From Acidimicrobiaceae bacterium (GTDB taxonomy: Bacteria > Actinomycetota > Acidimicrobiia > Acidimicrobiales > Aldehydirespiratoraceae): a stretch of DNA of 64,000 nt. Made by a program: the position numbers and the translations under genes. Positions 1 to 64,000 of this stretch are shown here, in pieces. Positions within the stretch are counted from its first letter, which is position 1. Every line of letters begins with the position of its first letter. The stretch lies in contig JAPPMP010000009.1 of NCBI GenBank assembly GCA_028819005.1, positions 7,347-71,346 of the forward strand, in the 5' to 3' direction. The notes under the pieces were generated by a model, which searched no databases, was not told the DNA's origin, and saw nothing but the letters and a program-made list of their open reading frames with translations.

Positions 1-239
1 CTGGGCACCTCCGACAGGTCACCGGCCGCTCGGACGCAAGCGGGCCACCCGATCCGGGTGCAGGACGGCGACTCGCTGCCGTCACCGGCCGCTCGGGCGC
101 ATGCGGGCCGCTCGGGCCACGGCCCCGCAAATCAAGCCGTTCGCACGCAGAAATCCTCTGCCTGTTCGCGGGGCCCCTAAGGTTTGGGGTCGATTGCTGC
201 CAACATGGGCGACTCAGTCGATGAGCGAGGAGCGGAGCA

Positions 240-1448
240 TTGCCAGGACCACTTGAGGGTGTGCGAATCGTCGAGCTTGGAGTGTGGGTCGCGGGCCCCG
301 CCGCGGGGGGAATCCTGGCGGACTGGGGCGCGGATGTGATCAAGATCGAGCCTCTCAGCGGCGACCCGGCCCGCACCTTCCAAACCATGCTCGGCGGTGA
401 CATGCCGACCAATCCGGTGTTCGAACTAGACAACCGTTCCAAGCGGAGCATCGCTTTGGACATATCAGACGACGAAGGCCTGGCGATCGCCAAGGAACTC
501 ATCGCGCAAGCCGATGTATTCGTCACGAACGTGCGCCTCGCCGGACTCGAACGTCTCGGCTTGGACCATGAGACTCTGCTCGCCGAACATCGGAGGCTGG
601 TGTACGCAGCGATCACCGGGTTCGGGCTCGAGGGGCCTGACAAGGACCGCGCGGCATACGACATCGCCGCTTTCTGGGCACGGTCCGGGATTGCCCACAT
701 GCTCACCCCGCCGGGAAGCGACCCGCCCTTTCAACGCGGCGGCATGGGCGATCACAACGCCGGTATGGCAGCCGCTGCTGCTGTTTGCGCCGCGCTGTAC
801 AGCCGCGAACGCACGGGCCGGGGCCAACTGTGCTCAACCTCATTGTTCCGCACCGGCATCTATACGATCAGCTTCGACCTGTCGGTGACGGTGGGTTGGG
901 GACTCACGCTGGGAGTGGGCAGCCGGGAGACCATGCACAACCCGACCACCAACAACTACGTGACCAGCGACAACAAACGCTTCTGGGTGGTCGGTCTCGA
1001 AGCAAACCGGCACTGGCCGCCACTGGCGCGAGCCGTGGGACGCCCAGAATGGATCACCGACGAACGATTCGCCACAGCTGCTGACAGGGCGAGGAACGGG
1101 CCTGAGTTGATCGGAGAGCTCGACAAAATCTTTGTGACAAGGACGCTGGCCGAGTGGGCGGAGATATTCGCCTCAGAGCCGGACTTCTTCTGGGCGCCGG
1201 TGCAATCGCCCGACGACCTCCTCGCCGATCCCCAGTTCCATGCCGCGGGGGCGCTCGTGGAGGTTCCCGACGAGTCCGCGACCACCTCGATGATCGCCAC
1301 GCCGGTCGATTTCGACGGCACTCCCTGGGCGCCCCGCTGCCTGGCGCCCAAACTCGGAGAGCACACCGTGGAGATACTCGACAGCTTGGGGCGTCTTGAC
1401 GATGTGGAATCTCTGGCTGCTCGTGGCGTGGTAGGCGTCCTCGCATGA
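240..1448 (+). CDS. CaiB/BaiF-type class III CoA-transferase
   Basis: 402 aa ORF, PLEGVRIVELGVWVAGPAAGGILADWGADVIKIEP N-terminus typical of family III CoA-transferases; TTG start preceded by GAGGAG. Confidence 0.9.
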   Translation: MPGPLEGVRIVELGVWVAGPAAGGILADWGADVIKIEPLSGDPARTFQTMLGGDMPTNPVFELDNRSKRSIALDISDDEGLAIAKELIAQADVFVTNVRLAGLERLGLDHETLLAEHRRLVYAAITGFGLEGPDKDRAAYDIAAFWARSGIAHMLTPPGSDPPFQRGGMGDHNAGMAAAAAVCAALYSRERTGRGQLCSTSLFRTGIYTISFDLSVTVGWGLTLGVGSRETMHNPTTNNYVTSDNKRFWVVGLEANRHWPPLARAVGRPEWITDERFATAADRARNGPELIGELDKIFVTRTLAEWAEIFASEPDFFWAPVQSPDDLLADPQFHAAGALVEVPDESATTSMIATPVDFDGTPWAPRCLAPKLGEHTVEILDSLGRLDDVESLAARGVVGVLA

Positions 1449-2620
1449 CCTGTGGGCGGGCAATGGGCCCATTTCTTGCGGTTCTGTGCCTCTGTTGTCT
1501 GACAGCTTCGGCCTGTAGCAGCCCCGCGGACGATCTCCGGATCGACGCGGCGGCCACGACGACAACGAACACAGCGCACACGCCCACAAGCGCTGCGGAC
1601 TCCGAGGTCGAGACAACGCTCGGCGCGATCGCCGACCACGCCGAAACGGCCGAGAACACCGGTCTGGATACCAGCCCCGGCAGCAGTACCAGCACGACCC
1701 TGGTGAGCACCGGCGACAACACCAGCACAACCCTGGTGAGCCCCGGCGACAACACCAGTACCACGACCGCCGGTGGCGACGCCAACACCACGACCGCCAG
1801 CCCGAGCACCACGACCGCCGGTGGCGACGCCAACACCACGACCACATCTGCATCTACAACCACTGCCGCGCCTGTTGAGGCAGTTGTCTCACCCTGGCCA
1901 CAGGACCCGCGAGCAACTGACGATCGCGAATGGACGGTGAGGATCGAAACCTCTTGGAGCCACGACACCGACGCCTTCACACAAGGGCTTGAGACCCGCG
2001 ACGGGATCACCTACGAGAGCACGGGGCTCTACGGCGAGTCGCGGCTGCGCGCACTCGACGGCGCCGAGGAATTGCGCTCGGTTGCGATCGACTCCAACCT
2101 GTTCGGCGAAGGTCTGACTCTGGTCGGCGAGGAGATCATCCAGCTCAGCTGGCGCGAGGGGCGGGCATTGCGCTGGGACCGTGGGACCTTCGAGCCGCTC
2201 GGCGAGTTCCGCTACGAGGGCGAGGGTTGGGGTATCTGCTGGGACCAGGTTGGTTCACGCCTGCTTATGAGTGACGGCACGGCCACGCTGACACACCGGA
2301 ACCATGACGACTTCAGAGTTGTGGCCACGACGACGGTCGTCCGCGACGGCGAACCGGTCCGCCGAATCAACGAACTCGAGTGCGTAGAGGGGCTGGTGGT
2401 CGCCAACATCTGGATGACCGACGAGATCATCGTCTTCGATCCCGATTCAGGCGACGTGCTCGTGTCGATCGACGCTGCGCCGCTCGCTGCCGAAGCCGGC
2501 ATTTCAGCCGATGAGACCCATGCGGTGCTCAACGGAGTGGCATACCGGGGGGACGGCAAGTGGATTCTCGGCGGCAAGAACTGGCCCTTGCAGTTCCTGG
2601 TCACGCTCACCGTCGACTGA
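1445..2620 (+). CDS. Secreted lipoprotein with Thr/Ser-rich tandem-repeat linker and glutaminyl-peptide cyclotransferase (glutamine cyclotransferase) domain
   Basis: Lipobox-like LTASAC; linker repeats STTLVSxGDNT / TTAGGDANTT; C-terminal motifs FTQGLE..YESTGLYG, INELECVEGLVVANIWMTDEI, LNGVAYRGDGKWILGGKNWP. Confidence 0.75.
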   Translation: MTCGRAMGPFLAVLCLCCLTASACSSPADDLRIDAAATTTTNTAHTPTSAADSEVETTLGAIADHAETAENTGLDTSPGSSTSTTLVSTGDNTSTTLVSPGDNTSTTTAGGDANTTTASPSTTTAGGDANTTTTSASTTTAAPVEAVVSPWPQDPRATDDREWTVRIETSWSHDTDAFTQGLETRDGITYESTGLYGESRLRALDGAEELRSVAIDSNLFGEGLTLVGEEIIQLSWREGRALRWDRGTFEPLGEFRYEGEGWGICWDQVGSRLLMSDGTATLTHRNHDDFRVVATTTVVRDGEPVRRINELECVEGLVVANIWMTDEIIVFDPDSGDVLVSIDAAPLAAEAGISADETHAVLNGVAYRGDGKWILGGKNWPLQFLVTLTVD

Positions 2621-3074
2621 AGTCGTCGCTTCAATGGGGCTATCAGTCGTCGCTGTCGATCGGCTCGTAACCAGCCACGTCGTGGTGGGGAGTGTCCCAG
2701 TCATAGCGCAGTGTCGGGGCAGTCGGGGCAGTCGGAGGCAACGGCCCGCCATAGCCGAGCGCAGCGCAGCTCTGCTGTCCGTACAACCGAAAAGGCCCAG
2801 TCCGGTGACTATCTCGGAGATCTCGATGCGGACAGCAGCCATTGCAGGCGCCTCTGAACCTCAACGGGTTTGCCGTCAAGGTTCTGGTGTGCGCCCGCGC
2901 TGAGGGACGTGGAAGCGCTGTGTTTGCAGCTATCGGACAACTGAACTCCCGTGCCAGGCGAATCTTAGGCGCCGGTGCTGCGACTTCAGCAGTGTCACAC
3001 ACCCTGATCATGATTGGGTTCCCTCGCGATCCGGGTTGGGCCGCCATCACCACCGACATCAATCGGAGACCAAG

Positions 3075-3845
3075 ATGGCTCAATCCGTATCCACCTCATC
3101 TCTCGGCCGTCGAGCGCTCTCGCTCAACTGCGGCGTTGCCGCCTTGGCCGATGAGATTGTCGCCATTCCCCCGCCGCCTGGCATCAACCCGAACCCCTAC
3201 GGGCCTCTGGTGGGCGTGCGCTGCGGTCCTGCAGTGCAAGCTGTCGCTTACCCCCTCGCAGCGCGATTGGTCGACTGCGACCCCGGCGACACTCGGATAG
3301 CCATCGTCGTCAGCCGAACTGAGGCGCCACAGATCGTTGATCCCCTCAGAGGCCGACCGATGACCATCGAGGTGGAACTCGGCCCCGCAGTCGACGTCGG
3401 GCGACGAGTGCTGGGAATGGAGACGCCGAACGAGCCGACCTCCCCGACCGACGTGCTCGACGTGTACTGGCTTGACGGGATTATCAGTTCGGCGCTGCGA
3501 TCAGGGCCGGAGAAACCGCACAGCTGGGCGTCGGTCTCGGTGCTTCACCCTCTGACGGACCAGATGATTGAACCCTGGCGACTCCGCAATCGACGATTGA
3601 GGCTTCCCCTGGGTTGGGACGCCTTTCGCCATCGTGCCTCCAACACCAGCTCACCGTGGCCTGGAATGGACCCGTCGATCGCGGGATGGCTCGACGATGG
3701 ATCGTTCGCCCGATGGTGTCTCGCCGACCTGCCCGACAAGGACGCCATTCTCGACGATCTTCGCGACCTCTTGGAGCCTTCGGTGATGGCTTGCATCGAT
3801 GAAGCTCTGGCTCCTCCCGGCGAGTGGATCAGGCGATGGCTCTGA
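3075..3845 (+). CDS. Hypothetical protein
   Basis: ORF coding from ATG MAQSVSTSSLGRR; no family recognised. Confidence 0.5.
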   Translation: MAQSVSTSSLGRRALSLNCGVAALADEIVAIPPPPGINPNPYGPLVGVRCGPAVQAVAYPLAARLVDCDPGDTRIAIVVSRTEAPQIVDPLRGRPMTIEVELGPAVDVGRRVLGMETPNEPTSPTDVLDVYWLDGIISSALRSGPEKPHSWASVSVLHPLTDQMIEPWRLRNRRLRLPLGWDAFRHRASNTSSPWPGMDPSIAGWLDDGSFARWCLADLPDKDAILDDLRDLLEPSVMACIDEALAPPGEWIRRWL

Positions 3846-3936
3846 GCGGCGTTGGACAAACCGAGCGTGAAGCGTTGCGAACAGCGGTTGTTCTGGCATC
3901 CTTGAGCACGGTGTTTCGCTACCTTCGAGGACTTCT

Positions 3937-4416
3937 GTGAGCTACAAGCCCGGCGACCGCGTCGTCTACCCGCACCATGGCGCAGCCGTTATCGAGAAGA
4001 AGGAGAAGCGCACCGCTTTCGGCGAGGAGCGGGACTATCTGGTACTCCGTATGGCGCACGGCGATCTCGTCCTGTCGGTACCTGTCGACAAGGTCGAACA
4101 GGTCGGAATGCGTTGGCCCATTTCGACCGAGGACGTCGAAGATCTATTCGAGGTGCTGGCCAAGCGCGACGTAAGAGAACCGGCCAACTGGTCACGGCGC
4201 TTCAAGAATCACCAAGAGAAGCTGAAGTCCGGCGACGTTTACCAGGTCGCCGAGGTGGTTCGCAACCTTGCGCTGCGCGATCACGCGAAGGGGCTGTCGG
4301 CGGGCGAGAAGTCGCTCTACACGAAGGCCCGCACAGTGCTCATTTCGGAATTGGCCTTCGCCCTTGACGTTGACGAGGAAGTCGCCACGACCCGCGTCGA
4401 CAACGCCCTCGTCTGA
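3937..4416 (+). CDS. carD: CarD-like transcriptional regulator
   Basis: 159 aa; YKPGDRVVYPHHGAAVIEKKEKR and DYLVLRMAHGDLVLSVPVDKVEQVGMR, typical CarD/RID domain. Confidence 0.92.
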   Translation: MSYKPGDRVVYPHHGAAVIEKKEKRTAFGEERDYLVLRMAHGDLVLSVPVDKVEQVGMRWPISTEDVEDLFEVLAKRDVREPANWSRRFKNHQEKLKSGDVYQVAEVVRNLALRDHAKGLSAGEKSLYTKARTVLISELAFALDVDEEVATTRVDNALV

Positions 4417-4550
4417 TCACGACCGCAGCCGCGATCTGCCGCAACCGCGATCAACCGCAGCCGCGATCTGCCGCAGCCGCGATCTGCCGCAGCCGCGATC
4501 AACCGCAGCCGCGATCTGCCGCGACCGGGGCCTCGATCAACCGCGGCGGC
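4417..4550. repeat. Short tandem repeat (GATCTGCCGCAGCCGC-like, ~16 bp unit) downstream of carD
   Basis: Repeated GATC(TGCCG/AACCG)CAGCCGC units visible in sequence. Confidence 0.85.
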
Positions 4551-4573
4551 GCTTTCCCTTTCAGCGCGAGCGG

Positions 4574-5536
4574 CTAGGCGCTGCTGTGCAGCGTCGCCAT
4601 TCTATGACCGAGCCTCGGCAAGAACTCTTCAGTGTGGCACCGCAGCTGCTGGTCTACCATCGCCGGTTCGAGCCCACTCACGTGGATTCGCACGTTGACG
4701 GTGTCGCAATCGGCTGCGGTCAAGAAATCGGCGAGCATGTCAGCGGCTTCTTCGCCGTTGGAGGCGGCGATCAATTGATCGCCGTCCCAGTTCTTCATTG
4801 CACGATCGGGCGCATAGCTGCGGTAATGCGCCATCTGTTCGGCCATCTGTTCAGTGGGAGGATCGCCGATCCAGACCCGTCGAATGGCGATCCGCGGGCC
4901 TGAACCTCCGGCTTCGCGGTAGATGTCGCCAAGCCGGGCCGTGACCTCGGCGGTCTGCAGGCTGTCGTAGAGAACACCGAGGTTGAGCGCTGCGGCCCGA
5001 CGCACCGCGGCCGGGCTCTGGGCGGCGACAACCATGGGCAGCGGATTGTCGGCCGTGCGAGCGACGGCCCGGTCCGCTCCCAAGGGCGAAGCGTCCTGAC
5101 CGCGAAGGGCATTCACGACCCTCGGCAGAGCTTGTTTGAACCGTTCGACGATTTCGTCGAACGGCACCTCGGCAAGTTCAAAGTCGACCCGGAGCGCACC
5201 CGCCGCGAACCCGGCGCCGACTCGACCCGGATACGCGGCGTCGAGCCATGCCAACTCCTCGGCAATGAGCGCATAGGGCCGCATCGGCAACAGCAACGGA
5301 CAGGGTGCCGCCCAGCCGCTCGGCATCGACCCGAGCAGCAACCCCGCAAGCTGAATCGGGTTGGGCAGATAGCCAGGGAAGTTGGCGTGGTGCTCGCTCA
5401 CCATCACCCCGTCGTAGCCGGCCGAGACAGCCGCCTCCGCCTGACTGCGAATCAACTCGACCTGCTCGCAAGGCGCGACGTCGTGCGGGTACAGCCGCAG
5501 CGACACCGACCCCGAGGCAAGTGGCTCAGAGAGCAT
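4574..5536 (-). CDS. LLM-class (luciferase-like) flavin/F420-dependent oxidoreductase
   Basis: MLSEPLASGSVSLRLYPHD..VSEHHANFPGYLPNPIQLAGLL; start assigned at internal Met. Confidence 0.8.
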   Translation of the reverse strand: MLSEPLASGSVSLRLYPHDVAPCEQVELIRSQAEAAVSAGYDGVMVSEHHANFPGYLPNPIQLAGLLLGSMPSGWAAPCPLLLPMRPYALIAEELAWLDAAYPGRVGAGFAAGALRVDFELAEVPFDEIVERFKQALPRVVNALRGQDASPLGADRAVARTADNPLPMVVAAQSPAAVRRAAALNLGVLYDSLQTAEVTARLGDIYREAGGSGPRIAIRRVWIGDPPTEQMAEQMAHYRSYAPDRAMKNWDGDQLIAASNGEEAADMLADFLTAADCDTVNVRIHVSGLEPAMVDQQLRCHTEEFLPRLGHRMATLHSSA

Positions 5537-5607
5537 TTCTGCCACCCGTAACTTGGCCACCCGTATATTGATCACCCATTTTTGCCATTGTCCGGTTTGT
5601 CGGACCT

Positions 5608-6759
5608 TCAGAGCCGTTCGATGATCGTTACGTTGGCTTGCCCCCCGCCTTCGCACATCGTCTGGAGTCCATAGCGGCCACCGGTGCGTTCGAGTTCGTG
5701 CAGCAAGGTGGTCATGAGCTTTGCTCCGGTGGCGCCGAGCGGATGGCCCAGCGCAATCGCCCCACCATTGACATTGACCCGTTCATGGGGGATGTCGTGC
5801 TCGACCATCCAAGCCATCGGCACACACGCGAAAGCCTCATTGCATTCGAACAGGTCAATGTCCGACACCAACATCTGAGTCTTCTCCAGGGCGTGGGCGG
5901 TCGCCGGGATGGGTCCGGTGAGCATGAGGACGGGGTCGTCGCCGCGCACGCTCATGTGGTGAATTCGGGCCCGGGGAGTGAGATTGTGGTCGTCAACGGC
6001 CCGTTGCGAGGCGATCAAAAGCGAGGCGGACGCGTCGCTGATCTGGCTGGAGACCGCGGCAGTCAAGCGTCCGCCCCCCACAAGCGGCTGAAGTTGAGCC
6101 ATCTTCTCGATACTGCCGCCACGACGAGGACCCTCATCGGTGACGCAGTCCCCAAGCGGCACAATCTCGGCGTCGAAGCGCCCCTCGTCAATGGCCCGAA
6201 TCGCACGCTCGTGGCTCTCAAGGGAGAACTCTTCCATTTCCGCGCGGGATATGTCCCATTTCTCGGCGATCAGCTCGGCCCCGCGGAACTGCGAGATTTT
6301 CTGGGTGCCGTACCGTTGGACCCAGCCGGTGGATCCGCTGAAGGGATCGTCGAAACCGAGCTCGGCGGCCAGTGTCATCGCCGACCCGATCGGGATCTGC
6401 GACATTTGCTGGACGCCGCCGGCGACAACAAGATCGGCGACGCCGGCCATCACCATCGTCGCCGCAAACGCCACCGCCTGTTGCCCCGAGCCGCACTGGC
6501 GGTCGACGGTGGTCCCCGGCACGTGGGTGGGAAGTCCCGCAGCGAGCCACGAGGTCCGGGCGATGTCACCGGCTTGCCCTCCAACCGAATCAACGTTGCC
6601 GAAGATGACATCCTCGACTGCCTCGGGATCGATCCCGGTCCGCTCGATCAGGGCGCTGATCGACGCCGCCCCCAGATCGGCCGGGTGGATGTGGGACAGT
6701 CCGCCGCCTCTTTTGCCGGTGGGCGTTCGAACAGCATCAACTATGTAGGCCTCTGACAT
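5608..6759 (-). CDS. Thiolase / acetyl-CoA C-acyltransferase family
   Basis: [51 protein letters not shown]. Confidence 0.9.
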
Positions 6760-6779
6760 GCCTACATCCTGCCCCATCA

Positions 6780-6956
6780 GGGTTTGATCTCCACATTCGC
6801 CCGCAAGAGTCGGCCGACAATCACGGGATCGAGCCCAGAGAGGTTTGATCCCCACATTCGCCGCAAGAGACCCCAGAAGAGGGACAACACCTCGCGCTCG
6901 GCCAGCGGGATCCGTCTCATCTCCACATTCGCCCGCAAGAGACGCCCAGAAGAGGA
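6780..6956. repeat. Three degenerate direct repeats upstream of the thiolase gene
   Basis: GGTTTGATCTCCACATTCGCCCGCAAGAG-like copies; CCACATTCG occurs at 6791, 6852, 6923 (periods 61 and 71 bp). Confidence 0.75.
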
Positions 6957-7003
6957 ACTCGGAGCTCGACGGCGCTCACTCGGCGGCAGCCGTCCCGCAG
7001 CGG

Positions 7004-7804
7004 CTAGGTGGGCTTGCGGCCCAAGGTTGCGATCGAAGCGGGACTCATCATCACAAATCCCTCCGCACGGACCTGTTCCAGCGCCAATCGGCCGTCAGCT
7101 TCGTTTACAACTCCTGCGGTGACCATGTACGGGATCGCCCTCTCAAGTGCCAGGAACCACCACTCGCCGCTCGGCTCGTGTGGGCGCATGGCCCAGACAT
7201 CGCCCACAACGTCAAGGTCAACGAGACCGACGGCGCGCATCCGGTCAAGGGCCTGAAGCCCGAAGTTCGGATCGCGCCATTCGTCGAGGCTCCCCGCCGA
7301 CATGATCTGGTGGATCGTCTTGTACGGCTCAGGCAGTCCCTGTTCGCCGAAACCCAGAAAAGTGCCGTCCTCGATTACAAGCCAGCCGCCGGGCTTGAGC
7401 GCTTCGACGAGTTTGCCCACCACTTCGTCCCGACTCGGCACATGTTGGAGCACCGCGCGGGCATGGACGACGTCGAAATGCCCGCGAGGAAGTGAGTCGT
7501 TCTCGATGTCGTGTTCGCGGACGATCACGTTGGCGGGCATCTCCGCGTGAAACTGGAGATCGACGTCAGTCGACATCACCCGACCTGTGGAGCCCACCTT
7601 GTCTGCCATCCAAGCGCTGACGGATCCGGATCCGGCGCCGACTTCAAGGCAGTGCATGCCCTCGGCTATCCCGACCTGGTCCAGCAGCACGAAAGTCTTG
7701 GGGTCTCTGGCTTCGGCGAGCATCGACAGGCGGAGCCTTTCGATATCGACCTGGTCGTCTCTGGTTCGGTAACGCTTCTCAGGTTCGTAATCGTCTTCGG
7801 TCAT
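7004..7804 (-). CDS. Class I SAM-dependent methyltransferase
   Basis: GMHCLEVGAGSGSVSAWMADKVGSTGRVMSTDVD; HFDVVHARAVLQHV. Confidence 0.85.
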   Translation of the reverse strand: MTEDDYEPEKRYRTRDDQVDIERLRLSMLAEARDPKTFVLLDQVGIAEGMHCLEVGAGSGSVSAWMADKVGSTGRVMSTDVDLQFHAEMPANVIVREHDIENDSLPRGHFDVVHARAVLQHVPSRDEVVGKLVEALKPGGWLVIEDGTFLGFGEQGLPEPYKTIHQIMSAGSLDEWRDPNFGLQALDRMRAVGLVDLDVVGDVWAMRPHEPSGEWWFLALERAIPYMVTAGVVNEADGRLALEQVRAEGFVMMSPASIATLGRKPT

Positions 7805-7844
7805 CGCGGTTTCCTTCCTTCGGCGACGGGGCGCATGGTCCCTG

Positions 7845-8008
7845 CCTAGTCCTTGCTTGCTTCACGCCTGGTCCCTGCTCGGCCCCGGCCTAGTCCCTGC
7901 CTAGTCTTTGCTCGGTCTCTGCCTGGTCCCTGCCTAGTCCCTGCCTAGTCCCTGCCTAGTCTTTGCTCGGTCTCTGCCTGGTCCCTGCCTAGTCCTTGCT
8001 TGCTTCTC
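7845..8008. repeat. Tandem repeat block (CCTAGTCCCTG, ~11 bp unit, with longer internal duplications)
   Basis: Consecutive CCTAGTCCCTG units; block bounded at both ends by TAGTCCTTGCTTGCTTC. Confidence 0.85.
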
Positions 8009-8112
8009 GACCGGCTATTTTGCTCTTGCCTGATCCTTGTCGTATCTGCTCCTTGAGGCTGCGCAGGCTGCTGGGTTGGCGTAGACCTCAAGCACAAGGA
8101 AAGCTCTTGGCC

Positions 8113-9354
8113 ATGACCGCCGCAAACCACAACGCCGATAGGCCGACTGGACATGCGGCTGAGCAAGCCGCTTATCGGTCCGAAGTTCGGGCCTGGTACG
8201 ACGCAAACGCGACTCCCAAAGGTGAGGATTCGCCTTGGGAAACCAACGTTCATCGGGACCCGCGGGCCGCCCGTGAAAACTTCGAAGCGTCCAAGGCCTG
8301 GCAGGGTCGCTTGTTCGAGGCGGGTTATGCGGGGATCGCTTGGCCCGCAGAGTACGGAGGCGGAGGGGGCGAGTCCTGGATGACCCGAGTCGAGCGTGAA
8401 ATCTCGCTCGACTACGAGGAATGGGTCGGATTTGCGGGTGCCACCATTGCCATGCTCGGGCCGACATTGCTCCGCCACGGCAGCGAAGAGCAGAAGCGGG
8501 AGTTCCTTCCCAAACTGCTGTCCGCGGAGCTGACGTTCTGCCAACTCTTCAGCGAGCCCGGTGCCGGCAGCGACCTGGCCGCGCTCGCCACACGGGCCGA
8601 ACGGGACGGCGACGAGTTCATCGTCAACGGACAGAAGGTGTGGAACAGTTCCGCGCAGTTCTGCGACTGGGCATTCGCCCTGGTGCGCACAGACCCCGAC
8701 GCTCCCAAGCACAAGGGCATCACCTTCTTGTTGGTGGACATGTCGACGCCGGGAATCGAGGTTCGGCCGCTCGTGCAGATCAACCGGTCGGCGCACTTCA
8801 ATGAGGTTTTTCTGTCTGATGTCCGGGTGCCGGTCGCCAATGTCATCGGTGAAATCAATGAGGGCTGGCAGCCGGCTCGCACGGTGCTGTCCAACGAGTC
8901 CGCTTTCATTGCGGGTGCGCGCATCCCGACCCGCGCGAAGCTGATTGAACTGGCTGCTGACAAGGGCCGCCTCAGCGATCCCGTGACGCGTCAGGACCTC
9001 GCCGACTACTGGTGCCGAGAGATGATCTCAACTTGGATGGGAGAGCAGGTCCAGTACGCAATCCGACGCGGCGAGTCGCCGCCGCTGGACCCTGGGCTCA
9101 TCAAGTTGATGGCTTCGAGCAACAGGCGGCTGTCAGGTGACCTCGCCAGTCGGATCATGGGCGCGGAACTGGACGCGGGCAGCGGCGAGAGGGTCTTCTG
9201 GGCACAGATGGAACTGCTGGGCCGCTATTCGATCTCCATCGGTGGCGGCACCGACGAGGTTCTCAGGAACAACATCGGCGAGCGCTCATTGCAATTGCCC
9301 CGAGAACCCGGTTATGACAAGAATCAGCCATGGCGTGAAATCCCTCGCTCCTAG
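8113..9354 (+). CDS. Acyl-CoA dehydrogenase
   Basis: YAGIAWPAEYGG; FCQLFSEPGAGSDLAAL; SIGGGTDEVLRNNIGER; start at MTAANHN. Confidence 0.9.
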   Translation: MTAANHNADRPTGHAAEQAAYRSEVRAWYDANATPKGEDSPWETNVHRDPRAARENFEASKAWQGRLFEAGYAGIAWPAEYGGGGGESWMTRVEREISLDYEEWVGFAGATIAMLGPTLLRHGSEEQKREFLPKLLSAELTFCQLFSEPGAGSDLAALATRAERDGDEFIVNGQKVWNSSAQFCDWAFALVRTDPDAPKHKGITFLLVDMSTPGIEVRPLVQINRSAHFNEVFLSDVRVPVANVIGEINEGWQPARTVLSNESAFIAGARIPTRAKLIELAADKGRLSDPVTRQDLADYWCREMISTWMGEQVQYAIRRGESPPLDPGLIKLMASSNRRLSGDLASRIMGAELDAGSGERVFWAQMELLGRYSISIGGGTDEVLRNNIGERSLQLPREPGYDKNQPWREIPRS

Positions 9355-9447
9355 CCGAGCCGCGAGCCGACTGCCAGGACCAACTCAAGAACCCGGCTCT
9401 AGAACCCAATTCAAGAACCAGTTCAAGAACCAACCAAGGACTCCAGC

Positions 9448-10356
9448 GTGACTTCCCTCGAGAATCGAAGAATTGTGGTTGCCGGTTGCACCGGTCAGGT
9501 GGGCGAGCCGGTCGCAACAGCGTTGGCGGCATCGGGCAACGAAGTCCACGGGATTGCCCGCTTCAAGGATCCAGCCGCGCGCCGACGCATGGAGGCGGCC
9601 GGGGTGGTCTGCCACGCGGTCGACCTCACCGATCCCGACCTTGGGTCCGTGCCTGCCGAGGTCGACTATCTGCTCAACTTTGCGGTCGCCAAGACCGGCA
9701 GGTGGGACAAGGACCTCGCGGCCAACGCGGAAGCTGCCGGCCATCTGATGAGTCATCTGCGCAACGCGAGCGCCGTGTTGCACTGCTCCACCACCGCTGT
9801 CTACGCGCCGACCGGCGGTGAGCCGATGAGTGAGGACTCGGCGCTGGGCCGCGATCACCACCAGAACCTCCTGCCGACCTATTCGACGGCAAAGACCGCC
9901 GCCGAAGCGGTCGCTCGTTTCGCTGCTCGCGAGTTCTCTCTGCCGACAACCATCGCCCGGTTGTGCGTGCCCTATGGCGATGAGGGCGGCTGGCCGGCCT
10001 TTCACTTGATGATGGCCCTGGCGTCCCAGGCGATCCCCGTGCATCCCGACGGCTCGCGTTACAACCCGATCCATCACGACGACGTCATCGCGCAGGTTCC
10101 AGCCCTGCTCGACGCCGCGACCCTCGATACCACAACTCTCAACTGGGGCAGCGACGAGGTTGTGTCGGTCGAGGAGTGGACTCGCTACATCTGCGAGGTC
10201 GCCGCTGCGCCCGAGCCGGATTTCGAAGTGAGCGAGTTCACGATTCCGAGCGCGGTGATCGACGCCGACGCGGTTCGCAATGTCGTTGGTCCGTGCTCCG
10301 TTTCCTGGAAAGAGGGTTTCCGGCGACTCGCCGAGCGCACGGCAGCACACACCTAG
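9448..10356 (+). CDS. NAD(P)-dependent epimerase/dehydratase (SDR family)
   Basis: RRIVVAGCTGQVGEPVATAL; YSTAKTAAEAVARFAA. Confidence 0.8.
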   Translation: MTSLENRRIVVAGCTGQVGEPVATALAASGNEVHGIARFKDPAARRRMEAAGVVCHAVDLTDPDLGSVPAEVDYLLNFAVAKTGRWDKDLAANAEAAGHLMSHLRNASAVLHCSTTAVYAPTGGEPMSEDSALGRDHHQNLLPTYSTAKTAAEAVARFAAREFSLPTTIARLCVPYGDEGGWPAFHLMMALASQAIPVHPDGSRYNPIHHDDVIAQVPALLDAATLDTTTLNWGSDEVVSVEEWTRYICEVAAAPEPDFEVSEFTIPSAVIDADAVRNVVGPCSVSWKEGFRRLAERTAAHT

Positions 10357-10696
10357 ACGCTCCGAAGCAGTCGCCGGACTTACAGAAACGGCCGCCGGAA
10401 GATCTTGTTTGCGCGCTCTGTTCGCCGCGCTCCACATCCCGCTCTTGTTCGCCGCGCTCACCGGGCCGCTCGAACCACGGGCAGGACGCTCAGACCACGG
10501 GCGGACGCTCAGACCACGGCCTCGCGTTGCGAGCATGGGGATCTGCGGCCTATTCACTCGGCGTCTGAGCAGCAGTCCCGCGAGTGGCTGCCGGCGCCGT
10601 GTCTCAACCGCGCGGCGCAGCGATAGCCTGTTAACGCACCGGGCCATGTGGACGACACGGACGTTGGACACCATCCCCGCTGCCGGAGCACTCCCG

Positions 10697-12010
10697 ATGA
10701 TCCCCACGTTCGCCGATCTCGGCGTATCCGATTCAATTGTCGCGGTCTTGGAACGGCGTGGCATCACGTCCCCGTCTGAGATCCAAACCGCCACGATCCC
10801 AGACCTGCTGAGGGGCCGTGACGTTGTCGGACGCGCCCCCACCGGCTCGGGCAAGACTCTTGCCTTCGGGATTCCGCTGCTGACACGGGTCCGGCGAGCC
10901 GAACCGAAGCTCCCGACCGCGTTGATCCTCGCGCCGACGCGGGAGCTGGCAGAACAGATCGCGGCCGAACTCCGACCCTTGGCCGACGCCGTGGCACGCC
11001 GCATCGCAGCGGTGTATGGAGGAGTCGGCCTTGAGCCCCAGATCAAGAAGCTGCGACGGGGCGTTGACGTGCTCGTGGCCACACCCGGCCGTCTTGAGGA
11101 CCTCATTGAACGCCGTGACGTCCGTCTCGGCAGGGTCGCCACCGTCGTGGTCGACGAGGCCGATCGCATGGCCGACATGGGTTTCATGCCCGCGGTGCGC
11201 CGCATTCTCGACAAAACGGCCGAGCATCGTCACACGATGCTGTTCTCGGCGACGCTTGAAGGTGACGTCGGCAAGCTCATCAAGCAGTACCAGACCGATC
11301 CGGTACGCCATGCGGTGGGATCCCCGACACCGGACATGAGGGCTGCAAAACACTATTTTTGGGAGATCCCCAGGCCCGAGCGAATCAGCCTGTGCGCTTC
11401 GGTGATAGCCACTTTCGGCTCCACAATCGTGTTCACACGAACTCGCCACGGTGCTGATCGAGCGGCCCGACAACTCAATCGGGTGGGAATCCCCGCGGCC
11501 GCCATCCACGGCAACCGCTCACAAGCGCAGCGTTCCAGAGCGCTTCGTGAGTTCGCCTCGGGGAAGGCCCTTGCGTTGGTCGCAACCGATGTGGCGGCCC
11601 GCGGCATTCACGTCGACGGCGTCGAGTGCGTCGTTCACTACGACCCGGTCGATGAGGACTCCGCCTATATTCACCGTTCGGGAAGAACCGCGCGCGCCGG
11701 AGCTGTCGGCCAGGTGGTGTCGTTCGTGGACCCCTCCCAGATCAGGCTGGTCAATGCCATGAAACGGAGGCTTGAGCTGTCACAGGAAATCTCCGCGCCT
11801 CCTCCCCTCGACGGCCCGGCTGTGACTGTCCCCTCAAAGGCTGCCCCATCAAGGAACGGGCGCTCCAAGCCCCAGCCCGAACAGCTGGACAAACCGAACC
11901 CGAACAAGAAACGGCACAAGCCCGAACACCGCGGCCGAAAACACGTGTCCAATGGCGCCGCGCGACAACACAAGAGCGCCGCAGGTCACGGTCGGCGACG
12001 CTCTCGTTGA
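10697..12010 (+). CDS. DEAD-box RNA helicase
   Basis: MIPTFADLGVSDSIVAVLERRGITSPSEIQTATIP; PTGSGKT; DEAD in VVDEADRMADMGF; SATLEG; HRSGRTARAG. Confidence 0.93.
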   Translation: MIPTFADLGVSDSIVAVLERRGITSPSEIQTATIPDLLRGRDVVGRAPTGSGKTLAFGIPLLTRVRRAEPKLPTALILAPTRELAEQIAAELRPLADAVARRIAAVYGGVGLEPQIKKLRRGVDVLVATPGRLEDLIERRDVRLGRVATVVVDEADRMADMGFMPAVRRILDKTAEHRHTMLFSATLEGDVGKLIKQYQTDPVRHAVGSPTPDMRAAKHYFWEIPRPERISLCASVIATFGSTIVFTRTRHGADRAARQLNRVGIPAAAIHGNRSQAQRSRALREFASGKALALVATDVAARGIHVDGVECVVHYDPVDEDSAYIHRSGRTARAGAVGQVVSFVDPSQIRLVNAMKRRLELSQEISAPPPLDGPAVTVPSKAAPSRNGRSKPQPEQLDKPNPNKKRHKPEHRGRKHVSNGAARQHKSAAGHGRRRSR

Positions 12011-12095
12011 CAGGTCGCGCGCCCCCGCAGCCGCCGCGGACGCGCGAGGGTCAGGGACGACGGTCGGCGACGCTCTCGTTGACAGGTCGCGCGCC
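11988..12095. repeat. Exact 36-bp direct repeat / 36-bp unique / 36-bp direct repeat at the helicase 3' end
   Basis: ACGGTCGGCGACGCTCTCGTTGACAGGTCGCGCGCC at 11988-12023 and 12060-12095, identical; flanking bases differ at both ends; intervening 12024-12059 is 36 nt. Confidence 0.95.
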
Positions 12096-12115
12096 GGCGG
12101 CCGAGAAAGGCTCGC

Positions 12116-12304
12116 CTACTCGAGCAGAAACTCCCGGGTCACCGTTAGAGACCTGGGATCCTGCAGCATGAATACGTGGCCTCCCTCGAAGACTTCAAGC
12201 CTCGCATCAGCGACGCCGGCAACGATCGCTTCATCGATGAATGGCATGTGGCTCAGCTCTCCTGATCTGGCGTTCTGGTCTGGCGTTCTGATCTGGCGTT
12301 GCAC
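12116..12304 (-). pseudogene. Probable C-terminal remnant of an alpha/beta-hydrolase
   Basis: 62 aa ORF ...VADARLEVFEGGHVFMLQDPRSLTVTREFLLE resembles the catalytic-His C-terminal segment only. Confidence 0.5.
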
Positions 12305-12318
12305 AGGGCAGAACCAGG

Positions 12319-13386
12319 TCAGATTCGCACTTCGTAATAGCGGTTCAGCGGATCGATTTCGAATTCGCGGACCTCGACACTGCCGAATCCCGCCTCGAAA
12401 GCCAGTTGCTCGAACACTTCAACGGTGAGCCCCAGAGTGCCCAGACCGGCGCCGTCGGGCTCCGACATCGCCGAAGACATGCAGTAGAGGACCGACATGG
12501 CGTACATGAGCGGCAGCACAGGAATGCTGCGATTCTCTTCAAGGCCCCCTCTGGTCTTGACGTCGGCGACCATCCACACACCGTCACCGGCCAGACAGGA
12601 CCTGGCCGCGGCGACTGCCGCTTGTGGATTGGGAAGGTCGTGGAGCACATCGAGGGTGACCAGAAGGTCGACTTCGCTCAGATCCGCCAGATCATCAAAG
12701 GTGCCGGAAACAAACGACAAGTTGGAGAGGCCCTCCGCCGCGGCCCGCTGGTTAGCCGACTCGATCGCGTGGGCCGACGGGTCGATGCCGAGCACAGTCG
12801 ATTGCGGATAGGCGCCGGCGATGGCCGCCGCGGCCACGCCCGAACCGCAGCCCGCGTCGACAACTGTCGCCCCTGCCGTCAACCGCTCAGTCATCTGCTC
12901 AATGGAGTCGAGGATCACCGGCACGAGCCAGGCCCGCTGACCTGAAGCGCTCATTGCGGCCTGGAAGTGACAGGCATGGACTCCGTGTTCGCCCCAGGTC
13001 ATGCCCAATCCGGTTTCAAACGCCTCGGCCGTGCGATTGATCTCGTGATGGGTGATGGGGGGTCCGAACACACCAGCGGTCGCCGCGGGATGATCCGGTT
13101 CACACAGCGTCGCTGAGGCCTCCGGCGTCAGGTTGAACCGGCCGTCCGCGTGCTCGGCCAAGCCCGCGGCCGCGACCGCGCAGAGCCATTCACGGATCCA
13201 TCGCTCATGCAGGCCGGTCGCGCCTGCGAGTTCAACCGAAGTCGATTCCGGTGCCGCATCGAGGGCGTCGAACAGTCCGAGGCGCACTCCCAGATGGACG
13301 ATGGCGCTCATGGCCTCACCCTGCTTGATGCGGTACAGATCCTGGATCGTCTGTCCGAGGAGTTCCGGGTCGACTTCAGTGCGCAT
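12319..13386 (-). CDS. SAM-dependent methyltransferase with N-terminal winged-helix-like domain
   Basis: TVVDAGCGSGVAAAAIAGAYPQSTVLGID; start at MRTEVDPELLGQ. Confidence 0.8.
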   Translation of the reverse strand: MRTEVDPELLGQTIQDLYRIKQGEAMSAIVHLGVRLGLFDALDAAPESTSVELAGATGLHERWIREWLCAVAAAGLAEHADGRFNLTPEASATLCEPDHPAATAGVFGPPITHHEINRTAEAFETGLGMTWGEHGVHACHFQAAMSASGQRAWLVPVILDSIEQMTERLTAGATVVDAGCGSGVAAAAIAGAYPQSTVLGIDPSAHAIESANQRAAAEGLSNLSFVSGTFDDLADLSEVDLLVTLDVLHDLPNPQAAVAAARSCLAGDGVWMVADVKTRGGLEENRSIPVLPLMYAMSVLYCMSSAMSEPDGAGLGTLGLTVEVFEQLAFEAGFGSVEVREFEIDPLNRYYEVRI

Positions 13387-13415
13387 GGGCTGGTCCTTGT
13401 GATCTGGTCCTTGAG

Positions 13416-14717
13416 CTAATCGAGATCGAGCAATCGGGTGCGAAGCATATTGAGCGCCATGATGCAACTGAACTGCCGGATGCGCTCACGATCGAACGGC
13501 AGATTGATCGTGGTCGCCTCAGAGAAGCCATTGCCAGCCGATCCTTCGCTGGCGCCGCCTCCAGTTCTTCCACGTATATGAACGCCTATGCAAACGACCC
13601 CGGCGTCGATGCCCTCGTGGGGCTCGGGTCCGGCGACGCCCGACAGCGCGAGGCCGGCGTCTGCGTCGAGAACGCGGCATGCGCCTTCGGCCATCTCGAT
13701 GACCATCTGTTCGCTGACCACGCTCATGTCGCCGATTTCGCCCGCACCGAGAAGCGATTGCTTTAGATCCCGGTGATACGGGACCACCCCTCCCCGAAAC
13801 ACGTCGCTGCAGCCGGGATTGCCGACGATCCGGTTCGAGATGAGCCCTCCAGTGAACGATTCGGCCAACGCCAGAGTCATCTGGCGGGCACGCAACAGGT
13901 CCAGAACGACTGACTCGATCGTGTCGTCGTCGGTTCCGAAGACTATGTCGCCGATCAGGCGCCGCACTCGGGCTTCCTCGTCATCAAGAACGGCGAGAGC
14001 TTCAGCTTCGCTGTGGGCTTTCGCCGTGATTCGCACCTTCAAACCTTCGAGACCGCTGGCAAGGAAGGCGATCGTTGCCGCGCCGGTTTCGTCGAGACGC
14101 CGGATCTCCTCGTCGAGTTGCTCGGCCAGGCCAGATTCAGACTGACCCCAGGTGCGCAGAACCCGGCTGCGTATCACAGCGGTGATGCCCGCCCGTTCCC
14201 GCAGATCCGGCAGGACGCCCTCCAACACCATCTCCTTCATCTCCCAGGGCACTCCCGGCACCGCGTAGATCACTTTGCCTTCTCTGGCGCCGCTGAGAGG
14301 GCAGATCAGGCCTGCCGCCGTTCCTGGCATCGCGGGATTCACGCGGGCGCCGACCGGCACGTCGGCCTGGCGCTTGTTGTTCTCGGGCATGTTGCGGCCG
14401 CGGCCCCCGAACATGGTTTCGATCTTGGCGATGATCTCTTCATCGCGAGCCAATTCCACGCCCATCACCGCTGCTATCGCCTCGCGGGTGATGTCGTCTT
14501 GGGTCGGGCCCAGACCGCCGCAGACGATCACTGCGTCGCTGCGACCAAGGGCTTGGTCGAGTACCGAGACCATGCGGTCCAGGTTGTCGCCGACCTTCGT
14601 CTGGTGATGGCTGTCGATACCCACGAGCGCAAGTTGTTCACCAATCCACGACGAGTTGGTGTCGACGATCTGTCCGAGCAGCAGTTCGGTCCCGACCGCC
14701 ACGACTTCACAGTTCAT
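13416..14717 (-). CDS. cinA: CinA family protein (competence/damage-inducible, NMN amidohydrolase)
   Basis: MNCEVVAVGTELLLGQIVDTNSSWIGEQLA; ALAESFTGGLISNRI. Confidence 0.9.
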   Translation of the reverse strand: MNCEVVAVGTELLLGQIVDTNSSWIGEQLALVGIDSHHQTKVGDNLDRMVSVLDQALGRSDAVIVCGGLGPTQDDITREAIAAVMGVELARDEEIIAKIETMFGGRGRNMPENNKRQADVPVGARVNPAMPGTAAGLICPLSGAREGKVIYAVPGVPWEMKEMVLEGVLPDLRERAGITAVIRSRVLRTWGQSESGLAEQLDEEIRRLDETGAATIAFLASGLEGLKVRITAKAHSEAEALAVLDDEEARVRRLIGDIVFGTDDDTIESVVLDLLRARQMTLALAESFTGGLISNRIVGNPGCSDVFRGGVVPYHRDLKQSLLGAGEIGDMSVVSEQMVIEMAEGACRVLDADAGLALSGVAGPEPHEGIDAGVVCIGVHIRGRTGGGASEGSAGNGFSEATTINLPFDRERIRQFSCIMALNMLRTRLLDLD

Positions 14718-14731
14718 CGGTGCTCCTTGGA

Positions 14732-15310
14732 TCACTCACCTGTGGAGCTCAGCGCATTCTGGCCGTCGATGAGGTATTGAACCCCCGACACAAGGGTCCA
14801 CACAACCGCGATCCACAGCATCGCGTCGATCAGCGTGTCCTGGTCCTCAAGAGTCGGCATCACCGCCATGGCCAATGCAACTCCCTGCACGAAAGTCTTG
14901 TACTTGGCTGAACGCCGGGCCGGCAGGGCCAGTCCATGACGCGCCCAACGGCTCCGCCACGCGGTGATCCCGAGCTCGCGCACGGCAATGAGCGTCACCG
15001 GAAGCCACCAATAGCGATCCACCGCAACCAGGCAGAATCCAGACCCGAGGATCACCACCTTGTCGGCCAGGGGATCCAGAAACGCGCCGCTGCGGCTGAC
15101 CACGTTTGCGCGACGGGCAACCTTGCCGTCGAAGAAGTCTGTGCTCGCCAACGCGACGCCGAGCCCGAAAGCTGCCCAAGAGGCTCCTCGCGTGTCCTGT
15201 GCTGAAAGAACGAACCAGAACAACAGCGGCGCGAACAGCAGGCGCATGATCGTCAACAGATTCGCCGGATGGGTTATCCCGGCGCTGCGCGGCACCGCCA
15301 GATCGCTCAC
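14732..15310 (-). CDS. pgsA: CDP-diacylglycerol--glycerol-3-phosphate 3-phosphatidyltransferase
   Basis: NLLTIMRLLFAPLLF; DFFDGKVARRANVVSRSGAFLDPLADKV (CDP-alcohol phosphatidyltransferase motif). Confidence 0.88.
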   Translation of the reverse strand: MSDLAVPRSAGITHPANLLTIMRLLFAPLLFWFVLSAQDTRGASWAAFGLGVALASTDFFDGKVARRANVVSRSGAFLDPLADKVVILGSGFCLVAVDRYWWLPVTLIAVRELGITAWRSRWARHGLALPARRSAKYKTFVQGVALAMAVMPTLEDQDTLIDAMLWIAVVWTLVSGVQYLIDGQNALSSTGE

Positions 15311-16641
15311 AGCGCCTCCAGGTCCGGGCCGATCGCCGCGCTGACGGTCAGGGTCTGAATCGTTCCCACCCCAAGAGTTTGGGGCACGGAAATGATCCCG
15401 TCGATTTCAGGCGCCTCTCTGTAGCTGCGTCCGACCCCGGGTTCATCCACAAGAACTTCGACCTCGCTGCCTATCAATTCGTCGCGTTTGGTGGCCGTAA
15501 TCGTGTCTTGCGCCTCGGACAACTCCGCGAGGCGGTCCGCGATGAGCTCAGGGGCAACCTTGTGGTCCAGAGTCGCAGCGTGGGTTCCCGCCTCTTCGGA
15601 ATAGGCAAAGAAACCGCACCAGTCGAGCCTTGCTCGTTCGATGAACTCCAACAGCTGATCGTGGTCCGCCTCGGTTTCGCCCGGGTAGCCGACGATGAAG
15701 TTGGAGCGGAACGCCGCACGGGGTTCTGAGTTGCGGATCTCCTCGATCCGATCCAGGAACTTCTCGCCATTGCCCCAGCGACGCATACTCCGCAACAACC
15801 GAGGCGATACATGCTGAAGCGACAGATCGAAGTAGGGAACACCCGTGCCGCAGATTGCGTCGATCAGAACATCGGACAGGTCTGAGGGGTAGAGATAGAG
15901 CAGTCTGACCCTCTCGACCTCGGCGGACACGGCTCGCACCAACTCGACGATCGACCGCTTGCCGCCCCCTTGATCGGATCCATAGGCCGCCAAGTCTTGA
16001 GCCACCAGGACTATTTCTCGAGCCGCGAGCTCTTCGACCTCAAACATGATCTGTTCGATTGAGCGACTGCGTTGCGGGCCCCTGAACGACGGGATGGCGC
16101 AGAAACCACAGGCCCGATCACACCCTTCGGCGATCTTCACATAGGCCCAGGGCCGTCGTGAGGAGGGTCGCGGCAAGTTGAGCAGGTCGAAGTCAGGGAC
16201 GCGTCGAGGCGAGCCGCGGGTCGGTCCGAGCACAACAGGAACAGCCGCGGGCTCAACCTTTCGGCCCTCAGAATCTCGACCCGAGGCTCCCGCAACCGCC
16301 GGCGCCAGCGACATTCCAAACGGCGCCAGATGATCAATCTCTGGCAACTCGGCGGTCAGTTCATCGCCGTACCGCTCCGCCATGCAGCCGGTCACCACGA
16401 GCCGGGCGCCGGCCCGGCGTCGCTGCGCAACCGTCAGGATCGTCTCCACCGACTCCTCGCGGGCTTCCTCGATGAACGTGCAGGTGTTGACAACGACCAC
16501 ATCGGCGGTTTCGACATCGGCGGCAGCCACCATGCCGGTCGTTGCCAGGGTCCCCTCCAATTTGTCGGAATCGACCTGATTCTTGGGACATCCAAGCGTC
16601 ACAATCGCATATGACTCGGCTGATGAGTTGGTTGATGACAT
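15307..16641 (-). CDS. rimO: Ribosomal protein S12 methylthiotransferase RimO
   Basis: YAIVTLGCPKNQVDSDKLEG; radical SAM CDRACGFCAIPSFRGPQRSR. Confidence 0.92.
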   Translation of the reverse strand: MSSTNSSAESYAIVTLGCPKNQVDSDKLEGTLATTGMVAAADVETADVVVVNTCTFIEEAREESVETILTVAQRRRAGARLVVTGCMAERYGDELTAELPEIDHLAPFGMSLAPAVAGASGRDSEGRKVEPAAVPVVLGPTRGSPRRVPDFDLLNLPRPSSRRPWAYVKIAEGCDRACGFCAIPSFRGPQRSRSIEQIMFEVEELAAREIVLVAQDLAAYGSDQGGGKRSIVELVRAVSAEVERVRLLYLYPSDLSDVLIDAICGTGVPYFDLSLQHVSPRLLRSMRRWGNGEKFLDRIEEIRNSEPRAAFRSNFIVGYPGETEADHDQLLEFIERARLDWCGFFAYSEEAGTHAATLDHKVAPELIADRLAELSEAQDTITATKRDELIGSEVEVLVDEPGVGRSYREAPEIDGIISVPQTLGVGTIQTLTVSAAIGPDLEAL

Positions 16642-16658
16642 CGTGAATCGGCCCCGGT

Positions 16659-17696
16659 CTAAATCGTCGCCAGGACCACTACCGAACCCACCCACATGGC
16701 AAGCAGGACGATCCCCTCTGCGCGGCTGACCTTCAATTTGGTGATCATCATCAACGCGCTCACGACAACGATGGCGACCATCATCGTCGAACCCCCAACA
16801 GACAGGTTGGATTCGAGAACTCGCCCAGGGCCCGCGAGCGCAATAACGCCACCCACCGCGAAGCTGTTGAACATGTTGGAGCCAAGCAGATTTCCAATCA
16901 GTAGCTCGATCTCGCCCCGGCGCGCGGCGGCAACGGCCGTGAAGAGTTCAGGAGCCGAGGTGCCGATCGCCACCAACGTGAAGCCGATGAAACCTCCCGT
17001 GAGATCGAGCTCGTCGGCAATCCGTTCGGCCCCTTCGACGACGAACCAGGCCGAACCCGCCACGAGGGCCAACCCGACGATGGTACGGATCGATTCTGTG
17101 GTCCCGGAAGGCGCTGCGTCGCCGACCAACTCTCCCAACTCTCCGGGAAGCGCTCCGAGTTCGGCGTCGGCTGAGGTTTCCGGTCCTGCGGGTTCTGTCG
17201 GCGCAGCCGCTGAGCGTTCGCTTGGGAGCGATTGCGGGGTTCCTGCCGGGTGCCGGGGCGAGGAGCGCAGGATGAAGGCCAACGCTCCCAGCAGCAGCAA
17301 CAGCAGAACAATGCCCTCCAATCGTGTGATGTCTCCCTGAATCAACGCCGCGAAGACGACAACCGACGCAACAGATATCGGAACCTCGCGACGCAGTATC
17401 GAAGGCTTCACGGGCACCGCGGCCATCAGCGTCGCGCAGCCGAGCACCAACGAGATGTTGGCGACGTTGGAACCGATGACGTTGCCGACGCCGATGTCCA
17501 GATTCCCCTCCGCAGCTGCGATTCCAGACACGACCATCTCCGGGGCGCTGGTGCCGAAACCCACAATCACCGACCCGACGATCACCGGCGCAATGCGCAT
17601 CACGACCGCCAATCGGACCGCTCCCTTAACGAACTGATCCGAGGCCGCAGCAAGCACCAGCAGTCCGCCGACCGCGTAGACAAGGCCGATAATCAT
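16659..17696 (-). CDS. Na+/Ca2+ exchanger family antiporter
   Basis: Two homologous membrane halves; VGSVIVGFGTSAPEMVVS and FTLVAIGTSAPELFTAV. Confidence 0.88.
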   Translation of the reverse strand: MIIGLVYAVGGLLVLAAASDQFVKGAVRLAVVMRIAPVIVGSVIVGFGTSAPEMVVSGIAAAEGNLDIGVGNVIGSNVANISLVLGCATLMAAVPVKPSILRREVPISVASVVVFAALIQGDITRLEGIVLLLLLLGALAFILRSSPRHPAGTPQSLPSERSAAAPTEPAGPETSADAELGALPGELGELVGDAAPSGTTESIRTIVGLALVAGSAWFVVEGAERIADELDLTGGFIGFTLVAIGTSAPELFTAVAAARRGEIELLIGNLLGSNMFNSFAVGGVIALAGPGRVLESNLSVGGSTMMVAIVVVSALMMITKLKVSRAEGIVLLAMWVGSVVVLATI

Positions 17697-17715
17697 TGAT
17701 TTCCAAACCTACCGA

Positions 17716-20325
17716 TCAAAAATCGATATCGGGCCCATCGCCGTCGGACACAGTGCCATCGGACACAGTGCGGAACCCGCCAGTGCCGGTTCCGTGAACC
17801 TCTGCTTCAGCGGATCCCGACCCGTCACCGCGATGAATGCCTGAGGTTGCACCGGTCTGACGACGCTGTTCGAGCTCTTCGCTGCTGATCAGGACTTCTC
17901 TAGCCTTGGACCCCGTCGACGGCCCGACAACGCCCTGCTGCTCCAAGAGGTCCATGATGCGGCCCGCTCGAGCGAACCCGACCCGGAGCTTGCGCTGCAG
18001 CATTGAGGTTGAGCCGAGTTGGGTCCCAACGACCAGTTCCATCGCCGCGCTGAGAAGTTCATCGCCGTCTTCGGCGGTTTCGGCTGGGGTCGCAGTTATC
18101 GATTCGAGCGGCGTGTCGGTGATCCCGTCAGCGGCAGTCTGCGAAGAGGCAGAACCTGCGGACGCGTCCGCATCGCCGGACTCCGATGTCGCTGCCGGGT
18201 CGGCTTTGAGCTTCTTCGCCTGATCACGCCAATGGCGCACAATGTCTCGAACCTCGGACTCCTCAACCCAGCAGCCCTGTATTCGATGCAGCGCTGAAGA
18301 CGAAGTGCCCAGCATCAAAAGGTCCCCGCCTCCCACTAGGCGCTCCGCTCCCGCCTGGTCGAGAATGACTCTGGAATCCGTGAGGCTCGATACCGCGAAG
18401 GCCCATCGGCTCGGGATGTTGGCCTTGATGACGCCGGTGATGACATTGACCGACGGGCGTTGTGTGGCGATCACCAGATGAATTCCGACGGCCCGCGCCA
18501 TTTGAGCGATCCGCGCGATCGACTCCTCCACATCGCGCGCTGCCACCATCATCAAGTCGGCCAACTCGTCGACCACCACTAGGACGAAGGGCAGCCGACT
18601 GTAGGCGAGCGGCTCGCCGTCGTCGTCGAGCACTCCGAGGCGAGGCTTCAAGGTACCGCTGTCGACAGCCTGGTTGTAGCCGGTGATATCGCGCACACCC
18701 GCGTCTGCCAGGAGGTCGTATCGGCGATCCATCTCGCGCACCGCCCAAGCCAGGGCATTGGCGGCCTTTCGGGGGTCGGTGACCGGCGCGGTGAGCAGAT
18801 GCGGGATCTTGTCGTACTGCCCCATCTCAACCCGCTTCGGATCGACGAGGATCATCCGCACCTGGTCCGGCGTTGAGCGCATGAGGATCGAGGACAGCAA
18901 CGAGTTGAGACACGACGACTTCCCCGAACCGGTGGCGCCCGCGATCAGCACATGGGGCATGGTGGCGATGTTCACCACCACGTTGTGGCCGTTTATGTCA
19001 CGGCCGACTGCAACCTCGAGGGGGTGGGTGGCCTGCTTTGCCTCTTTTGACGCCAGGATGTCGCCGATCGTGACGATCTCGCGTTTGTTGTTGGGCACCT
19101 CTACGCCGATCGCGCGTTGCCCGGGGATCGGGGCGAGGATGCGCACATCCGGCGACGCCATGGCGTAGGCCATGTCCTTGCGCAGACTCTCGAACTTCGT
19201 GACCTTCACTCCCTCGCCCAACGTCAACACATAACGGGTGACGGTCGGACCGACTATCGGTTCCAACAAGGTGGTTTCCACACCGAACTGGGAGAGTGTG
19301 GCCTGCAGCCGCTTGCCGCGCTCCGCCACATCGACCGTGTCGATCTCCTGTTTGCGGCTGCGAGACAGCAGCGACACGGACGGCAGCGTCCACTGGCTCA
19401 TCTCGAGCGGCAGCTTCTGTTCGGTGACCAACCCAGGCTCGAGTTTCGGTCTGCGTGTCCGCCGCTTCGTCGGCTCTGGTTCGGCTGCGGCTGCGGTTCC
19501 TTCGACCTCGGCCTCGGGTAGGCCGGCCGTGTCGGCTGCATCCGCGTCGGATCCGCCGGCGAGAGCATTCTCAGCAAAGGCGCTCCCACCGACGGGTTCC
19601 GCAGCATCGACGACAACGCCGAACTCATGTCCGTCGGAAACCTCGACCCGCGTCTGGGTGGCTTCGGGTTTGGACAAATCGCTGAACAACGCTTGAACCT
19701 GCCCCTTCAGCCAATTCAGGGGCGGGCGTACGATCATGAGAAGACCCCGGCCCAGCGCGCCCGCGGAACTGCCGGTCAGCACGATCAGTCCAACAACGCC
19801 CAACAAGCCAAGTATCAAGACGCTCCCGGTGACCGCCGCTGCGGCATGGAGCGCGCCACCGACGCCGATCCCGAGCATGCCGCCGGCTGCTCCCAGGTCA
19901 TCGACCGTGTCGCCGATCCCGGGGCGGCCGGAGACGACATGCAAAAGCCCGCTCAGCGACACCAGCAGCAGGATCCCGCCGACGGCGACGCGCGCGGGCC
20001 ATTCGGACTCGCCTTCGCCCCCCGTTCCGCGAATGAGCGCAACGCCTAGGGCAACCAGACCGAGCGGCACAACAAAGCGAATCAGGCCGACCGCCGCCGC
20101 GAGCCCATCGTCGACCGCAGCCCCCACAACGCCTGCGGCGTCGAACCACAGACTGGCCGCGCTCAACAGGCCCGCCAGGATTGCTCCCAGTCCCCAGAGG
20201 TCGCTTCGATGGCCCGACAACACGCGAAAAACCGAGCGCCGTGAGACGGCCGACTTCACAGAGGCGCGCTTTGAGTCTTTCTTTGAGTCTTTCTTGGAGT
20301 TTGCGGTGTCTGCTTTCCCGGCCAC
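17716..20325 (-). CDS. ftsK: FtsK/SpoIIIE DNA translocase
   Basis: N-terminal TM segments; PHVLIAGATGSGKSSCLNSLLSSILMRSTPDQVRMILVDPKRVEM; C-terminal gamma-like domain. Confidence 0.93.
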   Translation of the reverse strand: MAGKADTANSKKDSKKDSKRASVKSAVSRRSVFRVLSGHRSDLWGLGAILAGLLSAASLWFDAAGVVGAAVDDGLAAAVGLIRFVVPLGLVALGVALIRGTGGEGESEWPARVAVGGILLLVSLSGLLHVVSGRPGIGDTVDDLGAAGGMLGIGVGGALHAAAAVTGSVLILGLLGVVGLIVLTGSSAGALGRGLLMIVRPPLNWLKGQVQALFSDLSKPEATQTRVEVSDGHEFGVVVDAAEPVGGSAFAENALAGGSDADAADTAGLPEAEVEGTAAAAEPEPTKRRTRRPKLEPGLVTEQKLPLEMSQWTLPSVSLLSRSRKQEIDTVDVAERGKRLQATLSQFGVETTLLEPIVGPTVTRYVLTLGEGVKVTKFESLRKDMAYAMASPDVRILAPIPGQRAIGVEVPNNKREIVTIGDILASKEAKQATHPLEVAVGRDINGHNVVVNIATMPHVLIAGATGSGKSSCLNSLLSSILMRSTPDQVRMILVDPKRVEMGQYDKIPHLLTAPVTDPRKAANALAWAVREMDRRYDLLADAGVRDITGYNQAVDSGTLKPRLGVLDDDGEPLAYSRLPFVLVVVDELADLMMVAARDVEESIARIAQMARAVGIHLVIATQRPSVNVITGVIKANIPSRWAFAVSSLTDSRVILDQAGAERLVGGGDLLMLGTSSSALHRIQGCWVEESEVRDIVRHWRDQAKKLKADPAATSESGDADASAGSASSQTAADGITDTPLESITATPAETAEDGDELLSAAMELVVGTQLGSTSMLQRKLRVGFARAGRIMDLLEQQGVVGPSTGSKAREVLISSEELEQRRQTGATSGIHRGDGSGSAEAEVHGTGTGGFRTVSDGTVSDGDGPDIDF

Positions 20326-20414
20326 GATACCGAAACGCTACCAGCGGGGCAGGTCGGCCTCATGTACCCCGCGGGAGCCCCTGTCCGGGAGAACCTTCAC
20401 GGGGCTCGCGGAGA

Positions 20415-22076
20415 TCAACCGTCGCGGACCATCGGCACGATCATCGGGCGGCGCCTGGTCCTCTCCGAGACAACGCCACCGGCGGTTCGCCGCACGATCT
20501 GCGAAAGGCGGGCCAGATCATCGACATCGTCGTCGAGCGCCCGCATCACCGCTCGTTCGACCGCGTCGACAACGGCTGTCTCGTGGGCACTCAGCGCAGG
20601 CTGTTCCACCCAACCGCGCGAAACCACATCGGGACCGGCCGACAACTCCCGCCGCTCGACGTCGACATGCACTATCACCGCCACGAAACCATCGTCGCCC
20701 AGCACCCGCCGGTCGCCGAGCACAGCGTTGCCCAGATCGCCGACGGTGCCGTCCACATAGAGGTGATCACCACCGACCGACCCGAGATGCACCAGCCCGG
20801 CGTCGGACAGCTCCAACTGATCGCCGTCTTCAGCCAGGACCACATGATCGTCGTCCATTCCCATCCCCAAGGCCAGGTCGCGATGCGCCACGAGGTGGGC
20901 GTATTCGCCGTGTACCGGCACGAAGAACTCGGGCACTGCCACAGAATGCAATGTCTGGAGTTCGGCCTGTTTGCCGTGTCCGCTGGTGTGAACGTCCACC
21001 TGCCCGCTGTGGATGACCTTCGCTCCGAGGCGGGCGAGCCCGTTGCGGACCGCGGCCACCGCGGTCTCGTTCCCGGGAATCGGGTGCGCCGAGAATATGA
21101 CGGTGTCGTTCTCGTCGAGGGCCAGCCAGCGGCTCTCTCCCCTCGCCATTTGGGTGAGCGCCGCTCGAGGCTCACCCTGGGAGCCGGTGCACACGACACA
21201 GACTCGTGCGGGGTCGAGGTCGTCGATGTCTTCGGCGTCTTTGATCGCATGGTCGGGGATGCGGAGAATCCCGACATCGCGCGCGAGCTTGACATTGCGG
21301 CGCATCGACAGTCCCACCGGCACGACGACCCGGTTGGTGGCTGTCGCAGCATCGGCCACCTGCTGCAGCCGATGGATATGGCTGGCGAAAGAGGCGACCA
21401 CCACGCGCCGCTCGTCATTGGCGCGCAGCAGCCCCGTGAGGACCGCGCCGATCTCTTTCTCTGAGCGGGATGCACCTGGACTGTCGGCGTTGGTCGAGTC
21501 GGCGAGCATCAGTCGAACGCCGGGATCGTTGGCCAGCGCGCCGATCCGCGACAGGTCCGTGCGACGACCATCGACGGGGGTCAGATCCAGCTTGAAGTCG
21601 CTCGAGTGAAGGATCACCCCTTGCTCGGTGTGGAAGGCAGTGATGTTTCCCGAAGGAATGGAGTGGGTCACCGGCAGGAATTCGCAGTCGAACGGGCCGA
21701 TCATCATCCGGTCGCCGTCGCGGACTCGGCGCAGATCGGCTCTGTTGTTCAGGCCGGCCTCGCGAAGCTTGTGCTTGATCATGCCGAGTGTGAATTCTGA
21801 CCCGTATATGGGCAGCGCCATATGGCGGAGCAGGTAGGGCAGCGCGCCGATGTGGTCTTCGTGGGCGTGTGTGGCGATCACCGCGTCGACTCGATCGGTG
21901 TTGGCGATCAGCCAGTCGAGGTCGGGCAGAACTGCGTCCACTCCCGGCAGATCATCCCCGGCGAACATCTGGCCGCAGTCGAGCACCACGATTCGGCCCT
22001 CGGTTTCAATCGCCGCGCAGTTGCGTCCGATCTCCCCGAGCCCGCCAAGAAAGGTGATGCATACAGGTTCTGCCAT
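20415..22076 (-). CDS. rnj: Ribonuclease J (metallo-beta-lactamase/beta-CASP)
   Basis: GGLGEIGRNCAAIETEGRIVVLDCG; ATHAHEDHIGALPYLL; VHGEYAHL. Confidence 0.92.
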   Translation of the reverse strand: MAEPVCITFLGGLGEIGRNCAAIETEGRIVVLDCGQMFAGDDLPGVDAVLPDLDWLIANTDRVDAVIATHAHEDHIGALPYLLRHMALPIYGSEFTLGMIKHKLREAGLNNRADLRRVRDGDRMMIGPFDCEFLPVTHSIPSGNITAFHTEQGVILHSSDFKLDLTPVDGRRTDLSRIGALANDPGVRLMLADSTNADSPGASRSEKEIGAVLTGLLRANDERRVVVASFASHIHRLQQVADAATATNRVVVPVGLSMRRNVKLARDVGILRIPDHAIKDAEDIDDLDPARVCVVCTGSQGEPRAALTQMARGESRWLALDENDTVIFSAHPIPGNETAVAAVRNGLARLGAKVIHSGQVDVHTSGHGKQAELQTLHSVAVPEFFVPVHGEYAHLVAHRDLALGMGMDDDHVVLAEDGDQLELSDAGLVHLGSVGGDHLYVDGTVGDLGNAVLGDRRVLGDDGFVAVIVHVDVERRELSAGPDVVSRGWVEQPALSAHETAVVDAVERAVMRALDDDVDDLARLSQIVRRTAGGVVSERTRRRPMIVPMVRDG

Positions 22077-22093
22077 GTCAGGACCGGCCCATG

Positions 22094-23029
22094 TCAGGAG
22101 CGGCCCAGCGCTGCGAGCACCGTCCGGGCCTCTGCCACGAGGCCCTCCGGTTCAGGCCCCATGGGCAGGCGTGTAGGCCCGCCGGGCAGGCCCATGGCCC
22201 GCAGCATCGCCTTGGTCGGGACGGGGTTGGGGGCGTCGTCGCCCGTCTCGAACTGATAGGACGGGATCAGCCTGCGGTTGATCTCAGCGGCGCAGTGAAC
22301 GTCGCCGGAGAAGAACGCCTCCATCATCTCAGCCACTTCGGAGCCGATCCAGTGAGTGGCCACGCCGATGGTGCCGACCGCGCCGATCGCCAGCAATGCC
22401 AGGGTGAGCCCGTCATCGCCGCTGTAGACCTCTGTGCCTTCGGGGGAGATCGCAAGCAGCCTCGCAGTCTCGGCGGGGTTTGCGGATGCATCTTTCACCC
22501 CGATGATGTTGGGAGCGTCGGCGAACAGCTCCGCCATGGTCTCAGTGGTGATCTTGCGGCCCGTGCGCGTGGGGATGTCGTAGAGCAGGATCGGCAGATC
22601 AGTGGACTGCGCGCAAGCACGGAAGTGCTCGCTCAGTCCTGCCTGGCTCGGACGGTTGTAGTACCCCGCAACATGCAAGAGCCCTGTCGCGCCCGCTTGA
22701 GTGGCGCGTTCGCTCAGTTCCACCGCGGCACGGGTGTCGTTGCTGCCTGCGCCCGCAACCACCGGTTTGTCGACGGCTTGCACCACCGCAGCGATCAGAT
22801 CGATCTGTTCGTCGTGTGTGAGAGTCGGACTCTCGCCCGTGGTGCCCGCTACGACCAGGCCGTCGCTGCCGCCTTCGGTGGTGAGGTGGCGGGCCAGCCG
22901 TTGAGCTCCGTCGAGATCGAGCGATCCGTCGGCGTTGAACGGCGTGACCATGGCGGTCAGCACACGCCCGAAGCGTGCTTCCACAGGACTTGCCTGCATC
23001 TGGTTGGCCTGCATCTGGTTAGCCTGCAT
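22094..23029 (-). CDS. dapA: 4-hydroxy-tetrahydrodipicolinate synthase
   Basis: GRVLTAMVTPFNADGSLD; AGTTGESPTLTHDEQ; LHVAGYYNRPSQAGL; N-terminal MQANQ tandem repeat. Confidence 0.92.
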   Translation of the reverse strand: MQANQMQANQMQASPVEARFGRVLTAMVTPFNADGSLDLDGAQRLARHLTTEGGSDGLVVAGTTGESPTLTHDEQIDLIAAVVQAVDKPVVAGAGSNDTRAAVELSERATQAGATGLLHVAGYYNRPSQAGLSEHFRACAQSTDLPILLYDIPTRTGRKITTETMAELFADAPNIIGVKDASANPAETARLLAISPEGTEVYSGDDGLTLALLAIGAVGTIGVATHWIGSEVAEMMEAFFSGDVHCAAEINRRLIPSYQFETGDDAPNPVPTKAMLRAMGLPGGPTRLPMGPEPEGLVAEARTVLAALGRS

Positions 23030-23148
23030 CTGGTTATCGTGCCACGCCGAAGCAGGAACTGGCTGCCAATTCTAATCTTTGTGTCCTGCTGATCTTTTTG
23101 CCGTGCTTGTGCTCATGGCTTTGAGCACGGGCCCAGGCGCATGGCAGC

Positions 23149-23964
23149 TCAGCGCAGCGGCTCACGGTGTCGCCTGCGCAGGATCAACCCGTAGACGACG
23201 ACGGCGCCCGCGGAGAAGAAGAACCATTGAAACGCATACGAGAGATGCGGACCGTCGTCGAGGCTCTCCGGGGGCACGGGTATGGGCAGTGACGCGCCCC
23301 GGGGTTGCTGCGTTTCTGGCTGCTGTCTGTCCAGTTGCACCCACAGGTCCGCTGCGGCGAGACCGGTGAGCTCTCTGACCCGGTCAAGGTCCAGTCGATT
23401 CAGTTCGGTCAGGATGGCAATGTCATCGCTGCCGATGCTCCCGCCGCCGACGCTTTTGAACGCTCTGCCGACGACCACGACCTCGCCATCGGGGGCGCTG
23501 AGATCCTGGTCATGCACCCCCGCAGCCCACAGACGGGGAACCCAGCCCCGACTTATGACCACAACTTTCCCGTCTCGCAGTTCCATGGGAGTCACAAGCC
23601 AGTTTCCCGGTTCGGCGTCGTAGGTCCGGTTGGCAACCAGAAAGGAATGCTCATCGAGGTACCGGCCGACGACGAGCGCCGGCGTGTGGTCCGGCGGCAA
23701 GGTGGGCAACGCCAGCAACGTCTCGATCTCCCGCGGCTCCGCCTCGGCGATCGCGGAGATTTCGCTGTTTCGCCCCTGTCGTTCCTCGAGGCGCTGTATC
23801 TGCCAGAAGCCCAGGTTGACCATGGTGACGACCATCGCCAGCACGAACAGGTGCGAGAGAACCCAGCGAGTCGAGAACGCCCAGCCCTGCGACGATGCAG
23901 GGCGCATGTCTGGCCGCTCAACCGATCGAGGGGAATTCTCTGGCTCAGAGATCGAGGAAGGCAT
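23149..23964 (-). CDS. SURF1 family protein
   Basis: LSHLFVLAMVVTMVNLGFWQIQRLEERQGRN; LSYAFQWFFFSAGAVVVYGLILRRR. Confidence 0.88.
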   Translation of the reverse strand: MPSSISEPENSPRSVERPDMRPASSQGWAFSTRWVLSHLFVLAMVVTMVNLGFWQIQRLEERQGRNSEISAIAEAEPREIETLLALPTLPPDHTPALVVGRYLDEHSFLVANRTYDAEPGNWLVTPMELRDGKVVVISRGWVPRLWAAGVHDQDLSAPDGEVVVVGRAFKSVGGGSIGSDDIAILTELNRLDLDRVRELTGLAAADLWVQLDRQQPETQQPRGASLPIPVPPESLDDGPHLSYAFQWFFFSAGAVVVYGLILRRRHREPLR

Positions 23965-24709
23965 CTAGGCCGAGGGTCAACCCCTCGAAGTCGGCGATCC
24001 GCTTGCAGCCGAGCAGTACGCCGGGCATGAACGACGTGCGATCAACCGTGTCGTGGCGTATCGACAGGGTCTGCCCGGTCGTGCCCATGAGCACTTCCTG
24101 ATTGGCGACGACCCCTCGCATCCTCACAGAATGAACTCTCACCCCGCCGGGGCCTTGACTCCCTCTTGCCCCTGGGAGCACCTCGTGTCGGGTGGGGTCA
24201 TCGCCCCATTCAGCCGACGCCGCCGCAATCCTGTCGGCCGTGTGAATCGCGGTACCTGAGGGAGCGTCTACTTTGGCGTCGTGGTGATACTCGATCACCT
24301 CAACCGTTGAGAAATGGGGAGCTGCCAGTTCGGCGAAACGCATCATCAGCACCGCTCCGATGGCGAAATTGGGCGCTATCAGGCAATTGCTCTCGGTGAA
24401 GGCGTCAGCGAACACCGCCAAGTCCTCATCGGTGAACCCGGTCGTGCCGACCACCGCGTGAATTCCGTTGGCGGCTAGGAATCTGAGCGTTTGACGAGCG
24501 GCCGAAGCGACCGTGAAATCAACGACCACCTCGCAGCGGCTCTCAAGCAGGATTGCAAGGAAGTCATCGGGCGGGTGATCAGGCAGGGCATCAGGCGAGT
24601 CTTTTATGTCGATCGCAGCCACCAGGTCGAGCGCGGGGTCGTCTTGAACCGCGCTGCAGACTGCCTGTCCCATCCGCCCCTGGGCCCCGACGACTCCCAC
24701 GCGCGTCAT
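23945..24709 (-). CDS. dapB: 4-hydroxy-tetrahydrodipicolinate reductase
   Basis: MTRVGVVGAQGRMGQAVCSAV; VEVIEYHHDAKVDAPSGTA. Confidence 0.93.
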   Translation of the reverse strand: MTRVGVVGAQGRMGQAVCSAVQDDPALDLVAAIDIKDSPDALPDHPPDDFLAILLESRCEVVVDFTVASAARQTLRFLAANGIHAVVGTTGFTDEDLAVFADAFTESNCLIAPNFAIGAVLMMRFAELAAPHFSTVEVIEYHHDAKVDAPSGTAIHTADRIAAASAEWGDDPTRHEVLPGARGSQGPGGVRVHSVRMRGVVANQEVLMGTTGQTLSIRHDTVDRTSFMPGVLLGCKRIADFEGLTLGLDAFLDL

Positions 24710-24716
24710 GAGCGAT

Positions 24717-25634
24717 TCAATCTCGGTCTCGCTTGTCGCGCAGACGCTTGGAGAGGTCTTCTAGGGAACGGCGTTCGGCCTCTGTCAAGCTCTCCAATCC
24801 GTGCTCCCCCATCTTGTCCAACAGCGCATCGATCTTCGCCTGGGCAGCCACTTCACCTGGTGGCGGGGGTGGCGGTGGCGGTTTGACTGATGTGAGGTGA
24901 GTGCTGCGTTGACGGGTTTGGGGGCGCCTGCGCTGCCTGTGCGGGGGGCGACGGTAGGATCTGCCCCCGAGTCTGGCCGGCAGTGGGAACTTGGGTATCC
25001 ACTCGTGTTGTTCGGCGTGGCCCAGGGCCCGCAACAGCAAAGGCGCCAACACGGCCATTATCACCGTGAGGATGAAGTCGTATTCCTCTCGGACGCTTAT
25101 CGCTTGGAGCATCGCCATCCCGACGATGACCCCCGCGAGTCCCCACGCTGGGATACCGGGCCAGAAGCGGATGCTCGAGTAGTGGGTGGCGAACGCGACC
25201 AGAACTCCCAGTTCAACGTAACGGAGGCCGAAGGCGCCGCCGTAGACGCCGACGAGTTCCAGCGCCGTCATTATCAGCGCCGGCACAACGGTCAGGATCA
25301 GCAGGAAGAACGTGTAGCGCAGGCGCCCCATGAGCGCTTCGAGTTGTGACCCCAACATCCAGAACACCGCAATCAACAGCAAAGGCCACAGGCCCGGATT
25401 CGTCGGCAGCGGCCAGGTCACGAGCCTCCAGATCTCGCCTTCGCCCACAGACCCGAACCGAGAGTTTGAGGCGAGTATGAGTTTCTGTGTGATCGGCCGC
25501 TCGAAACCCTCCAACGCCCACACAAACATGTAGGCCACGCTCATCGCCGAAACAATGACGGTGGTGGTGGCGGCGAGCTGACCGACGCGGAACCACGGAT
25601 CGTCGCTCTCACCGAAACTGCGGAACGGCTGCAT
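24717..25634 (-). CDS. Rhomboid-like membrane protein with C-terminal KIDALLDKMGEHGLESLTEAERRSLEDLSKRLR domain
   Basis: Multiple TM helices; C-terminal soluble motif common to rhomboid-like proteins; no clear GxSG. Confidence 0.7.
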   Translation of the reverse strand: MQPFRSFGESDDPWFRVGQLAATTTVIVSAMSVAYMFVWALEGFERPITQKLILASNSRFGSVGEGEIWRLVTWPLPTNPGLWPLLLIAVFWMLGSQLEALMGRLRYTFFLLILTVVPALIMTALELVGVYGGAFGLRYVELGVLVAFATHYSSIRFWPGIPAWGLAGVIVGMAMLQAISVREEYDFILTVIMAVLAPLLLRALGHAEQHEWIPKFPLPARLGGRSYRRPPHRQRRRPQTRQRSTHLTSVKPPPPPPPPGEVAAQAKIDALLDKMGEHGLESLTEAERRSLEDLSKRLRDKRDRD

Positions 25635-25680
25635 ACCCCTACAACAGTACAGCCGTCGGCCGCCGCGGGTGCATCAGCGC

Positions 25681-25791
25681 TCGTTCATCGGGGGGTCGCC
25701 GGGGGTCAGCGACAACCGCATCGCGATGCACGCGACACGGCAACGCCCCGCGTCGTTCATCGGGTGGTCGCCGGGGGTCAGCGACGACCGC
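25681..25791. repeat. 39-bp direct repeat (37/39 identical) with 33-bp unique segment, at the pnp 3' end
   Basis: TCGTTCATCGGG(G/T)GGTCGCCGGGGGTCAGCGAC(A/G)ACCGC at 25681-25719 and 25753-25791; period 72 bp. Confidence 0.93.
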
Positions 25792-28189
25792 GTCCGCCAG
25801 AGCCGTAACCTCGTCCACGCGCCGGGGCATCAGGTCCTAGATTGTCGAACTGCTCGGACAGCTCTGCATCGAATGCGTCCTCGAAAGAGACCGACTGGCG
25901 TTTGCTGTTGGCCGACGCCTCAGATCCGTGGTCGTTGCGATCGTCGCGATCGCGGTTCGCTCCGCCACGATCACCGCGGTCACGATCACGATTGCGGCCT
26001 CCGCGATCACGGCCCGTGTCGGCTGCGCCCTCGGGTTTCAGAGAGATCTTGCCGTTGGGATCCACGTCTTCGACCACCACCACTACTTCGTCGCCCAATG
26101 ACAGCACATCCTCGACACGGTCGATTCGCTTGCCGCTGCCGATCTTGGAGATGTGGAGCAAGCCGTCACGTCCGGGAAGAATGTTGACGAAGGCGCCGAA
26201 CTTGGTGATGTTCACAACTCGGCCCGGATAGGTGGCGCCAACCTCGGCGGTGGGTGGATCAAGGATCAGCTTGATCTGGCGTTCAGCTTCGACGACCTTG
26301 GCGTTGTCGACCGAGGCGATCGACACGACGCCGACCATGCCGTCGTCATCAACCGAGATGTCCGCACCGGTCTCGGCCTGGATGGCATTGATGACCTTGC
26401 CCTTGGGGCCGATGATCTCACCGATCTTGTCGACCGGGATCTCAAAGGTGGTGATCTTCGGCGCGGTGTCGCGCACATCTTCGCGGGGTTCGGCAATGGC
26501 TTCGGCCATGACGTCGAGAATGTCGAGACGCGCCTCTCTGGCCTGCGAGAGCGCGTTCGCCAGCACATTTGCGGGGATGCCCGCGATCTTTGTGTCGAGT
26601 TGCAGAGCAGTAACGAAATCGGTTGTGCCTGCGACCTTGAAGTCCATGTCGCCGAAGGCGTCTTCTGCCCCCAGAATGTCTGTGAGAGTGACGTAGGCAC
26701 CCTCAGCGTGAACGAGTCCCATGGCAATACCCGCCACCGGAGCCTTGATCGGCACTCCGGCGTCCATCAGCGAGAGCGTCGATCCGCACACCGAGCCCAT
26801 CGAACTCGAACCGTTGGACGCCATCACCTCAGACACTGTTCGCACCGTGTAGGGCCACTCCTCGAAGGAGGGGATCACCGGGAACACGGCACGCTCGGCC
26901 AGAGCCCCGTGTCCGATCTCGCGTCGCTTGGGACCCCGCATGAAACCGGTCTCGCCAGTTGAGAACGGCGGGAAGTTGTAATGGTGGAAGTAGCGCTTCT
27001 TGTCGGTCGGCGAGATGTCGTCAACCATCATGTCGCTTCGACCCATCCCGAGCGTCGTGAAGTTGAGCACCTGCGTCTCCCCGCGTTGGAAGAGCCCGGA
27101 ACCGTGCGCTGTGGGGATCACCTCGACTTCGCTGGTGACTTTGCGGAGCTCGTCGGTTCTGCGTCCGTCGATGCGGACGCCTTCTTCGACGATCCGCTTG
27201 CGGACTATCTGTTTGGAGAGTGCCCGGATGGCGTTCTTGATCTGTTTCGCGGCGTTCGGATCTCTTTCGGCGAAGTCTGCGAGCTCCGCTGCTACGGCCG
27301 CGCCGAGTTCCGCTTCTGCTGTCTGGCGCTCGCTCTTGTCGGCGATCTTCTGGGTGTCGGCGATGCGATCAAAAGCCGCTGTCTGGACTGCCGCGAAGAT
27401 CTCTTCGCTGTAGTCGACGCTGAGCGGGGGCTCCATCTTGGCGATGTCGCCGGCCGCGTCGATGGCCTGCTGTTGCAGCTCGATCATCTCGCGAATCCAA
27501 GTTTTGCTCGCTTCGAGGCCTCCGGCCAGCACATCCTCGTCGACCTTGGGCGTGCCCGACTCGTAGAGAGTCCATGAGTTTCCGGTGCCTCCCGCTTCAA
27601 CCATCATCACGGCAACGTCGTTGTCGCTGAGGCGTCCGGCCACGACCATCTCGAAGGCCGATTCGGAGGACTCCTGATAAGTCGGGAAGGGAATCCACTC
27701 GCCCTCGGGGGACCAACTCATGCGGACGGCGCCGATGGGACCGTTGAACGGGATCGGCGAAAGGCTCAGCGCCAGCGAGGCAGCGTTGAGAGCCAGTACG
27801 TCATAGGGGTTCTTCTGATCCGCTCCTAGCACAGTGCCAACCACATGGACTTCGTTGCGGAAGCCGTCGGGGAAGGCGGGGCGCAGCGGCCGATCGATGA
27901 GGCGACAGGTGAGAATCGCTTGTTCGCCTGCTCGGGCTTCACGCCGGAAGAAGGAGCCGGGGATTTTGCCGGCGGCATACATCCGCTCCTCGATATCGAC
28001 CGTCAGCGGGAAGAAGTCGGCGCCTTCTCGGGGCATGGCTGCCCCGGTTGCGGTGACCAGCACGACGGTGTCGCCGATGCCGGCAGTCACTGAGCCACCG
28101 GCGAGGGGGGCGAACTTGCCAACCTCGAAGGTGGCGTCTTTGCCTTCACCGCGCGTGAACGATCCAGTGAAGGATTGGGGATTAGTCAT
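25778..28189 (-). CDS. pnp: Polyribonucleotide nucleotidyltransferase (PNPase)
   Basis: ~800 aa; KH and S1 domains (GKVINAIQAETGADISVDDDG; YPGRVVNITKFGAFVNILPGRDGLLHISKI). Confidence 0.95.
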   Translation of the reverse strand: MTNPQSFTGSFTRGEGKDATFEVGKFAPLAGGSVTAGIGDTVVLVTATGAAMPREGADFFPLTVDIEERMYAAGKIPGSFFRREARAGEQAILTCRLIDRPLRPAFPDGFRNEVHVVGTVLGADQKNPYDVLALNAASLALSLSPIPFNGPIGAVRMSWSPEGEWIPFPTYQESSESAFEMVVAGRLSDNDVAVMMVEAGGTGNSWTLYESGTPKVDEDVLAGGLEASKTWIREMIELQQQAIDAAGDIAKMEPPLSVDYSEEIFAAVQTAAFDRIADTQKIADKSERQTAEAELGAAVAAELADFAERDPNAAKQIKNAIRALSKQIVRKRIVEEGVRIDGRRTDELRKVTSEVEVIPTAHGSGLFQRGETQVLNFTTLGMGRSDMMVDDISPTDKKRYFHHYNFPPFSTGETGFMRGPKRREIGHGALAERAVFPVIPSFEEWPYTVRTVSEVMASNGSSSMGSVCGSTLSLMDAGVPIKAPVAGIAMGLVHAEGAYVTLTDILGAEDAFGDMDFKVAGTTDFVTALQLDTKIAGIPANVLANALSQAREARLDILDVMAEAIAEPREDVRDTAPKITTFEIPVDKIGEIIGPKGKVINAIQAETGADISVDDDGMVGVVSIASVDNAKVVEAERQIKLILDPPTAEVGATYPGRVVNITKFGAFVNILPGRDGLLHISKIGSGKRIDRVEDVLSLGDEVVVVVEDVDPNGKISLKPEGAADTGRDRGGRNRDRDRGDRGGANRDRDDRNDHGSEASANSKRQSVSFEDAFDAELSEQFDNLGPDAPARGRGYGSGGRGRR

Positions 28190-28440
28190 GTTTTCGTTGC
28201 TCCTGAACACATGACTGCCAGTTCCCAGTCGAAAATCGCTGATCTTGCCTGGACCCTGCCTGGATCGTGCTTGGCCTCTTTGGGGAGGACCGGCAATTCA
28301 GAGATTTTCGACTAGCACCAACGGTCTTGTGTTCTTTACTTGCTGGACCTTCCAGCTACTGGGATTTCGTCGGGTGGGCTCCGGGTGCTGACCTGGAGTC
28401 AACCGAAAAGAGCGGCCCCGAAGGACCGCCCGGACTTAGT

Positions 28441-28722
28441 TCAGCGACGCAACCCAAGATGGGTGATCACTGCTCTATAGCGTTCGACATCGTTGTCTCG
28501 GACATAGTCGAGAAGACGACGGCGGCGGCCAACCAGCATCTGCAGACCTCGCCGAGTGTGATGGTCCTTCTTGTGGACCTTCATGTGTTCGGTGAGATGG
28601 TCGATACGCGCCGACAGCAGAGCGATTTGAATTTCGGGTGAACCGGTATCGCTCTCGGCGAGATCGAAAGCTCTCGCCATATCGGCGATCGTTTCAGATT
28701 TGGGGCGCAGGTTAGTGGCCAT
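28441..28722 (-). CDS. rpsO: 30S ribosomal protein S15
   Basis: [50 protein letters not shown]. Confidence 0.95.
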
Positions 28723-28865
28723 TAGTTGTGTTTCCTTTTTGGGTCTTGCCCATTGGGTTCCTTACCCAGCTGCACACCCCGCATTGCGCGGGCGGCAGCT
28801 ACCAATCGGTTGCCTGCAAGGCTACCAAGGTCAAGAAACAATCGGCACGGGCGACCGCAACCCGG

Positions 28866-29350
28866 TCAGATGGGGGGTTTGAGGCGGTATTTGCGGGTTC
28901 TGGGGTCTCGGTCGACCTGCCACCGGTGGTCGTGGATCTTGTGAGACCCGCCGACGCCGGCGAGTTCCAAAATCAACTCGGCGAGAGCGTCGGCCAGCCG
29001 CTGGGCGGGCGTGGGCCGCGCCTTGGAGTCTTCGTTGTGCCATATCTGCCGTTGCCTGGCGGTCAACGCCGTGGCGATGCACGCTCCGGTGATCTGGTCG
29101 AACTCGCGCTCCCGACCGATCAGACGGGCGGGCGCAAGGGGGCTGTGGCGATGCGCGCTCCGGTGATCTGGTCGAACTCGCCCGACAGCACGAACATGCC
29201 GGACTCGGGAGACTCGAAGATCCGCGCTCTGCGATTCTTGCGTTGACGATCCAGCAGCGACTGTCCGTCGTCACCTGCGACGTCTTGTTGATGGCGTCTC
29301 ACGGTTCGGGCGAAGTCGTCGAACTGCTGCTCGTTGGGCTGCGCCTGCAA
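28866..29350 (-). pseudogene. Degraded DUF222/13E12-type HNH endonuclease family fragment
   Basis: Two ORF pieces in different frames: ...PESGMFVLSGEFDQITGARIATAPL and ..LTARQRQIWHNEDSKARPTPAQRLADALAELI..DHRWQVDRDPRTRKYRLKPP; the HNH core is not seen between them. Confidence 0.65.
29071..29181. repeat. 37-bp direct repeat (36/37) / 37-bp unique / 37-bp repeat inside the DUF222 remnant
   Basis: GTGGCGATGC(A/G)CGCTCCGGTGATCTGGTCGAACTCGC at 29071-29107 and 29145-29181; gap 29108-29144. Confidence 0.95.
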
Positions 29351-29383
29351 GCAATCCCTCGTCGATATTTCAATACTCTTGAA

Positions 29384-29803
29384 TCACAGAACAATTAGTC
29401 CTTCAAGTTCCGCTGCTTCTGATTGGCGACGGTCCAAACTCAAGAACACGAGAGGGCCGCTGATTTGATCCTGCACGAGGGTTGCCGCTCCAAGCTGGCC
29501 TGCGTCGGCCGCTCGAAGCGGGTAGCGCGCCAACAGCCGACGAGCCCTTTCCCGGACCGTCAGGAGTTCGCAAACCTCATCCCAGGTATCTGCAAATTCG
29601 TCCAGTCGAGCCAGGGCCTCACGTCGTTGCAGCCGCTCCAATCGCTGTTCGCGAGTCAGCCGTTCTATCGCGCTGACGATCTCGACTCTCGTCCATCCCC
29701 AGGTGACTATCTGGTCGTCGTCGGCCAGCCACGAGCGGGCCTGCTCAGTTCCAGACTCGGCCACGACCAGAGGCACCAGCGCCGATGCATCCCAGTACCT
29801 CAC
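29384..29803 (-). CDS. vapC: PIN-domain toxin (VapC family)
   Basis: MRYWDASALVPLVVAESGTEQARSWL; ..LRAADAGQLGAATLV..LVFLSLDRRQSEAAELEGL. Confidence 0.88.
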   Translation of the reverse strand: MRYWDASALVPLVVAESGTEQARSWLADDDQIVTWGWTRVEIVSAIERLTREQRLERLQRREALARLDEFADTWDEVCELLTVRERARRLLARYPLRAADAGQLGAATLVQDQISGPLVFLSLDRRQSEAAELEGLIVL

Positions 29804-30078
29804 AGACGGTCGGCTCGGTCCTGGTCGAGCGCCTCGACAAGACTGGCAGGCAACGCCAAAGGGTCTTCTTCAAGAACCGACCTCGCGTTCCCATGACCCG
29901 GACGCAGCAAACCAGACTTGATCAGCAGTTCACGCGTTTGGTCGCCGGCTTCCCGTTCGGGGACCAGACGAGCGACAGGACTCCCCCGGTCGAGGACTTG
30001 GATCTCGCCTCCACGGCGCACCTCGCGAAGATACCGAGACAAGTTGGCCTTCAATTCCGACACCGATACCGAAGTCAT
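29800..30078 (-). CDS. vapB: Phd/YefM (VapB-type) antitoxin
   Basis: MTSVSVSELKANLSRYLREVRRGGEIQVLDRGSPVARLVP; overlaps the vapC start by 4 nt. Confidence 0.88.
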   Translation of the reverse strand: MTSVSVSELKANLSRYLREVRRGGEIQVLDRGSPVARLVPEREAGDQTRELLIKSGLLRPGHGNARSVLEEDPLALPASLVEALDQDRADRL

Positions 30079-30079
30079 A

Positions 30080-30117
30080 TGACTAGATTAGTCACATTGG
30101 TTTGACTCTACAAGTCA
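30080..30117 (-). promoter_or_regulatory. vapBC promoter/operator: two inverted repeats and a probable leaderless promoter
   Basis: TGACTA-GAT-TAGTCA at 30080-30094 and TGACT-CTACA-AGTCA at 30103-30117; minus-strand TTGTAG-17 nt-TAATCT immediately upstream of the vapB ATG. Confidence 0.6.
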
Positions 30118-30182
30118 GAACCTGTTACCAGGAGGATCGGGCAAACATCTTGGGGGCTTGGATTCATGATCCCCTTGTCCGA

Positions 30183-33100
30183 CCTTCAATGGAGGCCCGA
30201 ACCTAGGTTCGGGCGAACGACAGAGCCGCCGACCTCATCGACCGGCTCCCGACCCCTTCAATGGAGGCCCGAACCTAGGTTCGGGCGAACCTCGCAGCGG
30301 TCATCTGGCCGCCACGCCGAGCGCGAGGCGAATGGCTCCGCCAGGACGCCCTTCAATGGAGGCCCGAACCTAGGTTCGGGCGAACGCATGGGTCCCGTAG
30401 GCGTGGACGTCAGCATTAGGCCTTCAATGGAGGCCCGAACCTAGGTTCGGGCGAACCTACTCGCTGAGCGACGTCACGTGCAACCGCACGCACCTTCAAT
30501 GGAGGCCCGAACCTAGGTTCGGGCGAACAACGCGTGCGGCCCCCGCTCGATGTCGGGGGATGTCCCTTCAATGGAGGCCCGAACCTAGGTTCGGGCGAAC
30601 ACTCTATAAGTAGGCTAGCCCACCCCGCAGCTTCCGCCTTCAATGGAGGCCCGAACCTAGGTTCGGGCGAACAGGCTCTGACATGGAAACCAGCCAGGAG
30701 GACATCGGCCTTCAATGGAGGCCCGAACCTAGGTTCGGGCGAACCTCAAGGGCAGGCCGGACAATCGCAGGATCATCGCCGTCCTTCAATGGAGGCCCGA
30801 ACCTAGGTTCGGGCGAACGACACAGAGAAAGGGCATATTATGTCCAAGAAGCCAAACCTTCAATGGAGGCCCGAACCTAGGTTCGGGCGAACGACCTTCG
30901 TCGAGGTCACGGCGTGGGGAACCCTCGCGCACCTTCAATGGAGGCCCGAACCTAGGTTCGGGCGAACTCGTCGATGGTGAAGTTGACGTTGCCGTCGGCC
31001 ACCCGCCTTCAATGGAGGCCCGAACCTAGGTTCGGGCGAACCTCGGTCGGCACCGGGAGGCCGAAATACTGGAGCTTCCTTCAATGGAGGCCCGAACCTA
31101 GGTTCGGGCGAACGCACCCCACCCCGAGCACCATCGGGCATGACGCCACGCCTTCAATGGAGGCCCGAACCTAGGTTCGGGCGAACGTGAATACGACGCT
31201 GGCACCGCCGTCGCCGTCGTCGTCCTTCAATGGAGGCCCGAACCTAGGTTCGGGCGAACCTTTTTTTCAATAGAAACACGAAAACAGAGTGGCGGACCTT
31301 CAATGGAGGCCCGAACCTAGGTTCGGGCGAACGCCTGACGACGACGACGCCGTCTCCGACTATCTCACCCTTCAATGGAGGCCCGAACCTAGGTTCGGGC
31401 GAACCTGGTTGAGGTCGACGATCAGCGCCGCCGCCTCCAGCCTTCAATGGAGGCCCGAACCTAGGTTCGGGCGAACAAGTGAACAACTACAGGAAACGCC
31501 TGCGGATGAGGGCCCTTCAATGGAGGCCCGAACCTAGGTTCGGGCGAACGCCAGAGCCTGCCGTCGGCGGAGCGGGTCGAGTAGGTCCTTCAATGGAGGC
31601 CCGAACCTAGGTTCGGGCGAACCGGCGATCCCGGCGACGGCGGAGTCCTCGTCGAGGCCCCTTCAATGGAGGCCCGAACCTAGGTTCGGGCGAACCATCC
31701 TCCATCACGCCCGCGGGTATTGAGGTATAACCGCCTTCAATGGAGGCCCGAACCTAGGTTCGGGCGAACCCGGCTCCCCTGCCCGCAGCGCCAGACGGCG
31801 GAACTCCCTTCAATGGAGGCCCGAACCTAGGTTCGGGCGAACCCCTACCCTCGTTCGTGAGCCGCAGCATGCCGAGCACCTTCAATGGAGGCCCGAACCT
31901 AGGTTCGGGCGAACGAGCATCATCACTGCGTCCCCGATGTCCAGGGCGTACCTTCAATGGAGGCCCGAACCTAGGTTCGGGCGAACACGAAGGCTGGCGT
32001 CCCGACCGCCGAGGCGATGACGCCTTCAATGGAGGCCCGAACCTAGGTTCGGGCGAACTCTCGTCGACGTCGATCTGCGACCCGTCAGCCGCGGCCCTTC
32101 AATGGAGGCCCGAACCTAGGTTCGGGCGAACCCGCTACGACGACGGGCGGGAACCGTCGCCGTGGAGCCTTCAATGGAGGCCCGAACCTAGGTTCGGGCG
32201 AACCTGGCCACCGGCGACAGCATACCACGGGTTAGTAACCTTCAATGGAGGCCCGAACCTAGGTTCGGGCGAACACCGCGACGGTGTGGGGCGTGACCGG
32301 CACGTTGTGCCTTCAATGGAGGCCCGAACCTAGGTTCGGGCGAACGGTGCTCCCCGCGGCGATGGTCCACATCATCACCAACCCTTCAATGGAGGCCCGA
32401 ACCTAGGTTCGGGCGAACCGGTAGGTGTCCGGGCCGACCAGCAGCGCCAAATCGCCTTCAATGGAGGCCCGAACCTAGGTTCGGGCGAACCTGCCGCGCC
32501 GGCATGTACATGGGGAAAGCAGAGATCCTTCAATGGAGGCCCGAACCTAGGTTCGGGCGAACGATGTCGCGGTCGCTCAAGCAGGCCGAGGGCGGTCTCC
32601 TTCAATGGAGGCCCGAACCTAGGTTCGGGCGAACTTGGCCGTGCCGTGTCTGGTCGGAGGATGCACACACCCTTCAATGGAGGCCCGAACCTAGGTTCGG
32701 GCGAACGCCCCCGTCGTGGATCTGGTGGCCGATGCGGAAGAGCGCCTTCAATGGAGGCCCGAACCTAGGTTCGGGCGAACCCCAGTCGCCCAGCTCGGGA
32801 TAGTGCGGCAGCAGTTGCCTTCAATGGAGGCCCGAACCTAGGTTCGGGCGAACGGGGTGGGTGTGGTGGTCATGCCCCCTACTGTACACGTCCTTCAATG
32901 GAGGCCCGAACCTAGGTTCGGGCGAACCAGCGCGACGTTCTGGAAATGCTGATTCCGCTGCTCAACCTTCAATGGAGGCCCGAACCTAGGTTCGGGCGAA
33001 CGGTGCGACCCCGAGCGCATCCCAGCAGTGACCGACGCCTTCAATGGAGGCCCGAACCTAGGTTCGGGCGAACCTCCGTATCGGAACGTCTCGCGGCGTG

Positions 33101-33217
33101 AGCGGACGTCCTTCAATGGAGGCCCGAACCTAGGTTCGGGCGAACCACCGAGTTGATGCGGGCTGTGAGCCTGGTGCCCCACCTTCAATGGAGGCCCGAA
33201 CCTAGGTTCGGGCGAAC
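30183..33217 (-). CRISPR. CRISPR array, 42 repeats of 36 bp (+ strand CCTTCAATGGAGGCCCGAACCTAGGTTCGGGCGAAC) and 41 spacers, mostly 35-39 nt
   Basis: Repeats counted by eye; direction inferred from the ATTGAAGG 3' end on the minus strand and from cas2/leader at the right end. One 59-nt spacer at 30291-30349. Confidence 0.98.
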
Positions 33218-33386
33218 CGCTCGCACTATTCGTAGTAATTTACCTGCGGTTTAGGCAGGGCTTTGCGAACGGTGTTGGAAGCAAAGGCTTCGAAGGCATT
33301 CAATTCAGTTGTCAAGTTACGCAAAACAGTACCTGAGCAGGCTTCGAGCGCTCCCCGAGAATCGAGAGTCCGACCGAGCGCTCGCA
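33218..33386 (-). promoter_or_regulatory. CRISPR leader between cas2 and the first repeat
   Basis: Non-coding, relatively AT-rich stretch adjacent to the array end nearest the adaptation genes. Confidence 0.75.
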
Positions 33387-33686
33387 TCAGATGACCGTAG
33401 GCCCAGACGTCGGCAACGCCGACCTCAACCCCATGAATTCAAAACAGTCGCGACCGCGGTTTGCGGGAGGGCCGAGATCGACGAAGGCCACGGAGTCCTT
33501 CCCGTGATGGATAATCGAACTCAATTCTTGTTTCAACATCACCATCTCAACAGCGTCCAGGTCACAGATGAAAACACTGTACTGCATGGGCCAGCCGTAG
33601 TTCTTCACGCTCTTGTGCACCAGCCTCAATCGCTTGGCATCACTGATGTCGTAACTCACAAGAAAGCGGTTTCTACCCGATGCCAC
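33387..33686 (-). CDS. cas2: CRISPR-associated endoribonuclease Cas2
   Basis: RNRFLVSYDISDAKRLRLVHKSVKNYGWPMQYSVFICDLDAVEM. Confidence 0.93.
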   Translation of the reverse strand: MASGRNRFLVSYDISDAKRLRLVHKSVKNYGWPMQYSVFICDLDAVEMVMLKQELSSIIHHGKDSVAFVDLGPPANRGRDCFEFMGLRSALPTSGPTVI

Positions 33687-33690
33687 AGCG

Positions 33691-35328
33691 CTACCTCGTC
33701 ATGAAGGGCGTGTATTCGGGGATCTCACCGAGCAGGTGCGCTGCAAGAACACGAGCCTGCACCTCAAGCACGCGCCGGTAAGTGATCTTGTAACCGTAGG
33801 TGGGATGCGTTACCTGAGTGTCGAGCCGTCGTTCATAAGCGGATAGCACAGATCGCCGGCCCTTCTGCGTGAGCGAGACTCCACCGGCACGAAACTCGAA
33901 GTCCTTTGCGCTGACCTCGCCGTTGTTGATCGCGTTGATCACGACGGACTCCGCAACCAAGGGTCGGAACTCCTCAGCCAGGTCCAACGAGAGAGCAGGG
34001 CGACCGAAGCGAGGGCGGTGAAACACGCCCAAGTACGGGTCGAGGCCGACAGCGATTGCCGTTGCGGTCAAGTCCTTGGTCAACAGCGCATACACATACG
34101 ACAGCAGACAGTTGACGGGATCTCTTGGCGGTCTTCGGTTGCGTCCGTTGAAGTCGAAGGCCCCGAGACTCTCATCACGGATCATCGACGCGAACTGTGA
34201 GAAGTACAGCCGCGCTCCCGTGCCTTCCATGCCCAGCAAACTCTCGATCGACTCGCTCCGATGGATACCCTCTGCGAGCGATTTGAGTTGTTCCACCTCG
34301 CGCTGGACGTCGGTGCGTGCGTTTCTCCTCAAGAATGTCCGCGAGTTGCGCAACTTTCCTTCGATCATCGCCTGAGCGATCGGCAGACCAGCTTGTGCAG
34401 CTATCGCGACTTGGCGCCGACGAAGGTCGACGTGCTTGGAGGGAAGCCCCTCTGCGATTCCTTGGAACCATCCACCATAGGAGAACCAGCAGACAGGGAT
34501 TTCCTCTCGAAACGCCGCCCGCATCATCTGGCTGCTGACCTGAACGTTGCCGTATATGGCTATCTGCGACACGTCGATGAGGCGAAGTTGCTGGATTTCG
34601 TCACGGCCCTTGCTGACCACGACCCGCCCGGAACGGATACCGATCCTGGCGCCTTGCTCGGTCACATAGAGAGGTCTCGCTGCTGAGTCGCGCGGCGTGA
34701 GGCGGCGGGGAGCGGTTGTGCTGCGTTTCGTGTGGAGGTTTGTCTCGTCTGGCAGACAAATGCCGACCAGCGAGCATCTTGGGCACTTCGGACTATCGAT
34801 GAGTGGCGGCGGTGCCTCAGGTTGAGCCGCGACTTCGCGCAGTTTCGCGACCAGAGTCAACGTGTGGTCGATCAACGGTTGATCAAACGGAACGGTCGTG
34901 CGCTTGCGAGTCTCGGCAAAATAGAACTGGCCTTCGGTGCATTCGTAGCCGTTGTCTTGCAGCAGCAAACCGATCGTGCATATCTGCACCTGTTCGGGCA
35001 TCCAGGCCGGACCGTGTTTGGGTGGCCGCCCGCGTTTCACCTCCACGGGCACGACACTGCCGTTGCGCTGCTCAATGACGTCGGCCTTGGCGATCAGGCC
35101 GAGCCGGTGGGAACTCAACTCGACAGACTTGGCTTTCTTGAACGGTGGATCCTCAACTGTGCCCATACGACCACCACCAGCGTCAACCACCCGGTGGACG
35201 TAGAGACCCTCGACGGTGTCCCGATTGTGCTCGAAACGCGACTGCACCCACTCCAGATAAAACAGCCTCGGGCAATACTCGAACTCATTGATCATCCGAG
35301 CCGGCACAAGATCAGGAACTTCACTCAC
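33691..35328 (-). CDS. cas4-cas1: Cas4-Cas1 fusion, type I-G
   Basis: Cas4 half: INEFEYCPRLFYLEWVQ..VEVKRG..CPRCSLVGIC; Cas1 half: PLYVTEQGARIGIRSGRVVV..GNVQVSSQMMRAAFREEIPVCWFSYGGWFQG. Confidence 0.95.
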   Translation of the reverse strand: MSEVPDLVPARMINEFEYCPRLFYLEWVQSRFEHNRDTVEGLYVHRVVDAGGGRMGTVEDPPFKKAKSVELSSHRLGLIAKADVIEQRNGSVVPVEVKRGRPPKHGPAWMPEQVQICTIGLLLQDNGYECTEGQFYFAETRKRTTVPFDQPLIDHTLTLVAKLREVAAQPEAPPPLIDSPKCPRCSLVGICLPDETNLHTKRSTTAPRRLTPRDSAARPLYVTEQGARIGIRSGRVVVSKGRDEIQQLRLIDVSQIAIYGNVQVSSQMMRAAFREEIPVCWFSYGGWFQGIAEGLPSKHVDLRRRQVAIAAQAGLPIAQAMIEGKLRNSRTFLRRNARTDVQREVEQLKSLAEGIHRSESIESLLGMEGTGARLYFSQFASMIRDESLGAFDFNGRNRRPPRDPVNCLLSYVYALLTKDLTATAIAVGLDPYLGVFHRPRFGRPALSLDLAEEFRPLVAESVVINAINNGEVSAKDFEFRAGGVSLTQKGRRSVLSAYERRLDTQVTHPTYGYKITYRRVLEVQARVLAAHLLGEIPEYTPFMTR

Positions 35329-36232
35329 GCTGCCAAATTACGCGAGGCGGACCGAACGTTCCGTATCCACCTTGATCACTTCGCCGAATCTGTGACTGGA
35401 GGACGCGATTTATTCCCCACGCCCTGTACCACTTCAGACGATGGTGTTCACCCTCATTTCCTTCTGGAGCGACATGGCCCAGCAAGGACCCCACCGTCCT
35501 GGAGGAGGCAGGCACTCCCCAGAGAGGCCAAGTGAACGCTCCGCTCTTCCAAGACCCCGAGCAGCCCTGCGTGCGGGTGCGGTTCTTGGATTTGAAACTA
35601 GGGAATCTGACCAAACCCAATACAGCGAGGGCTTCAGCGCCTGGATTCGTGGGTTTCTTGGACTTCGAGGGATCCGAGGCGCTAAGGGCATGGTCTCGGT
35701 CGTCGACCGTGTCCCACATCAGCGAATCACGAGCGCCTTCATAGCTCCACTGCGATCCAAGGTCCGCAACGATCTCGTCCTCGGTTACTTCGCCGAGACT
35801 GGTACGAGCAATCGAGAGGAACTTCTGCTGTCCCGCCGTGAAATAGAAGTCCGACGGCTTCGCGATCTGGCTCCGGTCCAAGCTGTCTTCGGCCAGAAGG
35901 CATGCTGCAAGCAGTCCCGACGCTCCCGCATCGCGCCCCTGTTCCAAATACTTCCGAATTTCCGGAGACTTCAGTTTCAATTTGGGGTCGATCGACTCGT
36001 CTAGAGCGGGCCCGTCAAGCCAGCGCGCTGCGACAAAGAGAACCGCTTCAGCGATCTCGTCAAGGTCGACCGCTGGTTCGAGGACGGGCTGTGGGATCGG
36101 TTGATCGGTCCAGAACAGCGCGCACTTTTGACCTCGCCAATCCAAAGCTACCTGTACACCCAGCGCCGCTAGGAATCCAAGCGGATTGGTTCCAGGTAGA
36201 CCTGACAACAAGGTTCCACCCGATTCAGTCAT
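35321..36232 (-). CDS. Type I-G Csb3/Csx17-like (Cas8-type) effector subunit
   Basis: ~303 aa between cas3 and cas4-1; LLSGLPGTNPLGFLAALGVQVAL; TAGQQKFLSIARTSL; SLMWDTVDDRDHAL; assignment mostly positional. Confidence 0.65.
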   Translation of the reverse strand: MTESGGTLLSGLPGTNPLGFLAALGVQVALDWRGQKCALFWTDQPIPQPVLEPAVDLDEIAEAVLFVAARWLDGPALDESIDPKLKLKSPEIRKYLEQGRDAGASGLLAACLLAEDSLDRSQIAKPSDFYFTAGQQKFLSIARTSLGEVTEDEIVADLGSQWSYEGARDSLMWDTVDDRDHALSASDPSKSKKPTNPGAEALAVLGLVRFPSFKSKNRTRTQGCSGSWKSGAFTWPLWGVPASSRTVGSLLGHVAPEGNEGEHHRLKWYRAWGINRVLQSQIRRSDQGGYGTFGPPRVIWQRE

Positions 36233-39203
36233 TGGCTGTCTCCTCTGCACTCCGTTGTTGATCCGCTAACCGAAGAATCGCTTCCAGCCAGGCGAGTCCG
36301 TGATGTCCGTACTTCGCCTGCAAGCGCCAGAATCGGTCTGCCATCTCCAACGCGAGGGGCGTCTCGGCAAGGTCTGAACGCGTGCTCAGTTCGAATGTCC
36401 CGTCGGCTTCCCGCTGTTCTCGCAGTCCATTGTCGGGAGTGACGCGGAATCTTCCGTCGACGAACTCGCCTGAGATCGCCAGGGTTTGCGACTCCGGATC
36501 CTCCTTGATCGCCGGGAGCGGTCGGCTGTAACCATGATGCGAACCCACGAGGTGCAGAACCAAGTCTGGATCATGCGCCTGAACGAGCAACTCCGGCACG
36601 CTCTGCACGAGGGCGACGCTGCTGAACTCATGGCGTACCGGCGGCCACTCGTGTCGTCGCGTCCGGGCACCTCGCAGCGACTTTGCCAACGGCTCGTCCA
36701 TCGACGCGAGCCTCACGGAGTCGTGGCCGTGCATCTGCGCTTGGAACCTCGGGTCGACTTTGCCGAGATCGTGCAACTGGGCCGCCAATCGCAGGTCGCC
36801 GACCATCTCGTTCGGAAGGCCCAGGTTCTGAGCAAACTCCTCCACCTTGGCTCCCACCCCGACCAAGTGTTCTCGCAGCGTGGTCTTAGTTCCAGTCAGA
36901 GACGGCTTGTCATCGAAACCGTCCAGGGCCGCGGGATCGACCGAGTCCTGAACCAGCACGTAGTAGTTCGCGGCCCCCTCCCCGTTGACGATTTCGATCT
37001 CCGGGGCGGCGCCAACGAACTTCTCGACGACCTCGGACATCCAGACCGGAATCCCCGAGGACGGCGAAGACTCGCTCACTTCCACCAACCAGTCCTGAAT
37101 CACCTTATCGGGGGACCTTTCGGCATCGCGTTCCTGTGCGGGCTTAGGCGGCGACGGGCAAGCGAACCCCTCGAACAAGCGCTCGTCGAGGCGGAGTGTC
37201 GCACGTCTCCCATACGCGACCTGCGCCTCGTCGCCGAGGTCAAACGCTGCTCCGGGTTCGTTCGTCACCTCACCTGGATCGACCCGTTGCGCCGGGCGAT
37301 AGCCCGGATCCCAGGCGCCATTCCGAATCCCGCCGAGACGCGGCTCCACGATGAGCACGTCTCCGGGTTCGACCTGTTCGGCCCGCAACAACCGTTCGAC
37401 CCCAGGGTCGCGCCGCGTCCACCGGACCACACCAGTCAACTCCCGCTCCTGCGTCCTTGATCGACCCGAGTTCTCAGTGGGGTTCTCAATGGCAACGTCG
37501 CTCACCACCGATTCCTCAGCGCCGCGAAGCCAATCCTTGGCCGCAGAGATCGGTACCGCCAGAAACTCGGCGGGCCGCGGCGGTACCAGAGAGATTGCCT
37601 GTTCCGAGTGGTCGTGGCGCCAGACGACAGATACTTCAGGCTCGACTTGGCGCTCCTTGCCGTGCAGAAACTCCGCTATCGAAGGATCGATGACTGGTCT
37701 GGGACTCGTCTGCGACCAAGCGTCGATGTGTGTCGGAAGCAGCAGGGGCGCCTCGGACTTGTCGGCCTGCGCCTCGCCACCGATACGGGCGAGCAGTCCG
37801 GCCGCCGGACCGACATCGATCTCGCTGCCTTCTGCGGCTTGCTGCAGGCCATCCCAAGCGATCCTCGCTCTGTCGCCGTAGACCGGGTCCGGCTTCTTCG
37901 GATTGAGCGCCGAAGCAACGCCTAGGATCCAACACCGAGCTGCAACTTCGTGGCTCGATTCCTCAGACTCAGCTCCGCCCGTCGGGTTGCCTTTCCGCCT
38001 CTGAGCGGCAAGGCTGCCGCGACGGTCGAGCCGACCGAGGCGCTGCTGCAGACTGTCGATCGGCGCCGCCTCGGTGATGAGGACGTCGAAGCTGAAATCG
38101 GCGCCCACCTCGATCGCTTGGGTCGCAACCACCACAGTCGGTTCCGCGATCGCCTTGCCACGCTCGGGATCAACGCAATCGCTGATCTCCTGCATCACGG
38201 CCACCTTGTCGAGCGGGCGCATTCGGCCAATCACCAGATGGGCGGCGATTCCTTTGTCCCGAAGGGCCGCGTGAACCTCGCGAGCGGTGCGCACGCGGTT
38301 CACGATCACTCCGACACTCCGCTCGTCCGGTCGAAGGTTCCTGCAGCCTGCGCCGAGCAGACTCAGGACCTTCGACGGCACGGTCTCGTCCGCGGGCCGG
38401 GTTCCAGGCACTTCCACGAGCGTGGCTCGCTTGGGAGCCTCAGCGATCTGCTTCAACCTGCCTGAGGACTCAAGGTCATCAGGCTCAAGCCGGAACCGCT
38501 CCTCCGAATCAGTGGTCGGCGTGGCCGACATCTCCACGACCTCGAATCGGCGGGGAAGCCCTCCGCCGATTGAACGGATTCCGGGGATCTCGCCATCGGA
38601 GGAAACGTCGCTCAGGGTGCATGCGAACGCATGGCTCAGATGGACCTCGTCGAGGATGACCAAGCAGTCGTTGCCAGCCAGGCCCGCATGTACCGGCCCC
38701 ATCCGCTCGCTCACACCATAACCCCTGAACAGCAGGCGCGATCCAAACTGATCGACCGTCGAGACCAACACCCAAGGCTGCTCGGGCCGACTGACCCAGT
38801 CACCGTCGATGGGGATTCCACCCCTTAGAGCCGCGACACCCAGCACCTCATCCGCCTGGGACAGGGCGCGGAGACGCTCTCGCGCCATGGCGAGCACCCC
38901 GCCGTTCGCGTCGCGGACCGCGTCGCGGATCTTCCGAGCGCGCTCCACCACTTGGTCCACGACTATGCGTCGGTCGATGACGAAGACGACTCGCCGCGGG
39001 AACAGATCAGGACGGGCCGCCAACGTGAACACGGCGGTGTCGAGGACCGACGTCTTCCCCGTGCCCGTGGGAAGGTCGATCACTCTCGGCCACCGGCCCT
39101 CCGCGAGCACTCGCCGCGTCAAGCGACTCTGCCAGGGGTAGGGCGGATGATCGTGGACGGCCTCGAAGTAGGCGTCAAACTCGGAGACCAGCAGGTCATC
39201 CAT
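36225..39203 (-). CDS. cas3: Cas3 helicase with C-terminal HD nuclease domain (type I-G)
   Basis: VIDLPTGTGKTSVLDTAVF; VILDEVHLSHAF; C-terminal AAQLHDLGKVDPRFQ and SHHGYSRP. Confidence 0.93.
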   Translation of the reverse strand: MDDLLVSEFDAYFEAVHDHPPYPWQSRLTRRVLAEGRWPRVIDLPTGTGKTSVLDTAVFTLAARPDLFPRRVVFVIDRRIVVDQVVERARKIRDAVRDANGGVLAMARERLRALSQADEVLGVAALRGGIPIDGDWVSRPEQPWVLVSTVDQFGSRLLFRGYGVSERMGPVHAGLAGNDCLVILDEVHLSHAFACTLSDVSSDGEIPGIRSIGGGLPRRFEVVEMSATPTTDSEERFRLEPDDLESSGRLKQIAEAPKRATLVEVPGTRPADETVPSKVLSLLGAGCRNLRPDERSVGVIVNRVRTAREVHAALRDKGIAAHLVIGRMRPLDKVAVMQEISDCVDPERGKAIAEPTVVVATQAIEVGADFSFDVLITEAAPIDSLQQRLGRLDRRGSLAAQRRKGNPTGGAESEESSHEVAARCWILGVASALNPKKPDPVYGDRARIAWDGLQQAAEGSEIDVGPAAGLLARIGGEAQADKSEAPLLLPTHIDAWSQTSPRPVIDPSIAEFLHGKERQVEPEVSVVWRHDHSEQAISLVPPRPAEFLAVPISAAKDWLRGAEESVVSDVAIENPTENSGRSRTQERELTGVVRWTRRDPGVERLLRAEQVEPGDVLIVEPRLGGIRNGAWDPGYRPAQRVDPGEVTNEPGAAFDLGDEAQVAYGRRATLRLDERLFEGFACPSPPKPAQERDAERSPDKVIQDWLVEVSESSPSSGIPVWMSEVVEKFVGAAPEIEIVNGEGAANYYVLVQDSVDPAALDGFDDKPSLTGTKTTLREHLVGVGAKVEEFAQNLGLPNEMVGDLRLAAQLHDLGKVDPRFQAQMHGHDSVRLASMDEPLAKSLRGARTRRHEWPPVRHEFSSVALVQSVPELLVQAHDPDLVLHLVGSHHGYSRPLPAIKEDPESQTLAISGEFVDGRFRVTPDNGLREQREADGTFELSTRSDLAETPLALEMADRFWRLQAKYGHHGLAWLEAILRLADQQRSAEETAND

Positions 39204-40914
39204 CGCCCCTACCCTCCCCGTCGCTCGCCTCGCGTTGAGAGCGGTCGTCCATCGGCCGCATCAGGCCGAGTCCGAGGAAGCGACCGCTTCCGAGCACCAG
39301 CGGGCCGCTCACATCCTCGGGGAACTCGACTGACACATGAACCAACCTTCGCTGGATACCGCCACCCTTGCGGCCCTGCTTGAACGCCGGGAAGTCACGC
39401 GCCGGACGCGTGCCTACAAGGTCCGAAACGAACGACACTCTCACATCGACGGGACGCGGAAGACCGATGTGCGCACAGGACTTGGCGACGGACTCCTCGG
39501 CACGTGCCCATGCCTTCGCCCGCGCCGCTGGCGTTCCGCTGACAAGGTTTCCGGGGTGAGTGGGCAAGGCAACCGGAGTCGCGGACGCCCACCATCGAGA
39601 CCTCCGTTCCCAGACCCGAGGGTTCAAGGATGTCAAGCTGAAAGGCGGTTGCCTCCTTTGCATCCAGGCGTCCCCGTTGGGACCCATAGTGAGCTGCAGC
39701 CGCCTGTCTTCGCGCCGATCTTCCCAAGTACCGATTCCGCGCAGTGTCGCGCGGCGCGCAGCCTCGTCAAGGTTGTGCGGGAGAGAAACAGCGAGACCCA
39801 TGATCCGGCCGTCAGCGCGTTCGTGACCGACATTGGGCAGCGCTAGGAACGAGAGGTGCGGCACCTCCGTCGGCCTGCCGTCTGCGACATGCCCGCTCAC
39901 GCCCTCCGGAATCGGGTCTTCAACAAGGCTGAGCACTGCCTCGCGCAGAACCCTCGCAAGCTCAACGGCCCTTGTAACAGGCATTCGCCTGTGGCTCGGG
40001 TCTAATTCGAAGACGATCCAGTCGCCGGCGGTCGTCGGAATCAGCACCTTGTCCGGGACACCTTCGGTCGCGTCCACCTCACGGTAAGGGACAGCTTGGA
40101 ACGGGAGGCTGCGCGGCTTGATCGCCTTGTGCTGAGCGTGTTCAGCCTCGAGCGCGGCGAGCTGCCCTGATTTCACCCAGCGCAGCATCTGGGTTCCCGC
40201 GCCAGGAGTGTGGGTGGCTGGAGGCGCCTCATCGATCAACCGGCACGAGATCAGGGACGACGAGTGGCCCAGTCGCGTGACCCGGCTCAACAGGCTGTCA
40301 AGCGCTTTGGTCACATCAGGGGTTGGACTGTCATCCCACGCATACGTCACCGAACTGACGGGGGGTAAAACCACAGTCGACTCCGCACCTTCCGAGGGGA
40401 GCAGGGTAACCGAAGGGAAATGACGCTCCTTTTTGCCGCGGTGCTCGGGAAGCAGGGCAACAGCAGTGGCGACGTTGGTAGTCCCAGCGCGCCCCACCAT
40501 CGACTCCACATCCAGTTTCTTGTCGATCTTGTTCTGCAAGCGGCGAGCCTTGGCGGTCAGCTCGCCGCCTGACGACTCGACCTCGTCTTCGAACTGCCCC
40601 AGCAAGTCCGCGACGTCCTCGACACGTTTGTCGTACGAAGCACCGGCAATGACCCTGGTGTCGTTGACTGGAACGAAGTGGCTCACCGCCCTTCTCGCAA
40701 CAGCCCCTGGCGCGTTGATCCGAGGGGGCGGCTGGGTCTCCAACCATTCGAGTGCGGTCCGTTCGGTCTCGTCGGGCGGATCCGCGTCCGCCCAGGCTGC
40801 GACTATCGCCGAGAACAACCGCGCAGCATGGGGCGGCCACTCGTGTGCCGACCGGTCGTGGTGCGCTGTCGCCGTGTAGCGGCCCGTGAGAAAGCTGACC
40901 TCAATGGCGATCAT
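39196..40914 (-). CDS. csb2: Csb2 (GSU0054 family, Cas5-Cas6 fusion)
   Basis: SFLTGRYTATAHHDRSAHEWPPHAARLFSAIVAAW; C-terminal RFLGLGLMRPM glycine-rich loop. Confidence 0.9.
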   Translation of the reverse strand: MIAIEVSFLTGRYTATAHHDRSAHEWPPHAARLFSAIVAAWADADPPDETERTALEWLETQPPPRINAPGAVARRAVSHFVPVNDTRVIAGASYDKRVEDVADLLGQFEDEVESSGGELTAKARRLQNKIDKKLDVESMVGRAGTTNVATAVALLPEHRGKKERHFPSVTLLPSEGAESTVVLPPVSSVTYAWDDSPTPDVTKALDSLLSRVTRLGHSSSLISCRLIDEAPPATHTPGAGTQMLRWVKSGQLAALEAEHAQHKAIKPRSLPFQAVPYREVDATEGVPDKVLIPTTAGDWIVFELDPSHRRMPVTRAVELARVLREAVLSLVEDPIPEGVSGHVADGRPTEVPHLSFLALPNVGHERADGRIMGLAVSLPHNLDEAARRATLRGIGTWEDRREDRRLQLTMGPNGDAWMQRRQPPFSLTSLNPRVWERRSRWWASATPVALPTHPGNLVSGTPAARAKAWARAEESVAKSCAHIGLPRPVDVRVSFVSDLVGTRPARDFPAFKQGRKGGGIQRRLVHVSVEFPEDVSGPLVLGSGRFLGLGLMRPMDDRSQREASDGEGRGDG

Positions 40915-42134
40915 CAGTCGCTCTCCGCCGGTTCGCGCGCCGACACTTCGCGGCTGCGCTTGAGCAACTCGACCAGCTTCGGAGCGGGGACCAGGGATAT
41001 CGGACCTTCTTCCCAGCCGACTCCCACTCCGGCAGCAGCGCGGGATGCCTCGGACAACAACCGGGCGGCCGATTCGCGATCGACCTCGACGGCTTCGGGC
41101 GTCGAACCGTCACGGGCGATGAGTTCCAGGCGGGGCGCGTGCTCGGGAACGAGCAGACAACGCGACCGAAGGTCAAGATCGTTCTCGTACCCGTAGGCGA
41201 TCGCTGCGACTCCAAGCGCAGCCACCGCGGTGCGCGCCGCGACCTCAGCGTCTCGACTCAGACCGGCGAACCGCAGGCGCCTCAAGGCAGCCAACGAGAT
41301 TACCGTCGTCTGACGCGCCCCCGAGATGGTCACGCCACCCGACTGCGCGTCGATCCCGGGAGCGATGTTCCCGTGGTTGATCTCTGAGGGGCGGCCGTCC
41401 GATCCGGCGGTCTTCGGCTTCCCCTTGTTGTCACGCGCAGCCTCGGACTCTTCGAGGGTCCAAACCTGCTCAGGGTCGGCATGCTCGTACGCGACCGCCG
41501 CGGCCTTCTCGATCTGCAGAGGATCGATCCGGCTGCCGACCTTGCGCCCGACTTGGGCGTCGAGGCCGACGATCTCCGAGACGTACGCTCGCTGGAACTT
41601 CGAGCCGAGGCCACCCTTGGGACCGGTCGAATCCCACTGGCCGAACAGCAGCGCCGTCGGGGCGTAGCGGAACATCGCCGTCGCGTCCTGGGGCCGAGCC
41701 TCGGTGATGGCCCGCCCCACGTCACTCAACCGGAACAAGGTCCCTTCGAGGAGGCTGTCACGAAAGATGGCGTCCGCGAACCGGTGGGGCGCATCGAGCA
41801 CGGTGATCCTCCCGAGGTCATCAACATCGGCCTCGTCGGTGAAGTCCACGAAGGGCACTGGGAAATGGAGTTCGCCTTCCTCCCAACCCTCTTTCAGTGC
41901 CATTTCCGCGCGGTTCGCCTGGGACGCGACTGAGTCGAGTAGCACGGTTGTCACAACCTTGTCGCCTACCTGCCTCTCCTCAACGGCGTACTTGTGGTCC
42001 GCGTTGACCGCGTAGGTCGGCGGAAAGACCTTGCCACCGGGACCGTCCACAGGTTGCAGTCGCATGATGGAGCGAAGCGCTACCGCCCCGCCTCTGACGG
42101 CATCGTGCAGTAAATCAATCGTTAGTTCAGCCAC
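40914..42134 (-). CDS. csb1: Csb1 (GSU0053 family, Cas7)
   Basis: VAELTIDLLHDAVRGGAVALRSIMRLQPVDGPGGKVFPPTY; GTG start at 42134 preceded by AAAGGAG; the ORF-track start at 42323 is probably too far upstream. Confidence 0.9.
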   Translation of the reverse strand: MAELTIDLLHDAVRGGAVALRSIMRLQPVDGPGGKVFPPTYAVNADHKYAVEERQVGDKVVTTVLLDSVASQANRAEMALKEGWEEGELHFPVPFVDFTDEADVDDLGRITVLDAPHRFADAIFRDSLLEGTLFRLSDVGRAITEARPQDATAMFRYAPTALLFGQWDSTGPKGGLGSKFQRAYVSEIVGLDAQVGRKVGSRIDPLQIEKAAAVAYEHADPEQVWTLEESEAARDNKGKPKTAGSDGRPSEINHGNIAPGIDAQSGGVTISGARQTTVISLAALRRLRFAGLSRDAEVAARTAVAALGVAAIAYGYENDLDLRSRCLLVPEHAPRLELIARDGSTPEAVEVDRESAARLLSEASRAAAGVGVGWEEGPISLVPAPKLVELLKRSREVSAREPAESD

Positions 42135-42600
42135 TTGGGCTCCTTTCGTTCGGGTCCTAGCATCCTGCCAGAACCAACTCGGTTGAGTATCGCGCGAGGG
42201 TGTGACAGCACTCCCTTTGCGACATCGGAGTCGAACAGTTCCCCATGGCAACGTCTCCTCCACTAGGGGTCTCGCCAAGAACTTCGTGGCCACGCACGTC
42301 GAACACCTCCTGTCGCCCTTCAACCGTCGTCGCTCGACGCTGGTCGAAACCCGATTGGGTTCTTCCGAGACTGGTTTGTCGGAATATCAGAAGCTCTGGG
42401 GGCAGACATCGGGGTGCTAGTGTTTGCGCTTGATGGCATGGCGGTTTGCTCACTCTCGCTACCTGATTCACACATGTCACGAACAAGATCGATCCCGTGG
42501 TCGATTCCATGCCTGCGCCAGTGAATCGACCAGCGCGTCGTTCTTTGTCGGAAGCGCTTGCGACGTTGGGAGCCGAGACCTTGGAATATGATCATGTTAT

Positions 42601-42637
42601 ATTCATTAGTAGTTTGCGTAGCGGTGAAAACTCAGGG
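42601..42637 (-). promoter_or_regulatory. CRISPR-leader-like element upstream of the cas operon
   Basis: ATTCATTAGTAGTTTGCGTAGCGGTGAAAACTCAGGG aligns with leader 33228-33260 ATTCGTAGTAATTTACCTGCGGTTTAGGCAGGG (about 24 identities). Confidence 0.55.
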
Positions 42638-42866
42638 TATCATGGTTCTTGGAGATATCCACCATGAGACCGTACCGACGAGTCACCGAACCTCAACCCA
42701 CGGACCCAGAATTTCCAAGTTTCGCCGTAGTTCGCGGATCTTGCTTCATTGCAGATAGTCGTCAGTTGTTTGAGACGCGGTGTATCCACCAACTCCAGGG
42801 AGACTCGTTCTCCCTCTGCTTTACGGCCTCACCGAACGTGCGGATGCACTCGATATCCACGACACC

Positions 42867-42918
42867 AAAACGACAGAGACCACCCCCGACAGGCGGTCTC
42901 GAGCCCACCGCCGAAGAG
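42867..42918 (-). repeat. Hairpin element, copy downstream of the NYN gene
   Basis: AAAACGACAGAGACCACCCCCGACAGGCGGTCTCGAGCCCACCGCCGAAGAG matches 43651-43698; folds as AGACCGCC...GGTGGTCT on the minus strand. Confidence 0.75.
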
Positions 42919-42992
42919 ACACGGACCGTGGCTGAAACACACCAGCGGCTCGTCACCGCGTCAACCCGATTTTGTGATCGCCACTCCCCACC

Positions 42993-43622
42993 TCACCACC
43001 CGGCTGGTTTGGAGATGGTCCCGAACTCGTCAGTCAACGAGTCACGAAACTGGCTTCGCTTCAGATGGCTGCGCCAGAGCCGTCGTTCGTAGGTGGCAGA
43101 ACCCTTGAGTTGTTCCGGGCTGGCATTGTTGGAATCAGGATTGACAAGCACCACGCGCAACCCCAAGCCGTCACGCACGTAGCACATGGCCCCGGCGAAA
43201 TCTGCGTCGTTAGACATCACGACCGCCTGCTCGTGCTCGGCATTGAACCCTTCGACTAGGAGGCGGGTTGCCAGGTTCACATCCGATCCCTTCTCCTCGG
43301 AGTTCCTCACCAAGACATGAGACGGCAAGCCTGGCAACGGTTTCGCAAGCGGACGCCGCTTGACACCGGACCTGAAGTATCCGTAGTGGATCCTCACATC
43401 CGGCAACGTAGAGAGAGCCCTGAGGTAGATGAGTTGCCGCTGGGCCTGCCCGAGATTCCCAGCTCGGCTCTCGAGGCGCGCCGTGAAGTAGTTGACGCTA
43501 CGGATCGTGTCGTCGGGAAACAGAGTGACAGCCAGTTTGTGCAGATCCAGCCACCGGAACGGGGTGTCCTTGAGCGCGCGGTAGTAGAGGTTGAAGCCGT
43601 CGATGTAGAGATTCGTGATCAA
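42993..43622 (-). CDS. NYN-domain (PIN-like) RNase family protein
   Basis: LYIDGFNLYYRALKDTPFRWLDLHKLA; SDVNLATRLLVEGFNAEHEQAVVMSNDADFAGAMCYVRDGLGLRVVLVNP; TTG start at 43622 with GGAGG 5 nt upstream. Confidence 0.8.
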   Translation of the reverse strand: MITNLYIDGFNLYYRALKDTPFRWLDLHKLAVTLFPDDTIRSVNYFTARLESRAGNLGQAQRQLIYLRALSTLPDVRIHYGYFRSGVKRRPLAKPLPGLPSHVLVRNSEEKGSDVNLATRLLVEGFNAEHEQAVVMSNDADFAGAMCYVRDGLGLRVVLVNPDSNNASPEQLKGSATYERRLWRSHLKRSQFRDSLTDEFGTISKPAGW

Positions 43623-43650
43623 AACCGCCGCCTCCGCCAAGATGTCCGCC

Positions 43651-43698
43651 GAAAGACAGAGACCGCCCCGAAGGACGGCCTCGACCCTACCGTCGAAT
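43651..43698 (-). repeat. Hairpin element, copy upstream of the NYN gene
   Basis: GAAAGACAGAGACCGCCCCGAAGGACGGCCTCGACCCTACCGTCGAATC; minus-strand GGCCGUCC-UUCG-GGGCGGUC stem with tetraloop. Confidence 0.75.
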
Positions 43699-43851
43699 CG
43701 ATAGGGGTGGTGAATGAAACCTACCCCCGACACGCCGCCGCGTCAACTGCAGCGCGTTCTGGAGATCAACTGTCGCGCGTTCTGCAAACGAAGCGCAGCG
43801 CGCTTTGGAATATCGCAGCGCTTCTACCCGAGCCCGGCAACCCCCTGAACC

Positions 43852-45081
43852 TCAGAACTCCGCGGCGATTGCGTCGCTGAAAGAAGCGCCCTCCTCGATG
43901 AGCATCCTGTAGCGCATCACATGGCGGGGACGGTTGAAGCCCAACACACCGACAAGGCGATCGGCGCGGCCGTAGACCGCGGCGAAGCGCCTCTCAGCGA
44001 GGCTCCCCGTCACAACACGCATCTCATCGTCGGGACCGATGCGGCCGGCCATCTGGATCTTGCGGTCGTACTGATCGGACCAGAACCAGGGAACCGGCAC
44101 AAAAGACTCTGCCTCGGAGTCTTCAACCAGCAAACGCCTCGCCGCGTGCGCGCCCTGCGCCACAGCGTTGTCCCAATGCTCGACGCGCATGACTTCGCCG
44201 AACCGCTCATTGGGCCAGCGGGCGACATCCCCGGCAGCAGTGACCCCGGGCGCGGCCAGACAGGTGGCGTCGCACACCACACCGTTGTCTATCGTCAACC
44301 CTGAGCCCTCGAGCCACTCAGCGTTGGGGATCACGCCGATCCCGACCACAACGACGTCAGCCTCGATCACCGAACCGTCGCTCAGGCGAACCCGCTCAAC
44401 ACGTCCGTCGCCTTCGATTGCCTCAACACCGACACCGGTGCGGAGGTCAACCCCATGTTCGCGGTGCACCTCAGCGCAGACCCCTCCCATCTCGTCGCCG
44501 AGCACCCGGCTCAAAGGCTGAGGCAGCGACTCGACCATAGCCACCTCAAGGCCCAGCCCCCTCGCCGTGGCAGCCACCTCAGCTCCGATGAATCCGGCGC
44601 CGACGACGACCACCCGAGCAGGCCCCGCCAAGAAGGCCGCGCGGATCGCCAGCGAATCGTCGAGGCTGCGCAACACGAAAACCCCATCGAGTCCTTCGGT
44701 GCCGCCCAACGTCCGACAGCGGGCGCCCGTGGCGATCAGCAGTCCGTCGACGATGAGTTCGTCTGTGCTCTGGTCTTCCAGGTCGACCAGCCCGAGCCGC
44801 CGGGACGGCAGGTCGAAGCTCGTGGCCCGCACACCCAGGCGGAGATCAAGATCAAGATCGTCGAGCTTGTCGGGCTGTGTCAACGCCAGCCGATCCGTGC
44901 CCCAGTCGCCGGCGAGGAACTGCTTGGACAGGGGCGGGCGATCATAAGGAGCGTGCAGCTCGTCGCCGATCAGCGTGATCGGGCCTTCGAAGCCTTGGCG
45001 CCGAAGCGACTCAGCCGCGCGGATGCCTGCCAGAGAAGCTCCGACGATCGTTATGGAGCGCCGCGTCACGGAGGCTCCCAT
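43852..45081 (-). CDS. FAD-dependent ferredoxin reductase
   Basis: SITIVGASLAGIRAAESLRRQGFEGPITLIGDELHAPYDRPPLSKQ; VVVVGAGFIGAEVAA. Confidence 0.9.
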   Translation of the reverse strand: MGASVTRRSITIVGASLAGIRAAESLRRQGFEGPITLIGDELHAPYDRPPLSKQFLAGDWGTDRLALTQPDKLDDLDLDLRLGVRATSFDLPSRRLGLVDLEDQSTDELIVDGLLIATGARCRTLGGTEGLDGVFVLRSLDDSLAIRAAFLAGPARVVVVGAGFIGAEVAATARGLGLEVAMVESLPQPLSRVLGDEMGGVCAEVHREHGVDLRTGVGVEAIEGDGRVERVRLSDGSVIEADVVVVGIGVIPNAEWLEGSGLTIDNGVVCDATCLAAPGVTAAGDVARWPNERFGEVMRVEHWDNAVAQGAHAARRLLVEDSEAESFVPVPWFWSDQYDRKIQMAGRIGPDDEMRVVTGSLAERRFAAVYGRADRLVGVLGFNRPRHVMRYRMLIEEGASFSDAIAAEF

Positions 45082-45119
45082 TCATCGAGCCGTTCAACCC
45101 TGCCCTTCGACCCCGGAGA

Positions 45120-45311
45120 TCAACCCTGTACCGAGATGGCCTGCTTGGGGCAGCGCTGAACGCACTCGTCGACGCGGGCACGATCCTCCTCACCGGGCTC
45201 TTCGTCGAGCACGTACAGGAAATCGTCGTCACGCACTTCAAAGATGTCCGGGGCAATCTGCATGCAGATGGCGTTGCTCTCACAGAGGTCGAAGTCAACC
45301 ACAATCTTCAT
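45120..45311 (-). CDS. Small (3Fe-4S type) ferredoxin
   Basis: 63 aa; VDFDLCESNAICMQIAPDIFEVRDD...CVQRCPKQAISVQG. Confidence 0.88.
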   Translation of the reverse strand: MKIVVDFDLCESNAICMQIAPDIFEVRDDDFLYVLDEEPGEEDRARVDECVQRCPKQAISVQG

Positions 45312-45418
45312 GGCGTCACCTTTCCTATCAGGTCCAATTGGGTAGCTGTCCGTTCAGGTCGCTGTCCATCATGCCCCACCGAAGCCGCCGGCGTGAACAT
45401 CAGCGTCAACTCGCTCCG

Positions 45419-46969
45419 TCAAGCAGGGCCGCTGCGATCGACCACGATGCCGTAGCGCTCGCGGGCCGCGGCATCAGCAACGGGATCGACGTGGGTGGGA
45501 ATATGGGAAGCTAGGATCTCTTGGGCGTATGCATGGGCGACTCGCAGAGCGTCCTTGCCGCCGGCGTCGAGCCAGTCATCGGGCGTGTCCCGATCCCCGA
45601 TGAGCGGATAGATGTACTCCTTCTGCATCAGTTCGAGGGTCTGCGGCGAGCCGAGGAAATGACCAGGCCCGTTCACGACCTCTTCGATCAGATCCGCCGC
45701 CAGTGTCTCCTCGTTGACCTCGATGCCGCGAACCGTGCGGTTTATCGAGCCCAACATGTCGTTGTCGATCACCAGCGCCTCCAGCGAGCAGCTCAGCAGA
45801 CTCCCGAGCATCCCCGCGCTCTCATAGACGAGGTTGGCGCCGGCCTGGCCCGCGAGTGTGACATTGATCCCCTTCTCATAACCGGCCTGATTGTCCGGGA
45901 CTTTCGAATCGGTCATTCCCGCAGCCACACCCGACGGGAGTCCAATCCAGTTCACGAGTTGCGCGCCGGCCGCGTTGAGCACTCCCTCCTCGCCGCTTCC
46001 CCCGCTCATCGCCCCCGTGCGAAGGTCTGAAACGAAGGGCCACATCCCCATCACGCAGGGATGACCAGGGCGCATCAAGTTGACAGCGGTCAGCGCAGCA
46101 AGGCACTCCGCGAGCGCCTGGGCCAGCGAACCCGCCAACGCTGCCGGCGAAGTCGCCCCGGCCTGGCCCGCCGACAACAGGTTGACGGGCATTCCCATCT
46201 CCACCTGCGCGACCATGCAGTTGGTGGACTCCTCGGCGAAGCGCAGCGGCGGCACCACGAAAGTGTTGTTGGCGACCACAAAAGGCCGCTTGCGGAACGA
46301 CCCTTCGCCGCCCGCCATCAGGTCGTACATCTCGACGGTCTCATAGACATGCTCCCGCTCGAACCACGATGTGCCGACAGGCTTGCCGGTGCCGACCGTG
46401 GCCGCATAGGCGGTGTTCAGGTCCAGTTCCCGTGAGTCTTCTCGATCCCGTGCCACAACGGTGCGAACGAAGAAATGGATGTTGTCGAGCCGGTCGACCA
46501 GGCGAGCACAGTCGTAGACGTCCTGTGCAGTGCTGTGCCGGAACGTGTTGGTCTGGTAGTCGTACATCAGCACCGCCGCGCCGGCGGTGCCGAAATGCAC
46601 CCGGTCTCCTCCGACCTCGATCGACTTGTCATCGTCGAAGCCGTGCCAAGTCCACTCTTTGGCAGCCTTGGCTATGGCGCTCTCAACCAGTCCTCTGGGG
46701 TACAGAAGTCGCCCGGAGTCGTCGAGGCCGCCGCCCGCGTCCACCACCACTTGCACGAACTCGGGAACGGGAGAACCCATTCCCACGCGTTCCAAAAGGC
46801 CGAGGGCGGTGTCGTAGACCTGCTGCATCTCGGCTTCGGTCAGCGGTTTGTATTTTCCGCCGGGAAGTCCCGGCCGAACCGGGCGCTCGTCTGCCTGCAA
46901 CGGAGCAGCACGTTCGGCGATGCGCCCGGCACGTCCGCCCGACCTTCTGCGACGGGGATCTTGGCTCAC
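45419..46969 (-). CDS. MttB-family (trimethylamine/glycine betaine methyltransferase-like) protein, non-pyrrolysine
   Basis: EWTWHGFDDDKSIEVGGDRVHFGTAGAAVLMYDYQTNTFRHSTAQDVYDCARLVDRLDNIHFFVRTVVARD; uninterrupted ORF; start taken as GTG at 46969. Confidence 0.82.
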   Translation of the reverse strand: MSQDPRRRRSGGRAGRIAERAAPLQADERPVRPGLPGGKYKPLTEAEMQQVYDTALGLLERVGMGSPVPEFVQVVVDAGGGLDDSGRLLYPRGLVESAIAKAAKEWTWHGFDDDKSIEVGGDRVHFGTAGAAVLMYDYQTNTFRHSTAQDVYDCARLVDRLDNIHFFVRTVVARDREDSRELDLNTAYAATVGTGKPVGTSWFEREHVYETVEMYDLMAGGEGSFRKRPFVVANNTFVVPPLRFAEESTNCMVAQVEMGMPVNLLSAGQAGATSPAALAGSLAQALAECLAALTAVNLMRPGHPCVMGMWPFVSDLRTGAMSGGSGEEGVLNAAGAQLVNWIGLPSGVAAGMTDSKVPDNQAGYEKGINVTLAGQAGANLVYESAGMLGSLLSCSLEALVIDNDMLGSINRTVRGIEVNEETLAADLIEEVVNGPGHFLGSPQTLELMQKEYIYPLIGDRDTPDDWLDAGGKDALRVAHAYAQEILASHIPTHVDPVADAAARERYGIVVDRSGPA

Positions 46970-47072
46970 GGTGCGGTCACAGTTCCTCCCGTGCGACTGC
47001 GAAACAATGTGGCTGAAAAGAATGTGGCTGAAAAAACAGTGTGGCTGAGAAACAGTAACGCATAGTGAACGG

Positions 47073-49496
47073 CTAGGCGCGCAGCACCGAGTTGGTCGGG
47101 TCATAAGCAGGGCCCGAGAGCACAGTCGCTGTTCTCATCTCGCCGAGGAGTTCCAACTCGAAAGTCGAACCAGGCGCTTCGTAAGCCGGGTCGACATAGA
47201 CGAAGGCCAGGCTCTTGCCGACGGTGTGACCCCAGGCGCCGCTCGTGGCGATCCCCATGACCTGCCCGTCTCGGCCGTATGCACCCTCGTTGCCTCTCAC
47301 GTCGTTGTCGGTTGCGTCCACTTCGCAATACACGAGCACCATGGAGAGCGGTTCGGTCTGGTCTCGCCGAGCAGCGGTGGCGTCCTTGCCGATGAAATCA
47401 CCGGCGAAGTCGACGAAGCGCTCGAGACGGGCCTCGATCGGGGTTATCTCGGTTGTGAGCTCGCTCCCCCATGCCTTGTAACCCTTCTCGACGCGCATGA
47501 CGTTCATCGCATATGCGCCGAAGTGGGCCATTCCGTGGGGTTCTCCCGCGGCGACGAGCGCGTCGTAGAGTTCGGCCATCTCGTCGATCGGACAATGCAA
47601 TTCCCAGCCGAGTTCACCCACGTACGACACCCGCAGTGCTTTGCAGGAGACGCCCGCCACTTCGATCTCCCGGGCTGTCAACCAGCGAAATGACTCGTTG
47701 CTGAGGTCGGCGCCGGTGAGCGGGGCCAGCACTTCTCTGGCGCGGGGCCCGGTAACGGCCAACAAGCCGAGAGAATCGGTGACGTCGGTGACGGTCACGT
47801 CTTCGCCTGATTCGATATGGTCGTTGAGCCAGTCAAGGTCGTGGGCGGTGCCCATGACTGCTGAGTTGAGATAGAAGCGGTCGGCGGCCAGACGGGTGAT
47901 GGTCATCTCGCACTCGATGCCGCCGAGCGGCGTCAGCATGTGGACCAGGCGGATGCCGCCGTCTCGAACTGGGATCTTGTTGGCGGACACCCGATCAAGC
48001 AGCGCGGCCGCATCCGCGCCGGCTACTTCGAACTTGGCGAACGCCGTGAGGTCGGCGATCCCGACCCGTTGCCGAGTGCCTTGAACTTCCTCAGCGACGA
48101 AGTCGAACGCATTGGAGCGTCGGAAAGAGTGCTGTTCGGGTTCCCCGAAGTACTGCGGGCGCTCCCAGCCGTAAACCTCCTGCCATTGCGCTCCCAGGGC
48201 GTCGAGCCGGCCATAGATCGGGTTGACCTTCTGGCCTCGCGCCACCGGTCGTTGCTCTCCGGGCAGACGGACTTGGTACATCTCGTGGTATTCGTCGATC
48301 GCCTTTTCGATGGCGAACACCGATTTGGGGCCGGTGTGGTCTCCGAACCGGCGCGGGTCCATTCCCCGGACATTGATCTCGGTCTGACCATGGACGATCC
48401 ACTGAGCCAGATATTTGCCCGCTCCGGGGCCCTGGGTGATTCCGATCGAGGCTCCGTTGCAATGCCAATAGTTGCGAAATCCCGGCGCCGGCCCCATGAG
48501 ATAGCCGGAGTCGGGGGTATGGGTGATCGGGCCCGACACGATCTTCTTGATTCCCGCTTCGGACCACGAGGGGATGCGCAGCATGGCCAGTTCGAGGCAT
48601 TCAGCGATGTTGTCGACGTCCGGCGGCGTCAGATAGAAGTCGAGCCCCCAGTCGATCCCGTCGACGCCGTAGATCTGGGCGTTGGACATCTCGTAGGGCC
48701 CGATCAGCAGCCCGTCGATCTCGCGGCGGTAGTAGCAGCTAGAGCGGGGATCGCGCGTCACCGGCGGCTCGAAGTCGAGGTTCGTCATCGATTCGAGCGG
48801 TTCTGTGATGACGTATTGGTGGATGACCGAGACGATCGGCACGTCGAGGCCGATCATCGCACCCAACTGAGGGGCGTAGTGGCCCGCCGCGTTGACCACG
48901 TGCTCGCAGGTGATGGCGCCTTTCTCGGTGACAACCTGCCAGCGTCCGTCTGCCAGCAGCGACATGTCGACGACCCGGTTGTGGCGCTGGATCTCACAGC
49001 CGAGTTGACGGGCGCCTTTGGCCATCGCGTTGGTGCAACCCGTGGGATCGGTCCAGCCGTCGTGAGGGGTGTAGAAACCCGTCTTCACGTCGGAGACGTC
49101 TTCGAGCAGCGGGTTGAGTCGTTGGACCTCGGCAGGCCCGACGATGTGGGACTCGACGCCGATCTGGTTGAGCATGGCGTGCACGTAGCGGTGCCAGTCG
49201 ACCTCCTCATCGGTGCGCGCCAGTCGTATGGCCCCGCACCCGTGCCAGCCCGCTGAAAGGCCGGTCTCCTCCTCGATGTCGGGATAGAGGGCGATGGCGT
49301 CCTGATGCACTTTCGCCATGTTCAGGTCACCGATAAAGTTGGGGACCAGCCCGGCCGCGTGCCAGGTGGATCCCGAGGTCAGTTCACCTTTCTCGACGAG
49401 GATTGTGTCGGTCCAGCCCTCATGGGCGAGGTGATATAGCAATCCCACGCCCATGGCCCCGCCCCCGACGATGACACAGCGCACCTCTTTGTTCAT
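47073..49496 (-). CDS. Dimethylglycine/sarcosine dehydrogenase-like FAD oxidoreductase with C-terminal GcvT domain
   Basis: VIVGGGAMGVGLLYHLAHEGWTDTILVEKGELTSGSTWHAAGL; C-terminal aminomethyltransferase region. Confidence 0.88.
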   Translation of the reverse strand: MNKEVRCVIVGGGAMGVGLLYHLAHEGWTDTILVEKGELTSGSTWHAAGLVPNFIGDLNMAKVHQDAIALYPDIEEETGLSAGWHGCGAIRLARTDEEVDWHRYVHAMLNQIGVESHIVGPAEVQRLNPLLEDVSDVKTGFYTPHDGWTDPTGCTNAMAKGARQLGCEIQRHNRVVDMSLLADGRWQVVTEKGAITCEHVVNAAGHYAPQLGAMIGLDVPIVSVIHQYVITEPLESMTNLDFEPPVTRDPRSSCYYRREIDGLLIGPYEMSNAQIYGVDGIDWGLDFYLTPPDVDNIAECLELAMLRIPSWSEAGIKKIVSGPITHTPDSGYLMGPAPGFRNYWHCNGASIGITQGPGAGKYLAQWIVHGQTEINVRGMDPRRFGDHTGPKSVFAIEKAIDEYHEMYQVRLPGEQRPVARGQKVNPIYGRLDALGAQWQEVYGWERPQYFGEPEQHSFRRSNAFDFVAEEVQGTRQRVGIADLTAFAKFEVAGADAAALLDRVSANKIPVRDGGIRLVHMLTPLGGIECEMTITRLAADRFYLNSAVMGTAHDLDWLNDHIESGEDVTVTDVTDSLGLLAVTGPRAREVLAPLTGADLSNESFRWLTAREIEVAGVSCKALRVSYVGELGWELHCPIDEMAELYDALVAAGEPHGMAHFGAYAMNVMRVEKGYKAWGSELTTEITPIEARLERFVDFAGDFIGKDATAARRDQTEPLSMVLVYCEVDATDNDVRGNEGAYGRDGQVMGIATSGAWGHTVGKSLAFVYVDPAYEAPGSTFELELLGEMRTATVLSGPAYDPTNSVLRA

Positions 49497-49562
49497 GCCA
49501 TGTCTCCCTGGTCCACTGAGCCTCTCTGGTTCACTGACGTCTCCTTGGTCTGCCGGTTGGAC

Positions 49563-52031
49563 TCACTGCTTCGGTCGTTGGTTGGCGGGGTCGAACCAAC
49601 TGCGGATCGACGTGCTGACAGGCACGCGCCGCGAGGCGATGTTGGTCTCCCATGAACCGCTGTCGAGCCATTCTTTGGTGACCGCTTCATGATGTTCGAC
49701 ATAACCCATGGCACAGCAGCGGTTCTGGGTGGCGCTCCACATCGACGATGATATTCGACCCACGACCAAACCATCGCGGTACAGAGGCTCGTCGTGGTAG
49801 GTCAACAGGTCCGGATCTTCGATGCGCAGCTGAATGAGCCGTTTCGTGCGGGGCTGTCGGCGCTGAGCCTCAAGTGCGCTCCGTCCGTTGAAGTCGACCG
49901 TTTTGTCCCAGGCGACCGTGAACCCGAGTCCCGCCTCCAGCGGGGTGTCCTCGTCGGTGATGTCATGCCCCCAGTGCCGCATGCCGGCTTCCAAACGGAG
50001 CGAGTTCATTGCGTGGTAGCCCGCGTGAACCAGCCCGCGGGGCCTCCCCTCCTCGATCAGCGCGTCGTAGACGCCGCCTGCGTCGGCATTCGCCGCGTAC
50101 AGCTCCCAGCCCAGGTCCCCCACGTAACTCATCCGCAGCGCGAACACGTCGAACCCGGCGAGATCGATGGTTCGACCCGTGCCGAACTCGAATCCATCGT
50201 TGGAAAGATCTGCGTCGGTCAACTTCGACAGCACGGCTCGGCTCTGAGGTCCCATCAGGCCGATCATCGCCTGCTCATGGGTGATGTTGGCGAGCGTCAC
50301 CTGCTTGCCTCGACAGGCCCTGCGCAGCCAGGCCCAATCTCGGGCCTCCGACGCCGCGGCGGTGACAACGAAGAACTCGTCGTCGCCCAAGCGGTTCACG
50401 GTCAGGTCTGCTTCGATTCCCCCCGCCTGGTTGCACCACTGCGTGTAGACCGCTTTGCCGATCGGTGCATCTATATCGGCGACGCTGACGGTGTTGAGCA
50501 CGGCCAGCGCATCCGGTCCGCTGACCGTGAATTTGGCGAACGACGTCTGGTCGAAAAGGCCGACTGCCTCCCGCACGCCGAGGCATTCGGCGACCATGTT
50601 GTCGTGCCAGTTCTGCTTGCCGTAGGAGTACTCGTACTCGCGGGCCTGGCCGTCGCGGGCGTACCAGTTGGGCCGTTCCCAGCCAGCGGTTTCGCCGAAC
50701 ACCGCTCCCGCGGCCGCTATCCGGTCATGCAGCGGCGAAAGGCGTATGCCGCGGGCGCTCTCGTACTGCCGGAACGGCCAGTGCATGGCGTAGAGCAGGC
50801 CGAGGCTCTCTGAAATCCTGTCCTGGAGGTAGTCGGTCTCTGCCTGGAACGGCAGAGCCCGGCGAATGTCGACGGAGTTGAGGTCCATGGGTGGGCGCCG
50901 GTCTGCTATCCAGTCGGCCAAGGCCCAACCGACGCCGCCCGCCGACTGGATCCCGACGGAGTTGAAGCCCGCAGCGACGAAACAGCCGTCTACCTCGGGC
51001 GCTTCTCCCATGTAGTACACGCCGTCGGGAGTGAACGATTCAGGGCCGTTGAAGAAGAGCTGCAGTCCGCATTCGCCCAAGGCCGGAACGCGATGAATGG
51101 CACGTTCAAAGATCGGTCCGAGGTGTTCCCAGTCCTCGTCGAGAGTCCCGAAGGAGAAGTCGCGCGGGATCTGATCGGTTCGCCAGACCTTGCCGCGGGG
51201 CTCGAAGAACCCGGCCATGAGCTTCCCCGTCTCTTCTTTGAAGTAGGTGTAGTTGCCTGGATCTCGCAGCGTCGGGGTGCCGATCTCCATTCCGTCGAGG
51301 GGTTCGGTGACGATATAGAAGTGCTCGCATGCCTGAAGCGGGACGTTGACCCCGATCCGGGCGGCGAGGTGACGGGTCCACATGCCGGTGGCGAGCACGA
51401 CCGTCTCGGTCTCGATCTCACCCTGCTCGGTGACCACGCCGGCGACTTTGCCGTCGGCAACTCTCAGGTCCGTTGCCGAAACGCCTTCGATGATTCTGGC
51501 ACCGCGGGACTTGGCCCCTTTGGCCAAGGCCATTGTGGTGTCCACAGGGGAGGTCTGTCCGTCTCTAGGTATGTAGAGCGCCCCGACGAGGTCATCGGTG
51601 CGCATCAGCGGCCACAGTTCAATCGCCTCGTCGAGGTCGATCACCCGGGTTTCAACACCGACCCCTTCTGCCATCGTCGCGCCGCGCAGGATCTCCTCCC
51701 AGCGTTGTTCGTTGTCGGCGACCGATATCGATCCCGGGGTGCGATACCCGGTCGCTTGACCGGTCTCGTCCTCCAACTCCTCGAACAAGCGGGCAGAGTA
51801 GGTCGCCAGTCTGGTCAACGAATGAGTCGATTTGAGCTGCGACACCAGACCGGCGGCATGCCAGGTGGTCCCGCAGGTCAGGGTGCCCTGTTCGAGCAGC
51901 ACGACATCGCTGACGCCGCGGCGCGTCAGATGGTAGGCGATCGAGCAACCGACGATGCCCCCGCCGATCACAACGACTTCAGCTCGATCCGGGAGCGCCG
52001 GACCCAGAGGCAGCAAACCAGCCATCGGCAC
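49563..52031 (-). CDS. Second dimethylglycine/sarcosine dehydrogenase-like FAD oxidoreductase with C-terminal GcvT domain
   Basis: VVVIGGGIVGCSIAYHLTRRGVSDVVLLEQGTLTCGTTWHAAGLVSQL; VGLFDQTSFAKFTVSGPDA. Confidence 0.88.
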   Translation of the reverse strand: MPMAGLLPLGPALPDRAEVVVIGGGIVGCSIAYHLTRRGVSDVVLLEQGTLTCGTTWHAAGLVSQLKSTHSLTRLATYSARLFEELEDETGQATGYRTPGSISVADNEQRWEEILRGATMAEGVGVETRVIDLDEAIELWPLMRTDDLVGALYIPRDGQTSPVDTTMALAKGAKSRGARIIEGVSATDLRVADGKVAGVVTEQGEIETETVVLATGMWTRHLAARIGVNVPLQACEHFYIVTEPLDGMEIGTPTLRDPGNYTYFKEETGKLMAGFFEPRGKVWRTDQIPRDFSFGTLDEDWEHLGPIFERAIHRVPALGECGLQLFFNGPESFTPDGVYYMGEAPEVDGCFVAAGFNSVGIQSAGGVGWALADWIADRRPPMDLNSVDIRRALPFQAETDYLQDRISESLGLLYAMHWPFRQYESARGIRLSPLHDRIAAAGAVFGETAGWERPNWYARDGQAREYEYSYGKQNWHDNMVAECLGVREAVGLFDQTSFAKFTVSGPDALAVLNTVSVADIDAPIGKAVYTQWCNQAGGIEADLTVNRLGDDEFFVVTAAASEARDWAWLRRACRGKQVTLANITHEQAMIGLMGPQSRAVLSKLTDADLSNDGFEFGTGRTIDLAGFDVFALRMSYVGDLGWELYAANADAGGVYDALIEEGRPRGLVHAGYHAMNSLRLEAGMRHWGHDITDEDTPLEAGLGFTVAWDKTVDFNGRSALEAQRRQPRTKRLIQLRIEDPDLLTYHDEPLYRDGLVVGRISSSMWSATQNRCCAMGYVEHHEAVTKEWLDSGSWETNIASRRVPVSTSIRSWFDPANQRPKQ

Positions 52032-52082
52032 AAGAGGCTAGCGAATTCGAAGAGCGCAAGTGCGTGTCGTATTGTCGAAAAA

Positions 52083-53276
52083 ATGAGCGAAAGTATCGAA
52101 CGCGGATCCTCCGACCCAGACACCGCCGGCGGCCATGGATCCGAGGCGCCTCCGGACCTCAGCAGCGCGCCGAAATTCCACACGGATCGCAGCCATTACG
52201 GACCTGCTTTCGAGCAATGGATCACCAGAAGGTACCCGAACCGGTTCGGTGCATCGGTCACCAACATCGACATCCCGGTGTCGACGGGGTTCTCCAACGA
52301 GACGGTCTTCTTCGACGCCTCCTGGACCGAGGAGGGAACGGAATGCTCGGACCGTTTCGTCGCCCGGATCGAACCTGCCGCAGGCGCGTTGTTCCCGGCC
52401 CAGAGCGACCACTGCGGCGTTTCGGTCGAGGTTCAGTACCGAGCCATGGAGGCGGTCGGACGCAACTGCGGCGCTCCGGTTCCCGAACTGCTCGGCTATG
52501 AGCCAGACCCGGCGATCATCGGTCAACCGTTCTTTGTGATGGGGTTCACCGAGGGCCGGGTGCCGGCTGATCAACCCCGTTACTCCGAGGAGGGTTTCCT
52601 GGTCGACGAGGCGACGCCTGCTGAGCGCCATCGCATGGTTGCCACAGGCCTGCAGACAATGGCCGAGATCCACTCGATCGACTGGCGGGCTGCCGGGTTG
52701 GAATGGCTTGACACGAGCGGCACAGGACAACCCAGCACGCGAGTGCAGTTGGATCTTTACCGGTCGTCCACTACCCGCGAACTCGCCGGCCGGGATCATC
52801 CGGTGCTTGCCGCGGCGTTCGACTGGCTCATCGCCAACGATCCCGGCGATGACCGTGTCGGTCTGTCGTGGGGCGACAGCCGGCTGGGGAACATCTTGTG
52901 GCAGGACTACCGCCCGGCAGCGGTCCTCGACTGGGAGGCTTGCGCTCTGTCGCCGACCGAGGCCGACGTCGGCTGGTGGCTGATGTTCGACCGGATGTCG
53001 TTCGATGACGTGGGGGCTGCCCGGATGGAGGGTTTCCCGACCCGATCCGAGATGATCGATCTCTACGAGCAGGCCTCAGGCCGTGAAGTCCGAGCGCCGC
53101 ACTATTGGGAAGTCTTCGGTGCGATGCGATTCTGCGCGATCTTCATCGGACTCGGCGACCGCATGACGAACAGCGGCCTGCTTCCCCCGGAGATGAACCC
53201 GGCGGTACACAACATGGTCACGCAAGCTCTTGCCGACCTGCTCGACATCGACAATCCGACACCGTCAGTTATTTAG
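52083..53276 (+). CDS. Aminoglycoside phosphotransferase (APH)-family kinase-like protein
   Basis: LSWGDSRLGNILWQDYRPAAVLDWEACALSPTEADVGWW; in-frame ATG at 52083; the upstream part of the ORF-track call is antisense to the dehydrogenase. Confidence 0.85.
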   Translation: MSESIERGSSDPDTAGGHGSEAPPDLSSAPKFHTDRSHYGPAFEQWITRRYPNRFGASVTNIDIPVSTGFSNETVFFDASWTEEGTECSDRFVARIEPAAGALFPAQSDHCGVSVEVQYRAMEAVGRNCGAPVPELLGYEPDPAIIGQPFFVMGFTEGRVPADQPRYSEEGFLVDEATPAERHRMVATGLQTMAEIHSIDWRAAGLEWLDTSGTGQPSTRVQLDLYRSSTTRELAGRDHPVLAAAFDWLIANDPGDDRVGLSWGDSRLGNILWQDYRPAAVLDWEACALSPTEADVGWWLMFDRMSFDDVGAARMEGFPTRSEMIDLYEQASGREVRAPHYWEVFGAMRFCAIFIGLGDRMTNSGLLPPEMNPAVHNMVTQALADLLDIDNPTPSVI

Positions 53277-53570
53277 CCCCCGACTCAAAGCCCGACGTAT
53301 CTCATCCCGTTTTCTGATTGCGACTATCAGCGCAATCATCGGGACTGGCATGAGGGCATATTCAATAGGCTTCCACAGCCCGGACAGAAGTTGAGCCAAC
53401 AGAAAATAACCAGCGATCAACAAACCCCATCTCATCGGTACTAAGTATGGTCGCAATTCGGTGAGTGAAAGGGGTTTGCTGTCTGGAAAAAACCGGCGGA
53501 TCAACGCCCCTGTCAACAAGAACAATACGACGACAAAACCTAATTCATAGACAAGTCCAGAGCGCAACAT
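53265..53570 (-). CDS. Small hypothetical membrane protein
   Basis: 101 aa with hydrophobic segments ELGFVVVLFLLTGALI and MRWGLLIAGYFLLAQLL. Confidence 0.5.
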   Translation of the reverse strand: MLRSGLVYELGFVVVLFLLTGALIRRFFPDSKPLSLTELRPYLVPMRWGLLIAGYFLLAQLLSGLWKPIEYALMPVPMIALIVAIRKRDEIRRALSRGLNN

Positions 53571-53576
53571 TTCGTG

Positions 53577-53759
53577 TCACCAAGTGCAATATCCACCGGA
53601 ATAATGCAGAACCGCTCCTGTGGATTTTGCCTTGATACATTTACCCAAAAGCCTAGCGCTGCAGGAATACACGAATATCGCCAAAGATAGAAACAGCACT
53701 GCGGCAACAACCGCTAGCGCTGTGATGACTGTAATTTTCCGAAGCAACATGACGAACAC
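53577..53759 (-). CDS. Small hypothetical membrane protein
   Basis: 60 aa, one strong TM segment ITALAVVAAVLFLSLAIFVYSC. Confidence 0.4.
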   Translation of the reverse strand: MFVMLLRKITVITALAVVAAVLFLSLAIFVYSCSARLLGKCIKAKSTGAVLHYSGGYCTW

Positions 53760-53789
53760 TTTTCTCAGAACTTAGGCTACTCAAGAACG

Positions 53790-56700
53790 TCAGGCGACGT
53801 CAATGGTCGCGGTGGCGGCTTTTTCGCTGACGACGGTGCTGGAGCCGCCGGGTTTCATCGAGACGCCGTAGAGGCAGTCCGCGATCTCCATCGTGCGTTT
53901 CTGGTGGCTCACCAGGACCAACTGCGCATCAGCGCGGAACTCGTCGATCAGATTCAAGAAGCGATGAAGGTTGACGTCGTCGAGGGCCACCTCGACTTCG
54001 TCCAGCACGTAGAACGGCGAAGGGCGGCTCATGAACACAGCGAAGAGGAACGCCAATGCGGTCAAGGTCCGCTCACCACCCGACAACAGCGACAGCTTGC
54101 GAACGTTCTTGCCGCCGGGCTTGGCAGAGACGTCGATTCCTGTGTTGAGCAGATCGTCGGGAGCGCTCAGCTGTATCGATCCGCTCCCGCCTGGGAAGAG
54201 CGTCTCGAACAGCTTCTCAAAATTGAGCGAGACGTCGGCGAAGGCGTTCGCGAAGATCGTCACAATGTCGTCGTCGATCGAGGCGATGACCTTCGTCAAT
54301 TCACGACGTGTGGCAGCGATGTCGGCGAGTTGAGCTTGCAGAAACTCGTGGCGCTCCTGCAACGCCTGGCATTCCTCCAAAGCCAATGGATTGATCGGAC
54401 CCATGATCTCAAGTTCGTTCTGCAACTGCTCTATCCGCCGCGGCGGGTCGACTCCCTCGGGCAGCGGCGGGCACGGCGCCGACACGGCGACGTCGGGAGC
54501 AACCCTGTGCTCGGCGCGCACGCTCTCGACAACGGTTTGGAGTCTGGTCCGGAGTTCGGCTCGCTCGATCGCCGCGCCGGCAGCCCGTTCCCGGAGATCC
54601 TCGAACTGTTGATTGAGGGCCACACGCTCATTTCGGAGGTCGGTGAGCTGGCGCACGATCCGCCGGGCGGTTTCGGACTGCTCTTCATGGGCCGTGCGCG
54701 CCTTGCTGAGATGGGATTCGATTGTCGCCGACCGTGAATCGAGCGCCACCGTCAGCTTGTCGAGCACAGCTGCGCGGCGGTCCAGCAATTCTCGTTGCCG
54801 ACCCGCGGTGGACCGCTCCGAGGCGTCGCGTTCGAGTCTGGCCTCGATCTCCGCGATGCGGGTGCGCAGCCCGTTCTCCCGTTCGTTGATGGCAGCGGCT
54901 CGAACTTCGACGTCGGTGCGCAGCGCGGCCGCCTCCTGAGCCCGCTGGTCGATCTGCGCTCTTGCCACCGCAATCCGGAGAGCCTCTTCTCGTTGCTCGG
55001 ATTCCTCAGCTTCCAGCACCAAGTGAGAGCTTTCGAGTTCGCCGAACCTCCCCTGCTCGCTGACCAGGCGCGCCTCAAGCTCTTCGAGACCGGTCCGCAA
55101 CGCATCGGATTCGGTGGCGCACTCACGGAACTGCACTTCAAGCTGTCGGCATTCGTTCGCCGCGACCTCTAGTTTCGATTCGACCTGCGCGAGGCGCTCT
55201 GAGGCTTTCGCGGCGGCATCGACGCACGCGGCGAGTTCCGAACGGGCCGCGGCGACCCGGTCGGAGGCTTGCTGACAATCGGCGCCGGCTACGACGGCCT
55301 GTTCGCTCGCCTCGGTGAGCGCCGCGGCGGTCGCAGTCGAGCCGCTGTTCGCCAAACGCCAGCCGTCCGGTCCGATGAACTCCCCGGTGGAGGTGACGAA
55401 GGAGCGCATCGGCTCGTCCAATGCTCGGTCCACCGCAGTCCGCCAATCGCCGTCGACTATCTCGACGTCGCCGATCAGCGCATCCAGCAGCGCATCAACG
55501 CCCTTCTTGGCGCCTCGCACCCGCTCGCGAAGAAGGTTGGCCGGACCGCCGGAGTCCGAGGACAACCAGCCGCGCAGCCTCGAGCCTTCCTTGGCGGTTC
55601 TGTCAGAACGGTGCTTGGGCAACGCCCCGAGAGCCAGTATCGCCCCCGACGACCCGCTTGCACGCAGGACCTCGAAAGCGCCGCGAGCCGCATCGGGGTC
55701 GCGCACGATGATCGCGTTCAACCCGGAGCCGACAGCAGACTCGAACGCAGCCTCGAATCCCTCATCGACGGCAACCAGATCGAGCAGCGTGCCCAGCACG
55801 CCTTTGACGTGTGCCACTCTGTCGGCGCCGGCTGCCGAGCGAGCCTCGTGCAGCGCCAGCGTGAGCGCTTCGGCTCGAGCCAGCCATCGTTGCCGGGCCG
55901 CGTCAGCCTCTGCGTGAGCGGCGATTTCGGTGTTGAGGGTCGCTTCGGCGCCTTGTTGGAGTGCATCGGCTGCTTTTGACTCAGCAACCAGCTGCTCGTG
56001 TTCATTCTCAACCTTCTCCAAGTCTGAGCGCTGCCGGCTCAAGCGCGAGTCGAGGGTCAGCTGCCGCTCGACCACCGAGTCCAGGCGTGACTGGGAACGC
56101 TGTCGCTCTTCGCGTCCCGCTTCAATGCTCACACGAAGAGCCGCGAGCTCACCGCGGGCCTCGGCAGCCTTGTTGCCGGGCTCCGATTCACCTTGAGCCG
56201 TCTGTTCGTCGAGCGCCGCTCGATCACTCGCCAGTTGCTGCTCGTTCGCTTCCAGGGTCACTGAGCCGCTCCTCAGGGCCGCAGCTTCGGCTTCGGCTTC
56301 GGCGAGGGCCAGACGCAGACGCGTGGCCTCGGCCTCAAGGTTGGCGATGACCCCCCGGTCCGTGAACGCCGAGCGATCACGGTCTATGCCGCGCCTGCGT
56401 TCAGTGACGAGCGCAGCGAGTCCCCTCGCCCGTTCTCGCATGGATTCGAGCCGTCGGAGCGTGTCGCCGAGGTCGTCTTCGGAGCGGTCCGAGAGCTCGC
56501 TCTCGAAGGCCGCGATGTCCTCGTCGAGATCAGCCAGGCGAGCTTTCGCAGACTGTTCGAGAGCGTGGATCGGTTGTTCGCCTATGGCTTGCAATTGACC
56601 GCGGAGCTCGGCGATCTGTCTGCCCGCAAGGTGCAGCCGCTGAGCCGCCAGTTCTTCGACGAGATCACTGTGGAGGCGGGCGGCTTCGGCTTGCTTCTCG

Positions 56701-57323
56701 AGCGGGCGCAGCTGGCGCCTGACTTCGCGGATGACGTCTTTCGCCCGGGTGAGGTCGCTGTCCGAGGTCGCCAGACGGCGTTCAGCGCGTTCCTTGCGCT
56801 TGCGGTACTTCAAGACGCCTGCGGCTTCTTCGATGATCGCCCGCCGATCAGTGGGGCGAGAGGTCAGCACCGCGTCGATCTGCCCCTGCGAGACGATCAC
56901 ATGCTGCTGCCGCCCGACGCCACCGTCGCTCAACAACTCGGCGACGTCGATCAGCCGACAGGGCACCCCGTTGATCGCGTACTCGGAGTCGCCGCTGCGG
57001 AAGAGCGTGCGGCTGATCCGCACCTCGTTGAAATCGATGGGGAGCGTGCCCGAATGATTGTCGATCGTCAGCGAAACCTCGGCTCGGCCCAGGGCGAGCT
57101 TCTCGCTGGTCCCGGCGAAGATCACGTCGTCCATCTTGGTCGACCGCAGCGCATTCGGCGCCTGTGATCCGAGCACCCAGGCCATGGCGTCCACAACGTT
57201 GGACTTGCCGCTGCCGTTGGGGCCGACGATTACCGTGACGCCCGGTTCAAGATCAATCGAAGTCGTATCTGCGAACGACTTGAATCCCTTCAATGTGAGG
57301 TTCTTCAGATACATCCCACTCAA
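53790..57323 (-). CDS. smc: Chromosome segregation protein SMC
   Basis: MYLKNLTLKGFKSFADTTSIDLEPGVTVIVGPNGSGKSNVVDAMAWVLG; coiled coils; LLSGGERTLTALAFLFAVF. Confidence 0.96.
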   Translation of the reverse strand: MSGMYLKNLTLKGFKSFADTTSIDLEPGVTVIVGPNGSGKSNVVDAMAWVLGSQAPNALRSTKMDDVIFAGTSEKLALGRAEVSLTIDNHSGTLPIDFNEVRISRTLFRSGDSEYAINGVPCRLIDVAELLSDGGVGRQQHVIVSQGQIDAVLTSRPTDRRAIIEEAAGVLKYRKRKERAERRLATSDSDLTRAKDVIREVRRQLRPLEKQAEAARLHSDLVEELAAQRLHLAGRQIAELRGQLQAIGEQPIHALEQSAKARLADLDEDIAAFESELSDRSEDDLGDTLRRLESMRERARGLAALVTERRRGIDRDRSAFTDRGVIANLEAEATRLRLALAEAEAEAAALRSGSVTLEANEQQLASDRAALDEQTAQGESEPGNKAAEARGELAALRVSIEAGREERQRSQSRLDSVVERQLTLDSRLSRQRSDLEKVENEHEQLVAESKAADALQQGAEATLNTEIAAHAEADAARQRWLARAEALTLALHEARSAAGADRVAHVKGVLGTLLDLVAVDEGFEAAFESAVGSGLNAIIVRDPDAARGAFEVLRASGSSGAILALGALPKHRSDRTAKEGSRLRGWLSSDSGGPANLLRERVRGAKKGVDALLDALIGDVEIVDGDWRTAVDRALDEPMRSFVTSTGEFIGPDGWRLANSGSTATAAALTEASEQAVVAGADCQQASDRVAAARSELAACVDAAAKASERLAQVESKLEVAANECRQLEVQFRECATESDALRTGLEELEARLVSEQGRFGELESSHLVLEAEESEQREEALRIAVARAQIDQRAQEAAALRTDVEVRAAAINERENGLRTRIAEIEARLERDASERSTAGRQRELLDRRAAVLDKLTVALDSRSATIESHLSKARTAHEEQSETARRIVRQLTDLRNERVALNQQFEDLRERAAGAAIERAELRTRLQTVVESVRAEHRVAPDVAVSAPCPPLPEGVDPPRRIEQLQNELEIMGPINPLALEECQALQERHEFLQAQLADIAATRRELTKVIASIDDDIVTIFANAFADVSLNFEKLFETLFPGGSGSIQLSAPDDLLNTGIDVSAKPGGKNVRKLSLLSGGERTLTALAFLFAVFMSRPSPFYVLDEVEVALDDVNLHRFLNLIDEFRADAQLVLVSHQKRTMEIADCLYGVSMKPGGSSTVVSEKAATATIDVA

Positions 57324-57354
57324 ATGTATCAGGCCAAATTACATTGATGAGACT

Positions 57355-58188
57355 TCAGACCTGTGTTTGGCAGAAGTACGTCCAAGTGCCGCGGAACTTG
57401 ACCCGTTGTATCGGCAGACGGGACCTGGCACTGAGTTCACCATGCCGCCCCCAGACCATCAGGTGGCTGCCGTACTCGCCCGGGTTGCCCGCAGGATCAA
57501 TGAACTCCCGTTCGGGGATCGACGTGCCGCGATGCTTGATGGCGTCGTGGAGCGTTCCAACCAGCGCCCGGTGGAGCCGTCTGATCTCCTGGCTCGTCAG
57601 GGAGTCGCTCATCCGATTGTGGCGCAGACCGGCGTGGAACAGGATCTCATCGGCGTAGATGTCACCGATCCCGACGACGAACGAAGGATCAGCCAGCAGC
57701 GTCTTCAACCTGACTCGGCGCTGCAGCAGACTCCGCCCGAACACAGTCCAGGTGACGGGCTCGGAGACCGGGTCGAGCCCGAGATCGGTGAGTTCTGGCA
57801 GCTCATCGAACATCGAGTCGTCATCGACCACGAACATCTCAGAAGTGCCCTCGGCGTCCAGCAGCCGCAACTGGCCATGCTGGGTGAAGGTGATGACCAC
57901 TTCAGTGCTGGGATCGACCGTCTCCTTGTTGGCAGTGCGTCGCAACGACCCGCTCGAACCCAGATCGATCACCAGCTTGGACTCATTGCTGAACGCGATC
58001 GTGATGTGCAGCCCGAGGCGCTGAACCGCCGTGACCTTGTTGCCGGCCAGGCGAGAGACGAAGGCGTTGCGGGTTCGATACCGCCGCAGAACCTTCATGC
58101 TCACAGCCTCAGCACTCTTGATTTTCTTGCCGACGATGTCTCGCTCGAGATCGCGGCGAACCGTTTCGACTTCGGGCAACTCAAACAT
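57355..58188 (-). CDS. mutM: Formamidopyrimidine-DNA glycosylase (Fpg/MutM) family homologue with altered catalytic/zinc-finger residues
   Basis: MFELPEVETVRRDLERDIVG; VVGIGDIYADEILFHAGLRHNR; VWGRHGELSARSRLPIQRVKFRGTWTYFC. Confidence 0.8.
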   Translation of the reverse strand: MFELPEVETVRRDLERDIVGKKIKSAEAVSMKVLRRYRTRNAFVSRLAGNKVTAVQRLGLHITIAFSNESKLVIDLGSSGSLRRTANKETVDPSTEVVITFTQHGQLRLLDAEGTSEMFVVDDDSMFDELPELTDLGLDPVSEPVTWTVFGRSLLQRRVRLKTLLADPSFVVGIGDIYADEILFHAGLRHNRMSDSLTSQEIRRLHRALVGTLHDAIKHRGTSIPEREFIDPAGNPGEYGSHLMVWGRHGELSARSRLPIQRVKFRGTWTYFCQTQV

Positions 58189-58882
58189 CGAGTGCTCCAT
58201 CGGCGCCGGAGCGGGCCTGGTATGCGACGCGGGCGGCTCGTCGTTGTGCTTGCTTTATCGTGCTGCCTTCCCCGGTTCCGCGGGCTTCGCCGCCGATCCT
58301 CACCACCGCGCGAAACAGCCTGTTGTGGTGGGGCCCCGTCTGCGAAACGTCGTAGGTGGGCGAAGCCAGGCCATCGCGGGCCGCAGCTTCCTGCAGAAGC
58401 GTCTTGTAGTCACGCGCACCCGGTCGACTGGCCGCTCCGTCGATTCGGTCGCCAAGCTGGGCTAGGACGAAGTCGCGCGCCGACTCGAACCCGCCATCGA
58501 GGTACACCGCGCCGATGACTGCTTCGAGCGCGTCCGAGACGATGGAGGCCTTGGTGCGTCCGCCGGAGCGGTCCTCGCCCTTTCCCAAGCGAAGGTGCCC
58601 GCCGAGGTCCATGCCCACCGCAAGGTCGGTGAGCGTGGAGGCGTTCACGACCGCAGCCCGCGTCTTGGCCATCTGGCCCTCGGGCAGGTCCGGGAATCGG
58701 CGATAGAGAAGATCAGCGACGACCAGGCTGAGGACTGCGTCACCGAGGAACTCGAGTCGTTCGTTGCTGGGTCCGCCGTCATGCTCGGCGCACCAGGAAC
58801 GGTGCGTGACCGCCAATTCGAGTTGACCGGGTTCGTCGAAACGATATCCGAGCCGGTTCTCGAGGGCAGATAGCGAACGCAG
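58181..58882 (-). CDS. rnc: Ribonuclease III (start uncertain; possible CTG start)
   Basis: LENRLGYRFDEPGQLELAVTHRSWCAEHDGGPSNERLEFLGDAVLSLVV; DALEAVIGAVYLDGG; C-terminal dsRBD. Confidence 0.88.
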   Translation of the reverse strand: MRSLSALENRLGYRFDEPGQLELAVTHRSWCAEHDGGPSNERLEFLGDAVLSLVVADLLYRRFPDLPEGQMAKTRAAVVNASTLTDLAVGMDLGGHLRLGKGEDRSGGRTKASIVSDALEAVIGAVYLDGGFESARDFVLAQLGDRIDGAASRPGARDYKTLLQEAAARDGLASPTYDVSQTGPHHNRLFRAVVRIGGEARGTGEGSTIKQAQRRAARVAYQARSGADGALDV

Positions 58883-58893
58883 GGCTCAGCGCC

Positions 58894-59202
58894 TCAGCCC
58901 AGCTTTGCGACGACGTAATCGACGGCGTCGCGAACGGTTCGGAGATCTTCAAGGTCTTCGTCCTCGATCCGAAAACCCGCTGAACGTTCAGCCAGCTCCT
59001 CTTCGAGAGCTTCCACGAGTTCGATGAGAGCCAGCGAGTCTGCTTCGAGATCATCGGCGAATGCGTCGCCCTCGTTGATCGACAGCGGCTCAACCTCAAG
59101 AATGTCGGCAAGTTGGTCCCTGACGAGAGCGAGGATCTCCTCACGACTCATGGGAGCCTGTTCCACATGCGTTTCTGCGGGCAACTGCACCCTCCTAGAC
59201 AC
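58894..59202 (-). CDS. acpP: Acyl carrier protein
   Basis: EEILALVRDQLADILEVEPLSINEGDAFADDLEADSLALIELVEALEEEL, DSL attachment motif. Confidence 0.88.
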   Translation of the reverse strand: MSRRVQLPAETHVEQAPMSREEILALVRDQLADILEVEPLSINEGDAFADDLEADSLALIELVEALEEELAERSAGFRIEDEDLEDLRTVRDAVDYVVAKLG

Positions 59203-59282
59203 CAGGACGGTCCGATGTTATCGGAACTCTGGCCGCTCTCCTCCGTCTAGAAGTGAAACAACATTGAATATATCAAAATCCG

Positions 59283-60272
59283 TCAATCCTGGCGCACCGC
59301 CGCGGACAGGTGATCGACCATTCCAACATCGACCATCTCCGCGGCGATACGGATGGCATTGGCCATCGCATCAGCGGAACTCGAGCCGTGGGAGATGACG
59401 CACACGCCCTTCACCCCCAGCAGCAGCGCCCCGCCGGTGGAGTCGGGATGCAGTTCAGCCAGCATCGAATCGAGCGGCGCCGACAGCATCTCCCCCGCCC
59501 GCCTGGTCTCATCGTCGGTGTCTATCGCGGTGAGCAACCGGCCTAGAAGTGCCGACATGGCGCCCTCCAGCGTCTTGAGGGTCACGTTGCCGGTGAACCC
59601 GTCGGTCACGACGACATCGACCTCGTCGGTCATGACGTCTCGACCTTCAACGTTGCCGATCCACTCAGCGCCGCTCGCTTGCGCCCAGGCGCCGTCGCCG
59701 AGCAGTTCGAAGCAGTCCTTCACGAACTTGTTGCCCTTGCCGGCCTCCTCCCCGATCGAGAGCAGCCCGACCTTGGGACGTTCAATTCGGAAGCGGTCAC
59801 GGGCATAGACACAACCCATCTGAGCGAACTCGACGAGCCATTCGGGGCGACACTCCGCGTTGGCTCCCGCATCGAGCAGAGTCGTGGGCGTGCTCTGGGG
59901 CACCGGTACGGGTATGGCGATCGCAGGCCGATTGATCCCCCGTATCCGGCCCATGCGCAACAACGCGGAAGCCATGGTCGCGCCGGTGTTCCCCGCCGAC
60001 ACCATTGCCGAGGCACGACCATCGCGGACCGCTGTGGCAGCACGCACCAACGACGAGTCCCTCATGCGGCGAACGCTCGAGCCTGGCTCGGCATCCATGG
60101 CGATCACCTCGCTGGCCTCAATGACCTCCAGACCCCCGGCGTCGACGAGGTCCTCCGGTCTTCCCACCAACGCGACCGGGATTCCCATTTCGGTTGCGGC
60201 GCGCCTGGCGCCGGCCACGATTGCCGCAGGGGCGTTGTCCCCGCCCATGGCGTCAACCGCGATGGGCAGCAT
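59283..60272 (-). CDS. plsX: Phosphate acyltransferase PlsX
   Basis: LPIAVDAMGGDNAPAAIVAGARRA; MVSAGNTGATMASALL; GFTGNVTLKTLEG. Confidence 0.93.
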   Translation of the reverse strand: MLPIAVDAMGGDNAPAAIVAGARRAATEMGIPVALVGRPEDLVDAGGLEVIEASEVIAMDAEPGSSVRRMRDSSLVRAATAVRDGRASAMVSAGNTGATMASALLRMGRIRGINRPAIAIPVPVPQSTPTTLLDAGANAECRPEWLVEFAQMGCVYARDRFRIERPKVGLLSIGEEAGKGNKFVKDCFELLGDGAWAQASGAEWIGNVEGRDVMTDEVDVVVTDGFTGNVTLKTLEGAMSALLGRLLTAIDTDDETRRAGEMLSAPLDSMLAELHPDSTGGALLLGVKGVCVISHGSSSADAMANAIRIAAEMVDVGMVDHLSAAVRQD

Positions 60273-60275
60273 CGA

Positions 60276-60455
60276 TCAGCTGACGTCTATGGCTTGGCGG
60301 CCGCCGTACCACCCACAGTTGCCGCAAGCCCGGTGCGGCCGTTTGGTGGCGTCGCAACGCGGGCAGGCGCTACGAGGCGACGCCCCGAGGCGCCAAGCCG
60401 AAGCACGGCGGCTCCGAGTCTTCGATTTCGACGTCTTTTTCTTCGGGACGGCCAT
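60276..60455 (-). CDS. rpmF: 50S ribosomal protein L32
   Basis: MAVPKKKTSKSKTRSRRASAWRLGASPRSACPRCDATKRPHRACGNCGWYGGRQAI. Confidence 0.92.
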   Translation of the reverse strand: MAVPKKKTSKSKTRSRRASAWRLGASPRSACPRCDATKRPHRACGNCGWYGGRQAIDVS

Positions 60456-60548
60456 CGCGAACCTGTTTCTTGCGGATTCCCACGGGCCGAAAGTGACCGG
60501 CCCGAGCAACAAAGGCTATCGACGCCCCACGGCGACGCCACCGTGGTT

Positions 60549-60810
60549 GCATCGATATCACGCGTCGAAGGCCAACTCGTCGAGGGCCGACCGGACCGCC
60601 GCGGTCACGCTGCGGGGCGTGCCGGTCGCATCGATATCACGCGTCGAAGGCCAACTCGCCGCTCCTGGACCGCCGCGGTCACGCTGCGGGGCGTGCCGGT
60701 CGCATCGATATCACGCGTCGAAGGCCAACTCGCCGAGGGCGCCCGACCGCAACCACGGCTGCGGAGGATCGCTGGCATCGATATCACGCGTCGAAGGTCA
60801 ACTCGTCGAG
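60549..60810. repeat. Four ~36-bp direct repeats spanning the yceD 3' end and the yceD-rpmF spacer
   Basis: GCATCGATATCACGCGTCGAAGGCCAACTCG(T/C)CG.. at 60549, 60628, 60702, 60775; periods 79, 74, 73 bp; the last copy carries the yceD stop. Confidence 0.93.
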
Positions 60811-61362
60811 GGCCGACCAGCGGGGGTCCACCGGCAAGTCCCCGCCGAGTGGCGGGCCGGTCGGGAATCTGTCCGGCGCCGGACCCTCGCATTCGACGCC
60901 GCAGAGCGGGGCGAGCGGCAAACAGACCAGGGCGACCTCACGCAGCATGGGTCCCAGGTCAAGGCCGTCGCCTTGCAGTGCTTCTCGCAGCGCCCACGTC
61001 TCTCCCTCGGTCGGATCCACCTCGAACAGCTCCTGAATCTCAACTACGAGATCCCCCTCCATGGGTTCCAAACAGCGACGACAGGGCACGGACCAGATTC
61101 CACGGGCCGTACCGCTGACCAGCACACTGTCGGCGCCGGCTCGTCGGGAAACGTCCTCGAGGGCGTCGGCCGTGTCGGGGTAGGAGCCGGTGCGCTCCAA
61201 CACGAGATCCAGCGACAGGCGACCGTCGACCACCGTTGAACGCATTCCAGAATCGGACAACTCCAAGTCGGCGAGCTTCGCCTCTGTTCTAAGGGGCAAC
61301 CGATCCTCGGCCTGGCCGAAGAGCCCAGTTGTGTCCACCACGAATTGAGCGCTCTGGGTCAC
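60784..61362 (-). CDS. yceD: YceD/DUF177 family protein
   Basis: VPCRRCLEPMEGDLVVEIQELFEVDP; adjacent to rpmF; GTG start at 61362. Confidence 0.85.
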   Translation of the reverse strand: MTQSAQFVVDTTGLFGQAEDRLPLRTEAKLADLELSDSGMRSTVVDGRLSLDLVLERTGSYPDTADALEDVSRRAGADSVLVSGTARGIWSVPCRRCLEPMEGDLVVEIQELFEVDPTEGETWALREALQGDGLDLGPMLREVALVCLPLAPLCGVECEGPAPDRFPTGPPLGGDLPVDPRWSALDELTFDA

Positions 61363-61934
61363 TCGCGATCCTGGTCGAAGAACTCGTCTCCGCGCTGGGA
61401 GGGAAGTTCGGGGCTCGACTCCTGGGATTGCGCAGCGCCCTGCATCCGCGACCTGCCGAACGCGACCGAGCGGGAAATACGGTCGAGCACCACTTCGAGG
61501 CGTCCGAGTTCCTGATCGCACCAGTCCTCGGTCTTCAAGCGAAGGTCCCTGGCTTCCTGTTCCGCCTCCGAGACGACTCGTCGAGCGTGGTCGTTCGCCT
61601 CTTTCGCCAGTTCAGTGCGCTGAACCATGCGCTGGGCGGTATCGCGGGCCCGCGCGATCAGCAGATCTCCCTCTCCTTGGACACGCGCCAGGAAATCATC
61701 GCGTTCTTTGAGGAGCCAGCGAGCCGCTCGAAACTCCTCCGGGAGGCTCTGCACCGCCGCATTCAACAATTCCAGAACCTCGTTCTTGTTGATTATCGAC
61801 GAGGCGGACATCGGCATCGGGCGAGCCCTCTCGATCAGATCAATAGCCGCCCTGAGGATGTCTTCGGACTCCAAGGGCCGGTACGCCGAAGGCGGCGCTT
61901 CAGAGAGAGCGTCTCCGGTGTTCTGATCGGTCAT
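61359..61934 (-). CDS. Coiled-coil DivIVA/ATP synthase b-like hypothetical protein
   Basis: Long helical E/R-rich segment VQGEGDLLIARARDTAQRMVQRTELAKEANDHARRVVSEAEQEAR. Confidence 0.6.
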   Translation of the reverse strand: MTDQNTGDALSEAPPSAYRPLESEDILRAAIDLIERARPMPMSASSIINKNEVLELLNAAVQSLPEEFRAARWLLKERDDFLARVQGEGDLLIARARDTAQRMVQRTELAKEANDHARRVVSEAEQEARDLRLKTEDWCDQELGRLEVVLDRISRSVAFGRSRMQGAAQSQESSPELPSQRGDEFFDQDRE

Positions 61935-62404
61935 ACGTATCGCTCTCTCAATCGACGAGCCACGCTTTCCGGAACCATTTTAGATATGTCACCGCCGAAT
62001 CTGGTGAAGTCGCGGATGAACTTCGATGCCAGGAACGAACTGCTCGACGCCGATGGGATGAACAGCGTGTGGATGCCTGAGGCAGCGTTGTTCATCTGAG
62101 CCATCTGCAACTCGTTCTCGAAATCGGACACGGCCCTCAGGCCTTTCAGAATGAAGTCGGCTTCCATCTCCGAAGCAAGATCGACGACCAGGCCTGCGAA
62201 CATCCGCACTGTGACGTTGGGCAGGTGCTCAGTGGCCTCGCGGAGCATGGCCTCACGGTCGTTGAGATCGAAGACGCCGTCCTTGGTGGTGTTGACCATA
62301 GTGGCCACGACAACCTCGTCGAACAGCTTCGCCGCCGTCTCGATGATCTCAAGATGCCCGTTGTGAACTGGATCGAACGAACCGGGATACAGGACTCGGG
62401 TCAC
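61931..62404 (-). CDS. coaD: Pantetheine-phosphate adenylyltransferase
   Basis: VTRVLYPGSFDPVHNGHLEIIETAAKLFDEVVVA. Confidence 0.93.
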   Translation of the reverse strand: MTRVLYPGSFDPVHNGHLEIIETAAKLFDEVVVATMVNTTKDGVFDLNDREAMLREATEHLPNVTVRMFAGLVVDLASEMEADFILKGLRAVSDFENELQMAQMNNAASGIHTLFIPSASSSSFLASKFIRDFTRFGGDISKMVPESVARRLRERYV

Positions 62405-62946
62405 GGGACTTGGGTCTTTCGAGCGGCGGGGGAAAAGGCGAGCGTCACCACAGTACCTCCGTAACGGCGCACCCGATGAGTATCCCACGTTTTGGGCAGG
62501 TCGATCTCACGATCCGATTCGATGGCGACCACCGCGTCTTTCGCGTGGACGAGCAGATCCGGCCAACGATCAAACGAATACGGGGGATCCAACAACAAGA
62601 GGTCGTAGGGCTCGGCGTGGGCCAGGAACGCCGACGCGTCGGCGGGCACTACCGTCGCTTTGCCGGTCAACCCCAAGGAGTCGAGGTTCTCGCGCAGCAC
62701 CGCCAAGGCCTGCCGATCATTCTCGACGAACACCGCGCTCGCCGCTCCACGCGACAAGGCTTCGATTCCCAGCGCGCCAGATCCGGCGAACAGGTCGAGC
62801 ACGGCCGCGTCGGTGATGGCGCCGAGCGAGTACAGCGAGTTGAACATCGCCTCGCGCACGCGATCGGCGGTCGGGCGTATGGTCTCGGAGTCCCCGGCAT
62901 TGATTCGCCGTCCACCGAGCGTTCCGGCTACGACACGCATGCGCAC
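62401..62946 (-). CDS. rsmD: 16S rRNA (guanine966-N2)-methyltransferase RsmD
   Basis: MRVVAGTLGGRRINAGDSETIRPTADRVREAMFNSL; LDPPYSFD. Confidence 0.93.
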   Translation of the reverse strand: MRMRVVAGTLGGRRINAGDSETIRPTADRVREAMFNSLYSLGAITDAAVLDLFAGSGALGIEALSRGAASAVFVENDRQALAVLRENLDSLGLTGKATVVPADASAFLAHAEPYDLLLLDPPYSFDRWPDLLVHAKDAVVAIESDREIDLPKTWDTHRVRRYGGTVVTLAFSPAARKTQVP

Positions 62947-63032
62947 CAGTGTGGCCCGTGACGAGGTGCAACTGGCAGGCGGCGCGGCATTTCATCTCTG
63001 CTGTGTTGCGGAAATGAAGGTACGGTCACCTC

Positions 63033-63197
63033 ATGGGCGCACCCGAAACCATCGTTTGCGTTGATTGCGGCGGTGTTTGCCGGCTCATCTCCTACGCTCC
63101 GGACGAGGGGTTCGAGCCTGGCGACATCGTCGCTTACCGCTGCGCCGACTGCGGCGACCGCTGGGACGTCGAGTTGGCCGTCGACGACCTCGACTGA
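63033..63197 (+). CDS. 54-aa zinc-ribbon-like protein
   Basis: MGAPETIVCVDCGGVCRLISYAPDEGFEPGDIVAYRCADCGDRWDVELAVDDLD; two CxxC pairs; below the ORF-track length cutoff. Confidence 0.65.
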   Translation: MGAPETIVCVDCGGVCRLISYAPDEGFEPGDIVAYRCADCGDRWDVELAVDDLD

Positions 63198-63214
63198 GAT
63201 CCGCTCTTTGTTCG

Positions 63215-63379
63215 CTGCGCTCGCCGGGCCGCTGGCGCTGGGCCGGGAGAAGAGGCACCGGGTCAAGGAGGTGTTGCTCACCCTGCGCTCGCCGGGCCGC
63301 TGGACAAGATGTTCTCCACATCCTCGCCGACGTATCCCTCACCCTGCGCTCGCCGGGCCGCTGGCGCTGGGCCGGGAGA
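63215..63379. repeat. 36-bp perfect direct repeat (63215-63250, 63344-63379) with a 21-bp partial copy at 63283-63303
   Basis: CTGCGCTCGCCGGGCCGCTGGCGCTGGGCCGGGAGA, flanking bases differ. Confidence 0.95.
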
Positions 63380-63399
63380 GCCGCCTTTGTGAGCGCAGC

Positions 63400-64000
63400 T
63401 CAGCTTTTCATCAGGAACTCGGCTTCGTTGTCGCCGAGCATCAGATCAACCTCCGCGCCCAGCTCAAAGTGGTCGGCCAGTTCCGGGTCGTCGGCAATGA
63501 TCCCGATCGCAACCTCGCGGGCGAGCGACACCCACTCCTTGTCTCTTCGCAACGATGCCAGACGGAGGTCGTTGCGCCCCTTCTGACGCTCCCCCATGAT
63601 CGTGCCCTCGCCCCGGATTTCAAGGTCGACTTCGGCCAACTCGAACCCGTCGGTGCTCGCCACCAGAGCCTCGATGCGGGCTTTTCCGTCGTTGGTGCCG
63701 GGGTCGCCGAGCAGATAACAGAGCCCCTGGTGCTCGCCGCGGCCGACCCTCCCGCGGAGTTGATGCAGCTGCGCTATCCCGAACCGGTCGGCGTCGAAGA
63801 CGACCATGACCGTGGCATTGGGGACGTCGACTCCCACTTCGACCACGGTCGTCGCCACGAGCACATCGATAGAACCCTCCCGAAAGTGCGCCATCGTCGC
63901 TTCTTTCTCCGCGGGCGAGACCCGCCCGTGCAACAGGCCCACACGCAGGCCCGACAGCTCGCCGTTCTGCAGCTCCACGAAGGCGTCTTCAACACTGCGG
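63400..64000 (-). CDS. recG: ATP-dependent DNA helicase RecG, C-terminal part (runs off the window)
   Basis: VGLLHGRVSPAEKEATMAHFREGSIDVLVATTVVEVGVDVPNATVMVV..LHQLRGRVGRGEHQGLCYLL. Confidence 0.93.
   Translation of the reverse strand, partial: RSVEDAFVELQNGELSGLRVGLLHGRVSPAEKEATMAHFREGSIDVLVATTVVEVGVDVPNATVMVVFDADRFGIAQLHQLRGRVGRGEHQGLCYLLGDPGTNDGKARIEALVASTDGFELAEVDLEIRGEGTIMGERQKGRNDLRLASLRRDKEWVSLAREVAIGIIADDPELADHFELGAEVDLMLGDNEAEFLMKS

Follow-up and report, generated by a model that had tools for sequence, protein, structure and literature searches.

Off-target (non-canonical) spacer integration is the described process closest to the insertions reported here. Overexpressed Cas1-Cas2 of Escherichia coli reportedly inserts spacers at off-array sites in vivo, and the same work of Nivala and coworkers is said to list a few natural cases, in Yersinia pestis and Sulfolobus islandicus. 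Off-target integration and neo-CRISPR loci are referred to in passages of PMC11788318 and PMC9456107 that cite Nivala, Shipman and Church (2018, Nat Microbiol 3:310). For the type I-G adaptation module, which consists of a Cas4/1 fusion and Cas2, PAM-guided prespacer trimming with processing of the PAM end by Cas4 has been described, and nonspecific integration products were suggested in vitro (PMC10504553). In the I-G literature examined, no description of natural off-target I-G products in a genome was found. Transposons and casposons likewise insert between direct target-site duplications; in contrast to these elements, the inserts described below differ from one another and, with 28-41 nt, are too small for an integrase gene or a mobile element.

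The locus studied here lies in a window of 64,000 nucleotides (the whole stretch of DNA that was analyzed) from an uncultured actinobacterium of the Acidimicrobiaceae. The window is contig 52 of its own genome assembly, G000 (3.06 Mb, 98% complete, 52 contigs), which is probably a metagenome assembly. At the 3′ end of a helicase gene, a short segment (A) occurs twice and encloses an insert (B):

10280..12010, plus strand: RhlE/CshA-like DEAD-box RNA helicase, with the insertion at its 3′ end
11988..12023, no strand assigned: A1, first copy of the target duplication, 36 bp, holding the helicase stop codon; single copy in the relative G004
12024..12059, no strand assigned: B, insert of 36 nt with 83% G+C, proposed off-target spacer
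12060..12095, no strand assigned: A2, second copy of the target duplication, 36 bp

The sequence ACGGTCGGCGACGCTCTCGTTGACAGGTCGCGCGCC is present at 11988-12023 and again at 12060-12095 with 36 of 36 positions identical and no mismatch, and the identity breaks at both ends, which agrees with the exact 36-bp repeat, 36-nt insert, 36-bp repeat geometry claimed in the sequence-only reading. The TGA stop codon (12008-12010) lies inside the first A copy, so that the end of the helicase protein is unchanged. B showed no resemblance to either flank, and a simple tandem duplication or slippage was rejected for this locus, since the insert is unlike the adjacent segment. A canonical CRISPR array was rejected as well, since A is unrelated to the resident repeat CCTTCAATGGAGGCCCGAACCTAGGTTCGGGCGAAC; no other matches to A were found in the own genome. 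A structured RNA was considered and dismissed (z-score -0.03, no Rfam family). Further downstream, the convergent neighbor gene has probably left a remnant of its 3′ end at positions 12117-12300, where G004 is about 660 bp longer, and three tandem copies of a 13-bp sequence are located at 12262-12300.

The search of B against phage, plasmid and host sequence, which the sequence-only reading had proposed, and against viral sequence did not find a donor. A second copy of B with up to three mismatches was found neither in the whole own genome nor in the genus, and comparison with phages, plasmids, IMG/VR, host and genus gave no convincing match. The viral contigs scanned contained no exact match to the 36-mer A or to a 23-mer taken from B. 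The best match to B, a Streptomyces plasmid with 26 of 28 nt (E 0.008), was rejected as donor. The G+C content of B exceeds that of all spacers of the resident array (38-78%).

This array belongs to a type I-G system in the same window, whose Cas4g/Cas1g and Cas2-like ORF are the candidate adaptation genes for the 36/36 class in G000:

30183..33217, minus strand: canonical type I-G CRISPR array, 42 identical repeats of 36 bp and 41 spacers
33387..33686, minus strand: cas2, 99 aa, assigned from position and sequence pattern
33691..35328, minus strand: cas4-cas1 fusion (Cas4g/Cas1g; NF049935, 759.9 bits), candidate integrase of the 36/36 class
35321..42323, minus strand: remaining type I-G operon, encoding a Cas3-extension protein, Cas3g, Csb2 and Csb1/Cas7g

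The spacers are 35-39 nt long with a mode of 36, plus a lone outlier of 59 nt at 30291-30349, and the earlier description of a 36-bp repeat with mainly 36-nt spacers was thus borne out. The resident adaptation module (Cas4/1 fusion plus Cas2) is of the kind studied in PMC10504553. Two small ORFs on the minus strand at 29384-30078 adjoin the array and look by eye like a PIN-domain toxin and a Phd/YefM antitoxin.

Close direct repeats are frequent in the window and in the genome, and the 36/36/36 arrangement taken alone might therefore be a coincidence; its significance follows from the genome-wide length distribution. A mismatch-tolerant scan for two-copy gapped duplications covered 1.90 Mb (62%) of G000. 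Of the 88 gapped duplications with a single pair, 51 had an insert of 28-39 nt, five of 16-27 nt and two of 40-51 nt. The periods were concentrated at 60-61 (n = 17), 66 (n = 3) and 71-76 (n = 22), and other periods from 50 to 90 were scarce. By loose definitions, 52 A-B-A insertions were assigned to three classes, which were defined after the data had been seen: class 1 with A/B of about 28/33 and a period of 60-61 (24 events), class 2 with about 36/30 and a period of 66 (5 events), and class 3 with about 36-39/33-39 and a period of 71-76 (23 events). A strict subset, comprising single pairs with a period of 60-61, or of 71-76 with an A of 36-39, or of the type II class (class 2), still contained 38 events. 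By extrapolation, 52 events in 62% of the genome correspond to about 84 per genome. The count of 52 includes three doubtful cases (C20:1, C7:29345 and position 18 of the window), and the low-complexity loci C39:25596 and C25:23 were set aside as lying outside the three classes. Besides the helicase locus, the following arrangements are present in the window:

25681..25791, no strand assigned: second A-B-A, with A at 25681-25719, B at 25720-25752 (33 nt) and A at 25753-25791; 37/39 identical; intergenic
29071..29181, no strand assigned: third A-B-A, with A at 29071-29107, B at 29108-29144 (37 nt) and A at 29145-29181; 36/37 identical
18..109, no strand assigned: possible fourth A-B-A, 29/34 with a period of 63, in a dispersed GC-rich repeat; a weak case

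Copies related to the region 28830-29400, in which the third arrangement is located, occur at many positions in all six genomes of the genus, and the region apparently represents a large, partly decayed gene family.

The usual unit of a type I-E array is 28+33, that of a type II array 36+30. The three A/B groups match type I-E, type II and type I-G arrays, respectively, which suggests modules of these types as their source. Class 3 (36-39/33-39), in which repeat and insert lengths vary by a few bases, has the dimensions of the resident I-G array (36-bp repeat, spacers of 35-39 nt). The I-E and II geometries had been recognized before the cas genes of sister species were checked. G002 has an I-E Cas1e together with Cas2e and Cse3, and G003 has a type II Cas1 together with Cas9 and Cas2; the Cas1 matches in G001, G004 and G005 score like the I-G one. 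Since the I-G fusion is the sole Cas1 encoded by G000, the I-E-like and II-like events of this genome require a lost or unassembled module, and presumably these modules have been lost or lie outside the assembly.

Based on these sequence comparisons, we interpret the 36-36-36 arrangement as the scar left by a Cas1-Cas2-type integrase that inserted a CRISPR spacer off target, and to this reading we assign a probability of about 0.86. The integrase, likely the type I-G Cas4/1-Cas2, would be loaded with a prespacer trimmed to about 36 nt, whose 3′ ends would be joined to opposite strands of a non-CRISPR chromosomal site at points separated by about 36 bp. Once the gaps had been filled and ligated, the 36 bp between these points would be present twice, on either side of the insert. 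Cas1-Cas2 would thus be the agent of the insertions in general, and at 11988 the resident type I-G Cas4/1-Cas2 is the most likely integrase. Spacer integration into a non-CRISPR target, as originally proposed for the helicase locus, is supported by the genome-wide recurrence, by distant donors with an NTG motif and by neo-arrays with two spacers.

Near-full-length copies at distant sites of the own chromosome were found for 7 of the 52 inserts, namely those of C3:55275 (35/35), C5:25677 (35/35), C21:19650 (30/30), C16:12902 (33/34) and C16:19193 (38/39) and, with partial alignments, C19:71217 (28/28 aligned, insert of 30) and C7:10562 (29/29 aligned, insert of 31). A second copy exists for only 21 of 3000 random 34-mers from the own genome (0.7%; binomial P 8e-8). 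None of the 41 array spacers had a self match in the sequence analyzed, compared to 7 of the 52 inserts (Fisher P 0.016), a contrast that would fit autoimmune purging of a functional array and not of unexpressed scars. All six located I-G donors carry NTG directly outside one end, and this candidate PAM was picked after the data had been seen. In the four donors from the own genome it reads ATG, TTG, GTG and CTG, and in two donors read from G001, which has the closer or sole match, it reads CTG (at L220) and GTG (at L215); the own copy of the C3:39148 donor has GTC in place of NTG. The probability is 0.00125 that six random segments have some dinucleotide in common at one of five offsets. In both donors of the II class, GG is present beside one end, which is only suggestive. 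The pooled I-G and II inserts, together with the array, gave no matches to phages.

Some sites have apparently been used more than once. At C37:46971-47120, three copies of CTCATAGCCGAACACCCAGGGGGCTATG (28 bp) enclose two 33-nt spacers with a period of 61. At C7:10563-10712, three copies of another 28-bp sequence likewise enclose two 33-nt spacers, of which one is a copy of sequence on C46. The repeats of both loci are unrelated to the resident CRISPR, and the two loci are candidates for new CRISPR arrays that arose from ordinary sequence. Three copies are also present at C26:12360, where the periods are 64 and 61, and C5:5126 and C11:44835 show a further period (60, or 136 = 74 + 62) that is nested with the 36-bp class. 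A repeat-recognizing integrase would be expected to return to a target that has once been duplicated. Staggered double-strand breaks repaired by end joining of the Ku/LigD type would yield the same A-B-A form, with the duplication arising from overhang fill-in and the filler from a captured genomic fragment, and inserts copied from distant chromosomal DNA agree with such a process. Its products should, however, have broad and uncorrelated lengths instead of three narrow A/B classes with sharp periods, and it predicts neither NTG beside the donors nor growth into two-spacer arrays with a period of 61. We therefore regard end joining as very unlikely.

It is also quite improbable that the genome-wide events are real integrations and the one at 11988 is an ordinary gapped duplication that resembles them by coincidence. 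The lack of a donor, the very high G+C content of B and the local rearrangement of the neighboring region speak for such an exception. Off-class gapped duplications are, however, few (7 with B of 16-27 or 40-51 nt vs. 51 with B of 28-39 nt), so that membership in the class is by far the more likely reading of a 36/36 event.

Off-target spacer integration should leave an uninterrupted target in related genomes, and this was examined by collapsing A-B-A to A and aligning the flanks to relatives. In G004, the closest relative among the genomes compared, and in G001, the site corresponding to 11988 contains A once and lacks B, so that the single-copy target postulated for relatives is present; 18-19 bp of extra sequence beside it in G004 mean that the empty site there is not gapless. 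Gapless empty sites were found for the window loci 25681 (G004, 95% over 239 nt) and 29071 (G004 93%, G001 88%, and also G005, G003 and G002) and for C16:12902 (G004, 86%) and C16:16293 (G002, 84%), and several further loci align to relatives with small gaps. The C21 region was uninformative, since the relatives differ there by about 1.6 kb. At the compared sites, no insertion was common to any relative. With regard to 11988, both observations that had been named as arguing against integration were checked, and it was found that no relative shares the duplication and that B is not copied from adjacent sequence. Replication slippage or template switching, in which AB is duplicated in tandem and one B is then lost or decays, is extremely unlikely as a general explanation; true and partial tandem duplications are common in G000, but at the sharp loci B is unlike either flank, at the empty sites it is wholly absent, and in several cases it stems from another contig. 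Slippage is possible for individual loci within low-complexity repeats, such as 18-109 of the window.

Similar A-B-A insertions are present elsewhere in G001, G002 and G003. Those with I-G-like lengths include L138:848-952 (G001), L151:508-615 (G002) and L152:1420-1528 (G003), and in G002 and G003 an I-G Cas1 is not seen today. That the insertions are artefacts of library or assembly in a metagenome-assembled genome, for which the 52 contigs of G000 might speak, is hardly credible, as the A copies are identical in 28 of the 52 events and diverged in 24 (34 mismatches over 1716 bp), as in aged events, the lengths obey CRISPR rules, and similar events occur in these three independent assemblies. 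In 400 kb of the congener G005 (C1:1-400000), no three-class events were found, compared to 11 expected from the rate in G000. Loci of other genera in the family (102 kb), Streptomyces plasmids (150 kb) and E. coli K-12 (100 kb) likewise contained none. The Cas1 of G005 is similar and yet its 400-kb segment has no events, which indicates that presence of the gene is not enough; differences in expression or in site factors are a possible cause.

Taken as off-target integrations, the insertions probably make the genus a fossil record, with tens of events per genome contributed by type I-G, I-E and II systems, two of which are no longer encoded by G000. Some of the sites would have been hit again to give new arrays, and self-derived spacers would survive at them, unpurged by autoimmunity in contrast to those of the real array. 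As in the neo-CRISPR loci of Nivala et al. (2018), off-array chromosomal sites contain a spacer bordered by a repeat-length duplication. In contrast to those cases, 52 events of three geometries were found in 62% of one uncultured actinobacterial genome, several donors are self sequences, the I-G donors share a flanking NTG, and two loci have grown to two spacers. The number of events and the presence of three geometries in one genome appear to be new, and a partial literature search found no paper describing a genome-wide natural census of such insertions.

The findings bear on two open questions, the natural damage that spacer-writing enzymes cause in host genomes and the birth of new CRISPR arrays, for which evidence has so far come from overexpression experiments and very few natural cases. 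With about 84 scars per genome, insertion-site preference, PAM fidelity and the ratio of self to foreign spacers without selection become countable, and so do the age and the loss of past CRISPR systems. The period peaks at 61, 66 and 72 offer a simple scan for any genome, even for those whose cas genes have been lost.
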